DNA of 64,000 bases from Aphrocallistes beatrix (taxonomy: Eukaryota; Porifera; Hexactinellida; Sceptrulophora; Aphrocallistidae), in contig OY725489.1 in assembly GCA_963281255.1 (NCBI GenBank), positions 2,976,001-3,040,000 of the forward strand, given 5' to 3'. Both the position numbers and the translations under genes were made by a program. The stretch's first letter is position 1. Every line of letters begins with the position of its first letter. This document shows, piece after piece, positions 1-64,000 of the stretch. The notes beneath the pieces are model-generated. The model had not been told where the DNA came from, did not search any database, and saw only the letters and a list, made by a program, of their open reading frames with translations.

Positions 1-850
1 TGATATCGTTATTAAAAAGAAATGTTGAAGTGAATGGAGGAACACCTTTGATTTTCAATAAATAGTCAGGAATTTCCCTACGAAATTTTCTTATGGTGCC
101 TAGATAGGAAATGGCAACGTCACTGCGCAACTTATTGCATAATTTTACTGAAGTGAAAAAGTTATCTCCAAACAATGTGTGCCCAGGTTTGAGATGAGAT
201 GCAAGTCGTAATACTGTATCCTCAGTTGTGCAACCTTTTAGAGCCCCCGTGTAAACTTCAATATTTATTGGAAAATAATTCAGGAAATCTGCAATAATAA
301 ACATTTTAATGCCATATTTATCAGGTTTTGAAGGTATATATTGCTTAAAAGGACAATGACCGCGATATCTGCATAAATGCTCATCAATAGTGAGTTGTTT
401 GTTAGGATTATATGAATTTTTAAGAGAAGAAACAATAGAATCTAAAACAAATCGTATATGTGCCAGCTTATCAGTCATTTGCCTCTCTAATCTTGTCTTA
501 TAGTCATCGAATCTCAGAAAACGAAGAATCAGCTTAAATCGGTCTCTAGGCATAGTAGCCCTAAATATCGGTCTCGAATAATTTGGATCATCTGAATAAA
601 TACAGTTTACTGGATCTCGAGAAGCACGAAATACACCAATTAATAACATTAAACCAAAAAATGCTGTCATTTCATTGTAAGAAATAAGATGGTAGTACTT
701 CTTAGGGGGTGTCTTTAACTGATTTAAAAATAATTATAACTTAGCATTAGTGTGTTTGAGAATATGGGTACATACTTCCTCTGACAGAAATATCTTGAAA
801 ATATCTAAACAATTCAACATGATTAGCTCCAACTCTACTTGTAAACATTG
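1..850 (-). pseudogene. piggyBac-type transposase, catalytic part (piggyBac-1)
   Basis: Read on the minus strand, this stretch stays open for about 240 codons and runs off the left edge of the window. It contains the landmarks of the DDE_Tnp_1_7 (piggyBac) family in order: LDIFKIFLSEE, AFFGLMLLIGVF, RDRFKLILRFLRFDD, TIDEHLCRYRGHC with the first catalytic Asp, YIPSKPDKYGIKMF, and GDNFFTS with the second. Family knowledge says this enzyme cuts and pastes DNA at TTAA. One in-frame stop lies at 734-736, between the NAK and LFLNQLK segments. Towards its N-terminus the gene is cut by the hAT element at 864-2063, and the N-terminal exon reappears at about 3280-3495. The third Asp and the C-terminus would lie outside the window. 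It is close to the piggyBac-2 copy at 15967-18318 but clearly a different copy. Confidence 0.88.
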
Positions 851-945
851 GCGTAGTAGGAATCAGAGCTGCAAATGGGTCACTGACCTATGGATCAATA
901 GGTCAGATGGGTCGGTGGGTCATGGGTCAATATTTTATTTATATC

Positions 946-1496
946 GGATACCGACAGTTCGAGACGCGACAGTTTGATACCGACAATTCGAGATGCCGAC
1001 ATTTCGATACGCGACATTTCTATACGCGACAGTTCGATACGAAACAGTTTGATGTGAGAATATCCAAAATTTGATCAAATGTGAATTCATATAAATCAGT
1101 GACAAATAGACTCGATTTCTTTTTCAATCAATGTTATTAGATTGTACTCCTTTTCACAAATGACAATTCAAAATATTTTCACCCAAGAACGACAAATTCA
1201 ATCGAGGCCTGGCATCGTTCGTTTAACGCCACCGTTGGTTGTTGTCACCCAACTATTTGGAAATTTATTCAGGCCTTAAAATTCTCATTTGCATTACATC
1301 TTTAGAATAGCTAAAATCATTAAATTTGAGTTATCTTTTCGTCTTATTATATTTACATTTCGTTTAATGTAGTATCGAACTGTTTCGTATCGAACTGTCG
1401 CGTATCGAAATGTCGCGTATCGAAATGTCGGCATCTCAAATTGTTGGTATCAAACTGTCGCGTCTCAAAATGTCGCGTCTCGAACTGTCGGTATCC
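946..1496. mobile_element. foldback element with TIRs made of ~15-bp repeats
   Basis: Positions 946-1053 and 1373-1496 are inverted copies of each other. Each arm consists of tandem variants of a 15-16-bp unit such as GATACGCGACAGTTC or GATACCGACAATTC. The left arm begins GGATACCGACAGTTCGAG and the right arm ends in its complement. The roughly 320-bp centre shows no coding potential. The element lies wholly inside the 864-2063 hAT element, so it inserted into it or is part of that family's inner structure. I found no clear target duplication beside it. Confidence 0.75.
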
Positions 1497-1762
1497 CCTT
1501 CAGGTATAGTAACTGTAACCATTAATTTTTCGTGCCTTCATCTTATCGGTAAACCTATTATGTACAATATTACTGGAAACCTAGGATTGCAATTCAAATA
1601 TACATCAGTATATATAAATCTAGACTGACAGTTTCCATTTGTATATATTATTCCTTTGAGATCTATTTAATGTCGTAAATGTTCTCCAACAACTGTGAAG
1701 ATCTAAAGGCTGCTCTTCACTATGGTGATATGTTCTTATGCATCAACGACGCCCCAAACTGC

Positions 1763-1832
1763 AAAGCTGATGTGTGGAAGAAATTCTGGTTGATTAAAAT
1801 CAAAGCAACTAATGAATTAGTAGGGCATGTCT
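1763..1832 (+). pseudogene. BED-finger-like fragment of hAT transposase
   Basis: Translation gives KADVWKKFWLIKIKATNELVGHV followed by decayed sequence. The pattern (S/A)-x-VWKKFxLI...TNExVGxV matches the start of a BED zinc finger, the DNA-binding N-terminus of many hAT transposases. The zinc ligands after it are not preserved and the frame closes soon afterwards. Its position inside a hAT element supports the reading. This is a remnant only. Confidence 0.5.
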
Positions 1833-2389
1833 AATTTATGTGACAGGACGGGTTAAGAATGCAATGTTGCCAGAGACTATTGAAGCTGTGTCTGTTGTGG
1901 TATAAGGTTATAAAAACAAATTTATTTACTGATTGTGTTAGACTAAATATTTACAATTACTTGCTCCTAATAATGGAATCATAATGGGTCATGGGTCATG
2001 GGTCACTAATTCGATGGGTCACATGGGTCATGGGTCACTTTATATGACCCAATTGCAGCTCTGGTAGGAACTAACCAACCTGCAATACAACTCGGCGTAT
2101 AGAAGAATCTGAGGTCCAATATTTATCAAGGGGACTGAGTATGAATTTGCATACAATAAATTTAAAAATTGTCCCCCCGTTAGCAGATAAAGATGTACAC
2201 AACTAACGAATTTAATAGGCATTTAATAACGATATTGAATTATTATCGGTTAGGGTACCTTTATTTTATAAACACATTGGTCAAGAAATGTATTGGTAAG
2301 GAATTTATTCCCAGATTTGCCAGATATTTGATAATTTTCCTTGATTAATATGAATTAATCAAAGAAGACTGAATTTAATCGAAAATGTG

Positions 2390-2990
2390 TTATGTTGGAA
2401 TTTGATTGAAAAGTTTGCTAATTATTTTTTAAGGGATATTTGTGAGAAATGTGGGTTATTTGGGAAAAGTGTCATTTTTATTGGAATTTTTAATGGTTTT
2501 TTTGCAGTTACAAAGTTGCTGTGATTGAAAAGGGGAAATTTTTTCATTAATTTATTTTGATGAAATTTTAATTTCAAAAAATTTCTCGATCAAATTCAAG
2601 CTACCTCTTTCTATAATCCATTCATGTGATCTTGTATACATTTAGAAGTTTGCTCAAGTGGGTTTCGCTCAACCGGAGGATGTATAATGGTATTTTTTGA
2701 TAATCCGCCCCAGATTTAACTGCATCAATTGCGGCGGGTTATCCGTGTGGCACTGTATATGTTATGTTGATTTTGTACTTAAGTATAAAATCGAATTTCA
2801 ATGACAAAAAAACACTATTCCCCTTATTCAACCACAGCAAATTTGTATGTAGCTGCAAAAAACCCATATAAATTCCCATAAAAAATGACAATTTTCCCAA
2901 ATAAGTCAAAATTTCTAAAATATCCCTTAAAAATCCATAAAAACTCATTCTGACTTTAACAAACTTTTCGATCAAATTCTAACTCCTGCT
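2390..2990. repeat. imperfect long inverted repeat (foldback-like)
   Basis: Positions about 2397-2560 and 2815-2982 are imperfect inverted copies. For example, left GAATTTGATTGAAAAGTTTG corresponds to the complement of CAAACTTTTCGATCAAATTC on the right. A run around 2480-2520 likewise pairs with one around 2855-2890. The spacer is about 250 bp. The motif CTCGATCAAATTC near 2585 is also a direct copy of the outer right-arm motif near 2968. No coding sequence or target duplication was identified. It lies in what appears to be the intron of the piggyBac-1 gene. Confidence 0.5.
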
Positions 2991-3278
2991 TTCGGTCAAA
3001 ATTTCGTCGACGAAAAATCCTTCAGACGAATTCCGATTAACCTGATAATGGTTTATTTTATAAAATCGACAGTTTACAAAATCAACATTTTACAAAATCA
3101 CATATAGATATATGCCTCAAAATGTGATTAGTCATCATATGGCACGCGGAATCTGCTATTTTTAGTACAGCAAATGCAGTTTCAAAACTGTATTCAAACA
3201 TCGTTTTCAGAGTCAGTAATGTCTGATTGGAATATATTTAAAGGTGAAAATACGCAAGCATGATATGATAGACTATTT

Positions 3279-3495
3279 TCAACAACCTGATATCGAGTTG
3301 ATTTCGCCAATAGATTCTGGAATACTTGAGCTAAAACTTGGGTGTTCATCAACAAACATATCATGATCTGGAACGAGCTCACTCCATCTGGATTTGTCCC
3401 GAGCTATATGCACAACATCATCGGTGTCACTTAAGCATGTATTCATCAGAGAATGAGTAGAGCCAATATGGCCTGAAATATGGCCTGCACCTGGG
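3279..3495 (-). pseudogene. piggyBac-1 N-terminal exon fragment
   Basis: On the minus strand this reads an open segment containing DKSRWSELVPDHDMF and then SSIPESIGEI. It aligns with the N-terminal region of the second piggyBac in the window (KDGTRWSETFPDDVSKDYF). Its direction and place upstream of the catalytic part at 1-850 suggest it is the first exon of the same gene. The intervening stretch now holds the 2390-2990 inverted repeat and the 864-2063 hAT. The start codon was not located. Confidence 0.6.
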
Positions 3496-3900
3496 ACAAA
3501 ATAACAGAGTTATTTATAAATTTCAGAAGGTACCCCACCCTAAAAATTCTCTGCCCCCCTTAGGATTTGAGTCTGGATCCGCCTCTGGTCTAACTATCTA
3601 TTTGTTGAAAGATAATAAGAATATGACAAAATAATGATAATGATTACGTAAGATGCGGGCGGTGGAGCTGAAACAAGTTTCTAAATAACAGTGGCGTTAT
3701 CTCTTATACTATAAATACGTAATATCTAACAAATGAGGTCAAGATTTCGATCTAAAACCAATGGATTGTCTACAAATACACCTGTGTTCAAATCTCCAGC
3801 TTGCTAGTTATACTAGTCTTAACCATAAATTCTGAAAATACTCACAAAACAAACAAGAACATTACTTTCAAATAAACAAATTCATACAAACGTATATATA

Positions 3901-5215
3901 CGAGGGCTGTCCAAAAAGTTCGCTAACTAATTAGGCTAATTCAACAAATATATGATATATTAGTAAACATCCTCGTCAAAATTTTCAATATACTGTCCCT
4001 TGAGCTTTATACATTTTTGCCATCTTTCTGGAAGCTTTTCAATTCCTTTTGCAAAGAATTCTGGAGGGACACTATCTACCCAGTGATCAACAGCTGAACT
4101 GAGATTTTTAAAATTATCGAATCTCTTTCCACGAAGCGCCTTTTTCAATTCTGAAAAAAGCCAGTAATCACTCGGGGCCAGGTCTGGACTATAAGCAGGG
4201 TGAGGCATGAGCTCGAAGCCTAAGGAAGCAATGGCATCCGTTGTCTTATGGCTTGTATGGGGTCTAGCGTTGTCATGTTGTAACAGAACTCGACTGCTTA
4301 ACTTCCCTCGTCGTTTACTTTTAATAGCTACACGCAGATCATTGAGTACATCGATGTAATACTCACTATTAATAGTCATTTTCTCGGGGAGCCAGTTTAT
4401 TAGAATGATTCCTTCACTGTCCCAGAAAAAGGTAGCCATTCTTTTCCCAGCGGATTTTGTGGTCCGGGCCTTGATAGGCACAGGCTCGTACCTCCTCTTC
4501 CATTGACTACTTTGTACCTTTGACTCTGGTTCATGGTGATAAACCCAAGTTTCATCCCCGGTCACGATACGACTTAGATAATTGCGTTCACCTTGCCAGC
4601 TCCTGATTAAATCTCGACAAACCACCACTCGTCGCCGCTTTTGCTCATCAGTCAAGAGTTTGGGGACCCATCTAGCGGAAACTCGCGACATTCCGAGAGT
4701 TTGACTGACAACATTATGAATGGTCGATTTTGATATCCCCAGAGTTTCTTCTAGTTGCCGCAAAGTTGATCTTCGATCTTCGTCTAAAGCAGACTCAATT
4801 CGTGTCGTATTTAATTCAGTGGATACGGTGGTCGGACGGCCACTACGTGGAGCATCCTCAGGTGTATCCCAACCATCATTAAAGCGATCGATCCATTTGT
4901 AGATCATGACGCTGGAAGGGCAATTATCACCATAGACATCCAACATCTCCCTATGAATTGTAGCACCTTTTTTCCCCTGCTTCCACAGGAACCAAATGAC
5001 ATTTCGCTTTCCAATATCAGAAAATTCCATTAGAGTGAATATGTATCCAACTTCAATCAGAAAAAAATTACTAAGTATACAATTTACGATGGTCGATAAT
5101 AGCAATAAAATGATGTACATCGATGGATATATTGATTTAAAAGGCTAACAATTGTCTAGGAAAATGGGTGTATTAAATACAGTAAAAAGTTAGCGAACTT
5201 TTTGGACAGCCCTCG
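3901..5215. mobile_element. complete mariner transposon
   Basis: The 1315-bp element has perfect 28-bp terminal inverted repeats beginning CGAGGGCTGTCCAAAAAGTT, and TA dinucleotides directly outside both ends (3899-3900 and 5216-5217). It holds one uninterrupted transposase gene on the minus strand. Perfect ends, an intact gene and a clean TA duplication make it the best preserved element in the window, and probably one of the youngest insertions. Confidence 0.95.
3960..5030 (-). CDS. mariner transposase, 356 aa, apparently intact
   Basis: This cut-and-paste transposase is expected to bind the 28-bp element ends and insert at TA. The frame is open from an upstream ATG at 5120, but the family start is the methionine of MEFSDIGKR at 5030. 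That gives 356 residues, normal for mariner; the extra upstream residues are hydrophobic and have no counterpart in the family. Two N-terminal helix-turn-helix regions include IHREMLDVYG and LRQLEETLGISKSTIHN. WVPKLL follows, close to the usual WVPH-type linker. The catalytic triad is Asp in TGDETWVYHHE, Asp in QHDNARPHTS, and Asp at the end of YSPDLAPSD, with 34 residues between the last two, the D34D spacing of true mariners. No stop or frameshift is seen. Activity is an inference. Confidence 0.95.
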   Translation of the reverse strand: MEFSDIGKRNVIWFLWKQGKKGATIHREMLDVYGDNCPSSVMIYKWIDRFNDGWDTPEDAPRSGRPTTVSTELNTTRIESALDEDRRSTLRQLEETLGISKSTIHNVVSQTLGMSRVSARWVPKLLTDEQKRRRVVVCRDLIRSWQGERNYLSRIVTGDETWVYHHEPESKVQSSQWKRRYEPVPIKARTTKSAGKRMATFFWDSEGIILINWLPEKMTINSEYYIDVLNDLRVAIKSKRRGKLSSRVLLQHDNARPHTSHKTTDAIASLGFELMPHPAYSPDLAPSDYWLFSELKKALRGKRFDNFKNLSSAVDHWVDSVPPEFFAKGIEKLPERWQKCIKLKGQYIENFDEDVY

Positions 5216-5244
5216 TAAGTATTATTTCAAGGCCTATAGTTTAT

Positions 5245-5462
5245 TTGAGTATACGTGTGATCCAAACAAAGTATGTGTATGAGTCCACACCTTGGAACAA
5301 ATTATATTTCGCTGTTAGCATACTTTCACTTGTAAGGAGATTGATGTCATCTGACTATCGATCTCGCAAAAGACGAACTCTTTTGATAAGGCTTGTAGCC
5401 GTATTCACTAGAAGTTAAGTTCAAACTTTGCACACTCGAACCTCTCTGAGCCGGACCTTTGA
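5245..5462 (-). repeat. dispersed repeat D, copy 1
   Basis: About 215 bp here is the reverse complement of 56383-56600, with a few single-base differences and small gaps. Shared landmarks include the TCCACACCTTGGA run, TTTCGCTGTTAGCATACTTT and the end motif GAGAGGTTCGAGTGT (as read in the distant copy). No coding potential and no terminal repeats were seen. The family is unrecognised. Confidence 0.7.
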
Positions 5463-5604
5463 GATACAGGCACCTACCATGCGACAGGAAGTCAATATGC
5501 TTTATCCTATTATCAAGTCACTTATTAGCAAAATACGTATATATTATTATCTAATATATTAAAATTTTAAAACTCAACGATTTTTAGTGCAACTCTATAG
5601 AGAG

Positions 5605-5650
5605 ACAAGGGGCGTCGATCCTGAGGGGGCAAGGGGGGCGCTTGCCCCCC
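5605..5650. other. G/C-run palindrome, possible quadruplex
   Basis: The stretch has runs GGGGGCAAGGGGGGCGC, then CCCCCC, then a run of nine to ten G, so it can form hairpins or a G-quadruplex. It stands out in this AT-rich setting. A similar C/G-run cluster lies at about 56610-56670, next to the other copy of repeat D. No function is implied. Confidence 0.45.
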
Positions 5651-5794
5651 AATAAATATATTGGGGGGGGGCGAAAATACGTAAAAAAGGCTAGTATTTC
5701 AAAAGCTTACTATAATAATATCGGCCCAGTAATAATATCTCTACCTACCCATGAAAGGGACCGTCGGTTAATTTTGATCTCTAAAAGGAACTGT

Positions 5795-6475
5795 CACGAA
5801 AATCTTGGTCCGGGGGACAAATTTTTCATGGAAAATTGGTCCTCCCCTGAAAATTTTGGTCCTACTATGGTCCAATTTTCCATGGAATTTTGGTCCGGGG
5901 TGACCATTTTTTTCAGGGAATATTGGTCCTGGGGGACCATTTTTTTCAGGGAATATTGGTCAGGGGACCATTTCTTTCAGAAAAAATTGTCTGGGAGACT
6001 AATTCTTTCATGGAAAATTAGATTCTATCAATCATTTGACATCCTCGATTTTTTGATACTTTTCAATTGTCCGAACAACCAAGTTGTTTGACCAGGGACT
6101 GACAATTCATATTCTAAAATCTGAACTCTCTTCCTATTGAGTGCATATCTATTCCAACTATAATAACTAGACCTAATAACAGCTACCGCAGCGCCACTGG
6201 GGCTTGACATCCTTTCCAAATGGTGATGCATTTTTCATTGAAATATTGGGTATGGCGGACCAAAATTCCTTATGGAAAATTGGTCCCCCACGGACCAAAA
6301 TTCCCTGAAAAAAATGGTCCCCCCAGGACCAAAATTCTATGGAAAATTGGTCCATGTAGGACCAAAATTTTCAGGGGAGGACCAATTTTCCATGAAAAAA
6401 TTGTCCCCCGGACCAAAATTCCATGGCAAATTGGTCCCCCGGACCAAAATTTTCGCGGACCATTTTTCCAGTGAC
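5795..6475. mobile_element. foldback element with GGTCC/GGACC tandem arms
   Basis: Left arm 5795-6015 and right arm 6240-6475 are inverted copies of a diverged tandem array. The unit is roughly 35-45 bp with cores such as AATTTTGGTCC and CATGGAAAATTGGTCC on the left and GGACCAAAATTCC on the right. The outermost bases CTGTCAC and GTGACAG are complementary. The centre, about 6016-6240, is unique sequence. Open frames seen on both strands here are products of the repeat and not genes. No target duplication was found. Confidence 0.75.
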
Positions 6476-6616
6476 AGAACTGTTGCATGAGATTTTGACC
6501 CACCGATAGCTTTTTCATTTTAGACTAACTAACATTTCGTCCATGGTAACTTGCTATTTACTATATAATTACCTTCATATCATAAACTCTCACCCTAACT
6601 TTATCTCTTTTTTTAG

Positions 6617-7558
6617 ATTTCTTTCAACTTCTATTTACGAATTTACTTCGAACTGACATTGACTCTATCATGAACGTGAACGAGAACCAGCAGATTCAGA
6701 GTTATCTCTTAACTAATGTCATTCCTCTGGAGATCAAGGATTCAAGTGATCGATATAAGAAAAAGAATTTTGTCAGAAGGTGCAGAGAGTATTATCTCCG
6801 AAACAACAAACTTGTAAAGGTAAAGTAGAATAAATTACGACGGCATTCAAACTAGCTTTTACCTCACCTTTGCTATTATTGGATCTTGGATACCAATATT
6901 TCCGCTTCAATGTTTTTCAATTTTATTGTCTGTGGAGGTGGTTTATTTAGTAATAATCCAAATCGTAAGTATCCATTCGTTTTTACTGTCTATATTTCAG
7001 AGTGTGAGGAAGAATGGAGTCGTGAAATACCTTGAGATTCCACTTGAATCAGAAATCAATGGGATCATCAGTTTCTACCATGATACTACTCACACTGGTA
7101 TCAATGCTACCATTGATGGCATTCGTAACAAATACGACTGGATCGGCATTCACGAAGATGTTCGACAATATGTAAGAAATTCCCATTCAATGAATTATAA
7201 TAACACTAATAAATTTATTCACTTTTTTTATCCTTTTAGATAAAAACCTGTCACGACTGCCAATCTAATGCAGCACTCCCACCTCAGCCCCAACGAGAAC
7301 TCCAACCCATTCCACCTCCACAAAACCCCTGGCATCACTGTGGAATTGATCTAATTTGCAATATGACCCCAGATTCTTTCGGATTTCAGCATATTTTGGT
7401 CATTGTCTGCTACCTGAGCAAATTTGTAGTCGCACGCCCTCTCAAAACTAAAACATCCAGGGAGGTATTGAATCGCTTACAAGATATCTATCTTACATTC
7501 GGAGTTCCTAAAGTTATCCAGAGCGACCAAGGCAAAGAATTCTCGAGCAAGGTATAAA
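6617..7558 (+). pseudogene. intron-containing integrase-domain gene, incomplete
   Basis: Three exon-like blocks (about 6617-6820, 7002-7170 and 7243-7551) are separated by short introns with GT and AG ends and pyrimidine tracts. The first carries a helical KKKNFVRRCREYYL segment. The second and third together carry an HHCC zinc-binding motif (FYHDTTHTG and later CHDCQ), as found in integrase N-termini. The third enters an rve-type catalytic domain, with Asp in HCGIDLI and Asp in QSDQGKEF. The last catalytic Glu and the C-terminus are not seen; a mariner (7606-8942) follows directly. Intron content favours a Ginger-type DNA transposon or a domesticated integrase gene over a retroelement, but this cannot be settled from the fragment. 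It is broken and incomplete. Confidence 0.7.
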
Positions 7559-7605
7559 CATATATTTTTGTTAAGTACACACGCTGATACTTATACATAT
7601 ACTTA

Positions 7606-8942
7606 GGTCATTTCAAAAGTACTGATCACTATTGATTTTTGACAGCTAGGTATATCGAATGTACCAATTAATATAATCCAGATAGCATTACCCATTCTCT
7701 CCTAATATCTAAAAGAATTTTTAAGATAGCATAAGTATTTTTCTTATAATCATCATTTCAATCTTGTCAGTTTTGGCTACTTATACATTTATGGCTTTAA
7801 AATCGTCAATTATTGAGCAAGAGCAAAGGGCGTATATCAAGTTTCGTTCACTGCTAAAAGATTCGAACAGGTACATCCACAATGATCTCGCGGAAGTTTG
7901 TGGAGATCAAGCACTTGCTTATTCCACGGTTAGAAGATGGGCTCGACTATTTCGAGAGTGAAGAGACAGCATTGAAGATGAGCCTCGGACTGGTAGGCCT
8001 AAATCTGCAACCTGTGAACCCTCAATTGAGTTGGTTGGTGAATTTCTTCGAAATGACCCTTGCTGCTCTATTGGAGAGATTTCTTAGTATACGGATATCT
8101 CAACGGGAAGTATTTACCGCATTCTGAAGGAAGATCTCGGAGTAAGGAAGGTTTGCGTTCGGCGGGTGCCGTATTTGCTGTCAGAGGCCCGGATGAAACA
8201 GAGGGTAGAATGTTGTGAAAATCTTCTACATTACGAAAAATTTGATGCAAGGCGACTCTATGAGAAAGTAACCATAGATTAAACTTAGATTTACTATTCA
8301 CAACCTAAATCCAAGGAAAAATCTAAGTGTTGGCTGCATCCGGGCGAACCCCGACTTAAAAGACCGCGTCCAGATTTCCGTGCCAAGAAGGTAATGTACG
8401 CAATTGCATTTGACGCCTACGGCCCAGTTGCTCAAGTTTGCGTTCCGAAGGGCCAGGATGTTACTGGAGACTTTTATTGCACTAATGTGCTCGCAGAAAT
8501 CAGTAAACACTACATAGAGCGTCGGCCGAGAACTGGTCCTCGTGGAATACAACTTCTACATGATAATGCCAGTAGCCATAAAACTAAACAAGTCGCCGCA
8601 TACATCAAGGATATAGGCATGAAAACACTGAATCACCCTCCCTATTCCCCTGACCTAATTCCTTGTGACTTCTGGTTGTTTTCAAAGCTGAAAAGTCATC
8701 TCTCTGATAAGGAGTTCACTAGCCGAATGGAGATCGCCGTTCATAAGTAGAATCGCCGTTCATAAGTACCTGAAATCGATCCCACAGACGGAGTATAAAA
8801 AGTCATTTCGCTGCTGAGTAGACCGTCTAAAGGAGTGTATTCGCGTCAAGGGAGACTATTTCGAGAATATGTAATTAAATAACAAATCAGTCGTTGCTTA
8901 ATATCAAATTGGTGGGGGGTGATCAGTACTTTTGAAATGACC
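7606..8942. mobile_element. mariner element, decayed copy
   Basis: The 1337-bp element begins GGTCATTTCAAAAGTACTGA and ends with the complement TCAGTACTTTTGAAATGACC. It has TA on both sides (7604-7605 and 8943-8944). It is unrelated in its termini to the mariner at 3901-5215. The transposase inside (7791-8874) is broken. It sits just downstream of the third block of the integrase gene, in what would be that gene's next intron. Confidence 0.92.
7791..8874 (+). pseudogene. mariner transposase pseudogene
   Basis: The reading begins MALKSSIIEQEQRAYIKF and goes through a helix-turn-helix with STVRRWARLF. It then needs a frame change near 7960 to continue through DEPRTGRP and the WVP-like motif RRVPYLLSEA. 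Around the first catalytic Asp (VTID at about 8272-8283) two codons have become stops, where the family has Glu-Thr-Trp. The rest is open again: HPGEPRLKRPRPDF, LLHDNASSHKTKQ and YSPDLIPCDFWLF, with 34 residues between the second and third Asp. The 3' end carries a short duplication of GGAGATCGCCGTTCATAAGT near 8730-8768. The protein cannot be made. Confidence 0.9.
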
Positions 8943-9389
8943 TAAGTATAGTTAATTTAAAAGTTAATTGTATCATATTTAAGGTTGGCCTTTCCTATAA
9001 TAGCTAACTTTTTACTTTTTCAACCGATTCATTTAATTTTTTCAGTGCAGATTTGAATCGCAGAGTTATCTGCAAAACTCATTAATAATTGAAATAATTA
9101 GAGACAAAAAAATTTTTAAAATTTGGTCATTTTACAAGTAAGAAATTGGAAACAATATGCTTACAATCCATTAGAAACTTTTCAAATTCCTTCATGAATC
9201 GATGATCTAACTAATGAACAGACAGATTATTGAAATTTTGAAAATTGTTAAAAATTCACACCAAAACACCCGAGGAATTTTATTTTTAGTAATTTTGACA
9301 CTATTTTTTTCTTAATTCTCTTTTTATTTGTATTATCAAAATTCTGTTTATTCATTATGTTCTACTCTTCGAGATCTAACAGAAATTTT

Positions 9390-9702
9390 ACATTCCAGGC
9401 TGTTGCTAGGGAGTGCCCAAAAATATTTGCTCAAAATATAGTCAATATATATATATCAAATTTCCGGAAATTTGATGCTGAGCACGAATATGACAATAAA
9501 AACTGATTTATAATCATTTGAAAGGTTAAATCTCAGTTTTCAAAACCGGCGATTTTTATAGTCCGGGGTCAAATATGGGGTCGTGAGAAGTCTCTTTCGG
9601 ATATTCCGATTTCGGTAAACTTTTAGCATGTTACTCCTAATGCATGATACTACGGAAAAATAAAAAAAAAACAATTTCTTGCAATTTTTTTGGGGTTGAA
9701 AC
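9390..9702 (+). repeat. dispersed repeat C, copy 1 (left part)
   Basis: This is a member of a dispersed non-coding family. Landmarks are ATATAGTCAATATATA, a segment ending GCGATTTTTATAGTCCGG, and CATGATACTACGGAAAAAT. Other copies lie at 42555-42790 (minus), 43705-47600 (plus, heavily interrupted) and as partial copies at 41155-41395 and 47805-47965. This copy is interrupted at 9703 by a hAT-like MITE and resumes at 10355 (CTATTTGCTTCCTATTTTGACC, shared with about 47566-47587). It also provides an empty site for the insertion at 44032-44751. Confidence 0.8.
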
Positions 9703-10346
9703 CAAGGTTGAGTTAAATCAATTTGATTGAATTTTGATTTGATTTGATTGAGTTGGTTAATAAGAAATGATTGAGTTGATTGATCTGAATGTTGTCATTA
9801 GATGAAATAAAATGATCTGAATTATCTGAAATTTCATTTAAATTAATTGAATTGAATTGAATTGATTTGATTTGAATTGAATTGATTTGAACTGATTATA
9901 ATTGATTCGAGTTATCTGAATTTGATTTTTATTTGAATGACCGTATATACTCGAATAGTTGCCCTCGAACCATCCCCCTCCAAAAAGAAGGTTCTAAATT
10001 TCTCGGTTCACTCGTGCGGTTATATTTATCGAAAGCTCTCTTGCATATGTATTGTGAAACATTTATTTTTCTTCAGGGGCTAAATGCTAAATGGGGCTAA
10101 AAATTTTCTACGGTATCTGAATTGAATTAAATTGAATTGAATTGAATTGATTTGAATTGAATTGATTTGAATTGAATTGAATTGAATTGATTTGAATTGA
10201 ATTGAATTGAATGATTAAAATGAATGAGCTGAACGATTTGAATAAGCGCAAATGATTGAATTGATTGATCTGGTGTGTTTTATATAAATGATCAGATGCA
10301 ATATTACAAAAAAATAATTCAAATCATTGAGTTTGACACAACCTTG
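9703..10346. mobile_element. hAT-like MITE rich in ATTGAATTGATT repeats
   Basis: The termini CAAGGTTG and CAACCTTG are complementary and flanked by GTTGAAAC (9695-9702) and GTTGAGAC (10347-10354), a 7/8 match for an 8-bp duplication. The uninterrupted repeat C sequence near 47560 supports this as an insertion. The interior is mostly degenerate short repeats of the type TTGAATTGAATTGA on either side of an unrelated core (about 9940-10110). No coding sequence is present. Confidence 0.75.
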
Positions 10347-10399
10347 GTTGAGACTATTTGCTTCCTATTTTGACCTGACTAATATGCTGTAAGCCAAAC

Positions 10400-11330
10400 C
10401 TATGGATGTTTCACGGGCGGTATCCTTAAGTAAGCCCTCGAAATATTTACCTGTATACCAATGCGAGCATTTGAAATTTAAGTTTATTGATAAAACAATG
10501 AAATTCGTTGTTCCTAAAAGGAGATGCCCTATTGGCATGGACGGTGCTACACGTACGTACGTATGTCCGTACGCGCCAGCTCGCGATATCTAGCAGGCGG
10601 ATGAACTTCAAATTTGGCATACTATATCTCTATATGGTGTAGATGTGCACCCTACCGGCTTTTTTCGAAATTTCATTTTTTGCGGTTTTTATATCTATAT
10701 ATTCATATTTTCACACCTTTTAGTTAAAATTCAATTTTATGCTAGAAATAAGATCTCAATGACTATTGTAGGGTAATTCACATGTAGTATTCAATTCTTA
10801 CATCATAGAATCCGAATTGTGATCAATTCACTGGGCATATGCACGTGTATATACTATATTTATGTATATATTTTCACACTTTTTTCATAAATCAATTTCG
10901 AATAAAAAATCAATCATTGCTACTGATTAATCTCAGCGCTCATTTTTATTTCATGTACATTTCTCTCGCCCCGGAGCTGCACTATCGGTCTGTCGGCCGA
11001 CATTTTATTTTTTTGTTTCATACCCTCATTATAAAGGATTCTTTCCGGGCCTCGGAGTATTTTATCAATTTTCTGAATCCAATAAAGTAAATAGCTTTAT
11101 AGCGTAATATCTCGCATACATATCGAGGAAGTTGAGGCCCTCGATGAAACTTTTATTTAATGATGTCGCCCTCAAGGGATAAAGGGTTGGAGACCCCTGT
11201 TATATATTAAAGAGCAATGATTTGTTTTTTGTTTTTTTGCGGTTTTTTTGTGTTGTTCAGAATTGATTGAAGAATTGATAAATGGGAGAAACTTGATATT
11301 TTCAGCATGTGTATAATACTATTCCTAGAA
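10400..11330. other. non-coding, no gene recognised
   Basis: This is AT-rich sequence without a supportable gene. A short open frame at 10402-10593 has no recognisable features. A piece near 11205-11290 resembles the start of dispersed family B (a T/G-rich run followed by AATTGATTGAAGAATTG). Confidence 0.6.
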
Positions 11331-11334
11331 ACAA

Positions 11335-11740
11335 GTTCTGCTCATAATCCACACAATTTCTGATCATAATCCGACATTTCTGATCATAATCCGACATTTC
11401 TGACCATAATCCACACAATTGCTGATCATACTCCGACATTTCTGATCATAATCCGACATTTCTGATCAAAATCCCACTTTTCTGATAACAATCCCATTTT
11501 TCTGATCAAATTCCTTCAAAGTTGATGGAATTTGATCAGAATGTAAATTTCTGTTCCAAAGTTGCCAATTCTGATCTTAATCTCACATTTCTGATCATAT
11601 TCCTACATTTCTGATCATAATCCGACTGCGAAATTCTGATCTTAATCTCCTTCAAAATTCTGATCAAAATCAATATTTTCTGATCAAAATCAACAGTTGT
11701 TTTTCTGATCAAAATCCCACTCAAATTCTGATCAAAATCG
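11335..11740. repeat. 20-bp minisatellite
   Basis: About 20 tandem copies of a roughly 20-bp unit, TTTCTGATCATAATCCGACA, with many variants (TCAAAATCCCAC, CTTAATCTCC). Units become more diverged towards the right. The array ends directly against a 130-bp block (11740-11873) that also flanks a quite different minisatellite at 46255-47160. Confidence 0.85.
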
Positions 11741-11873
11741 ATGATTTCTAGTACTTCTCGAAATTCAATGTTTATTTTGTATTTATGAGCTTAATATCTA
11801 TATTATGTCATATTTGTTTTCCAGAATAAAGATAATTGCAAAGATAAAATATGTCTTGACAATTAATGGTCAT
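11740..11873 (+). repeat. post-minisatellite block, copy 1
   Basis: About 130 bp from TAGTACTTCTCGAAATTCAA to AATTAATGGTCATA is nearly identical to 47186-47313, which lies inside the TTAA element at 44914-47499. In both places it immediately follows a minisatellite, but the two minisatellites have unrelated units. Probably this is a fragment of the same transposon family. Confidence 0.85.
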
Positions 11874-12129
11874 ACAGTCTGTCACATAATTATTTACAAA
11901 ATATCCTTATTTTATCCAGAACCACAATTAACTAATAACTAATAATAAATGGTTATTCTAATTGTTTTTATGCTCCATTCGACTCTCAAATAGAGACTTT
12001 TCCATTGATAATAAAAAAACCATCTTTAATTTTTGTTTACAAATCCAATTTATAAGCTTATATTATTTTTTAAATTATTTTTCAGTTGAAAGTTAGACCA
12101 ACCATTCTAGATCGAATAATAGCTTCTGA

Positions 12130-12880
12130 ATGCAGCAGAGTAGAAGAGAAGAAGTTGCTAGATACATTTTATTCCGGAAACACACAGTTAGAAACATTGC
12201 AGAGGCCTGCCAAGTTTCTTTGAAGTCAGTATATAATGTGCGGGCTAAGTTGAGAAACGGAGAATCTTTGAATCCCAAAAAAGGGGGCTGGCAGAAAATG
12301 GAAACTCGATAGCTCAAATCGTATTTCTTTGGAAAAAAAGTTAAAGAACCATCCAAGGATATCTCTCCGAGCTTTAAAAAGCCAATTCAAGGTAGAAAAG
12401 GGGATAGACATTTCTCATGAGAGCATTAGAAAGACGGCCAAAAAAATTGGATATTCCACAAAGACCGCTATCAGAGGTCCATGGATAAGTCAAGCAAATG
12501 AGATCCAACGTGTTACATGGGCCCACAAATACTTGAATGTCATGTGGAGTAAGATTATTTTTAGCGATGAATGCTCTATATGGCTCCAGAGTAGCAAAAT
12601 TCAGGTGTGGACAAAGGGACAAAAACCAGTGATTAATATCCCAGGACACACTCCTAAACTCCACATATGGGGGGGAATTTCAGCTCGAGGAGCGACTCCT
12701 ATTAAAGTTTTTCGCCATAATTTCAACTCAGTACACTTATTGATATTGATTGAAGTAAAACCATATTTAATATATTCGTCGGAATACAATCGTCTTTTCT
12801 TTCCAGATGCCATTATGAATAAGGGTACGATATTGCAGAATAAGAATGTAAAACAAAGTATAGACTATCTATTTATATGA
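12130..12880 (+). pseudogene. Tc1-like transposase, truncated and frameshifted
   Basis: The first segment (MQQSRREEVARYILF ... IAEACQVSLKSVYNV) is a helix-turn-helix N-terminus that ends at a stop near 12310. The reading continues in another frame from about 12290 with EKKLKNHPRISLRAL, SHESIRKTAKKIGY and IIFSDECSIWLQ (first catalytic Asp), then KLHIWGGISARG. After about 12750 the similarity stops and the second Asp and Glu are absent, so the copy is 3'-truncated. It resembles the Tc1-like remnant at 53706-54480 (WGAFSARD corresponds to WGGISARG). Terminal repeats were not found. Confidence 0.85.
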
Positions 12881-12899
12881 ATCACTGAAATATGATATT

Positions 12900-13345
12900 T
12901 ATATAAAACACGAATGAATATATACGTAAGTATACATTGTATCACAGTAAGTTTTTAACGCCAACATTATTATTATTCGTCAACTTGAATCTACAAATTA
13001 TACTAGTTACCAATAATCTATGATATCTCGATTAAGCAGTTCGCGTACCCCTTACAAAATGGCTCGCGTACCTAGTGCCTGAGTTTCAATATACGTACTA
13101 TATGTGATGGGTGTTATTATTAAGCTCATTATTATTGACTTTGAGATTAAAATCCACATTTTCTGTTGTTTATATGATGTCTTTTCGTCAAATATTAATA
13201 GGATAGTTCGCTATACTGTTTTTTAAATTGTAACCTTAGTGGTCCATTATTTACTATTTAGCAATCTATGAGAGACATAATTTAGTCCTTATTAAAGTTC
13301 ATTATTGCTGAAGGTACACGTACTTCTATCTTCTTACACATGTGT
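12900..13345. other. non-coding, no gene recognised
   Basis: AT-rich sequence. A 28-bp motif including GAGTTTCAATATACGTACTA near 13081 recurs at 15003, on the other side of the two family B copies. It may mark the flank of an older element. Nothing else is supportable. Confidence 0.5.
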
Positions 13346-13349
13346 ATCT

Positions 13350-14283
13350 TATATATTAAAACGCTAGGATTTTTTGTTTGTTTGTTTGTCCGAATTGATT
13401 GAAGAATTGGCAAGTCGTAGAGATACGAAAATTGGCATGCAGGTGTCAAATGATGAATCTATGATCAAGTTCTAAGATCTAAGCGAAATTTTCACACCTG
13501 CAAAAAAAATGGAAAACAATTTTTTACACCTTTTCTATACAATACTATGTACAGCTTCACTCTCACAATAGAAATCATTATACGACAATATTGTAGGCTG
13601 TAATTGTAATTACTACTTCAAAGCAATAACTTTTATGGATGTGTCAATTATATATTATAGTGTATGGCAGTTAAAAAGGTTATTTGTATATTTTCACACC
13701 TTTATATACATATTTTCACACGATTTGACGAATTTTGAAAATTATGCTAGAAACTAGCTTCCAACGGTTGACATGGGGTTTTTAGGGGTGTAGATTTCGA
13801 ATATCATATTTTCGAGTAGATTTGAAAATTCAACGGTTGACATGGGGTTTTCAAGGGTGAAGATTTCGAATATCTTATTTTCGAGTAGATTTGAAAATTA
13901 ATTTGTTCACTTTTGTTTACAATAGATACATAAAGTAAACAAATCTCAAAAATATACTAGAAACTAGCTCTCAACGGTTGACATGGGGTTTTCAGGGGTG
14001 TAGATTTCGAATATCGAATTTTCGAGTAAGTTTGATAATTAATTTGTTTACTTTTGTTCACGATAGATACATAAAGTAAACAAATTTTAAAAAATAGGCT
14101 AGATATTTTCGGATCGATGTGAGAATTTTTTTGCTAACCTTTGTTTAAAATATTCATATGAATTAAAAAAATCCCAGAATAGGTTAGATTGAGTATATCT
14201 AGGCCCCCGCAGTGCGACTCTGCGGATACACAGTGTCCGCAATCCGCGCAGCGCGAGCAAGCGAAGCGCGCTTGTTTTATTTA
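13350..14283 (+). repeat. dispersed family B, copy 1
   Basis: The copy starts near TTAAAACGCTAGGATTTTTT, passes CCGAATTGATTGAAGAATTG and TCACACCTTTATATACATAT, and ends in the GC-rich palindromic tail GCAAGCGAAGCGCGCTTGT. It contains an internal tandem repeat of about 150 bp (CTTCCAACGGTTGACATGGG ... GTAAACAAAT) in about three copies. No gene is present. Copy 2 starts directly at its end, so the two are head-to-tail. Confidence 0.85.
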
Positions 14284-14902
14284 AAACACTTTTTTTGTTT
14301 TTTGTCCGAATTGATTGAAGGATTGGCAAGTCGTAGAGTTACGAAAATTGGCATGTAAGTGTCAAATGATGAATCTAGGATTAATTTGAAAATCTAAGCG
14401 AAATTTTCACACCTCTGCAAAAAAAATGGAAAACAATTTTACACCTTTTCTATACAAAATAAATGACTACACTATCACAATAGAAATCATTGCACAAGCA
14501 CGACACTACAATAGATCGTCATTCTTATTAATACTTCAAAGCCACAACTTATGTTTGATATCTTAAATGTATTATAGTGTATAGCAATAAAAATATTATC
14601 TGCCTATTTTCACACCTTTATATACATATTTTCACACCATTTGATGAATTTTGAAAATAATGCTAGAGACTAGCTTCCAACGGGTGACATGGGGTTTATA
14701 GGGATGTAGATTTCGAATATCATATTTTCAGATCTATATGATAAATTATTTGTTTACATTTGTTTAAAATAGATACATAAGTTAAACAAAAATTACAAAA
14801 ATAGGCTAGATTGAGTTACTTCAGGCGCCCGCAGGGCGACTCTGCGGACCCATAGTGTCCGCAAGCCGCGCAGCGCAAGCAAGTGAAGCGAGCTTGTCTT
14901 TA
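14284..14902 (+). repeat. dispersed family B, copy 2
   Basis: A shorter member of the same family in direct tandem with copy 1. It has a single copy of the ~150-bp internal unit, beginning CTTCCAACGGGTGACATGGG, and the same GC-rich tail ending GAAGCGAGCTTGTC. The difference in internal repeat number between adjacent copies shows that the inner array is unstable. Confidence 0.85.
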
Positions 14903-14904
14903 TG

Positions 14905-15365
14905 AAACCTCTAGAGAGGCTAAAACGATTATGAATGAATAATTATGCAATTTTACTACTCAGCAAAGAGGTTCAGAAAATTGATTTATAAGTAGTGCCA
15001 GAGTTTCAATATACGTACTATACTAGGAAGGTAATCATTTTCGTTTGTGTTATTGATGTTGTTTGTATTAGATTTTTTGTTTGATTTTTCTGCTTCTGTG
15101 TCACTAAATCCTATTTACGACAGAGATCCATTTCTATAGGTTTATGTAGGTTTACGTTTTTAGAGACGATGCCAATGAAACTTTGGAAATTAGGTAGTAC
15201 AAATTCTTGACTCTATGGGAAAGAAGCGTGTCATTACAATCATGCCAACTTTCGGTCTTTTTATTACAAGAATTAATGACAATTTTGATGATTTTTGAGT
15301 GTTATCCATTTTAGCAGTAAGAAGTAGTATTTAGAAATGTTATTCCCCTTATTATTAATCAATGT
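14905..15365. other. non-coding, no gene recognised
   Basis: AT-rich unique sequence. Near 14991-15022 it holds the motif AGAGTTTCAATATACGTACT, which is also found near 13078-13101. No coding region is supported. Confidence 0.5.
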
Positions 15366-15756
15366 TGCTTGCGCTGCGCGGCTGGCGGACCCAAAATGTC
15401 CGCCAGCCGCGCAGCGCAAGCAACCGAAGCGCGCTTGTGTATATAAAGGTGTGAAAATATACACATCACCTTTTTTATTGCTATACACTATAATACAATT
15501 GAGACATCTATATAAATCATTGCTTTAAAGTATTAATAATAGTATCGTACAATAATTTCCACATTGTGAGAGCGAAGCCATACATAGTATTGTATAGAAA
15601 AGATGTGAAAATGTGGTTTCTATTTTTTTGTAGAGGTGTGAAAATTTCGCTTAGATCTTCGAACTTAATCGTAGATTCATCATTTGATACCTTGCCAATT
15701 TTCGTATCTATACGACTTGCTAATTCTTCAATCAATTCGGACAAACACCTCGAACA
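15366..15756 (-). repeat. dispersed family B, copy 3 (internally deleted)
   Basis: On the minus strand this starts at CCGAATTGATTGAAGAATTAG and ends in the GC-rich tail (AAGCGCGCTTCGG complement at about 15423-15436). The middle with the ~150-bp unit is missing. The GC tail is a near-perfect palindrome around GGACCCAAAATGTCC with flanking CCGCGCAGCGCAAGCAA arms. No gene is present; open frames seen here are incidental. Confidence 0.8.
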
Positions 15757-16477
15757 GGCAATTCGTTGGATTGACTAACACAACAAGAAAACTGAGTGAG
15801 ATCCTCTAACATAAATATCTGAAACTAATTATCTAACCTATTTTATGGAATATCCATTACGTGCTACTTGACAAACCAAGGAATGTAGCTCACCCACATA
15901 TAATTCAATATTCCTTCATTTATTGATTTAATTTAGCTAATTCAGGGTTAGAGATAACTTTTTTATATGGCTACCCCAGCTTCTAAAAGAAAGCGAAATC
16001 ATATGATTGAGGAAAGTTCTGATTCAGAGGAAGATTCCCTCAGCTTTAGCTCTGATTCGTCAGATTCAGGATCAGAAGTATGTAATGATGTAGGATCAAG
16101 CTCAACAATGGAAATTTCTGATGGGTCCAATGACCCCACAATTTTTATTTCAAAAGATGGAACGAGATGGAGCGAGACATTCCCTGATGATGTTTCAAAA
16201 GACTATTTTGCTCCTAAAATTATAGACCATGTCCCCAAATGTAGTCTCAATAGTCAAAATCAGGAATCTCTCACAGGTAACCTTATAAAATATTTCTGAA
16301 AAAGAGTGCTTTTTCTGAATATACTCGATTTAAATATTAGTAAAGAAATTCTCCCAAAATAATTTTTTTTTACCGAAATTCCAAAAACTCAGTAGAAGAT
16401 TTCCTCCTTGGAAAAATGCCCCCATCTCAGATGTTCTATATTTTCATATACACATTCAGATTTTTGTTTATACAGTA

Positions 16478-16551
16478 TATATGTTAGGACAAATTTGCGA
16501 AATCGACAATTATGCATAATTGTTGATTTCGCAAATTTGTCCTAACATATA
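16478..16551. repeat. 74-bp near-perfect palindrome in piggyBac-2 intron
   Basis: The two halves pair around TGCA at 16513-16516 with one mismatch (16505 against 16524). Arms read TATATGTTAGGACAAATTTG and its complement. It can form a 37-bp hairpin with no spacer. Probably a tiny MITE or its excision product. Confidence 0.9.
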
Positions 16552-16576
16552 CAATTAAGAATACCTCTCTCACATC

Positions 16577-16712
16577 AGGAGTGGTGCCAGGGGAGGAGGT
16601 GCCACAGCCTCCAGTCAGGAAAATTTTGATAACCTGTCAGAGGAAGAATTGGGAGAAATTTTAAAAACACAAATTAATTTAGCTCCCCTGTCGGGGAATT
16701 CCTGGCACCACC
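16577..16712. mobile_element. small inverted-repeat element in piggyBac-2 intron
   Basis: AGTGGTGCCAGG at 16579 and CCTGGCACCACCA near 16700 are complementary ends about 135 bp apart. Inner segments GGGGAGG and CTCCCC also pair. Size and ends suggest a MITE. I could not define a target duplication. Confidence 0.5.
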
Positions 16713-18318
16713 ACACGAACACACGAATATTTCTTAACTTATCAGTAGGGTAATTTGACTTAATTAGACAAACATATTCAGTTTTGTATATTTACTAGTG
16801 TTAAAAATCTTCGTAATAGAGCAGTTTCTGGACAAAACTTTCGACGTCATAAGATTAGCTTTTGACTTGACCTAACTCGAATTAGATAGTCATTTTCAGA
16901 TAATCTCAGTTAACAACATTTTGATTCAAATACTCAGAAAAAAATGAAATTGATTTATTAATGGCATAAAAGCTTTTTATGATTATATCCCAACAGATTT
17001 TATAGTTCCTATATAAGATAGCAAAACTACAATTGTCATATCAATCTAATCAGAGTGCAAAAACTACCAATCCTATAAAATATCTCATGGGATACCATGG
17101 CTCCCCTAGCCCCCCCTCACACCTCCTCTGCCATATAGTAGAGCCTTCTCTGCCATATATTTATATTGACAAGAAATACCCGCACCGCGGAGACCAAATG
17201 CCGATTAGTTTCGTGCTTCTTTACTATTATATTAGAAATACATGTTCAAATATAATAGTATTGGAAGCACTCTAAAATATGCATATTTCCTTGGAGATTT
17301 GTTCATTCTAATTTATTTCTACTGTATAGATATTTTCAAACTGTTTTTCTCAGATGATATAATTCTAAATATTCTTACGATGACGAATTCTAAACTAAGA
17401 GATTTCTTGGAATCACATCCGAATTTTTCCGAGAAACCTTATTTTCATCCAATTACCTTGATGGAATTATATGCATTCTTTGGCCTGATGATAGAAATCG
17501 GTGTATTCCGGTTACATAAGGAAACTCTTGATAACATCTTTTCAGATGACAATAATAAATCAAATCCACTCTTTAAAGCCACCATGGCTAGGGATCGTTT
17601 TAAGAATATATTACGATTTTTACGTTTCGATGAAATGGCTACTAGACAGACAAGGAAGGAAACCGATTCATTAGCGCTTATTCGAGAAGTTTTAGATAGA
17701 GTCAGAGCTAATCTCATGGCTGCTTATTCCCCTGGCTGTTGGCTGACCATCGATGAACATTTATGTAGGTACAGGGGGCGATGCCATTTTCGTCAATATA
17801 TACCTTCCAAACCAGATCGATATGGCATAAAGATTTATGTGTTAGCCGACTCTAGAAACTTCTACCCTGTAAATTTCGAGGTATATTGCGGGAAGCAAGC
17901 TTTATCCAATGCTCCAAAAGATTTAGTCCTTAGGTTAACTTCGGTTTTAGATGCAGGACATATTATTTGTGGAGACAATTTTTTCACTTCATTGGCCCTT
18001 TCAAATTCTTTATCCCAAAAGTCCGTTTATTATTTAGGCACTATCAGGAAAATACGTAGAGAAATTCCTAAAACGGTGAAGGATATTAAGGGATTACCAC
18101 CGTATTCATCACGCTTTATGTATTGTGAAGATTCACAAGCATCTCTTCTCTCTTACATTACAAAAAAGAATAAGAGCGTGGTGTTGCTATCAAATATCCA
18201 TTCATGTAAAATAATTCCTACTAATTCTAAGAACTCAAAGCCAACTATTATTTTAGAGTACAATCATAATAAATCCGGAGTGGATAAACTCGGGCAAATG
18301 TTGAAAGAATATAGGAGT

Positions 18319-19104
18319 GGGTGCGGACAGTTATTGTCCGCAGGAGGCGCCCTTTGGATTCCCGGTGTATTATTAACTGACAAGCGCGCTTCGCTTCGCT
18401 TGCTTGCGCTACGCGGCTTGAGACACTGTGTGGCCGCCTGGAGTTTCTCAATCTAACATATTTGGGATTTTTTACTTTATATAATATTGTAAACCATGTC
18501 AACCGTTGGAAGTCAGCCTCTAAGCTATTTTTGTAATGTGTTTACTTTAACTATCTAATGTAAACAAAAGTAAACAAATTATTTATATTATTAAACTGAA
18601 AATATAACATTCTAAATCTACACCACTAAAAATCCCATGTCAACCGTTGAAAGCAAGTTTCTAACATATTTATGAGATTTGTTTCCTTTTGCATCTATTG
18701 TCAACAAATGTATACAAATAATTTATCATATAGACCTGAAAATATGATATTCGAAATCTACACCCTAAAAACCCCATGTCACCCGTTGGAAGCTAGTCTC
18801 TAGCATTTTTTCAAAATTCGTCAAATTGTTTGAAAATACGCACATAATCTTGTTTATTGCTATACATTATGATACATTTAATTAATATGATATCAAACTT
18901 AAGTTGTGGCTTTGAAGTATTGATAACAATGACAATCTATTGTAGTGCCGTACAATGATTTCCATTGTGATAGTGTAGTCATCTATTTTGTATAGAAAAG
19001 GTGTGAAAAATTGTTTTCCATTTTTTTGTAGAAGTGTGAAAATTTCGCTTAGATCTTAGAACTTAATCGTAGTAAAGACAAATACACAAAAAAATCCTAC
19101 CGTT
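18319..19104 (-). repeat. family A tail joined to family B, copy 4
   Basis: 18319-18380 resembles the GC-rich end of family A (GCGGACAGTTATTGTCCGC, then GGAGGCGCCCTTTGG). From 18381 on, the sequence is family B in reverse orientation, from the AAGCGCGCTTCGCTT tail through about three ~145-bp units (CCATGTCAACCGTTGGAAG) to ATTTCGCTTAGATCTTAGAA. It ends the piggyBac-2 open frame. Confidence 0.75.
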
Positions 19105-19118
19105 TTGATATATAAGAC

Positions 19119-19720
19119 AAGCGCGCTTCACTTGTTTGCGCTGTGCGGCTTAGTCGCCCTGCGGGAGCCTGAAGTTACTCAATCTAACCTATTTTGGGGA
19201 ATTTTTTTACTTTATATAAATATTGTAAATGTTGCAGGCGAAATGCGTTTCAACGCGAAACGCGTTTCGCCTAGGCGATGGGCGTTTCAATACAATCATG
19301 GGTAGTTAATATTGAAATAAACGAAAATTGATTAAAACTTAACACTTCCCAAGTGTTACGATAGTAACAAACCAGTCGTAGCGTTTTTAAAGCAGAATTA
19401 GTCCAATTCAGGCTAAAAAGTACCGTAATTTCACGTTAAATTTTCAAAAATCCCCCCTTCAATTTCCCGGCCTTCTTCGGTTAATTAATATACAGTAATT
19501 CGGTTAATATATAGTGAATAAATAAAGAAATGAAACATGATATAAGTCAGTTTGTTGTTTTTATTCGAAAATGAATTCAATCCCATTTCCTAAATAATCA
19601 TATATTAACTACCCATGATTGTATTGAAACGCCCACCGCCTAGGCGAAACGCGTTTCGCGTTGAAACGCATTTCGCCTGCAACATAAACAAAGGTTAAGA
19701 GGGGTCATTGTATCCGAATA
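19119..19720 (-). repeat. family B, copy 5, split by a MITE
   Basis: GC-rich tail at 19119-19175, then TCAATCTAACCTATTTTGGG and ATATTGTAAA, interrupted by the MITE 19230-19684. After it the sequence resumes as TAAACAAAGGTTAAG. It abuts copy 6, which starts at 19722 in the opposite direction. Confidence 0.75.
19230..19684. mobile_element. MITE with TGTTGCAGGC ends and TAAA duplication
   Basis: 455 bp with ~80-bp terminal inverted repeats that begin TGTTGCAGGCGAAATGCG and contain ACGCGTTTCGCCTAGGCG. TAAA lies on both sides (19226-19229, 19685-19688). Other family B copies have ATTGTAAACAAA without the insert, which supports a 4-bp target duplication. The ends resemble those of the large unit at 23772-33891 (TGTTGCAGGCCAAATGCG, AACGCGTTTGGCCTAGGC, then CCATGGGT), so this may be its small non-autonomous relative. 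Confidence 0.85.
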
Positions 19721-19721
19721 A

Positions 19722-21361
19722 TCTTATATATCAAAACGCTAGGATTTTTATTTTTGTTTGTTTGTTGGTTTGTTTGTCCGAATTGATTGAAGAATTGAGC
19801 AAGTCGTAGAGATACGAAAATTGGCGTGTAGGTGTCAAATGATGAATCTAGGATTAAGTTCGAAAATCTAAGCGAAATGTTCACACCTTTTCTATACAAT
19901 ACTATGTACGGCTTCACTCTCACTATAGAAATCATTATACGACACTATTGTAGGCTGTCATTGCTATTAATACTTCAAAGCAATAACTTATATAAATGTC
20001 TCAATTATACTAAGGGCATTCCAAAAGTTCTCGTCCCAAATCTGTATCTCAAATGAGAGTGAAAATAGGATATTTTCAATTTGTCCATTGTATTCCTTAA
20101 GGGATCAGCTTCCAATTTGTATATCCGTTTATTTTAAGAGGACAATTATTGTAGTTCCTTTATTATATTTTTATGCATCGGTTTAGGGTAGTGTCGAAAA
20201 GTTGGAATTTTCCCATTGAAAATGGCTTAAAACTAAATTTGGAGAATAAAAGTTGTGAAAATCGTAGAATAAGGTCATTAAAAGGCGAAATAATTAAGAA
20301 CCAATGTGAAAAAGTAATCGGGAGGTGTTCAATAGTATTGCTCGTGTTGAAAAAATATCACGCCACTTTTAGTGGATTTTTTGTCAATTTTCGCCACTCA
20401 AAAAGTGGGATAAAAATGGCAGTAAACCACTTCAAAACATAATATTCCCTCAGCCTCAAACTATAATACTTCAGAGAATTCAATCTATATGTTAGTTGAT
20501 GCGTAGAATTGGATGGCGGGATCAGTTTTAATCTAAATCTGCTCAGAACTGAAATTTATCAAAGGGAACCACAAAAATTACGTTCAAAGGCAGTGCCCTA
20601 AACCGATGTACAAAAATCTAATATAGGAACCACAATAATTGTCCTTTAAAATAAACCAAAATATAAATTGGAAGCTGATCCCTTAATTAATTAAGGAATA
20701 CAATGGACAAATTGAAAATATCCTATTTTCACTCTCATTTGAGATACAGATTTGGGACGAGAACTTTTGGAATGCCCTATGTATATTATAGTATATGGCA
20801 GTAAAAGGTTATTTGTATAATTTCACACCTTTATAGACATAGTATTTTCACACCGTTTGATGAATTTTGAAAACAATGCTAGAGACTTGCTTCCAACGGA
20901 TGACATGGGGTTTTCAGGGGTGTAGATTTCGAATATCATATTTTCAGATCTATATGATAAATTATTTGTTCACTTTTGTTTACAATAGATGCATAAAGTA
21001 AACAAATTACAAAAATAGGCTAGAGACTTGCTTCCAACGGTTGACATGGGATTTTAGTGGTGTAGATTTCGAATATCATATTTTCAGATCGATATGATAC
21101 ATTATTTGTTTACTTTTGTTTACAATATATACATAAAGTAAACAAATTCCAAAAATAGGCTAGAGAATTGCTTCCAACGGTTGACATGGGGTTTTAGGGG
21201 TGTAGAATTCGAATATTATTTTTTCGGATCCATATGAGAAATTATTCGTTAACCTTTGTTTACTATATTTAAATAAAGTAAAAAAATCCCAAAATAGGTT
21301 AGATTGAGCAACTTCAGGCACCCGCTAGCCCCGCAGCATAAGCAAGCGTAGCGCGTTTGTA
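19722..21361 (+). repeat. family B, copy 6, split by a MITE
   Basis: Begins CTTATATATCAAAACGCTAG and CCGAATTGATTGAAGAATTG, is interrupted by the MITE 20013-20777, and resumes with TATATTATAGTATATGGCAG. It has about three ~145-bp internal units (starts near 20880, 21023 and 21171), then a GC-rich tail ending near AGCGTAGCGCGTTTGT. Confidence 0.85.
20013..20777. mobile_element. palindromic TA-flanked MITE
   Basis: Inverted arms of about 200 bp, beginning GGGCATTCCAAAAGTTCTCG, flanked by TA. Only one extra A separates TA from the repeat on the left. The centre holds CTAAACCGATG and CATCGGTTTAGG as inner arm ends. TA duplication and the terminal style suggest a mariner-related MITE. An 89-codon open frame inside the arm/centre is not a gene. 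It is inserted into family B copy 6. Confidence 0.85.
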
Positions 21362-21374
21362 TTAATTAATTAAT

Positions 21375-21650
21375 TAATCAATTCGTTATTATAACTAATT
21401 TTCATCGGGTTCTTTTTACACCGGGTTATCCTTCTAATCGTTTTTTCTTACTCTTTATGGTGTAAGAAATTCCGATTTTCTAGTATATTCCATCGGATTT
21501 TTATTACTCGCGGTATGTTCTTATAATCGGGTTATGATTACTATCGGTGTATTCTTAATTCGGTCTATTCTTATTTCGTTTTATTATTACAATCGGTTTA
21601 TTCTTATTATCGGTTTATTACTATTACATCGGTTTACTCTTACTATCCAA
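21375..21650. repeat. degenerate ~20-bp tandem repeat
   Basis: Recurring TTATTACTATCGGTTTATTC-like units in different states of decay. It directly follows an ATTAATTAATTAATTAAT tract at the end of family B copy 6. Confidence 0.55.
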
Positions 21651-21659
21651 ATTCTAAAA

Positions 21660-22490
21660 CGAAATGTATGAAGACCAGTCTTTATTCGAAGAGAAATATT
21701 TCGGTGTTACGGAACTTTTTTATGGCAAATCAGAGGTATTGCCTTTAGATGAGACTCCGTCGTCAAGCTAAAGTTATCCATTTTCGGAAGTATAATATAT
21801 CATCCAAGACGAAGTAAACTTTATAGTGAACAATTAATGTTGATGTTTCATGGAGGGTAAAATATGACGGAGATAAGCGATTTCAAGGCATTGTATGAAA
21901 TTAACATCATCACATTAACTCCCAATAACAAGGGACAACTTGAGAGTAGAAATCAAGGAAATATTGGCAAATCAAAAGCCTTGAAGATTAAATCTTGATG
22001 ATATAAACTTTGATATATTCATTCAGGATGAATAATGGAAGCATTGTAGTCGTTGAAGATGCTGACTATACCTTGACAAACCAGGAAGATCAACTGAAAT
22101 AATGAGGCGAAAAGATTATAAAAAATTTACAGTAGCTTTGAATAATTTGGCGAATTGTAGCTTAACTCGGGATGATATATATCTGTTTGGAAGTAGGCAA
22201 ATTCAGGAAGATTATCACACGAGAAAGACCTCTGGTATCAGGTAAGGGATTTGATTTTTTATTTTGTCGAGCACTGCTAGGGTGTAATTTTACTAGACCG
22301 GGATAGCTGGGCTGTTAATGTACTTACCTACCACCTGGCTAGAGGTCTCATGGGACATTGATTGCTTTGTAGTAAGGTCACAGACCAGGATAGCTGGGAT
22401 GTTACTGTACTTACCTTATAGTTATATATTAATATAATGCATTAATGGCCTGGTAGTGAAGTTATAACACCGACTGATACAAAGACTACT
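21660..22490. other. non-coding, no gene recognised
   Basis: No supportable gene. It contains one short internal duplication (GGATAGCTGGGCTGTTAATG near 22301 and GGATAGCTGGGATGTTACTG near 22387). At 22488-22510 it has the end motif of family A in reverse (TTTACTATTAAAACTCG). Confidence 0.55.
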
Positions 22491-22530
22491 ATCTTTACTA
22501 TTAAAACTCGGTGTTTGTGTTATATATATA

Positions 22531-23294
22531 TCGGGTGACCAATAAGTTCTGTTACAAGCTTCATTGGGTATATAATTTCTTATACTCAAACATCTTGATT
22601 ATTATGGTCTTTAGAGATTGTAATTCGAATACTTTCAACGATTTAAAAATATTTTTCGAGTCTGAGACCTAGAACTGTGTTTTGTATGGTTAGTTTGGTG
22701 AATAAAAAATGTGTCCTGGCTCGCAGCGAAAATCGCAAATTAGGTCCCGCTGCTCTGTATAAATTGTCTACATAATCGATGTTCCATGACGATTTAACAC
22801 CAGATACCTTTATAGAAATATTTCACGAATCCACTGAATTCATTTTCAGACATAAGAAAAAGTTATTCATTCGCAGTTCAAATTAGGTATATTTTGAAAA
22901 ATTCCCTAAAATGGCACTTTTTTTTACATCACAAAAAAATCTGATCCAATTGGTCCTCAAAATGCACTGATCTGAACATCGTGTATTTCTACAAATTTAG
23001 AGTGTTCGAGGAAAATGTGAGAGCTAATTTTTCCGAGAATTTGAAGACTCTAGAAAGATAATTCGAAAAGCAGTGGACTCTGATTCGCGATATTCGCTGC
23101 GTGCCAAGACACATTTTTTCTTCGCAAAACTCGCCATATTAAACATATTTTTAAATATTATAATCGAAAAGTATTTTTTAAATCATTGAAAGTATTCGAA
23201 TTAAGATCTCTAAAGATCATAATAACTAAGATTGTTTGAGTATAAGAAATTATATGTCCAATGAAGCTTGTAACAGAACTTATTGGTCACCCGG
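22531..23294. mobile_element. palindromic TA-flanked MITE
   Basis: Termini CGGGTGACCAATAAGTTCTG and complement, with inverted arms of about 200 bp or more and an imperfectly paired centre. TA at 22529-22530 and 23295-23296. Inner arms share GTGTCTTGG/CAAGACAC-type motifs and ATTCGCTGC. The style fits a mariner-type non-autonomous element. Confidence 0.85.
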
Positions 23295-23310
23295 TATATA
23301 TATATATATA

Positions 23311-23771
23311 CACTGCACTACCAAAAGTATTCGTACACCTCAATATTTCCCATTAATATAGTACTAAAATGGCTATATTAAAGAATAATCATGCAGTTAA
23401 AATATAAGTAATATAGTATATTTGATTTCAGATTCGTATTCTACGTATTTGAAATACCTAAGTTTCAAATCAATTGCTAATTGCCAAGGTTAAAATTCCA
23501 GACCTGTGCCACCATGTATCACTTTTCTAGAGTCTCCACCACTGTAGTAGATGGTGATAGGTGACACAGGGTAGCACAGGATGATAAATTTCGGCATAGT
23601 TAAAACTTAATTGATTTGAAAACTCTAAAATAGGTAATTCAAATGCGTAGAATACGAATCTGAAATCAAATATACTGTATCTCGTCTAGTTTAACTGCAT
23701 GACAGTTCAGTAATATACGCATTTAGTACTATTTTAATGGGAAATATTGAGATGTACAAATACTTTTGGTA
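23311..23771. mobile_element. palindromic MITE, right end truncated
   Basis: Left end CACTGCACTACCAAAAGTAT, with arms pairing with ATACTTTTGGTA-type sequence at 23760-23771. The right arm lacks its last bases and is joined directly to the 23772-33891 unit. The interior layout (a CTACGTATTTGAA motif and a centre with GTGCCACC and GGTGACAC) resembles the MITE at 49555-50034, a related subfamily. Confidence 0.8.
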
Positions 23772-24570
23772 CAAATGCGTTTTCAGGCCAAACGCGTTTA
23801 ACCTGGAAAATTAGGCTAAACGCGTTTGGCCTAGGCCAGAAGCGTTTTCATTATTTTCTAAAACCCATGGGTGTATTTCTAATTAAATAATTGAAGTTCC
23901 AATATATGTATATTATACTACGATTAGTAATCATAAGAATATCTTACAAACCTTTACATATTTCTCATAACTAGACTGTATTTAGTCATAATTTTAATTA
24001 TCAATGATTTTATTTACATACGATAGATTTTAAATACAAAGTTATTGATTCAATATACTTCTAGTTGTACTCGATTTTATAAAGATTCGTAACTCTGCCC
24101 ATTTGTTTGGTATCTCGTCATATCAAACTCTAAAATACCTAGACTAAATATAGTAGATTTCCTATCGCTCCATTGATTGAATGGAATTTGGATAAGATTT
24201 CTCAAACGAACGAATACCAGAAAGTAGGTGCATTCCTTTTGTCTAATCCTCTCTCTAAACAACAAATAGTTGATATAAATAGTTAGAGATGTGCTATGAT
24301 GTATTGTTCACGTAATGCAAGAAGTTGTTTGTCCAACTATTATCTGATTGTCTTGTTATGACAGCCAAGTGTTTTGTGGCATTTTGAGTTACAGGTTTTA
24401 TGCGAACGTCTGCATTTGCATCTGTTTGAATTGCATTGTAGCTTGTTCCAAAGACTGCTAGAAAACACGGACGGGAAACTCGCAAAGTGTTGGAAAAAAA
24501 ACTAGAGGCTGATTTTTAAAATTTCATTAATTCCTTTATTTTAATCTTAACGACTCATTTTTTTAAAAAA
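23772..24570 (+). repeat. left long terminal inverted repeat of the P-like unit
   Basis: About 799 bp, reverse complement of 33108-33891. Differences include an extra GTTTAACCTGGAAAATTAGG-like insertion near 23795-23815 and scattered single bases. The GC-containing outer 100 bp (CAGGCCAAACGCGTTT, TTGGCCTAGGCCAGAAGCG) contrasts with the AT-rich rest. Confidence 0.93.
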
Positions 24571-24741
24571 TTGTGTAGATTTTAACAGGAGAGTAACTAG
24601 CTATAACTCTGACATTTTTTTTACCTTTATGACGTGTAAAGCTGAAATCATCCCAAATAATGAGCGAACAAGCAAATTTATCTTCACCATATTGCTTGTT
24701 GATACGATTTATTCCATGCTAATCGCTCCATATATATACTA

Positions 24742-25331
24742 AACAAGCGCGCTTCGCTTGCTTGCGCTGCGCGGCTGGCGGACACTTTGTGTCCGCCGGA
24801 GGCGCCCTTTGGGCGCCTGAGGTCTCATTGGTTAATTATTTGTGAGATTCGCTTTTTTGCGCTCCGCGCGCGGCGAACACTTCGTGTCCGCATGAGGAGC
24901 CCTTTGGGCGCCTGTGGTCACCATTGATTAATCATAAGGGAGATAATATCTCTAAATACGTCTGTCCTACTATTATAATCGATATCGCACGAAAAATCAC
25001 CAAATTTGTCAATTTTTATAATTTTGACGCGTAATGATGACGTCATAACAAAGTGATGAGTCATCATTTTTTGATGATAGTTGCATCATATGTGAGACGT
25101 GTTAGTATACAGATTCTATTAAAATTTCAGCCTTCTATCTCCTATAATGGCTGAGTTATGCCCGAATAACTGTGTTGCTTAACTTTTAAAAATGTGACAA
25201 TGACGTCATAATTCCATGATGAGTCGACATTTTCGTCTGAGCTCAGAACTTCCTGGAGCCATAGCCAAAAGACTCCCACATGCCAAAAATCAGCCTTCTG
25301 CGCCCGGCAGTTTATTCAATCAATTCGTTAC

Positions 25332-25362
<31 letters not shown>
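24742..25362 (+). repeat. dispersed family A, copy 1 (left part)
   Basis: Starts ACAAGCGCGCTTCGCTTGCT, has a hairpin-forming GCGGACACTTTGTGTCCGCC, a partial tandem duplication of this end (to about 24920), then AATGATGACGTCATAACAAA and AATTCGTTACAGATATATA. The Ginger-like element is inserted in the TA tract. The end motif CGAGTTTTAATAGTAAGGAT lies beyond it at 27938-27962. No coding sequence is present. Confidence 0.9.
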
Positions 25363-25366
<4 letters not shown>

Positions 25367-27923
25367 ACAGGGTATCTGTAAAATCAGGGTAATTGTAATT
25401 ACCCTGATTTTTTTAGGGTAATTGTAATTACCCTGACTTTTTCAGGATAATTGTAATTACCCTGACTTTTTCAGGGTAATTGTAATTACCCTGACTTTTT
25501 TCAGGGTAATTGTAATTACTTTGTTTTTTTAGGTTAATTATAGTGACCACTCATTGTATAGTGGATCATTTGTATAGGCGCAACTTGGGCCATTTTCACA
25601 TGTCCATCCAGATTTGCTCAGCCTGTAATACACAAGTACGGGAAACACAATTTAGCTCACCTAAGAGCAATTGTCCTATTAATAGGATTCCTCAATTGAC
25701 AGTTGCATTGTAACAGGTAACATTGTAAGGTATTTCTCTCATAATTAGTTCTCCTATTTAAAAGCGATTTCAGTAGATATGCGACTTGCTTTTAGGCCAA
25801 AGCACACTCTACTTATATAACTTTCTGACTTTGTAAAAACAAACATAAAGCATTTCGACATAATTTGCTATACCTTGTAATAAACGCATCTCCATAAACA
25901 AGGTATGTTTTGATAATATACTTTTGTTAATCAATGAATCTTGCAATACTAGTCACGAAAAGTTTTGAAAGTGAAAATATGTAAATAATAATTAAAACAA
26001 ATTTACTGTTGATATAAACATATGTATTGATGTGATTGATCTAGATGGGTCCTATAATTAACAAAAATACGCACTATCTGAATAATGACAATGTTACATT
26101 TTTTCCTACATACCTACTTTTTCTAAATTCTAAACTGAATATTATTTTTTATTGCAGCAAACTAAACTAGAATGACATCGCGAGTTACACATAACACTTG
26201 CTTTGAAGCATTTGCACCGATTTGTTTGGCATCTTTTACTCCCAGTACAATTACACTTCACAAATCCTTGGCCTCCACATTTTGATTCAAACTGTACTGC
26301 CTGACGAAGTGATATCTCGGAGTTTAAATTAAGCTCATCATCAGTTATTAGTTTATGTAGACATAGATCAAACTGGTTACGAGAGTATTTACCTTTTAAG
26401 ATACCTCCCCGAACTGCAATTGTGTACATGTCGTTTTCATCGCGATTTCTTATAACACCAAGGAGATTACGCGGATCACTGCGACCTCTATCAATCAATG
26501 GTACAGGAACTGTAACATTATCGCCACACTCACCAGCAACCATGATAATACGGCTACGTTTGACCATGCGTTCAGCTTGACTTAATTGAGCCTCAGAAAC
26601 TCTTTTGCGTTTTTCAGAGATAACATTTTGCCTAGAGGAAATGGCAGAATCAGTTGTTCGTGTCACATTGGTACTAACTGTAAGATTGCCGGAGCGCCAA
26701 AATTCAGAAATACATCCATCAGGTGAAATGCGACACAAGCAGCACGTTTGTTAGGCAGGGGGCGGAGCATGCAATATTTTGTCAAATGATCCTGGTAGAC
26801 CATAATAAATCTGTACTCCCCTTGAAGCATTGATTGCATATCAATCAAATCTACCTGCCCTCTTGAACAATAATCCTGAGTGGGTATAGGACGCACAACA
26901 ATGCCTTTAGTAGTGGTTCGCTTTTTTTTACGCTGACACTCTATACAAAACGATTTAAAAAGAGTAAGGACATCATCAGTAATATTCGCATATTTTTTCC
27001 GGATTTCTTTGCCCATTTTATCACGCCCACCATGACCAGTAGCATTATGAGCTCGTTTAACAACATCATACACATTTTCTAAAGCTACATAGTATATAGG
27101 GATATCATCAGGTCTGTTTTGCTTTTTTATCACTTTTTGAACATCACCACATACTAGCACATCAAACTTGCGTAACAAATAATATTGGTGATTAGTCTTT
27201 GAATTTGCTTGTTTCACCTCAATAATGTCACTAATAAGGAGTTCGTACTCTTCTCTTTCGTTATCAAAGCACTCTTTTGACGATCTTGTATAGAAGACAA
27301 ACTTTTAAGCAATTCAGTAGTAAAGCGGTTTTGCATTTCATTATTATCCAATTACAAAGAATATAGTTTGCTAAAAAAATTAACAGGTAATCATTTTTCC
27401 TAATGTAAATGATCATTATCTGAAATAAATATACAGTAATATCAATAGTACACTATTACAATGGGCATAGGAGCAACTAGGTTGGCATTTGCCCACCCTG
27501 AATTTCCCCCCCTGAATTCGCTCCCTTCCATACTATAAGTTAACAATTATACCACCTAAGTACCATATTAGGAAGTGGAGTTTTCTAAATGTAATTGTGT
27601 AACTTATAAAACTCAACTGGTACATTAATGGGTGTGTTATATGTACTATGTACTATGTATTTTCTGAAATTCTACAAGTTTCAAATAGGCTGTTAGATGT
27701 TCTCATCTAGAAAATTATAATTGAATTTTAACCGGGGAATGGGGGATAAACCAGTTTTATCCCGTCCCATGCTCCCCCACTTATGGAGGTTATACTGTAA
27801 TTACAATTACCCTGAAAAAGTCAGGGTAATTACAATTACCCTGATTGAACCAGGGTAATTACAATTACCCTAAAAAAATCAGGGTAATTACAATTACCCT
27901 GATTTTACAGATACCCTGTAACA
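25363..27923. mobile_element. Ginger-like DNA transposon, internally deleted
   Basis: 2561 bp with termini TGTTACAGGGTATCTG and complement, flanked by TATA on both sides. The TATA lies in a TA tract, so the 4-bp duplication is suggestive only. Each terminal inverted repeat (about 25363-25525 and 27789-27923) is built of four to five near-palindromic units, GGGTAATTGTAATTACCC, separated by short T- or A-rich spacers. Ginger elements are cut-and-paste transposons with an integrase-like transposase, TG..CA-type ends and 4-bp duplications, which fits. The gene inside (26142-27217, minus) lacks the middle of its catalytic domain. It splits family A copy 1. Confidence 0.88.
26142..27217 (-). pseudogene. 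Ginger/KRBA2-like integrase transposase with internal deletion
   Basis: N-terminal part (27217 to about 26665): IPIYYVALENVYDVV, then an HHCC zinc motif (RAHNATGHGG ... CIECQ) and the start of an rve catalytic domain (RGQVDLIDMQSM with the first Asp, then FIMVYQDHLTKYC). It breaks at FGAPAILQ, where the family continues with the second Asp (SDNG). The C-terminal part, about 26670-26142 in another frame, contains KRKRVSEAQLSQAERM, a long ILKGKYSRNQFDLC segment and a Cys-rich end (KCNCTGSKRC, NRCKCFKASVMCNS) as seen in KRBA2-like arthropod proteins. The second Asp and catalytic Glu are missing, so this copy cannot transpose itself. The two frames overlap by about 75 bases at the deletion joint. 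Confidence 0.85.
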
Positions 27924-27927
27924 TATA

Positions 27928-28320
27928 TATATATACAATAATCGAGTTTTAATAGTAAGGATAACTTCACCCATAGTCTAGAACTTTATATATCACTTTG
28001 AAGGAGGTCATGTGCATTTAAATTGTGGTGAAGATTTTCGCTATAAACAATCAAAAAGAAAGTTCATAAGGAGCTGAAAGAAATTAAATCGTATCAACAT
28101 TTTCTAGATGTATCGGCAAGTATATAATTCTAAAGGCAAAGATAATGCGATATTTAGGTCCTGTGATAATGATTCATTGTTTCCATGAAATGTAAACGAA
28201 AATATTGACACTGGAGTGGTACAAGGGGATCTGAAACTACTTGAAGTGATCTAAAATATTAAATAAATAATACAGAAACTGTATCAAATTAATTGTATAT
28301 TTAACGACCTATATAGGATT
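27928..28320. other. end of family A copy 1, then non-coding
   Basis: 27928-27962 is the missing right end of family A copy 1 (ATAATCGAGTTTTAATAGTA). From there to the P-like gene I see nothing recognisable. Confidence 0.6.
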
Positions 28321-29872
28321 TAGTTTTCATCTCTTCAAGTTCTTCTTCTCTGACTCCACTTTGATTTTATCTGTTTCATTCTTGGCAAAAGCTTTCATAA
28401 AGCATTTATTTAGGCGGCGAAATATATTGTCAGAGTTTGAAAACTCATACTCTGTTGCCATGTAAATTTCTTGTAAAAAGACATTGTTGCAACACTTCTT
28501 TGGTCTGTTTTTGAAAAATGTGTAGAAGTATAAAGACAAGTCAAATAGGTCTGATTGAGGATGACTCAATTTACCTCTTGATACGAGAGTGGTGAATTCA
28601 CAAGCAGGTAAAGAGTTTAACGGAATCAATGTGCCTGTCACGTTTTTCTTTACGTGTAATATACCCACAAATGTAGTATAACGTCGAGCGTTCAGAATCG
28701 TTAAGATTGGAGGATTCCTCAAAGCAGTTTTCAATTAATCCGATTATCATCTTCATTATTAAACAAATCCTCTTTGCAACAGTCGTCAACTTGGTCGATG
28801 TTCGTTGTTGCAATATCCGATTTGTGGAACAGTTTGAGTCTTTGAAGACTCAAACTACTGAGACTTGCTCTACTGATATTAAGTAATTACCTCCACTCGA
28901 TTGGCGGTATATACCGAACTCGGCTTCCAAACGATCAGATTGTAGTTTGCCAGGAATCACGTATGCCATACCTAAAGATAGGAATTGCCTAGTAACCTCA
29001 ACTAGGCCGTTCAATGAACGATGTAATGAATTTGCTTCACTCGTCAAACAAGTTTACCACTCAGACCGTTGTCCATTTCCTTAAAATTGGTTGCCATTTA
29101 AAGTATGAAAGTTAACCGTGGGTCTTCAGGATCCGTAATTGTTCGTCGGTCGTCATCATTAAGTGTTCCAGTATGGGGAGATTTAACATTTATAATCTTA
29201 ATGAGTTGCGTAAATTGTCTGAAGAATGCGGCTGTGTCATTACTTTGCTGCTCTTGTAAACCGGCCACTGTTTTATCATTAAAAACATTGAAAACTAATT
29301 GCACTTTTTTTGTCAAAATTGCTTGGATATAAAATCTGGTGATTTAATTGAGTTGTTTTATGATATTTGGTTTTTCAGCTTGGTATATATCTTTCCATTT
29401 AGTTTGAACTCTGCGCCTGAACTTGGATCTTTGAATTCTAACTTTTGCGTTTTCTCTGTCAACCAATTATTCCAAATATTTTTTATCAAATGGATAGGGT
29501 CGTAGAGTAAAAATAGGGAAGGAAAGGAAGAGTTTGGATTTGGGCGATCTATGGAAGTAATATCTGAACTAACGTACCGATCGTAATACAATCTGAATGC
29601 TTTTTGATTGATACTTAAATTATCAGTCATCGCAGAGACACTACACCACCAGATTCATGGATGATATTAATAATAATCTGCAATTTTTAAACAGAAATTG
29701 CGCTGTTAAATTCATTACTGGAAGTAATCGAGCTACAAATGCAGGAGCACCAAAAATAAGGTTAACCATTAGTGTTAAAATAGATTTTAGCAGGGCAGGG
29801 TTGATCTTGATTAACTGTTATACCAACGATACGATTTCCTCTGAATCTAATTGCAGGCTTGACGTAAATTTC

Positions 29873-30620
29873 GGGTCTACGACAATTCGTCATTAACAAT
29901 TAATCACCGACAATTTATCACGATCAATTAATCACCGTGACAATTCATCACGAACAATTCATCACAGTGACAATTCATCACAAACCATTCGTTACTGCAT
30001 AATATTCAATGTATGTGTCCTCGAAGTAGTTCGCAATATCCTGTGCACGTGGATCAAACTCATCTGCCGAGAGCAGATCGTCAAATGCCCTTCTACATCA
30101 CCAGGTGGTAGGGATGCCAAAGCTGGAAGACAACGTATCCATGAAGCAAAACCAGGATCGGTTTGGCAGTCGTGCTGTAAACCTGCGGCTTGTATCCATC
30201 GCCAAACACTGACAAAGATGAAAGAAGCAGCCCGTACAATGTACCCGGGAAACGCTTCTTGAAATGCTCGAATTGCGCCTTTTTCGAAGTCAGTCATTAG
30301 ACAACTTAGATTGAGCCCAGGTTGTAGTTCTTTCAGTGCCTGGAGCATGCCCTCAAAAGTTGCAAAGGTCTTGTTCGGCAAAAGGCAGTAGACAAGTTGA
30401 AAAATCTGCTTCCCATAATCTGCTGACCATGAATTGTATGCACCTGCTGAAACATATTCGGAGAAATTTAAGTCCCATCCGCGTACAATTTGCTACTTTG
30501 TAGCATCTAATTTATGAAGACATTGCATTGTAGCGTAGTGATGAAATGTCACCATCCGTGATGAATGGTTCGTGATGAATTGACTGTGATGAATTGTTTG
30601 CGATGAATTGTCGTGCTTCC
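29873..30620. mobile_element. MULE-type foldback element in the P-like gene
   Basis: 748 bp flanked by TAAATTTC (29865-29872 and 30621-30628). Ends GGGTCTACGACAATTCGTC and GGAAGCACGACAATTCATC (reverse strand) are alike. Both terminal regions consist of repeated AATTCATCAC-type units of about 13-17 bp, giving arms near 120 bp. The interior carries a MULE transposase fragment on the minus strand. It splits the P-like gene between MKF and the IYVKPAIRF segment. Confidence 0.85.
29992..30381 (-). pseudogene. MULE transposase catalytic-domain fragment
   Basis: 130 codons open from MPNKTFATFEGMLQALKEL through LSCLMTDFEKGAIRAFQEAF (the catalytic Asp region), then FIFVSVWRWIQ, LQHDCQTDPGFASWIRCL and ALASLPPGDVEG. 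This is the classical MULE DDE pattern (MTDFEKA..NAF..FP, then FHF/W and LAFLP..DV). The family's Cys/His in GCxFHF is changed (RAASFIFV). Only one segment of the ~600-residue family protein is present, inside a 0.75-kb foldback element. Confidence 0.85.
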
Positions 30621-30794
30621 TAAATTTCATCTGCCGATATGAAGCAGATTTTTCTTTATCATCCAGTTTAAGAAAGATTCTATTGATAACTTCTTTGCAA
30701 TCGTTAAAATTTCCAGGAGAACCCAGCTTTCCAAAATATGACCGTAAATACTTTTGCGAAGGAAAAATGAGAATATCTCGGGATTTGTATGCAC

Positions 30795-31169
30795 CAGAGT
30801 TGCACGCGGGCCGAAATTTGTAACCGCGGCCCCGCCAGGCCCGCGGGCCGACTTTTCTTATCGGCTCGCGGGCCGTGTGGGCCGAATATAATAGTTTGCG
30901 GGCTCCGCGGACCGGAAATCTTGGCAGGGCTCCCCGCAATGACAACCGAGACGATGTTTTTAACTGTCACGAGGTACCAATTAAGGAATACTTACGTAAA
31001 TGGAACTTTGTTAGTTTCCACTTATTAGTGTTTGCAGAAACTCACTCCCATAAAAGGATTTCCTAAGTGTCTCTCTATAGTTAATAACTTACAAAGTGGG
31101 CCAAAAATATTGATGCGGGCTTATTGCGGGCCAAAAATTTAGCCGCGGGCCGGTCCGCGTACAACTCTG
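30795..31169. mobile_element. hAT MITE, 375 bp, GC-rich ends
   Basis: Ends CAGAGTTGCACGCGGGCC and GCGTACAACTCTG; perfect 8-bp duplication GTATGCAC at 30787-30794 and 31170-31177. Terminal 100 bp are rich in GCGGGCC motifs. No gene is present. It interrupts the P-like gene. Its first bases resemble those of the 864-2063 hAT (CAGAGCTGCA). Confidence 0.95.
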
Positions 31170-31920
31170 GTATGCACATCGATTCCGTAAGGATACATTG
31201 ATCACTTCAAGAGCACATTCACGATCGTATCGGTAACCATTTAGACCTTTAGCATGCAATAAAATCAACTGGTTGCGAAATAATTTAATTTGCTTTTCTT
31301 CAACTTGATCAACGTCTAAATTATCCCCAAGGTTGTATAACTTCAAAATTATTTCCGCTAGATTCCAATTCTGAAGCTAAATTAAAAGGAGTTTTATCAA
31401 GATAGTCCAGGATATTATGGAGCTGTGCATAGTGTGTCAATTTGTGCGTTAGAGAGTTAAGGAGATGGTGAACAGTAACTTTTTGACCCTTTATTAGCAC
31501 TAACTTGAAGATCATTAGAAATAACAAGTGAGTATTGACAGAAACAAGTGAGTCACCCAGTTTTACCAACCTTATGGAATCCTTCAAATCTTGAAAGGCT
31601 ACGGGTAGAGATCGATGGTATTTAACGAGATCATTCCAGCAAGAGATAGTATCTTCAGATTTAGTCGTTCTGATGTTTTAGACGTGTCTCAGACGATACT
31701 CCACGTTTGTCAATCTCCCGCACAATGATTTTAGAGCTTTGCGGTGTGAAGGAATTCGGTGGACCAAATATGGATGGTGGGTCAGCTGGTTTGCAATTCG
31801 AACCTTGTACTTTTACTGTCCGATACCCAGTAGGCCAATGTTTTATGCATATACCTACCAATATTCGGGGTGATTTCGGATATTAGCTTGTTCGGAAGGC
31901 TGTTTACTCATCACTTGCGC

Positions 31921-32939
31921 CATGGCCTACTTAATATATGGCTATACTATATGTCACCGAGAAGGCCACAAAACGAAGAGGCCAGTTTTAACAAAGTCAA
32001 ATTTCAATTAGAATGATAAATCAAAAACCGCTTCCGATAAACATTTGAAATGTATTATTACCATATACAAACATTATATCAGAGTGTCCAATTCCGCTGT
32101 CAAAAATATGATATGTCATCATGTGATTGCGCAATAGACTCTTTTTAGAGCGGAAATGTTGCTGTTCAACATCGTTATCTACATTTCTAATGCTTGATTT
32201 TTTGAAAGAGCAACAATAGGTAGACCTCAAGCCAAAAAGTCTGAAAATTTTAGTTGGAATGTCTATGCATTCCTCAGTTGCTATGGAAACAAAAAATTAC
32301 ATGTTTAAGCCATAACTCGAAAAGTATACTATTCACATGTCTATTTTCAATATGTTCTGAGTTATCTAGGATTTTGTCGCATCTTATTACTTCTCTACTG
32401 ATCACGATAAAATCCTAGATAACTCACAACTTATTGAAAATAGACATGTGAATAGTATTATTCTCATATAGGAAGTAATAGTTTACGGATTAAATAGTAT
32501 AATTCTTTAGTGTCTACGATCTATACTTTTCGATTTATTGGCTTAAACGTGTAATTTTTTGTTTCCATAGCAACTGAGGAATGTCTAGACATTCCAGCTA
32601 AAATTTTCAGATTTTTTGGCTTGAGGTCTACCTATTGTTACTCTATCAAAAAATCAAACATTAGAAATGCAAATAATGATGTTTAATATGAGCTGGAACA
32701 GCAACATTTTCCGCTCTAAAAAGAGCCTATTGCGAAATCACATGATGACATATCAAATTTTTGACAGCGGAATTGGATACTCTGATATAATGTTTGTATA
32801 TGGTAATAAGACATTTCAAATGTCTATCGGAAGCGGTTTTTGATTTATCATTCTAATTGAAATTTGACTTTGTTAAAACTGGCCTCTTCGTTTGTGGCCT
32901 TCTCGGTGACATATATAGCCGTATATTAAGTAGGCCATG
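31921..32939. mobile_element. 1-kb palindromic element, 7-bp target duplication
   Basis: Ends CATGGCCTACTTAATATA and complement; arms of about 480 bp pair imperfectly around a centre near 32400. Perfect CTTGCGC at 31914-31920 and 32940-32946. It splits the THAP finger of the P-like gene. The same family appears at 44032-44751 (CATAGCCTAC, duplication AGTCAAT), sharing inner motifs GTTTCCATAGCAAC and TAATCAAATTTTT-like runs. No coding sequence. Confidence 0.93.
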
Positions 32940-33107
32940 CTTGCGCTTAAAGAAATTGAATATTTTTACCCTTTCTGGATTGGTATCGTAACCAGACTTG
33001 CAGCTTCTTCCATTATATAAGGTACAACATTTCGCCCCATCCTAAGGCATAAAAGAACTCTAACAGGTTAACAAGTAAAATAAATCAAAATTGGGTTTCC
33101 TTATTTA

Positions 33108-33891
33108 TTCCAAACAATTTAAAAAAGTCGTTAAGATTGAAATAAAGGAATTAGTGAAATTTTAAAAATCAGCCTCTAGTTTTTTTCCAACACTTTGCGA
33201 GTTTCCCGTCCGTGTATTCTAGCAGTCCTTGGAACAAGCTACAATGCAATTCAAACAGATGCAAATGCAGACGTTCGCACAAAACCTGTAACTCAAAATG
33301 CCACAAAACACTTGGCTGTCATAACAAGACAATCAGATAATAGTTGGACAAACAACTTCTTGCATTACGTGAGCAATACATCATAGCACATCTCTAACTA
33401 TTTATATCAACTATATGTTGTTTAGAGAGAGGATTAGACAAAAGGAATGCACCTACTTTCTGGTATTCGTTCGTTTGAGAAATCTTATCCAAATTCCATT
33501 CAATTAATGGAGCGATCTGGAAATCTACTATATTTAGTCTAGGTATTTTAGAGTTTGATATGACGAGATACCAAACAAATGGGCAGAGTTACGAATCTTT
33601 ATAAAATCGAGTACAACTAGAAGTATATTGAATCAATAACTTTGTATTTAAAATCTATCGTATGTAAATAAAATCATTGATAATTAAAATTATGACTTAA
33701 TACAGTCTAGTTATGAGAAATATGTAAAGGTTTGTAAGATATTCTTATGATTACTAATCGTAGTATAATATACATATATTGGAACTTCAATTATTTAATT
33801 AGAAATACACCCATGGGTTTTAGAAAATAATGAAAACGCTTCTGGCCTAGGCCAAACGCGTTTGGCCTGAAAGCGCATTTGGCCTGCAACA
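33108..33891 (-). repeat. right long terminal inverted repeat of the P-like unit
   Basis: Reverse complement of 23772-24570, ending GGCCTGCAACA at 33891. It keeps the outer ten bases lost on the left. A 63-codon open frame is present in both arms, without recognisable features. Confidence 0.93.
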
Positions 33892-33895
33892 TATA

Positions 33896-35244
33896 CAGGG
33901 TGTCCCATAAGTATTGGCCGGTCTTCAGATTTTTAAGTTATCAAAATTGTATTGCAAAACCATTGTGAAATAAGACGAGTTACTTTCAATTATTGAAGTA
34001 AATAACTTGCGAGTAATTTCTATCACTTAGTTTACAATCTAGTAATAATACAAAGCTATAATATTAATAGGCCTATCTAGCTTGAACAAATCAATAATGA
34101 ATGTCCAAGATTATGGAATCGCGATTCGTTCTAAGGCAATTGGACTTCTAGAGGGCGGTTCAACGCAGAAAATTGTTTCACAGAGGTTATCTGCTAGTGA
34201 AAGATCACTAAGGCGTTGGTGGCATGCACACAAAGCCGGAAGTCGCCTCGAAAGTAGACCCAAACAAGGTCGTCCAAAAACGATTAGCCGAGTTGCTAAA
34301 ATTGTAATTTCGAAATCTGTGGGGAAAAGGAGACAATCAACGCGAAGAATTGCTACTAGACTATCCAATAGCGGAATAACCATCTCAAAATCAACAGTAC
34401 ACCGTTATCTAAAGGGTACTCTTGGCCTAAAATCTTACAAAAGACCCAAAAAGCCCCGATTAACGGAAAAAATGAAAGAAAATCGACTAAAATTCGCCCG
34501 TAAAACAGAAAAGTCGACAATCGAACAATGGAAAAAGGTCCTGTGGAGCGACGAATCCTCCTTTGAACTATTTTCTCTTCCAAATCGTCAGAACGACAGA
34601 GTTTGGTCAAAATCTTCAAGAAACATTGAGCCATGTCTCCGTATTAAATTTCCACCGTAAATTCAAGTGTGGGGGATGATTTCGTTTCAAGCAGTGTCGG
34701 AATTGCATTTAATACCGAAAGGGCAGATGGTTAATGGAGCTTATTATAGGGACTCGATATTAGCCAAAACTTGTTTGGATGCGATTAAACGTAAACGGAA
34801 GAGAGGCTCAATTTTGGAACGGTCAATGCTACCAAACATGTCCGAGTTATTTTTCATGCAGGATGGTGCACCAGCTCACACCGCCAATTCGACCCAAGAA
34901 TGGTGTTCAAAGAAGTTCCCAAACTTCTGGCGTAAAGCGGAATGGCCAGGTAACTCGCCTGACCTTATAATCCAATTGAAAACGTGTGGGCATATATGAA
35001 AGAGAAGATCAGCGAAATGGGAGATGCAAATACTCTAAAGGGCATGGAAAAAAAATCTTATAGAAGCATGGAGATCAATCCCTCCAGATTTTTTAGCAAA
35101 TTTAATTTGTAACATGCCGAATCGTGTTAAACTAGTTATAGAAAAGGATGGAGATTACATTGGAAAATAAAATTGACTTATATTATTTGCTTAAAAAAAA
35201 TTATAGCAACTTATACTACTGGCCAATACTTATGGGACACCCTG
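33896..35244. mobile_element. Tc1-like transposon, nearly complete
   Basis: 1349 bp. Termini CAGGGTGTCCCATAAGTATT (25-bp inverted repeats reaching TTGGCC), with TA outside both ends (33894-33895 and 35245-35246). One transposase gene on the plus strand with two lesions. The ends resemble those of the truncated relative whose right end is at 40409 (CAGGGTGTTTCATAAGTCGT). Confidence 0.93.
34097..35170 (+). pseudogene. Tc1-like transposase, one stop and one frameshift
   Basis: Starts MNVQDYGIAIRSKAIGLLEG, matching the start of the sister copy (MNVSDYGLAMRSKAIG). The paired HTH region includes SERSLRRWWHAH and ISKSTVHRYLKG. Catalytic residues: Asp in LWSDESSFELF, Asp in FFMQDGAPAHTA, and Glu in NPIENVWAYM. 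An in-frame TAA at about 34658-34660 interrupts KFPP and IQVWGM. Near 34966-34970 a frame change separates GNSPDL from NPIEN. After it the frame is open to IEKDGDYIGK and a normal stop, about 350 residues in total, usual for Tc1. The start at 34097 is chosen from the sister copy. Confidence 0.92.
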
Positions 35245-35249
35245 TATAT

Positions 35250-35745
35250 ACAAGCCCGCTTCGGTTGCTTCCGTTGCGCGGCTGGCGGAAAATTATATCC
35301 GCCAGAGGTGCCTGGGTTACATTAGTTAATTATAAGGCAGATAACATCTCTAAATACGTATGTCTTACTGTTATAATCGATATCACTTAAGATCATAAAA
35401 TTTGTCAATTTTAAAATTTTTGATACGTAATGATGACGTCATAACATAGTAATGAGTCATTATTTTTCGATGATAGTTGTATCATATCTGAGATTTATTA
35501 ATATACACATTCTATTAAAATTTCAGCCTTCTATCATCTAAAATGTCTGAGTTATAGTCAAAAAACTGAAATTTCTAATTATAAAAGTGACAATGGCGTT
35601 TATAATACCGTGATGAGTCGACATTTTCGTCCGAGGTCAGAATTTAGCGGAGCCATAACCAAAAGACTCTTACACACCAAAATTCAGCTTTCTGTGCCTG
35701 GCAGTTTCTTCAATCAATTCGTATATACATATATATACGTACATG
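35250..35745 (+). repeat. family A, copy 2
   Basis: Starts ACAAGCCCGCTTCGGTTGCT next to the Tc1 element, has the same TGATGACGTCATAACATAG and GAGTCGACATTTTCGTCC landmarks, and ends around CAATCAATTCGTATATACAT. It is placed tail-to-tail with copy 3. Confidence 0.88.
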
Positions 35746-35849
35746 TAACGAATTGATTAATGAAGCTGTTAGGACCAGAAAGCTGATTTTTGGCATGTGG
35801 GAATCTTTTGGCTATGGCTCCGCTAAATTCTGACCTGTATATTAATTAA

Positions 35850-36536
35850 TTAATGCTATTTTCACCCATATGCTGTTTCCACCTAAACCATGGATATTCT
35901 ATCTCTATGCTACTTCCACCCAAGTGATGATTAGTAGATTATCGTTTTTATGGTTTCGATCATTGTTGTTGATGATGATTACTATGGTATTATTTATATA
36001 CAGTTATGCATATAATACCTTTGTGCAAGTTGTAATGTTTATTTATTTTTTCATTTATTATCTTGACCCGGTACTTATTCGGAGCAATACGGTATACGTA
36101 TATATTCGAATATTAATACAAATGTAGGTTATAAATTTCTAAATACAGTAAACTTCAGTTATAAGTTCCTCTAATTCCCCTAATACAAAAAAAATAATTC
36201 AGCAATAGCATCCCTAATGAAGGTAACTTAGTGGCTTATATTCTACTACACCGTAGATGGTCCGCCTGGGCTACTCAAGGTACCAACGAATAGTACGCCT
36301 CTTAATTTACTTAAGATGCATGCGGTATGTTCTGTATTACTTTTATGCATGTTTTTCTCATGAGTTTTAAACTATGTGATTATTGTTAGAAATGTATGAA
36401 TAGTAAATAAAATAAATATCATTGTAATAATCATCAACAACAATGATCGAAACCATAAAAATGATAATCTACTAATCAACACTTGGGTGAAAGTAGCATA
36501 GAGATAGAATATCCATGGTTTGGGTGAAAATAGCAT
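35850..36536. mobile_element. foldback element in family A copy 3
   Basis: About 130-bp arms: left ATGCTATTTTCACCC ... CCATGGATATTCTATCTCTA, right its complement ending GGGTGAAAATAGCAT. The host sequence reads GACCT on either side (35837-35841 and about 36543-36547), a likely 4-5-bp duplication. The spacer has no gene. Confidence 0.8.
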
Positions 36537-36646
36537 GAAACAGACCTCAAACGAAAATGTCGGCCATCATGGAATTATAACGTCATTATCACCTTTTTTA
36601 TAATTAGAAATTTCAGTTTTTTGACTTTAACTCAGACATTTTAGGT

Positions 36647-36994
36647 GGTAAACGGAAATTTCGTCCCCGGAATTTTTGATCCAGAAATTTCGTCTCCGAA
36701 CTTTTGTCTCATTAGAGCCTAAAATAAACAGGCACTAATATGTAAGGAACTGAAAGTGAGGCTTTTGGAGTGGAGTATGTTTAAAAAAATGGTGAAAATG
36801 AGGCATTTTGATTGAGAAATCAGTAAGTGCGAAAGGGACATTTCAGGGGACGAAAATTCCAGGGACGAAAGTTCCGCCATTCCTGCGAGACTAGTTTGGT
36901 TTCACTAAATATCCAGGAATTTAGTTTATCTAACTTATGGAATATTTATGTACAAAAGGGGACCAAATTTCCGGGGACGAAATTTCGGGGATTC
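36647..36994. mobile_element. MULE-like MITE, 9-bp target duplication
   Basis: 348 bp flanked by ATTTTAGGT (36638-36646 and 36995-37003). The 24-bp ends pair after the first few bases (GGAAATTTCGTCCCCGG). The interior repeats GGGGACGAAATT and GGGACGAAAGTTCC motifs. Other family A copies carry CATTTTAGATGATAGAAGG-like sequence without the insert. Confidence 0.85.
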
Positions 36995-37289
36995 ATTTTA
37001 GGTAATAGAAGGCTGAAATTTTAATAGAATGTGTATATTAATAAATCTCACATATGATACAACTATCATCGAAAAATGATGACTCACCACTCTGTTATGA
37101 CGCCATTATTATTCAGCAGAAATTGAAAAATGAGATTTTTCGAGTGATATCAATTATAACAGTAAAGCAGACCGATGTAGAGATGTTACCCACCATATAA
37201 TTAATCCATGTGAGCCTAGGCGCCGACAGGGCGCCTCCGACAGACACAAAGTGTCCGTTAGCTTCGCACCCCAAGCAAACGAAGTGCGC

Positions 37290-37625
37290 CTGTTTATATG
37301 AAGTCTGATTGAGAGGACAACATAAACATGACTGGTTGTTATATGTATTATTATATCTAGTATTGTTCTGTGTGGCAGTGATGATCATTAGAACGTTCAT
37401 TTCTCCTGGTCAATCGATCATCACTGCTATTTGTTTGTTTATGTTTGTAACGGCAATTGTATTTTGTCGTCCAGTGTTGATACTACACTGCTGATGAAGC
37501 CAGAAAGCAGAAACGACAGATATTTAAAAACTTAGGAGATACAAACTACAAAATTAGTAATACCCCGGTTTGCCTCCACAATTATCATGCATTCGCCATC
37601 AAGGCATCTTACAAATTCCTTATGA
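37290..37625 (+). repeat. hammerhead-bearing dispersed repeat, copy 1
   Basis: About 330 bp that is the reverse complement, with differences, of 63235-63545. It runs from TCTGATTGAGAGGACAACAT to the CTACAAAATTAGTAATACCC region and includes the hammerhead-like motif at 37466-37517. No coding sequence is present. Penelope-like retroelements and retrozymes are known to carry hammerheads in such repeats; which of these this is cannot be seen. Confidence 0.7.
37466..37517 (+). ncRNA. hammerhead ribozyme-like motif, copy 1
   Basis: GTCGT (37466-37470) pairs with ACGAC (37513-37517) as stem III. The GTC cleavage triplet ends at 37471. CAGTG (37472-37476) pairs with CACTG (37486-37490) as stem I. 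The core CTGATGA is at 37491-37497 and GAAA at 37510-37513. Stem II is weak (GC with GC around CCAGAAA or shorter), and the first stem II pair is A-A instead of the usual G-C. Order and core agree with a hammerhead; activity is untested. Confidence 0.6.
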
Positions 37626-37682
37626 TAACAAGTGAGTCTGGCACAGTTTGACTTATTGAGCCTTTTAGTTTTCATTTTTTAA

Positions 37683-37935
37683 AAACAAGTTTTCAATTGT
37701 TGACATGAAGATTTAAGGGTGTAGATTTTGAATATCGTATTTTGGATCTGATTTTTTTATTTACCACATACAATTACAATATTGACTGATATAATAAGGG
37801 GGTACTACTCTTTATTCAAACTTATGCAAAGCAAAACATTTTGTATCAATAGGTTTCAGACGCCCAAGGCCTCCGTGGACACGAGGTGTCCACTAGCCGC
37901 GCTACGCAAGGGCGCGAAGCGTGTTTGTGCTTATA
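37683..37935. repeat. family B fragment
   Basis: TCAATTGTTGACATGAAGAT and GGTGTAGATTTTGAATATCG resemble the internal unit of family B. 37855-37930 resembles the GC-rich tail (AGCCGCGCTACGCAAG, GCGCGAAGCGTGTTTGT). Diverged. Confidence 0.55.
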
Positions 37936-37939
37936 AAAC

Positions 37940-38800
37940 CCCGTAATTGCAAAATATTCGCTTGCGGGAACTTTGTGTCAGCGGAGGCTCCTGGGTCCAG
38001 CACAGGTTTTCCATTATATACAGCACAAATTGTAAATAAGTACGCTCTTCGCTCGCTTTCAGCAAGAGGCTAGCTAGGATTTCTTGTCAGTATGTAGCAT
38101 GTAAATGAATATTTTCTTTCAGCAAAAAAAATTTCCTATTACAGCTTTCTAAGTGTGAAATTTGAAATCCTCATTTTCATCACTCAAATGAGAATTTGTA
38201 TAAAACTGTGAAATATTATCAATTTATTTCAGTTAGTACATGCAATTGATGTTTATAAGCATTATTTTCATTTAGCCAATCAGATTTCAGCTTCAGAGTT
38301 ATTTAGTGCCTGTCCATCTACATGTAAACAGTAATTAGGCGCTATACTGAATTAATGTATATAAATAACTGTTAATGACTGACTAAACCAAGATTCTGAT
38401 TGGTTGAAGTGAAAAAAATATCCACATAACCGTTTTCGGTGGTATAGCATCATAATTAAATAAATCAGGTTTATTGCCGTTGTTGACTTAGAACTAAATA
38501 AATCGCCTGTTTTCTAATAATTAACCATTCAAATGAAACACACTATTTAGCAATTGTTATTTAAATAAAGTAAAATACAATAGGCGCCCAAAGAGTAATT
38601 CATACCGACACGAAATGTGCACCAGCCGCGCAGAAAAGGAAAGAGAAGAGTGGAAATGAAATAGCTAGTAATATTAGTTGTTATTTTTTAATTAGAAAGA
38701 TCATAAAACATTAAAATAGAGTCTAAAAGAAAGAATCTTCGCCTAATGGTTTGAAAGGACCACGAAGTAAAGGTGATATTTGTTTTGGGGTTTAAAACAC
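37940..38800. other. non-coding, no gene recognised
   Basis: AT-rich. Inverted motifs AGCCAATCAGATTTCAGC (38274) and CTGATTGGTTGAAGTG (38396) about 120 bp apart could mark a small MITE. Nothing else is supportable. Confidence 0.45.
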
Positions 38801-38825
38801 TCCATAGTCAAATAAAATTTCCACT

Positions 38826-39460
38826 TTGGGGTCTAAAACGACCCCAGAGTCAGAGGTGATCTCCACTTTGGGGTCCAAAAAGACCCCAGAGTCAGAGGTG
38901 ATCTTTACTCTGGGATCTAAAAAGACCCCAGAGTCAGAGGTGATCTTTACTCTGGGGTCTAAAAAGACCCCAGAGTCAGAGGTGATCTTTACTCTGGGGT
39001 CTAAAAAGACCCCAGAGTCAGAGGTGATCTTTACTCTGGGGTCTAAAAAGACCCCAGAGTCAGAGGTCATCTCCACTTTGTGGTCTAAAAAGACCCCAGA
39101 GTCAGAGGTGATCTCCACTTTGGGGTCCAAAAAGACCCCAGAGTCAGAGGTGATCTCCACTTTGGGGTCCAAAAAGACCCCAGAGTCAGAGGTGATCTTT
39201 ACTCTGGGGTCTAAAAAGACCCCAGAGTCAGAGGTGATCTCCACTTTGAGGTCCAAAAAGACCCCAGAGTCAGAGGTGATCTCCACTTTGGGGTCTAAAA
39301 AGACCCCAGAGTCAGAGGTGATCTCCAGTTTGGGATCTAAAAAGACCCCAGAGTCAGAGGTGATCTCCACTTTGTGGTCCAAAAAGACCCCATAGTCAGA
39401 GGTGATCTTTACTCTGGGGTCTAAAAAGACCCCAGAGTTAGAGGTGATCTTGAAGTGATA
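38826..39460. repeat. 42-bp tandem array, ~15 units
   Basis: Unit GGGGTCTAAAAAGACCCC + AGAGTCAGAGGTGATC + TCCACTTT (or TTTACTCT). The first 18 bases form a hairpin. Because 42 is a multiple of three and the unit lacks stops in several frames, long open frames appear on both strands (14-residue repeats, for example KKTPESEVISTLGS on plus and VEITSDSGVFLDPK on minus). They have no start context, no flanking coding sequence and near-identical codons by repeat origin, so I treat them as non-coding. Units are very similar, pointing to recent expansion. The array cuts off the end of a Tc1-like gene. Confidence 0.93.
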
Positions 39461-39507
39461 TTCCGCAAATATTTCTGTGGGGTCTTATTTTTTCAGAGAG
39501 TCATCGT

Positions 39508-40409
39508 AGGGTTAAAACGAATTGCATCAACACAGGTTCTCTTTAAAATATGATCCCGATAGTAAGCACCATTTACAGTTTGCTTTTGAGGGACTATGTG
39601 CAGTTCCGAAACAGCAGAATGGGACATCATACCCCATACCATGACCTTCGCTGGAAATTTCACTTTGAAGACAGGCTCTAATCTTTCGCTGGTTTTGTCC
39701 CAAACGCGGTCATTTTGTGGATTCGGGGATGCAAACAACTCAAAGGGGGACTCATCCGACCACAAAACCTTTTTCCAATCATCAACAGTCCAATGCTGAT
39801 GGGCTAGGGCGAAAGAAAGTCGTTTTTCTTTGATCCTGTCGGTAATCCGTGGCCTTTTTGGACGTTTGTACGACCTCACACCGATATGGTCCTTCAAATG
39901 CCTATAAACAGTAGTTGGAGAAATAGTGTAGCCTTTTCCTCGCAGTTTCTTCGCGATTTTCCTCGTTGACTGGAGTCGTTTGCCGAGAGATCTAGCAATA
40001 ACAATTTTGCTCACACGGTCTAAAATCGGCGGACGTCCAGACCGCCCCTTGGTTTCCAGTGAAACTCCCGAATTATTGGATTGTGACCATCTTCGAACCG
40101 AACGATATCCAACATTAAGCCTCTTGGCTACCTCTTTTTTAGGTACTCCTGATTCTATCATCCCGATTGCCTTAGAACGCATGGCTAACCCGTAGTCAGA
40201 TACATTCATTTTGAAAAAATGAACAAAAAGTACAAATTATCAACAAAAAAAAGTAACAGGAAATAATATAAACGAAATAATGGTTGAAAATAGAGTGATT
40301 GTAATACCGCAGTAAAGCAGCAGAATAGGAAATAGTAATGCTCATGGTCCATTAGAAAAACAACTATTGATATAAAAAAGTTTTGGGCCACGACTTATGA
40401 AACACCCTG
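39508..40409 (-). pseudogene. Tc1-like transposase, 3'-truncated, with one TIR end
   Basis: The gene starts at 40209 with MNVSDYGLAMRSKAIGMI and is open for about 234 codons: HTH parts VGYRSVRRWSQS and ISPTTVYRHLKD, RPKRPRITDRIKEKRL, first catalytic Asp in LWSDESPFELF, and VWGMMSHSAVSELH. Soon after YYRDHILKRTCVDAI the frame meets the 42-bp array, so the second Asp and Glu are missing. The 5' end of the element, CAGGGTGTTTCATAAGTCGT on the minus strand, lies at 40409 with TA beyond. No stop or frameshift is seen before the truncation. Confidence 0.92.
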
Positions 40410-40416
40410 TAAATAC

Positions 40417-40488
40417 CCCAAATTTTTATGGCTTCCCCATTTAAAATGGCTGAAACCGGAAATGACGCAACACATTCCTGTGGCAAGC
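40417..40488 (-). repeat. end fragment of the TTAA-element family
   Basis: Reverse complement of the left terminal region of the element at 44914-47499 (CCACAGGAATGTGTTGCGTC, ATTTCCGGTT, ATGGGGAAGCCAT). Only about 70 bp are preserved. Confidence 0.7.
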
Positions 40489-40489
40489 G

Positions 40490-41150
40490 AGAGATAAATA
40501 ACTTATTAAGAAGCAAAAATTTTTTTTTTTCTCAAATCACCTAATTTAGTATAGAGGACATTCAAGGAAACTTCAATAGCTTATGTCAACTTTTACTCAA
40601 TTATTTTCTTGCACGAAATCGTTGAATAAAGAAAATAATAGGAATAGAATTTTGAATTTTAACCTAAATAATTTTATTAAAAAAATTTCGTTGATGCAAT
40701 ATTTAGAGGCAGATTTTCGAAAGGAAAAATATTTTAACTTTTTTTTAAAGTAGAATATCGATAATCTATCTCTATCATTTTGTTTTACGTGACGAGATAT
40801 TTCCAAAACCATCGAGTTTTTTACTCTACGACTTTTGTAATTAGAGATTCCTCCTTTGTAAAATTGATTTTTTTAAGTGCTAAAAACAGGCTACAAAGCA
40901 ATTTTCTTCGGAAAGGCTTGATTTCCATTTGTTTTACGATATTTTGATAATAAATAACATCAAAACATCCTAAATCAACAACTTATAGTAGTACTTAACT
41001 TCAAAATATGACATATCAAATATTTTCACATCATGACACCTTCAAAAGTGTGAAAAAGTTGTCAGTTATGACTGTGGACCCAAAAATGACCTTGTCCGAT
41101 AGTATCCGCCGAAATCCCGCATCTATAACTTTATTTGACTATGCCATGTC
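40490..41150. other. non-coding, no gene recognised
   Basis: AT-rich sequence without supportable features. Confidence 0.5.
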
Positions 41151-41154
41151 GTTA

Positions 41155-41395
41155 TTTTAATACTGAACTCGTGCTCAGCACTCGATTTCTTGCAATTTGA
41201 TATATATATTGACCATATTTGGAGAATATTTTGATTGCCTTTTCCTAGCAACGGTCAGGAATGTGAAAAAATTCCTGGGCGTTGCTAGGCACGGTCAAAC
41301 AAAAATGTTTCCAAATATGGTCAATATATATATCAAATTGCTGGAAATCTAGTGCTGAGCATGAATTCAGCATTAAAAAGATGATCTGGCACTGT
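41155..41395. repeat. inverted pair of repeat C fragments
   Basis: 41155-41260 and 41285-41395 are imperfect inverted copies around AATGTGAAAAAATTCC. Shared parts are TGCTCAGCAC/GTGCTGAGCA, CAATTTGATATATATATTGA and CCATATTTGG. These elements also occur in repeat C. Confidence 0.7.
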
Positions 41396-41564
41396 TAAAA
41401 GAAGTTATAGCTGTGGGACATTTCGCATTTAAAATGTGTCGTTTTTAGAGCGACACCAAGTGATACAAGTGGCTCAAAGTGGCGAAATATCGGGGCTGGA
41501 GTTATAAAAATCGGAATTATTGTTTAAAACCCCTATAAGGATCTAAAAATGATAAAAAAGCAAT

Positions 41565-42261
41565 TTGGGCACATTTTTAGAAAAAAACAAGTGTCCCATG
41601 GGAAACACCAACCTTAAGATGTCCTTGCTGTCGCATGAGATATTGTCTCAAGTAAATTGTATTGTCTCAAGTAAAATCAAATGCTCAAGGTTGAAAGATT
41701 TGTCAAGTTTCTTGTTTATATCTATTTATCGTGGTGAATTTAATGTTTCTATCGAGTTTGATGCATTATTTAATGATTTAAAATTCATGCACAAAGTGCA
41801 AAGATATTATGGGGCTGAATCCCTGGTTTCAAAAAGCGTTATGACATCGTTTTCTAGACACCTGGTATTTGACAGAAGAGTTGATTTAGATATGTCTTTT
41901 CAGTACCACTACTCCTAGTGATATTAAGAAGAGAATTATAGAGGCGCTTTTAAAATGATAGCATGACAACTATTTTAGACTAAAGGGAAGGTTTTGAGCC
42001 GGATTTGGCAAACCTATATTTCCTCCAATAGATTCATGTGATTCACTGCAAAGTATTATTGGAGAAAACTAATATTTTTTATTTAACTATTGAAAATACG
42101 AACAGATTAATGAATTGAGCCAGTCAGAGCCTGGAAATCTTGAGTGCTATCAACATGGAAAATATTTAGTCATGTCTTTGAAGGTGATCAATGACAATGC
42201 CGAAATAGAGGAAAAATTAGCTTCACTTGGAGTGACTAAAATAATTACCAAAATATCCTAA
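41565..42261 (+). other. two unrecognised open frames
   Basis: 41565-41918 encodes 117 residues with segments LSSFLFISIYRGEFNVSIEF and SLVSKSVMTSFSRHLVFDRR. From about 42100 to 42261 a further ~50 codons are open (QSEPGNLECYQHG ... LASLGVTKIITKIS). I recognise no family. They could be remnants of the same decayed gene as the segment at 42895-43590 or chance frames. Confidence 0.2.
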
Positions 42262-42554
42262 AATCAGTATATAGTATGATCGAAGCTTGAAGCCTAATCT
42301 CAGGAAGTGATAGTTTTATTATCTCTTACTAACATAATTCATTCTTTTTTATCATTTTATTCAAAGGAGTTAATTTCGACACCTCAGATTTTCACAATTA
42401 TGAAACTTTATTATACGCTACGATATGTTTATAAATTTTTACCAAACATAAAAAGAAGGTCGATCATATATAAAGGTCACTATGTCTGGCAGGGATGTAT
42501 CAACTCATTTTGAGCTGGCACAATCAATTATAATCAGGTCAATATGAAGCATGA

Positions 42555-42790
42555 CCCTAAAAATATTGCAAGAAATAGTTTTATTGCATTTTTCCGTAGT
42601 ATCATGTCTTAAGAGTAACATACTAAATGTTTACCGAAATCGGAGTATCAGAAAGTGATTTGCCACGACCCCGTCGTTGGACCCCGGACTATAAAAATCG
42701 CCGGTTTTGAAAATTGAGTTCAACCATTCAAATGGTCGCAAATCAGTTTTTTATCGTCATATTATAGTGTATCTCAAGTCGCGAAGACTG
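42555..42790 (-). repeat. repeat C, copy 2
   Basis: Reverse of copy 1: TTGCAAGAAATAGTTTTATT, TTCCGTAGTATCATGTC, GACTATAAAAATCGCCGG. Around 42603-42618 it reads GTATCATGTCTTAAGAGTAA, the undisturbed version of the TTAA site into which the 44914-47499 element is inserted in copy 3. Confidence 0.85.
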
Positions 42791-42894
42791 TCCCCAGATT
42801 TTGCATTGAACAACGCGATCATGACTTTATAACCAGTGCTTTACATCACAACTGGGTCTTGGTTTGGTGCTGGAAACACCCTAGCATCAGGTTT

Positions 42895-43590
42895 TTAAAA
42901 TGGAATCCTCTTTGAACATGTACAAGCAGACCTCTTTCCGAGCCCGAAAATGCTGGAAGTGGTGTTACACCCGGTGAATGCATGCAGAAAAAGCAGGCTG
43001 TGGCAGATTTCGCCCCCAAGCACCTGCTTTATCACCTTTATATCATACACTACGGTTGGTTTCCCTTTATCCAAGCGGAAGTATATATATTTTGCATTGT
43101 TGTTTGGAGTGTATTGCAGCAACATAACCTATAGATCTGTATCCTCGCCTATGAGAGTTATTATCTTGGAGGAGGCCATTGATACTGCTACCTTCACAAT
43201 GTCAACATCGGCATCCTCCTCAACCTGAATTACATGGCACCTTCTTTCTCTCATACGTTCGGAAATGAGACGGATGAGGGGCTGTTTGTTGGCTTGATTG
43301 GAAAGGTAGTTCTCCCTATTACTACAGTCTCCGCCACGAAACTTCACCTTCTGAGGTGCTATTTTCAGATTATGATGTGAATGGGCATGGCTGATGATAT
43401 GGAGGTCACCCTGCACTCCTGAAAATAATCCACTGGAACTGTTCCACAGGCTGTAGTAGTCTCAGATGTAGCTGCAGAAAACAAGGATTCAACTGTTCTC
43501 AAGCATGCGGACGATGCCAAGATGACATTGGCGATATGAAAGAAGGAATTGCATCGGATGATGAAAAGATGGTATTGAAATGTTAACATA
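42895..43590 (-). pseudogene. PIN/XPG-like protein remnant of a repetitive arthropod family
   Basis: On the minus strand from 43416: KVKFRGGDCSNRENYLSNQ, NKQPLIRLISERMRERRC, VEEDADVDIVKVAV and TLIGEDTDL, then an in-frame stop (43126-43128) and VMLLQYTPNNNAKYIYFRL, DIKVIKQVLGGEICHSLLFL and HAFTGCNTTSSIFGLGKR. The acidic pattern (EDADVDI, GEDTDL, TGCNTTS for the usual TGCDTTS) is that of a repetitive family with a PIN-like nuclease fold seen in many invertebrate genomes. A preceding open frame (43365-43589) is in another frame. Its last Asp is replaced by Asn. The assignment to the PIN fold is from motif memory, so moderate confidence. Confidence 0.6.
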
Positions 43591-43726
43591 TCAATCCATC
43601 TATGCTAAAAATACATGAATACCACCAGTCGCAAACCATAATATTTTAAAATTAACGTTTAGACTATTTATATTAAGAAATTCGTACTCAGCAAGCATAG
43701 CCGAGAAAAACAAGGTGTCACTAGAT

Positions 43727-43931
43727 CAGGGGTTTATCTAGGTGCTCGGTCGGCACTTATAGGTGCCAGCCTGGTATCGTCCTAGGAACCAAGGTGCTTG
43801 CAGTGTGATTCGATTTTGGCGTCGGGTTGCTATCACCCCTGGAATTACAAGATAAGCCACTGTTTGGGTGCCATGTAACTTTTATCACCTCCAAAAAAGT
43901 GCCAGATTGGAAAATCCTAGATAAACCCATG
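43727..43931. mobile_element. hAT MITE, 205 bp
   Basis: Starts CAGGGGTTTATCTAGG, ends CCTAGATAAACCCATG, perfect 8-bp duplication CACTAGAT at 43719-43726 and 43932-43939. The outermost base pairing is imperfect on the right (CATG for CCTG). No coding sequence. Confidence 0.92.
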
Positions 43932-44031
43932 CACTAGATATGGTTTACACCAAATTTGGAGATCGGAATTTTTATATTCCAGGTTGTTGTGATAAGGAGG
44001 GCCATTTTTTTTTGCTCGAAATATAGTCAAT

Positions 44032-44751
44032 CATAGCCTACTGTATATAAGGCCTCACAGTAACTTGCGGATTTGGGACTAGGGATGCGGAGGAAGACCG
44101 TTGAACTAATACATGAGCTGCCTTAAATCATTTACAAAGCACAATAGAGCTTAGGAATGTATTATCAGCATATATAAATACGGTGATATTCGACAATGTA
44201 CCATATTGGTCACATTTGATAATTTGTCAAATATCTCATAAACTATTGAATTTAGAGGTCGAAATTATATTATCACTTAATAGGAAGTAGTATATTCGCT
44301 ATCAAATGGAATTACATTTGAATGTGTAGCCATTGCAGTTTTCAAGATATAACGCCAACTGACCAAAACACGTTTCCATAGCAACACTGGAATGTACCAA
44401 CATTCCATAAAAAAATTACAAATTTTTCATGTTAACCCATTCACATGGTTAATACGAAAAATTTGTTATTACAATAAAAACACTTAGAAATGCCCCTAAA
44501 CGGCCTCTGAAAATCACCAAATTTGTCACAAATATAACCTATTGCGCAACCATATGGTGACTAATCAAATTTTTAACAACGGATATTGGTACTTTGACAC
44601 CATATTTATATATGCTGATAATACATTCCTAAGCTATATTGTGCTTTGTAAATGATTTAAGGCAGCTCATGTATTAGTTCAACGGTCTTCCTCCGCATCC
44701 CTAGTCCCAAATCCGCAAGTTACTGTGAGGCCTTACATACAGTAGGCTATG
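44032..44751. mobile_element. palindromic element, 7-bp target duplication, second copy
   Basis: Termini CATAGCCTACTGTATATAAG and complement, arms at least 130 bp, nearly identical at their outer ends; duplication AGTCAAT at 44025-44031 and 44752-44758. Repeat C copy 1 (9443-9449) has a single AGTCAAT in the same context, an empty site. Related to 31921-32939. Confidence 0.95.
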
Positions 44752-45289
44752 AGTCAATATATATATCAAATTGCCGGTAATTTGAAAAAACATCTTTGCA
44801 ATCATTTGAAAGGTTAAACTCAATTTTCAAAACCGGCGATTTTTATAGTCCGGTGTCAACGACGGGGTCGTGGCAAACCACTTTCTGGTAAACTTTTAGT
44901 ATGTTACTCTTAACCCACGCTTGCCACAGGAATGTGTTGCGTCATTTCCGGTTTAAGCCATTTTCAATGGGGAAGCCATATAAGTTTGGGCATAGCATTC
45001 TATACATAAGGCAATGGCAGTCACCAAAAAACTAGTACCATGGATTCCTTAGTATATTCAATCCTAAAACCGCTAAATTTATACTGTTATTATCAACTAT
45101 ATAATTATTACATATTTTGTGTTCATGGGTTGATTAAATATTCATTTTGAAAATATTATGTAACCACAATATTTATATTTACTTCGCATACAACACTAGT
45201 GTATTACATTTACGTGTATATCATTTCTATTACTCATTTATAACGCCTCATTTGACAACACTAATTGCATGAATTAATATTTGGACGAG

Positions 45290-45443
45290 ATGTCTTGTGT
45301 CGCGCCTGGCTTTACTTCCAATTACAGAGGAGTAGAACACTCCATGAAGTTTTTCAATTTACCAAAAGATAGTGCTCTTCGTCGAAATGAAATTGAGCCA
45401 TTTCAAGTCCTGTGAAGACTACCAAAACTACAAGATTCCAAAG
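45290..45443 (+). pseudogene. THAP-domain exon remnant
   Basis: MSCVAPGFTSNYRGVEHSM then KFFNLPKDSALRRN is the first half of a THAP finger (C-x-P-G-x-x-SNY ... FFxLPKD), with the second Cys replaced by Phe. An in-frame stop follows after IEPFQVL. A good GT donor, CCAAAG-GTGAGT, ends the block at 45443. No transposase domain could be recognised downstream (45620-46010 has only short fragments such as EKTTVKFLKFIND). Confidence 0.7.
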
Positions 45444-46254
45444 GTGAGTGGTTTCTTAAGACATAAGTAATGTAATTATTCTAAATCATACATATACTCA
45501 AGTTTGTTAGAAACAATTGACTGAATTTAAAAAACTACGAAAAAGTGTTCACCTTCCCCCAATTTAGTGAATGCAATCCTCGTACTCCAAAAAAAGTTCA
45601 TAAGAACCTTATTTAATTTGGATAAATGCAATTTATTTAGAAGTGCCCCAAATTAACATCGAAAGCCTGCTGGCTATCAGCTTGGAAAGGCAAAATATAA
45701 ATTTGGCCCTTAAGGTTTCCCATGAGTCAACTTCTGTCGAACAGTTAGCTTACAACATGGAAAAAACAACTGTTAAGTTCTTGAAATTCATCAATGATGT
45801 TTGTTCAATGTGAATTGGGTAGAGAAGAATAGTCATTTTAACGACGATGTATCTGCACCCTTAGCAGAAATTTTAAAACTTTATTATGGCTCTTCCCATA
45901 CTAATCTTATTCATTTGGCATGTGCTACTCTGGAATTAGAACATTGTATACTTTGAGGAATTTTGCACATGCAGTACGTCACGGTTTGACATTCTACCAA
46001 AGCTTTTTTCACTGTATTCAACTGTTCATTATCTAATAAAGTTAAGACCTCTATATAATGCACTACCGTAGTATTGAAACATGATAATAGTAAACTAAAC
46101 TTGCTAAATTCAAGAACTGATTTAATAATATTATTTGTTTATTTAGTCAACTTCATCATGTTGTAAAGGTCCGAAATGTGTGACTATATCCTATTAGAAG
46201 GCCAGAGTGTGTGATTGTTCCTTATTACTCGTAGAAGTATATTGTTCCCTTATG

Positions 46255-47160
46255 ACGTCTCAGGTCAAGTCTGTCTCTCACGCGAAGCCAAGTCAATCTC
46301 AAGCTAAGTCAAGTATATCCTCAAGCTAAGTCAAGTATATCCTCAAGCTAAGTCAAGTCTGTCTCTCAAGCTAAGTCAAGTCTATCCTCAAGCTAAGTCA
46401 AGTCTGTCTCTCAAGCTAAGTCAAGTCTATCCTCAAGCTAAGTCAAGTCTGTCTCTCAAGCTAAGTCAAGTCTGTCTCAAGCTAAGTCAAGTCTGTCTCT
46501 CAAGCTAAGTCAAGTCTGTCTCAAGCTAAGTCAAGTCTGTCTCTCAAGCTCAGTCAAGTCTGTCCCTCAAGCTAAGTCAAGTCTATCCTCAAGCTAAGTC
46601 AAGTCTGTCTCTCAAGCTAAGTCAAGTCTGTCTCTCAAGTTCAGTCAAGTCTGTCTCTCAAGCTAAGTCAAGTCTATCCTCAAGCTAAGTCAAGTCTGTC
46701 TCTCAAGCTAAGTCAAGTCTATCCTCAAGCTAAGTCAAGTCTGTCTCTCAAGCTAAGTCAAGTCTATCCTCAAGCTAAGTCAAGTCTGTCTCTCAAGCTA
46801 AGTCAAGTCTATCCTCAAGCTAAGTCAAGTCTGTCTCTCAAGCTCAGCCAAGTCTGTCTCTCAAGCTCAGTCAAGTCTGTCTCTCAAGCTAAGTCAAGTC
46901 TATCCTCAAGCTAAGTCAAGTCTGTCTCTCAAGCTCAGCCAAGTCTGTCTCTCAAGCTAAGTCAAGTCTGTCTCTCAAGCTCAGTCAAGTCTGTCTCTCA
47001 AGCTAAGTCAAGTCTATCCTCAAGCTAAGTCAAGTCTGTCTCTCAAGCTAAGTCAAGTCTGTCTCTCAAGCTAAGTCAAGTCTATCCTCAAGCTAAGTCA
47101 AGTCTGTCTCTCAAGCTCAGCCAAATCTGTCTCTCAAGCTCAGCCAAGCCATTGTCTGCC
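46255..47160. repeat. 22-23-bp minisatellite, ~40 units
   Basis: Units CAAGCTAAGTCAAGTCTGTC + TCT and CAAGCTAAGTCAAGTCTATC + CT alternate over long parts, giving a 45-bp higher-order period; CAAGCTCAG variants are interspersed. High similarity indicates recent expansion. Lies inside the TTAA element, just left of the shared block. Confidence 0.93.
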
Positions 47161-47185
47161 ATCGAGAAATAGAAGTCCGTCTCAT

Positions 47186-47313
47186 TAGTACTTCTCGAAA
47201 TCCAATGTTTATTTTGTATTTATGAGCTTAATATTTATATTATGTCATATTTGTTTTCTTCAGAATAAAAATAATTACAAAGATCAAATATGTCTTGACA
47301 ATTAATGGTCATA
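47186..47313 (+). repeat. post-minisatellite block, copy 2
   Basis: Matches 11740-11873 (TAGTACTTCTCGAAATCCAA ... AATTAATGGTCATA). Here it lies between the minisatellite and the right end of the TTAA element. Confidence 0.85.
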
Positions 47314-47804
47314 TTTGTGAGTGGGCGTCACTTAAAATGCTTAATTAATCATATATAACGTATAAAGGATAAATGTGAATTTGAATATACTAAGCAATCC
47401 CTGGTCCAAAAATAATAGTGACTGCCATTGCCTTATGTATATAATGCTATGGTTTGGGGTTACTACTATAAATAGAAAAATCCCAAATGCTTTCAAGGGT
47501 TAAGACATGATACTACGGAAAAATGCAATAAAAAATTCTTGCAATTGTTTTATTGGGGTTTGGATTATTTGCTTTCTATTTTGACCTGAATATTTTAAAA
47601 ATGAGATACTCGGCGAGCATCTTCATGTATCAATGAATCAAGTTTTCTAATGATCGTAAATTTTTGTTTTTTCGCAAGATAGCCATAATACATGATGACT
47701 GCACTTTTTATTATTAGCACATACTCGAAGTTGTATTCGTTATTTTTTATTTTAAATTAACATATTCGTAATCAATTATTAGTAACCAGTAACCTTGTTT
47801 CTTG

Positions 47805-47965
47805 AAAGAAACAAGGGGTCACTCGATGCATTCAGGAAAAAATATGAAGATCGGAATGTTGTGACATTCCAGTCCGTTGCTAAGGAACGCTTAGATATAT
47901 TTTCTCTAAAAATGGTCAATATACACCTCAAAATTCTGGAAATTGAATGCTGAGAAGGAATATAT
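47805..47965 (+). repeat. repeat C, partial copy 4
   Basis: AACAAGGGGTCACTCGATG, GAAGATCGGAATGTTGTGAC and ATGGTCAATATACACCTC resemble the 5' part of repeat C copy 3 and of 41155-41395. Diverged. Confidence 0.55.
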
Positions 47966-49105
47966 TTATTAAAATTTAATAAAACTCTTCATTTGAAACA
48001 GTGATCGTTCACAAGTTTGGTTGATGATTAGTTGATGAAAATTCAGAATAGCCTATTTTACCTCAAAAGATAATTCTGAGAAAAGTATTCTCAAAGCTTT
48101 ATGTTATATTTGTACAAATATGAAGGACAAAATTCAATGATAATTGTCTTAGTGATAGCATGAATACCTCATAGTTATATATTATATGCCATAAAGGAAT
48201 ATATGATATTTATGTACGTAACAATTTGGTATAGTTTCAACGTCTCTCTACTTAGATTTTTTCAATTTGATAGGTAATACTATGTATCTTGTAAGATGGT
48301 TTATAATTTTCAATCCCTATCTGAAATATAATACTATTTGAAGATGGATAATTTGAAAACACAACTTGACTCGAAGATTTTAGAATTATACAAATATCAT
48401 ATCATTGAAATACCAAAATAGATTGTACTTTATCCCCTTTTATGTTTAATTCTATAGAAAGATTTTAATTTATGTAGAATATCTATGATAATAACTATTA
48501 TGTAAGACAATAAAGGGGGGAGAGGGAAATGCACGATTGGGAGATTTTGGACAGGGGTATCTTGCCTCTGGTATCCCATCAGGTGGCAACAGTGTTCTCG
48601 TTTCCACGATTCTTTTCTGCTCGCGACTATAGCAACATCCCATTTTGCAAGTGTATATAGATGTAGATAATAAATAAATTTGAATATGAATGTTTTAGTA
48701 ATGCTATTTATTTTGCTAGATTTTGTGATATTTGAATCTCTACAAATTATGGGTCATTTATTTTTCGATTAATTGATTCAAGTGTGTCTGTTGTGAAATG
48801 CTAAAGCAATAAATGATAAATGAGTAATGCAAATAAAATATGTTAGTGGATTAAAAGAATACTCTTTAGATTCAACGTAATGTGATACTAATTATATTTT
48901 AAATTCAAACTGAATATTTGATATTAAAGGAAATAATTTCTGATGTAATATGAAAAAAATCAATATTTCAGAAATTGAATTTAATGATAGCAATGTGATC
49001 TAATAATAGTAATAATAGAATCTGATCTAATAATAGTAACAATCAGGTTGCTTGGATACGTATTGAACAATGAAATATTTGCTAAATATAGCATCATCTT
49101 TGTAT
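47966..49105. other. non-coding, no gene recognised
   Basis: AT-rich sequence without open frames of interest or clear repeats. Confidence 0.55.
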
Positions 49106-49553
49106 ACAAGCGAGCTTCGCTTGCTTACGCTACCGCGATTGACGGACACTTTGTGTCAGCCGGAGGCTCCCTTCGGTCGCCTGGCATCACATTAGTTAAT
49201 TATAAGGGGGATAATATCCCTAAATACGCCTGTCCTACTGTTATAATCGATATCGCAAAGAAATCACCAAATTTATCAATTTTTAAAATTTTGATGGTAA
49301 GGATGACGTCATATCGAAGTGATGAATCATCATTTTTTATGATAGTTGTTGCATCATATGCGAAGTATGTTAGTATACTGATTCTATTAAAATTTCAGCC
49401 TTCTATCTCCTATAATGGCTGAGTTATGCTCGAATAACAGCATTGCTTAACTTTTAAAAATGTGACAATGACGTCATAATTCAATCAATTCGTTACAGAG
49501 ATATAATATATATACACAAATATTAATCGAGTTTTACTAGTAAGGATATATAT
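49106..49553 (+). repeat. family A, copy 4 (internal deletion)
   Basis: ACAAGCGAGCTTCGCTTGCT to CGAGTTTTACTAGTAAGGAT. The GAGTCGACATTTT to CTTTCTGC part is missing: AATGACGTCATAATTC is joined directly to AATCAATTCGTTACAG. Confidence 0.88.
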
Positions 49554-49554
49554 A

Positions 49555-50034
49555 CTCTAATCGGACATAAGTATTTGAAATCCTTACTATCTTCCATCAT
49601 AATTAGTGATAAAGTGGGTCTATTCATGAGTGAAATGTAATCAAACTGTTATAGATATTACAATTTAGATTTAAAATTCATATTCTACACATTTGAATTA
49701 CTCAGATTAGATGCCTTGTATTGATTAATTCACTTCCAAGATTAAGATTCATCAAACTGTGCAACTTTGTGCCACTACTCGTCATCATGTCTAATGGTAA
49801 TGGGAGTGAAAAGTGGCACAAAGTTACATAGATTGATAATAATTCAACTTATGAATGAATATAGTAATAGAAGACTTCAAACCTGAGTAATTCGTAGGTG
49901 TAGAATATGAATTTGAAATCGAAATTACAGTATCTGTTACAGTTTGATTACATATCTCTCCACGAATAGATCCACTTTGTAACTAGTTATGATGGAAAAT
50001 TGTAAGAATTTCAAATACTTTTGTCCGGTTAGAG
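49555..50034. mobile_element. palindromic TA-flanked MITE
   Basis: 480 bp; termini CTCTAATCGGACATAAGTAT and near complement; TA on both sides. Arms pair through most of the length, around a centre with GTGCCACTACTCG. Architecture and inner motifs resemble 23311-23771. Inserted beside the TA-rich end of family A copy 4. Confidence 0.88.
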
Positions 50035-50042
50035 TATATATA

Positions 50043-50582
50043 GGGTGTCTCAAAAGTTCTGCAACAAATGTTGCTGATGCATTATACATAGATAAATAGA
50101 TCGAATATTGCATTCCCAATGGCCTGCTTTTCTCAATTTATTTACAATGCTGGATCATATATATCGTTGTCTAGTAAAGAATATTTTTTATCTCAATAAA
50201 AAAACTCATATCCATGGTACAATTTACGTCTATACTTAAAATACTCGCGTTCTTATAGAAGATTTCCGTAACATAAATCAAAAGTAATAATATTATTTTA
50301 GTATTATGAATCAAATACAGAATATAGAAGTGATTAATGTAATATTTCATCAGAAAAATAGTGATCTTCAAACTTGACACTTTTGAGCCCCGAATTTTGG
50401 AGTAATTGGTATGTAGTTATTTAAAATTTTATAAGAAATGTTTTTTGCGTAATGAGTTGAGATCATTTCTATGCTAGAAGGGTGCTAGATTTCATTTATG
50501 GAGGCTAATTTGGAATACAATCAAGTGATCTTAGTCAAATTAACAAAGTAAAATTGGTTGTTGCAGAACTTTTGAGACACCC
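50043..50582. mobile_element. TA-flanked MITE (Tc1/mariner type)
   Basis: 540 bp; ends GGGTGTCTCAAAAGTTCTGC and complement, reaching AACAA; TA outside both. Only the outer ~28 bp pair well. The interior is AT-rich, non-coding. It follows the previous MITE after 8 bp and is followed by family A copy 5 after about 12 bp of TA. Confidence 0.88.
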
Positions 50583-50594
50583 TATATATATATA

Positions 50595-51142
50595 TAAGCG
50601 CGCTTCGCTTGCTTGCGCTGCGCGACTTGCGGACACTTTGTGTCCGCCGGAGGATCCCTTTAGTCGCCTACGGTCAACATTGATTAATTATATGGGAGAT
50701 ACCATCTACAAATACGTCTCTCTTACTATTATAATCGATATCGCACGAAAAAGCACCGAATTTGTCAATTTTTGAAATTTTGATGTTTAATGATGATGTC
50801 ATCACAGAGTGATGAGTCTTCATTTTCTGATGATAGTTACATTATATGTGTGGTATGTTAGTATACATATTCGATTAAAATTTCAGCCTTCTATCTCCTA
50901 TAATGGCTGAGTTATGCTCGAATAACAGCATTGCTTAACTTTTAAAAATGTGACAATGACGTCACAATTCCATGATGAGTCGACGTTTTGCTCTGAGTTC
51001 AGAACTTACTGGAGCCATAGCCAAAAGACTCCCACATGCCAAAAATTAGCTTTCTGTGCCTTGCAGTTTCTTCAATCAATTCGTTACAAATATATATATA
51101 TGCATACATATAGATTAATCTAGTTTTAATAGTAAGGATATG
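50595..51142 (+). repeat. family A, copy 5, complete
   Basis: Starts AAGCGCGCTTCGCTTGCTTG and ends TAGTTTTAATAGTAAGGATA. It contains all family landmarks, about 548 bp; the best single reference copy in the window. Confidence 0.9.
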
Positions 51143-51221
51143 TAGCCCTTTTTACATATTATTAGTTCTATTTAGAAATTATTACCTTTTTAGCATAATT
51201 AGCATCACACAATTTTATAAT

Positions 51222-53510
51222 GTCAGATATTGAAGAAATACTTCAATTCCATCCTCAGGATTTGCCTTCGAATCATATCCCAGTTGAATTAAACTCTGCT
51301 AGCTCTGATTCAGAATCGGAAGTTGGTTTAGATTCTTCTACTCTAAACACTCCAGCAACTCCGGGAACTCCTATTACTCCCTAATCGAATCTGGCTGCGT
51401 CTGTCTCTGCAGTGATTTCTCAGATATCGACACCCCCACAAGTTCTTCCTTGACGACTGAGAATAGGGTGTACAAAAGAAATCCCACCCAGGCAAGTTTA
51501 CTATAGGGGTTGGTCCGAAAATAGCCTTATAACAAGCACCCTCCCAAAGAACTAAGAAAATTTCACTTCAAGGTCTTCTAGCTTTTGTAAAAGTCTAGAT
51601 TATCCAAGGACTCCAGTCTCACATAACATCAAACTGAAAGAGAACACAAAGGTTTCCTCGAAGCCAGCTTTCGCTCCGCATGGTGTTGAGATAATGAACA
51701 TGACTATACTAAATCAAATATTCTCTCTCTTGCCTGTGTCCGGAATCTGGGTGTTCTGGCAGAGTCACGCTTCATAATCTCCCATACTCTGCCGGACTGC
51801 AATCTTATTTCATACTCCACTGCAGGTCCTGTCATGCTGTCATCCTCAAATCCTCGAATTATCTCAATATTGGAGAATCTCCATCAGATGCAGTAAATAA
51901 CGCAAATATGCTTGTTCGAAGGCAAAATGAAGTGAGCACTTGTGCTCTACTAGTTGTTCATGTCACACCAATGAGCTGGCAGGGCTTTCTCCTCACATGT
52001 GCACTGATGAATCTTCCGATACCAGGACAGAACCTCAACCAGCTTGCCCTAGACAAGCTAATTACAGCCTCAGCATTCGTCTCTGATATGCCAATGCCAC
52101 TTGCAGCTTCAGAAGTGAGACAACGCCCCGATACTCAACCATCAAACATCCCAGGAGCTTTCAGATGTGATGTTAGCTTTGACGCCAGCTGGTACAAGCG
52201 GGGCCACTATTCCAATCAGGGATTTGGTGCTGCTATTGACTCATAATCCGGGAAAATCTTTGATTACGAACTCTATCAGAGAGTTTGCAAGAATTTTTCT
52301 CAGTGGCCTCCTGAAATAACATCCAATCAACCAGATGAGTTCGCTGAATTATGGGAATAGCACAAGGACAACTGTCCTCCAAACTTTTCCGACAGTATTC
52401 AGGCGATGGAAGGTTCAGCTGCTGTGGAGATATGGAATCGGTCTTTCGAGAACAACCTCGTGTACATGACTACATCAGCGATGGAGACTCGTCTAGCTTC
52501 AAAAGGGGTGAGAGTTCAGAACCTTATGGGGAATTCAAAGTAGTCCGGAAAGAAGAATGTTTGGGCATCTTCGGAAGATGTTTAACACGACACCTGAAGA
52601 AAAAGTTCTCTAGTTTCAAGGGCATCGGACCAACCAGAGCCGAGAGAATTGGCCAACTCGATGCATTAGTAGTTGTGCAAAACAGAGGGAGTGCTCCTGC
52701 GCTAATTCGATCAGCTCTGTGGATCATGCTCGACCATCTAGTGGAGATTCACACGCACTAGCATTGATCAGATTGATCACACGCACTAGCATTGATAGTT
52801 AGTGCTATTATAACAAGGCCATTGCAGAGAACACCAATGATCCCTCTATTCCGATCTCCCCACTACGCAAGCCATATCTTACCCAGGACGAGCTAATGCG
52901 AGCAAAGGACGTATTTGAGACCTTCCCTTCTCTTACAACATTTTCAGGCGTTGTATTGGGAAAAAACAGAGAACTCGAACGAGTCTCTGCATTCAGTTAT
53001 ATGGCAAAACTCTCCAAAAACGAAGTACGTTGGACAGAAGTCCATCGAAGCTAGCACCTCCCTCGCTGTCAGTAAATTCAATAAGGAAAGCATGGCATTG
53101 GCATCTGTGTTACAGGCATTATCTATACCCGCTTCACAGTATACTCTACTCCATTTCACTCAGAGAGATCAAAACCATAACCACAAACGTGAACGTGCAA
53201 TCCTGGACTCCCAGAAGAGGAGGAGACGCCAGATGGATGCACGAAAGGATACCGCTGAATCCTCTCGCAGACGAAGGGGAAATGATTCAGCATACCTGAC
53301 TGATCAGTTCGGAATAGAGGCCAAGGATAATGAGATTTGCGCTGAATGCCAACAGAAGGATTGTCCAATCGACCCGAAACGGAAGATTGATGGTTGGTGG
53401 GCTATGATCTCTGTCAAGGGTGGTTCGATGGCGGATGTGTCGGAGTGTCTAATGTCAAGAATTTAGGGGATGACCCTTTCTTTTGTCCAACGTGTACATA
53501 TAGCGTTTCA
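51222..53510 (+). pseudogene. Mutator-like transposase with C-terminal PHD finger, decayed
   Basis: Segments in order: an acidic/Ser-rich start (MSDIEEILQFHPQDLP, 51222) ending at a stop; VEIMNMTILNQIFSLLPVSG (about 51690); MSWQGFLLTCALMNLPIPG; GAFRCDVSFDASWYKRGHYS with the first catalytic Asp (about 52160-52220); then SDGDSSSF (about 52477) and the family's YG..VVRKEEC; KGIGPTRAERIGQLDAL; SNESLHSVIWQNSPKTKYVG (about 52960-53040). Finally EICAECQQKDC and, in another frame, YDLCQGWFDGGCVGVSN and FFCPTCTY form a PHD finger. This is the order of the Mutator-like transposase domain proteins found in many invertebrates. Several frame changes and stops. A short duplication, GATCACACGCACTAGCATTG, lies near 52765-52790. 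No terminal repeats identified. Confidence 0.8.
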
Positions 53511-53705
53511 CAGTATACAGTGTGACACGATGAATTTGGGAAAATGTTTAAGTGTATTTTTCTAACTAAGTAATAACTTACTTTTTCTAAAACCAAACCA
53601 CATGCAAAACATATATCACTACACTATAATATCCACTAGTACTTAATCTTCTGACCTTTACCAAAACTACCCTTTTCTTCATTGACCCCCAATATGGCCT
53701 CAAAA

Positions 53706-54480
53706 AGTCAATTGAAATTTTTCCAGACTTCATTAAGACTCTTCTCAAGCTCGCCAAGAGTCCTGGGAGATCTCAAATTGAGCTGCATTTTTATCAAGGC
53801 CCATAGGTTTTCAATTGGATTGAGATCCGGGCTACACACAGGCCAATCCATTCTGGCTATACCCTCCAACTGCATGAAATCCTTCGCAATCTTGGAGGTG
53901 TGTTTGGGATCATTGTCCTCCTGAAAAATCCAACCATCTGGATACAGAACTTGGCTCTGAGTAATCAAGCACTCGTTTAGGATACTAATATAGCCCAATC
54001 CAGTCAAATTCTCCAGAAAGATCTTCAATGGAAAAGTGTCACGAGCAGAAAAGGCACCCCAAACATGAAGTTTCGGTGCGTGCTTGGAGGTGGCTTTCAC
54101 TGGGTTTTCGTCAACCTTGCACCACAGTCAAATCTTGCCTTGTGACAACCAAATGGACATTTCGTCGCTGAATACGACCTTCTCCCAATCTGTGGCCTTG
54201 TTATCTTTTGCCCAAGACACGCGTCTGTCCATATGCCTATGTGTGAGGAACGGAATTGCATTCGCAACCTTTCGGGTGTGTCCCAGCCTCTTGAGATGAC
54301 GTCTCACAGTCTCCCGGGAGTAGTATTCGACCGGGTGGTGTTGAATTTGCTCGTTAACTTCCTAATAAACATCTATCTATTGTTTCGAGCAAGTTTGACA
54401 AGTGAAATAGTATCATTCTTGTTGATAGCTCTGCCTTTCCAAAACCACTCTTTCTCTTAAGGATACCGCCCTCGAAAAAA
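53706..54480 (-). pseudogene. Tc1-like transposase with one stop, N-terminus decayed
   Basis: On the minus strand: EYYSRETVRRHLKRLGHTRK, KVVFSDEMSIWLSQGKI (first Asp), an in-frame TGA at about 54128-54130, then KLHVWGAFSARD, GWIFQEDNDPKHTSKIAK (second Asp) and SPDLNPIENLWALIK (Glu), with the D34E spacing of Tc1. The C-terminus is complete, to EVWKNFN. Upstream of about 54350 the paired HTH region is frameshifted; a GRAINKNDTISLVKLARNNR piece remains. The inverted ends were not found. Confidence 0.88.
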
Positions 54481-54569
54481 CATATGATTTGCATTACAGC
54501 ATACGATGAAAGTAGAGCTATAAGAGATGTTAGGCGTGGGGAGGTATCTCCATCAAGAAATACTGGCAC

Positions 54570-56380
54570 ATTCCAAACCGTTTTTGATTCTCATTTCTAG
54601 ATTTAGAGATACAGTGTCTCAAAGTCTGTTTTTTTCGTTTTCCGCTAGCACATCTTAATGGTAGAAATTTAGGCACTCAATGAATTGTTTAGGACATACC
54701 AAGGAATCAAACTCTTCCAAAATCGAATCATAGATAGTCTACCATATTTGCAACTTCATAGGACCAGAAGAAAGTTAAAATGACAAATATTGTAAATTTT
54801 ATCAGCGTCAGAAAAAAAAGGGCCAAAAATGTCTGATTTTTTGGGAAATCATGAATAAAATCCCCGAGTTAGAATATATCCAAAAAATGGTGGTCCTACG
54901 TTCATCGCCTAATGATATGAAACAACTCTTGAAATTTTCAAACTTCTATCTCAAACTAAATTTGAGAAATAATTCTGTAAAGACGGTCAATTTTGAAATT
55001 TTAAAGTCCCGAGATATAGAGATTTTAAGTTTAGGTGTTAAGAAGAATGTAAAATGAGTTATTAATAATGCACATAAGCATCCACAGACATTTATTCGCA
55101 TCCTTACTGCTGATTTAGGTATATTGAAGCCAAATATTTACCAAAAATAGCAAAAGTACCCTGAAAATCCATAAATTTCCTTGAGGCCCCTAACTCCGAA
55201 TATTTTGTGATAATTGTAGATAATATTTCATATTCCTGGCACTGCGAAGTATAATCTATCAGTTTAGAATGAATAAAAAGCTTCCAAAAAGTATATTAGG
55301 AAGTTAGAGCGAAAGTCTACGACTTTTAGTTTCGAAGTTAGGATTTTCGAAAAATGCTACGTCATCATATGACAAAAATTTAAAACTTAACATTCCATAG
55401 GGTGTAGTTCAATTATTATCAAAGAATCATATATGTACACTCATAAAAAGTATATTAGGAAGTGAGAACTAAGAATTTGGACTTGTATTTATAAAGATAG
55501 AGAGATCTCTTTTTGGACCCTAAATGGGGGTTTTTGACCGAATCTGCGAGGTCCAAGGCCAGAACTTTCAAAATAATTATCAAAAGTTCTCCAATTTTTC
55601 TGTACATATTATTAACGGCAATTGTATTCACTATTTAGCATAATAGCTAAATTTGGACACATATTTAATGATTAGATTCGCCATTTTCTAATAGGTTCAA
55701 AGTTCTCCATAGAATTTGTATTACAATTAAATCAATGATAAGTCGAGAATTATTTATTTTTTGACAAAGGAATGGTCGAGGAACCTATATATTTTCGCAT
55801 ATATCCTTTTATTTAAGGATATAATATATTATATATCTACAATAGTTTTTAAGATATGACACATCAGCCTCTTTCGGGACCTTAGAGGGATATAATGGCC
55901 GAACATAATATGCGATATCTCAAGAACAAATGGTCGGATCTGATCAAATTTTTTTGAAACGATCAGAATTTTATTTCTGACCCAGTGATCTTTAAATATC
56001 TGAGATCAAACTTACGATTTCGCGAGGATTATATAAATGAACTCCCTTATAGAGCTATTTTGTTTGGTTTTTATTTGCCCATTCTTTTAAATCTTTGTGT
56101 TTTATAATCTCCAAAGGTGCTAAAAAAAAGGTTCATATCATTAAAAAAATATCAAATAAGTTAAAAACTAATTGGTAAATGAGTTAAAATCCTCTAATAA
56201 TTTTTCAATTTTTATCAACGCTAAACTTTAGAGGTTATTTCGCAAAAAATAACAAAAATGCCGTCCAAATAGTGCTATCAGATGGACCTATACTACGTAA
56301 TACTATAGCAACTTATACTAGCGTTAAATTCCGTCACAACCCCATCGAGTAGTCCAATATACATATATATATATATATAG
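54570..56380. other. non-coding, no gene recognised
   Basis: AT-rich stretch. A 68-codon open frame at 54851-55057 has no family features. Recurring phrases such as AAAAAGTATATTAGGAAGT (near 55277 and 55446) hint at an old internally repeated element. Confidence 0.5.
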
Positions 56381-56382
56381 GT

Positions 56383-56600
56383 CCGGCTAAGAGAGGTTCG
56401 AGTGTACAAAGTTTGAACTTAACTTCTAGTGAATATGGCTACATGTCTTATTCAAAGAGTTCGTCTTTTACGAGATCGATAGTCACATGATATCAATCTC
56501 CTTACAAGTGAAAGTATGCTAACAGCGAAATATACTTTGATCCAAGGTGTGGACTCAAATACATACTTTGTTAGGACCACACATATACGAATATATATGA
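56383..56600 (+). repeat. dispersed repeat D, copy 2
   Basis: Reverse complement of 5245-5462. It begins GGTCCGGCTAAGAGAGGTTC and ends near TTAGGACCACACATATACG. Followed by a C/G-run cluster (GGGGCAAATGCCCC, ATGCCCCCCCCTGGG). Confidence 0.7.
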
Positions 56601-56949
56601 ATGAAATCCGGGGCCGCAGAATCATACTCGGGGCAAATGCCCCGGATGCCCCCCCCTGGGACCGCCCCTGGGACTCCCTCCTCCATATGCGGTAATTGCA
56701 AGATCACTCTCACCTTTAATACAAATGCTCAGCTGGCCAGTTGGAAAAAGCAATTGGCCAAGAGAAGAATAGAACACTACTCACAGGTGTAATATTTGGA
56801 AGATAAAATGGGAAAAATTCCCAACGTAGATGAGCATTTATGTTAGCTATTTTGGACAATATGGAATAAGAATTCGTAATTCTTTAATTAATTAATTAAT
56901 TAACGCCCCGTTGCACACGTGGGGTATTTTTGTACCCCAGGGAAATTTT

Positions 56950-57412
56950 GGGGTCAGATTCTACCCCACCTGGGCAAGAGCGCAGGTTGACCAGTGGGGT
57001 CAGATTCTACCCCACCTGGGCAAGAGCGCAGGTTGACTAGTGGGGTCAGATTCTACCCCACCTGGGCAAGAACACAGGTTGACCAGTGGGGTCAGATTCT
57101 ACCCCACCTGGGCAAGAGCGCAGGTTGACCAGTGGGGTTAGATTCTACCCCACCTGGGCAAGAACTCAGGTTGACCAGTGGGGTCAGATTCTACCCCACC
57201 TGGGCAAGAGCGCAGGTTGACCAGTGGGGTCAGATTCTACCCCACCTGGGCAAAAGCGCAGGTTGACCAGTGGGGTCAGATTCTACCCCACCTGGGCAAG
57301 AACGCAGGTTGACCAGTGGGGTCAGATTCTACCCAACCTGAGCAAGTACATAGGTTGATCAGTGGGGTCAGATTCTACCCCACTGGTCAACCTTCGTACT
57401 CAAATGTTTGGG
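56950..57412. repeat. 46-bp tandem array, ~10 units, with inverted closing half-unit
   Basis: Unit GGGGTCAGATTCTACCCC + ACCTGGGCAAGAGCGCAGG + TTGACCAGT; the first 18 bases form a hairpin like that in the 42-bp array. Units are nearly identical. The last unit is followed by ACTGGTCAACC, the inverted form of the unit's end, so the array closes as a palindrome. Confidence 0.93.
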
Positions 57413-57419
57413 TGTGCTA

Positions 57420-59080
57420 GTAAAAATTAGAATATTTTATCGAAAATACTTTTTAAATATACAATTAGGTCTTTGTATATGGTATAAGGTTTCGTGACAT
57501 CGTTTGTACATAACTTCATCGACATTGTACGAGTATCTCACTCGATCGCAGGCATCTCAACCTTTAATTAAACTAAATCGTGTGATGGCGAGCGATGAAT
57601 CGTGAGATATGGGAAAATAGTATTACAAACAGTGGTTCTAAATCATGAGATACACGAAATCGTATTATAGATTAAATTTGATACTAATGATATATTATTG
57701 TAATAGTGAGTATAGAAACATCTCCAATTGTTCCATTTGTACCTAGTTACTCCCAGTGGTGCTTTGGGAGGGGGCCGCAGTTTAGCTCTGCCCCCTCCCC
57801 ACCTGTCCATCTACTTTTAGATTATTTACTCAATTTTATTCAACCAGAATAAATAAACATAACTTATATCAATAATTTTGTTTTTAATGCTTTAAAGATA
57901 CTTCACATTTCAACATAAAATTGGAGTGCCTAATACCACAGGTTACCCCCAGCTGGTTGCTACGCCCTCCAACAAAACATACTGGCTATGCCCATTGCCC
58001 ATGCAACTGGGGTATCTTTTTTTCCATAACGGTTCGGGAATACCAGATTGCAAGAAGAATGAATTTAGAGAAAATATGTAAATTGTTAATGGGCAGGCGA
58101 AGCTATTATATGATATTTGATCCGACCCCAAATGTCAAATCATGGGAGGTCCAGATAAGGTGTTAAATGCTGCATTCATGAAGGTAACTCTATCGAATTT
58201 TTGTCACATAAGGTGCATGAGGAAATTTTAACTCCTACAGGTGCAGATTTTTTTTCTGTGACCAGGGTGGAGAAGCTCCCTCCCGAATTCAACATCCTAG
58301 ATAGAACTCTGTGATGTACCATTTTTCCACAATCTTGGTTTTACAATTAATTATTCATTTCACATTATGTAATATGAATATATTTCGATTGTTCTGGAAT
58401 TAACACCCTTTCCTAATGGAAGTGTGAAATCGGAGATTGTCAGATACATAATCTAATTATTGAAATATTCTTTCCCATTGATTAGAGTACACAATGAAAA
58501 GAACTAGTTTAAACTTGAAACTATATATAAATAGCAAAATTATATTACACAAGTATTATTAAGCTCGATTAATCATATGAATATGATGATAATGGTGGAT
58601 GCAAACTGGAGTATCTTTATGATATTTTTTGTTTCCTCAACATCATCAACTATGTCCAGATTTATAACTTTGACTCTAAACTTGTTGGCAAATCAATTGG
58701 ATTTGCAATTGATTTCGAACCTCTCTTAAATTCTATAACTTTTTGATTAAGTGTTTTTTGCTATCTTCTTTCAAGCGCCTTTCAATGGCTGCTCCGTTTT
58801 TTAATTGTTATTACTCTTGCAGTTTCTCACACCCTGGTGTAATCACATAACTTTCTAAATCAAGATCCCATCATAGTGGATACGGCAAATCTTCTCCCTA
58901 AGCACTGTCAACTAAGAGGGTGTCGCTCTGGTTTAAAATTTGAAGAGCATAAAATGCATATACGTAGAATCAGAGTTATATCCAGATCTAGAATTGCTTG
59001 TGTTAGCAGAGGACATGAAAAGAGAAGTGTTGTTCAGTATAAATTCATTAAATATATAATATGTGTCACGTGCTTCTCTG
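57420..59080. other. non-coding, no gene recognised
   Basis: AT-rich. A small GC-containing island at 57750-57800 (GTGGTGCTTTGGGAGGGGGC, CTGCCCCCTCCCC) looks like a decayed MITE end. Open frames at 57921-58166 and 58876-59088 lack recognisable features. Confidence 0.5.
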
Positions 59081-60051
59081 AAGCATGACAGTATACTTGG
59101 TTAATGAAACGCATGCTCAGTAATAACATACTGTTTTCTGTTGCTGAAATGGTTACATCGAATCGATTAGATGTCTTAGTCATCTGTGGAACTTGGCTGA
59201 AGGCTGATAATGATATTTCTCTTTATATGCTCCGTGACCTCTTCCCAGATAACAAGCGTCCTGCGCGTGGAGGAGCATAGCTGTCATTACTAGCGCTGGA
59301 TTGAGATCTATTAAGAACGAAGGACCAGAGTATGTTTCTTTTGAATACTTGGATTTGACTCTGTCAATAGGTAAAGTGTCCTTTCGTCTTATCTCCATTT
59401 ACCGCCGACCACCTTCGGTCAAGAATGAATTATCACTATGTCAATTTATTCAAAATTTCTCTGATTTGGTTGAACGGTTATTTACCTCTAATAATAAGTT
59501 ATTTTGGGTTGGTGACTTTAATATTCCCTTAGATGCCCCATCTAACCCACACACTATACTCTTCAATGAGATATTGATAATGTTTAACCAACAACATCAT
59601 GTATATGGTCCAACTCATCGGTGTGGCCACATTTTGGATTTAGTTATTGCGAGGCAGATGGCCTATGGCTATATTGCTTCAACTAAAATATTTTCTGATA
59701 CTATATCTGGTTACTCTTATATTATTTGTGAACTTTATTTTCCATCTCATCAGTTGCTTAAGATCAATATATCCTCGAGAAAGATAAAGTCAATAATTAT
59801 TGATAACTTTAAACATGATCTGCAACTAAAGTATTGGTTCGATGGTGATCGGGTTAACTATTTAGTTGAAAGATATAACTCTAACCTATGGCCTATTCTT
59901 GATATTCATGACCCATTAATACATAAACAGGTGACGAGTCAACCAAATTCTCAGTAGTACACAAATGATCTCAGAGAAACTAAGAGTGAGCTGTGCCGAC
60001 AGAAAGAAGTTATATTAAACAACAAACTTATAAGAACCTAGTGATGTTCAG

Positions 60052-60128
60052 AGTTAAATGTCGAATTACAAGGAACTCCTAGACTGTGCGCACAATCTTG
60101 GAGTTCCTTGTAAATATGACATTTAACT
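60052..60128. repeat. 77-bp hairpin at the family A junction
   Basis: AGTTAAATGTC...ACAAGGAACTCC pairs with GGAGTTCCTTGTAAATATGA...ATTTAACT. The loop holds GTGCGCAC. It lies exactly between the LINE sequence and the truncated start of family A copy 6. Confidence 0.8.
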
Positions 60129-60503
60129 GTCATCATTTTTTGATGAAAGTCGCATCATATGTGAGGTATGTTAGTATACAGATTCTATTAAAATTTCAGC
60201 CTTCTAGTATCTCCTATAATGGCTGAGTTATGCCCGAATAACTGTGTTGCTTAACTTTTAAAAAATGTGACAATGACGTCATAATTCCATGATTAGTCGA
60301 CATTTTGCTCTGAACTCAGAACTTACTGGAGCCATAGCCAAAAAACTCCCACATGCCAAAAATCAGCCTTCTGCGCCCGGCAGTTTCTTCAATCAATTCG
60401 TTACATATATATACAATAATCGAGTTTTAATAGTAAGGATATATATAAGGATATATATGTGTCCGCCAGCCGCGCAGCGCAAGCAAGCAAAGCGCCCTTG
60501 TTT
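60129..60503 (+). repeat. family A, copy 6 (5'-truncated) plus an inverted family A end
   Basis: Starts in the middle of the family (TCATCATTTTTTGATGAAAG) and runs to the end motif CGAGTTTTAATAGTAAGGAT at 60420-60440. After ATATATAAGGATATATAT comes GTGTCCGCCAGCCGCGCAGC ... AAAGCGCCCTTGTTTG (60458-60503), the GC-rich end in reverse. It interrupts the LINE. Confidence 0.85.
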
Positions 60504-61029
60504 GTTCTTAAATGCTGTCTAGATACGCTTTGAATTCATTTTGCCCTCATTATAAATACTTCTTTTCAGACAGCTGTTTTTCCGAAACTCTTAAACAACC
60601 ATTGATTGTACCAATAAACAAATAAAAAAGTTGCCCATGCTCAATTGGATTTATACCTACCTGCTGATTCACTTTACCCAAGGATGCAATCGGCTTACGG
60701 TGGTTTTCATTTGACTGAAACTGCTTTGATAAAGTTATTTAATTATATCACATGTTCACTGAATGCTGGCTAGGAGGTTACCTTGCGCTTTTGATGCAGT
60801 TGACATGGTCTTCTTATTTAATGCGTAAAGGTTAGATTTGGATTGGTTGGAAAATTGTCCTGGCTTGGGTGGAATATCTAGTAGGGAGCAGGTGGTTAAT
60901 ATCAATGGAGCTCGCTCAGGTTCTATCACTATGAAATGGGGGGTTCCTCAAGATTCTGTACTTGGTCCCCTACTTTTTAGTCTATACATCTCCCCAATAG
61001 AAGACAATTACTGCCAGCTTCAATAAACC

Positions 61030-61560
61030 TGGATTCTTATTTTTATGGAGAAGAATCCCTTTAGTTAACTTAAATCACGAAAAATATTTGAAAATTACAA
61101 AAATTTTGTATTTCACCAAAAAAAACATAAGCTCTTTTTGGAGATTTATTTCATACAAAATACCCGTTTGTATCGATAGCGTGTTTTTTGTATTGTTTTC
61201 CGGGGCCGATTATGTCCTCTCAGATGTATGTTTCAAAATGGTGATACGGAAATTTTGCCAGGTTTGAGTAATGATGATCAAAGTCAAACAAAATTTCTAG
61301 TTACTTTCACTTAAAACATCAAAGACATAAAATTGGCCGCGCATCGCGATCCTGAACCATATATCTACGTCAACGTCGATTGATGCCGAGCGCAAAATAA
61401 GAACATTTTGAAAACTAAGATATGATGGTTAGAAGGATTTGAAATTGGAAGGTTTGCAAAAAAATCACTCTCGCGTTGTTGATTCAAACGTGTATTTAAG
61501 GTAAAAAAATTCCCTAAGAGGGTTTTTCGGATTTTGTGTTAACTGCAAATAATCTGTTCA
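61030..61560. other. non-coding, no gene recognised
   Basis: Sequence after the LINE remnant. No gene or repeat recognised. Confidence 0.5.
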
Positions 61561-61568
61561 GCATAGGG

Positions 61569-61984
61569 CAGGGATTCCAGAACTGGCAAAAAAAAAGTTG
61601 TACGTATTTTTTTTGCCAACCGTTTACTTGCTACTTTATTTTTTCCTCCATTTTAGATTTAGTTTTACTCACTCACTACTTTTTTTTTTACTTGCTACTT
61701 ATTTTTTGACCGACATTTAGTTGACGTGAGGAGAAGAAATTATTGATTGAACAATATATGACAGAAACGAGGGTGCATCGAGGGATTTGCAGGAATATTT
61801 GAGTATTTCAGAAACATAATTTTCTTAATTTAACCATATCCATTTCATCAGGTGTCCGGGAAATTTACTTACTACTTTTTTTTGCTCGCCATCCAGAATA
61901 TTTACTTACGACCTTTTATTTTTCTCCAAAAAAATAAAAAGGTAGTGAGTAGCAAGTAAAAAAAAAGTAGCAAGTAAATCCCTG
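61569..61984. mobile_element. hAT MITE with TACTTGCTACTTTTTT repeats
   Basis: 416 bp; ends CAGGGATT and AATCCCTG; perfect 8-bp duplication GCATAGGG at 61561-61568 and 61985-61992. Subterminal regions repeat TACTTGCTACTT on the left and AGTAGCAAGTAAA on the right. Confidence 0.93.
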
Positions 61985-61992
61985 GCATAGGG

Positions 61993-62625
61993 GTTTGAGG
62001 TCTTTGGAGAAATTTAACCATAAGAAAATAATTGAAATATTGAAACACCTATAGGAGTTAATATACTTAGGGTGTTCACTGTTCAATATGCTCTAGCACC
62101 CACTTTATATTTCAAAGGGTAATGAGAATAATTCATCTCTAATTCGTTTATTGAAATTCATTTGGGAATTCCTTTCAACCAGTATCTATTAGCTTTTTAC
62201 GATAAAAATAATTATTGTGAAAAATAATTATAGTTAGTTAAGTCTAAACTCACTAGAATAATGAGTTATATTTTGATTGATATACCGGAGATCACAAATA
62301 TATTTTCCAGATTTTTACTAGATTCCCTCAGTCATTGTGCAAGGTTGAGCGAATGTTCTTATCTGTGAAGAGAACAAAAGCTCGTTTGCGTTCATAAATG
62401 AGCACTGTGTGTCTCGGTACTCTTGCAATCTTGTTTATTAAGAAATAGATTACAGACACGCTTTGTTATAGTGATGTAATTGATAACTTTGACCAGATGA
62501 AGCATCAACAATTTCTTCTGTCATGTCAGTTGTTGTCCTTCAGTTCAGATTATTGTGATAGTATCTTAATTGTGATAGTATCTTAGTACAAATGCTTTTA
62601 CTTTAATACACGTACATTGTATATA
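61993..62625. other. non-coding, no gene recognised
   Basis: AT-rich. Only a short local duplication, TTGTGATAGTATCTTA at about 62550 and 62570. Confidence 0.5.
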
Positions 62626-62633
62626 CTATAGAC

Positions 62634-63178
62634 CAAGGGTGCTCAAACGGTGGCCCGCGAGATCATTCGCTGTGGCCCGCGGATAATTCGCTTGTTTTCA
62701 TTATTCATATATATACAGTAGTTTGACGTGCTTCAATCGTCAGATAATAATTGTTTTTTCTAAACACCATATATAGAAATAATTATAGATACTGTACAAA
62801 TCATCACTCTCATTAGCTAAATTTCGTAGTTTAGGTAGATTTTTCTGCAATGTTATTCTACTATGAACAGTACATATTTATTATACTATGAAGAGTACAT
62901 ATATACCCTAAATCTAGGTTTAGTACTATTGTCCACTTGCTAGAAAACAAGCTGAGTTCAAAAGAGACATCAAATGATTCGAATCCATTCAAAAGATTAT
63001 AATTTAAGTCAAAAACCTGAATTTACAAGTAGAATCCATTGTTAATGCAATATGAAGTCAAATAGTATAGCTTGAAAATTGATTAAACTAAAGCCAGAGG
63101 CGATCTATGATTTGTGGCCCGTAAGGCGGAGCCTAATTTTTAAAGTGGCCCGTAGATTTAAATGTTTGAGCACCCCTG
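62634..63178. mobile_element. hAT MITE, 545 bp
   Basis: Ends CAAGGGTGCTCAAAC and GTTTGAGCACCCCTG, with GTGGCCCG motifs behind both; perfect 8-bp duplication CTATAGAC at 62626-62633 and 63179-63186. The CAGGGGTGCTCAAAC type of end is typical of hAT MITEs in many animals. No gene. Confidence 0.95.
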
Positions 63179-63234
63179 CTATAGACCATTATTGAATTCT
63201 ATAGCTTGGTAAGCACTGAAGTAATGAAATAAAA

Positions 63235-63545
63235 ACAGCACAAATATGTGCAGAGGATGTCTGGATGGCATGTATGATCAAGCCGGAGACTTACTGGGGT
63301 ATTAATTTTGTAGTTTGTAGATCATATATTTATTTAAATATGTCGTTTCTGCCTTCTGGCTTCATCAGCAGTGCAGTACCAACACTGGACGACATAAGAC
63401 AACAGCCGTCACAAACATATCAAACAAACAAAAACAAACAAACAAGCAAACAAACAAATAGTGATCATCACTGCAACACAAAAATATTATAAATGATCAT
63501 ATATAACAGCCAGCCATGTAAATGTTATCCTCTCAATCAGACATA
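63235..63545 (-). repeat. hammerhead-bearing dispersed repeat, copy 2
   Basis: Reverse complement of 37290-37625 with differences. Contains an expanded AAACAAACAAACAAGC tract near 63425-63455 and the hammerhead-like motif at 63340-63395. The sequence continues past the motif in both copies, so it is not simply a terminal fragment. Confidence 0.7.
63340..63395 (-). ncRNA. hammerhead ribozyme-like motif, copy 2
   Basis: On the minus strand ATGTCGT (63395-63389) pairs with ACGACAT (63346-63340) as a 7-bp stem III. The GTC site follows; CAGTG pairs with CACTG as stem I around TTGGTACTG. Then the core CTGATGA, stem II GCC-AGAA-GGC, and GAAAC. Compared with copy 1, stem II is better (3 bp) and stem III longer. 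As in copy 1 the first stem II position is A-A. Confidence 0.65.
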
Positions 63546-63549
63546 TAAA

Positions 63550-64000
63550 GTTATAAATAGTACTCTTTGTATCAGTCCCTGTTTATGACCTGACCACCAG
63601 GTCATTAATGTACCATATTTAACCTTCAACCTATCCCATGAAAATAGAAGCACACACTTATCCACCATCTGATAGAGAATAGTATCAATCATTGCCGTCA
63701 GAAGCTCATAAAAGGTAGTAAACCCATTGCAAATACACAATGTTATGTCGTGAAGAATGCTGATAACTTATACTTTGGTTCACAACAAATGACAAAGAAT
63801 TACGTAGATTAATTGTTTAAATTTTGCATGAATACACTAACAAATAGAAACAAATAGTAAAACTAAATTCAATCCACATAGTCATTTGAGAAATACAACA
63901 AATGTCAAAATGAAATAGTCAACCAATTGCAAACCTACAAAAGTCGAGTAATTGCTGCGTTAAAAGTTAGAGTCGAAGACATGGAACTTTGTTTTGTTTG
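63550..64000. other. non-coding, no gene recognised
   Basis: No gene or repeat recognised up to the right edge. Confidence 0.5.

Follow-up and report, generated by a model that had tools for sequence, protein, structure and literature searches.

A hammerhead RNA family with A·A at the first stem II position in a dispersed repeat and in viral contigs: a probable natural variant

Within a 64,000-nucleotide stretch of genomic DNA (the window), two copies of a dispersed repeat hold short sequences that resemble the hammerhead ribozyme, and in both of them A stands opposite A where the first pair of stem II is expected. The question raised by this locus is whether such sequences are working ribozymes and what sort of element carries them. 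An earlier note, made from the letters alone, had proposed two self-cleaving motifs in a shared repeat of about 330 bp, and both motifs were found where it placed them (Table 1). At each site the stem III 5' strand is followed by C17 after GU, stem I, CTGATGA and A10.1, and onward by stem II, A11.1, GAA and the stem III 3' strand, which is the type III order. Stem I has 6 bp at both sites, with one G-U in copy 2, and all seven stem III pairs that the note gave for copy 2 were counted. Stem II reads GCC-AGAA-GGC in copy 2 and GCC-AGAA-AGC, with one mismatch, in copy 1. The repeat common to the two sites covers 306 bases at 75% identity, or 259 at 78% with another BLAST setting, and its proposed length was about right. 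Both window sites are type III hammerheads with an intact core and a GUC cleavage site, and both repeats look like carriers of genuine self-cutting hammerhead RNA, with cleavage predicted from the sequence.

Table 1. Positions of the hammerhead parts and of the upstream module in the window (R1, covariance model described in the text)
Feature	Position	Strand	Remark
Copy 1 hammerhead, type III	37465..37518	+	fold, core and R1
Copy 1 stem III	37465-37470/37513-37518	+	
Copy 1 C17	37471	+	predicted cleavage 37471^37472
Copy 1 stem I	37472-37477/37485-37490	+	
Copy 1 CTGATGA	37491-37497	+	
Copy 1 A10.1; A11.1	37498; 37509	+	
Copy 1 stem II	37499-37501/37506-37508	+	
Copy 1 GAA	37510-37512	+	
Copy 1 D1, long hairpin	37374..37428	+	5' strand 37374-37386, 3' strand 37416-37428
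Copy 1 strand a (ACGGCA)	37450..37455	+	can pair with stem III 5' strand
Copy 2 hammerhead, type III	63340..63395	-	fold, core and R1
Copy 2 stem III, 7 bp	63389-63395/63340-63346	-	
Copy 2 C17	63388	-	
Copy 2 stem I	63382-63387/63369-63374	-	
Copy 2 CTGATGA	63362-63368	-	
Copy 2 A10.1; A11.1	63361; 63350	-	
Copy 2 strand a (ACGGCT)	63404..63409	-	
Copy 2 upstream part	63410..63484	-	D1 5' strand kept, 3' strand replaced by TTTG-type repeat

A partner of copy 1 at C14:1482305, 99% identical, lies inside a duplication of at least 3.4 kb; it was therefore not taken as a separate insertion, and copy 1 was counted once. Nested inverted repeats with arms of 138, 130, 89 and 74 nt, foldback-like in appearance, occupy 35314-37216 just upstream of copy 1. 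It was also noted that 38820-39450 consists of 15 copies of a 42-bp tandem unit with a repeated ORF through both strands, that further tandem arrays with units of 23 bp and 46 bp lie at 46264-47148 and 56949-57390, and that Pfam identifies DNA transposase ORFs (Mos1/mariner, DDE_Tnp_1_7 and Tc3 type) at 3960-5144, 17236-18456, 34049-34660 and 39493-40236.

From the 100.5-Mb genome, 16 distinct copies were collected by DNA searches and by a pattern allowing up to 3 mismatches; since the search counts are lower bounds, the family has at least 16 members. The pattern gave 27 matches compared to 5 when read backwards, of which 18 were read, 15 as loci and 3 separately; two of the 15 loci (L092 and L093) were judged by eye not to be hammerheads. 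Nine copies are of the window type (subfamily 1: both window sites, L007, L045, L046, L047, L048, L056 and L065), and seven form subfamily 2 (L090, L091, L094, L096, L097, L098 and, from a later search, L099). Four damaged copies were kept in all counts: L047, without G12, and L065, with a stem III mismatch, among the nine founders, and L094 and L096, both cut off in stem III, among the seven later ones.

Scoring by a covariance model, which the earlier note had proposed as a check, succeeded only with a model of our own. The Rfam gathering search of the 64-kb window returned 0 matches, E-value searches of 8 loci and of 9 loci including subfamily 2 returned no hammerhead (in total 14 of the 16 copies, all except L047 and L065), and RF00163 gave none above its cut-off across the genome. 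In contrast, R1, a model built on the nine window-type copies, retrieved all seven held-out subfamily 2 copies among 40 loci (111 kb) at 54.9-30.8 bits (E 1.4e-12 to 7.5e-6), with its next matches at E 1.4 and 6. Both window copies score about 90 bits but helped to build the model, so the independent tests are the held-out copies and the viral contigs. From the same 40 loci R1 retrieved no hammerhead of L009-L038, which belong to other families in the genome. A third R1 hit at 32353 (16 bits, E 0.058) was dropped, as it is without CTGATGA.

The alignment of the 16 copies revealed a nearly invariant core. Across its 12 columns (U16.1, C17, C3-A9 without N7, G12, A13, A14 and A15.1), 1 of 192 cells deviates (G12 in L047), compared to 121 of 687 in the other hammerhead columns, and equal conservation was seen in 0 of 20,001 random sets of 12 columns drawn from the region. 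The GUC cleavage triplet, which is of the RUH form, is present in every aligned copy. Stems I, II and III, with stem III open, are paired in 92.0% of cells, and controls slid along the alignment drop to 23.6-61.6%. Double changes occur in 8 of the 16 stem pairs and the covariation score of the stems was equalled by 0 of 500 shuffles, in tests that relatedness inflates; 12 of 500 shuffles reach that many double changes, and standard pair types are not in excess (375 of 500 shuffles have as many). The nine window-type copies alone are 93.1% paired, with double changes in 3 pairs (74 of 500 shuffles). The earlier note had held that the core is kept while the copies diverge, and had named a core as variable as the rest as the contrary outcome; the former was found, with stems varying in pairs around the conserved bases. 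Loop 1 is also well conserved (7 of 110 cells deviate), which is compatible with a loop 1-loop 2 contact but is no proof of it.

The A-A first pair, which the note had called unusual, recurs in most of the family, and both this remark and the ribozyme reading hold more strongly than the note put them. Positions 10.1/11.1 hold A·A in 11 of the 16 copies, C·A in 4 and G·A in 1; 11.1 is A throughout, and the Watson-Crick pair expected there in a type III hammerhead is absent from all 16. The next pair, 10.2-11.2, is G-C in 14 copies and G-U in 2. In the excerpted text of PMC3088659 (Perreault et al. 2011), 10.1-11.1 is called the most conserved pair after A15.1-U16.1, with U·U as both the best tolerated mismatch and a surprising natural exception. 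Because a natural U·U mismatch is known from that excerpt, the missing pair marks a variant and does not exclude a hammerhead, and because the pair is so conserved and U·U is the mismatch best tolerated, a hammerhead with A·A may cleave slowly. Among the open-licence PubMed Central papers listed, none was found to report A·A at 10.1-11.1. Under the overall reading that we consider probable, the hammerhead is a natural variant with A10.1·A11.1 (or C·A, G·A) in place of G10.1-C11.1, followed by G-C or G-U at 10.2-11.2, and it seems that a well-studied ribozyme has an overlooked natural form.

The same form was encountered in viral contigs. One exact pattern matched the IMG/VR contig L100, where R1 gave 49.6 bits; two of the five proteins of this contig, the only one with genes checked, match PHROGs (single-strand binding protein and integrase). 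A pattern for A·A with a 4-nt loop (CTGATGAA-SS-N6-SS-AGAAAC) was found in 35 viral contigs, 24 of which have a complementary 3-bp stem II. All of these 24, which include near-duplicates (e.g., L226, L237 and L251) and are not all independent, also have stems I and III, arranged as type III in 10 and as type I in 14, and all have G-C at 10.2-11.2. By comparison, stems I and III were present in 0 of the 11 contigs without a complementary stem II, and 34 of 1750 passed in a shuffled-flank control. R1 retrieved 10 of 10 viral type III copies at 38.5-51.1 bits, while Rfam, run on 6 of these 10 contigs, gave two sub-threshold matches, one overlapping the L100 copy and one elsewhere in L244. Second, weaker R1 matches were observed in L223, L244 and L254 (32.1, 29.1 and 19.4 bits), and some of these viruses may hold several hammerheads.

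A 5-nt-loop pattern gave at least 122 matches in at least 120 contigs. Among the matches listed, 36 have a closed stem II, of which 15 pass as type I and 21 fail; a recurrent stretch, GGTGAAGTACC (stem II and loop), is present in 19 of these failures and also in 2 of the passes (L118 and L131), so some of the 5-nt passes are probably due to chance. Without a closed stem II, 3 of 86 pass among the matches listed, shuffled flanks pass in 178 of 6100 cases, and an earlier test of 80 of the 120 contigs for type III only gave 0. The 5-nt form is weaker evidence than the 4-nt form. A further search kept stem II as GCC/GGC and allowed any bases at 10.1/11.1. It matched 110 viral contigs, and the loci examined carried GC (90), AA (18), CA (4) or AC (3) there, all other combinations being absent. 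Stems of type III were present in 51 of the GC, 10 of the AA, 1 of the CA and 0 of the AC matches. Type I stems were tested for the A and C combinations only: the other 8 AA matches are type I, which makes 18 of 18 complete hammerheads, the four CA matches comprise one type III, two type I and one that is neither, and the three AC matches are all type I. Two viral contigs (L324 and L326) provide type I hammerheads with A10.1·C11.1, another non-canonical pair.

Bacterial genomes gave four matches to an exact pattern. One is a type III copy in an Aliivibrio MAG, two are type I copies in Francisella records, and the fourth, in a Wildermuthbacteria MAG, fails both stem tests and by eye resembles type III with a single mismatch in stem III. 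L046 has the 24-mer CTGATGAAGCCAAAAGGCAGAAAC in common, without any change, with all 10 viral type III copies; judged from this stretch, shared descent and convergence would be indistinguishable. Among phage records, one viral copy found no counterpart and a window copy matched 11, all of them weakly and in part, and no named phage was tied to the class.

In the genome, the hammerhead closes a module that spans about 145 nt (37374-37518 in copy 1), in which it is preceded by a hairpin, D1, and a spacer with a short strand a, and after which an A/T-rich stretch follows. D1, a 13-bp stem with an inner 4-bp hairpin, is paired in 83.1% of cells across the 16 copies, with double changes in 10 of 17 pairs. 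Most subfamily 2 copies and copy 1 have D1 well formed, with the inner GGAC/GTCC hairpin degenerate in copy 1, but it is broken in copy 2 and mostly lost in L099; the upstream part of copy 2 matches many genome places. The idea that the hammerhead had been inserted into an older repeat was considered on account of L005 (C1:4739693), which has both flanks without a hammerhead, and was dropped, as L005 retains the 5' half of D1 and by eye is read as a deletion derivative.

Strand a (ACGGYA) can pair with the stem III 5' strand, forming what we term the a-b helix. This helix is paired in 94.6% of cells (a percentage reached by 11 of 500 shuffles), and its covariation score is reached by 4 of 500, with double changes in only 1 of 6 pairs (U-A 8, C-G 7, U-G 1). 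RNAalifold, left free, selects a-b over stem III. Nearest-neighbour energies separate the two folds by no more than 3 kcal/mol in 11 of the 16 copies and put a-b lower in 8 of 16, and base-pair probabilities place a-b ahead in 12 copies, stem III in 3 and neither in 1, so the ribozyme may mostly be switched off. In 15 of 16 copies the predicted 5' product folds so that its 3' end lies 0-3 bases beyond a hairpin. These results support strand a and stem III as two exclusive pairings. In the mechanism that we propose, the RNA would be made, stem III would form and the RNA would cut between C17 and the first base of stem I; strand a, we infer, would then capture the freed 5' strand of stem III, and the upstream product would have a terminal hairpin by which re-ligation is discouraged. 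An attenuator that delays cleavage is equally compatible with the two pairings. With product capture, the eukaryotic element adds a possible built-in way to make self-cleavage irreversible.

A proline-rich ORF points to the element that carries the module. A fragment of this ORF from L091 matched seven genome places. In six of them a copy follows on the same strand after about 330-400 bases (L091, L090, L097, L099, L048 and L096), which amounts to 6 of the 16 copies, five of the seven in subfamily 2 plus L048 of subfamily 1. At the seventh place (C18:1852746), no hammerhead was seen in the 351 bases downstream, and the ORF match is absent for the window copies, L094 and L098. Pfam returned nothing at E 1 or better for pieces of the ORFs in L048 and L090. 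A stretch of about 1.4-1.6 kb is common to L090 and L091, and CTCAAAA was noted by eye as a possible short inverted end. Because in these six copies the module follows a small proline-rich ORF by a few hundred bases, it is most likely the 3' region of a low-copy mobile element; the window copies would then be old relatives, dispersed and lacking the ORF.

Other hammerhead families were encountered in the same genome. A genome search with RF00008, in which 68 of 13,935 candidates were scored, gave at least 54 matches at E up to 10 and at least 12 above the cut-off, none of them in the window. Type III hammerheads occur in solo-LTR-like units at 6 of the 16 loci examined (L012, L013, L015, L018, L020 and L024). 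These units are 180-256 bp long, start with TGTA, end with CA and have 5-bp target duplications; the duplication sequence is the same in L018 and L024, which may go back to a single event, and the scan for LTR-like ends also lists chance-like coincidences at other loci. A further type III family comprises L026, L027, L029, L030 and L035-L038. In L029, L030, L037 and L038 the hammerhead lies 35-100 nt after an ORF, which in L029, the only one run, has a Pfam OTU (protease) domain (1.2e-9); L029 and L030 are 99.8% identical and count as one case. The piece upstream in L037, which we take to resemble an integrase tail, gave no Pfam match. L095 is rDNA, partly masked, with a 5.8S that appears neither typically animal nor typically fungal and a 5.8S/18S that looks opisthokont. 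The host may be a unicellular relative of animals; a search for Wnt gave no match, but control genomes gave none either, so this does not show absence. If the host is not a plant, the solo-LTR-like and OTU-linked families would carry LTR retrozymes beyond plants.

The earlier note had pointed to Penelope-like elements and retrozymes as known homes of hammerheads, and both fit poorly, with neither a Penelope nor a tandem-retrozyme home favoured by our data. A tandem or LTR retrozyme, in which two hammerheads per element free a unit-length RNA circle that is reverse-transcribed and reinserted, appears unlikely. Small non-coding repeats with hammerheads are typical of retrozymes in the excerpts of PMC7229834 and PMC4918200, and the solo-LTR-like units show that hammerheads in such a setting exist in this genome. 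However, the animal retrozymes described in the excerpt of PMC7229834 are type I, and one hammerhead per 3-5 kb, with no tandem or LTR pair, was found at 13 of 13 places with a match (14 loci, two of which fall at the same place, and one of which is the C14 duplicate). Moreover, L090 and L091 are without an internal repeat, the repeats in L048 and L056 are short (at most 79 nt) and do not flank the hammerhead as LTRs would, and TG...CA ends with a duplication were not recognised by eye around L046/L047. A Penelope-like element, of the kind that encodes a reverse transcriptase with a GIY-YIG endonuclease, or a derivative of one, is highly improbable. Hammerheads do occur in Penelope-like and Terminon elements, but the excerpt of PMC7229834 describes these as minimal type I forms, whereas the window family has an open stem III of about 5-7 bp. 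The note had also reported no visible reverse transcriptase in the repeat, and none was recognised by eye among ORFs of at least 80 aa in ten copy loci with about 1.5 kb on each side, nor by Pfam in the 10 of 28 long window ORFs given to it.

Decay is a different kind of alternative, namely that the fold is kept only as part of the repeat and is no longer catalytic owing to A·A, and we regard it as quite unlikely. It would agree with the position of A·A at the most conserved pair, with the broken copies and with the preference for a-b over stem III in 12 of 16 copies. It does not agree with a core that stays near-invariant while the stems change in pairs, with A at 11.1 in all 16 copies, or with the finding of this A·A form in viral contigs whose stems differ, where it is a complete hammerhead in all 24 that have a closed stem II. 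Taken as a whole, the best explanation is probably that of an RNA module with an A·A-variant hammerhead, which would form the 3' region of a mobile element and act with product capture. The fold, its conservation and covariation, the two alternative helices and the ORF linkage are observed, and cleavage, product capture, element type and mobility are proposed from them. We lean, with less assurance, towards the broader proposal that hammerheads with A·A form a natural class of their own, able to cleave, in which the conserved G-C of stem II sits one position further out, at 10.2-11.2, beyond A·A or C·A. Members of this class, of both type I and type III, would be present in DNA viruses (phages, to judge by a single contig), bacterial genomes and a eukaryotic mobile element; existing models would have missed them, and the product-capturing strand would make cleavage in the element one-way. 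The 10.1-11.1 pair of this model ribozyme is treated as near-fixed, and a natural A·A class, if true, would change the consensus used for genome searches and offer a clean structural test of the coupling between stem II and the active site.

Several known systems resemble the family in part. The hammerhead of the barley yellow dwarf virus satellite was reportedly shown by Miller and Silver in 1991 to be attenuated by an alternative fold, and there, too, an alternative pairing rivals the active fold; the competing fold is said to lie within the hammerhead, whereas the window family uses an upstream strand against stem III. The type III hammerheads of plant retrozymes, viroids and satellites (RF00008) have the same order of parts and an open stem III, although the rDNA of this genome does not look plant-like. 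The family differs from RF00008-type hammerheads in having A·A, C·A or G·A for G10.1-C11.1 and three real stem II pairs, and Rfam misses it. A 6-bp stem I with a 6-8 nt loop and a 4-nt loop 2 are common to both (typical values from the excerpt of PMC7936874). As portrayed in the excerpt of PMC7229834, animal non-LTR retrozymes are likewise short non-coding repeats with a hammerhead, but are type I and tandem, while the window family is type III and single; Penelope elements carry type I hammerheads as well. Plant LTR retrozymes, by the excerpt of PMC4918200, share the type III hammerhead in mobile repeats and are close to the solo-LTR-like family of the same genome; they have two LTRs, each with a hammerhead, whereas no LTR pair or target duplication was recognised for the window family. 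The U10.1-U11.1 hammerhead in the excerpt of Perreault et al. 2011 (PMC3088659) is alike in its natural mismatch at the first stem II pair, but that case is U-U, whereas the window family and the viral contigs have A·A or C·A, and across a whole family.
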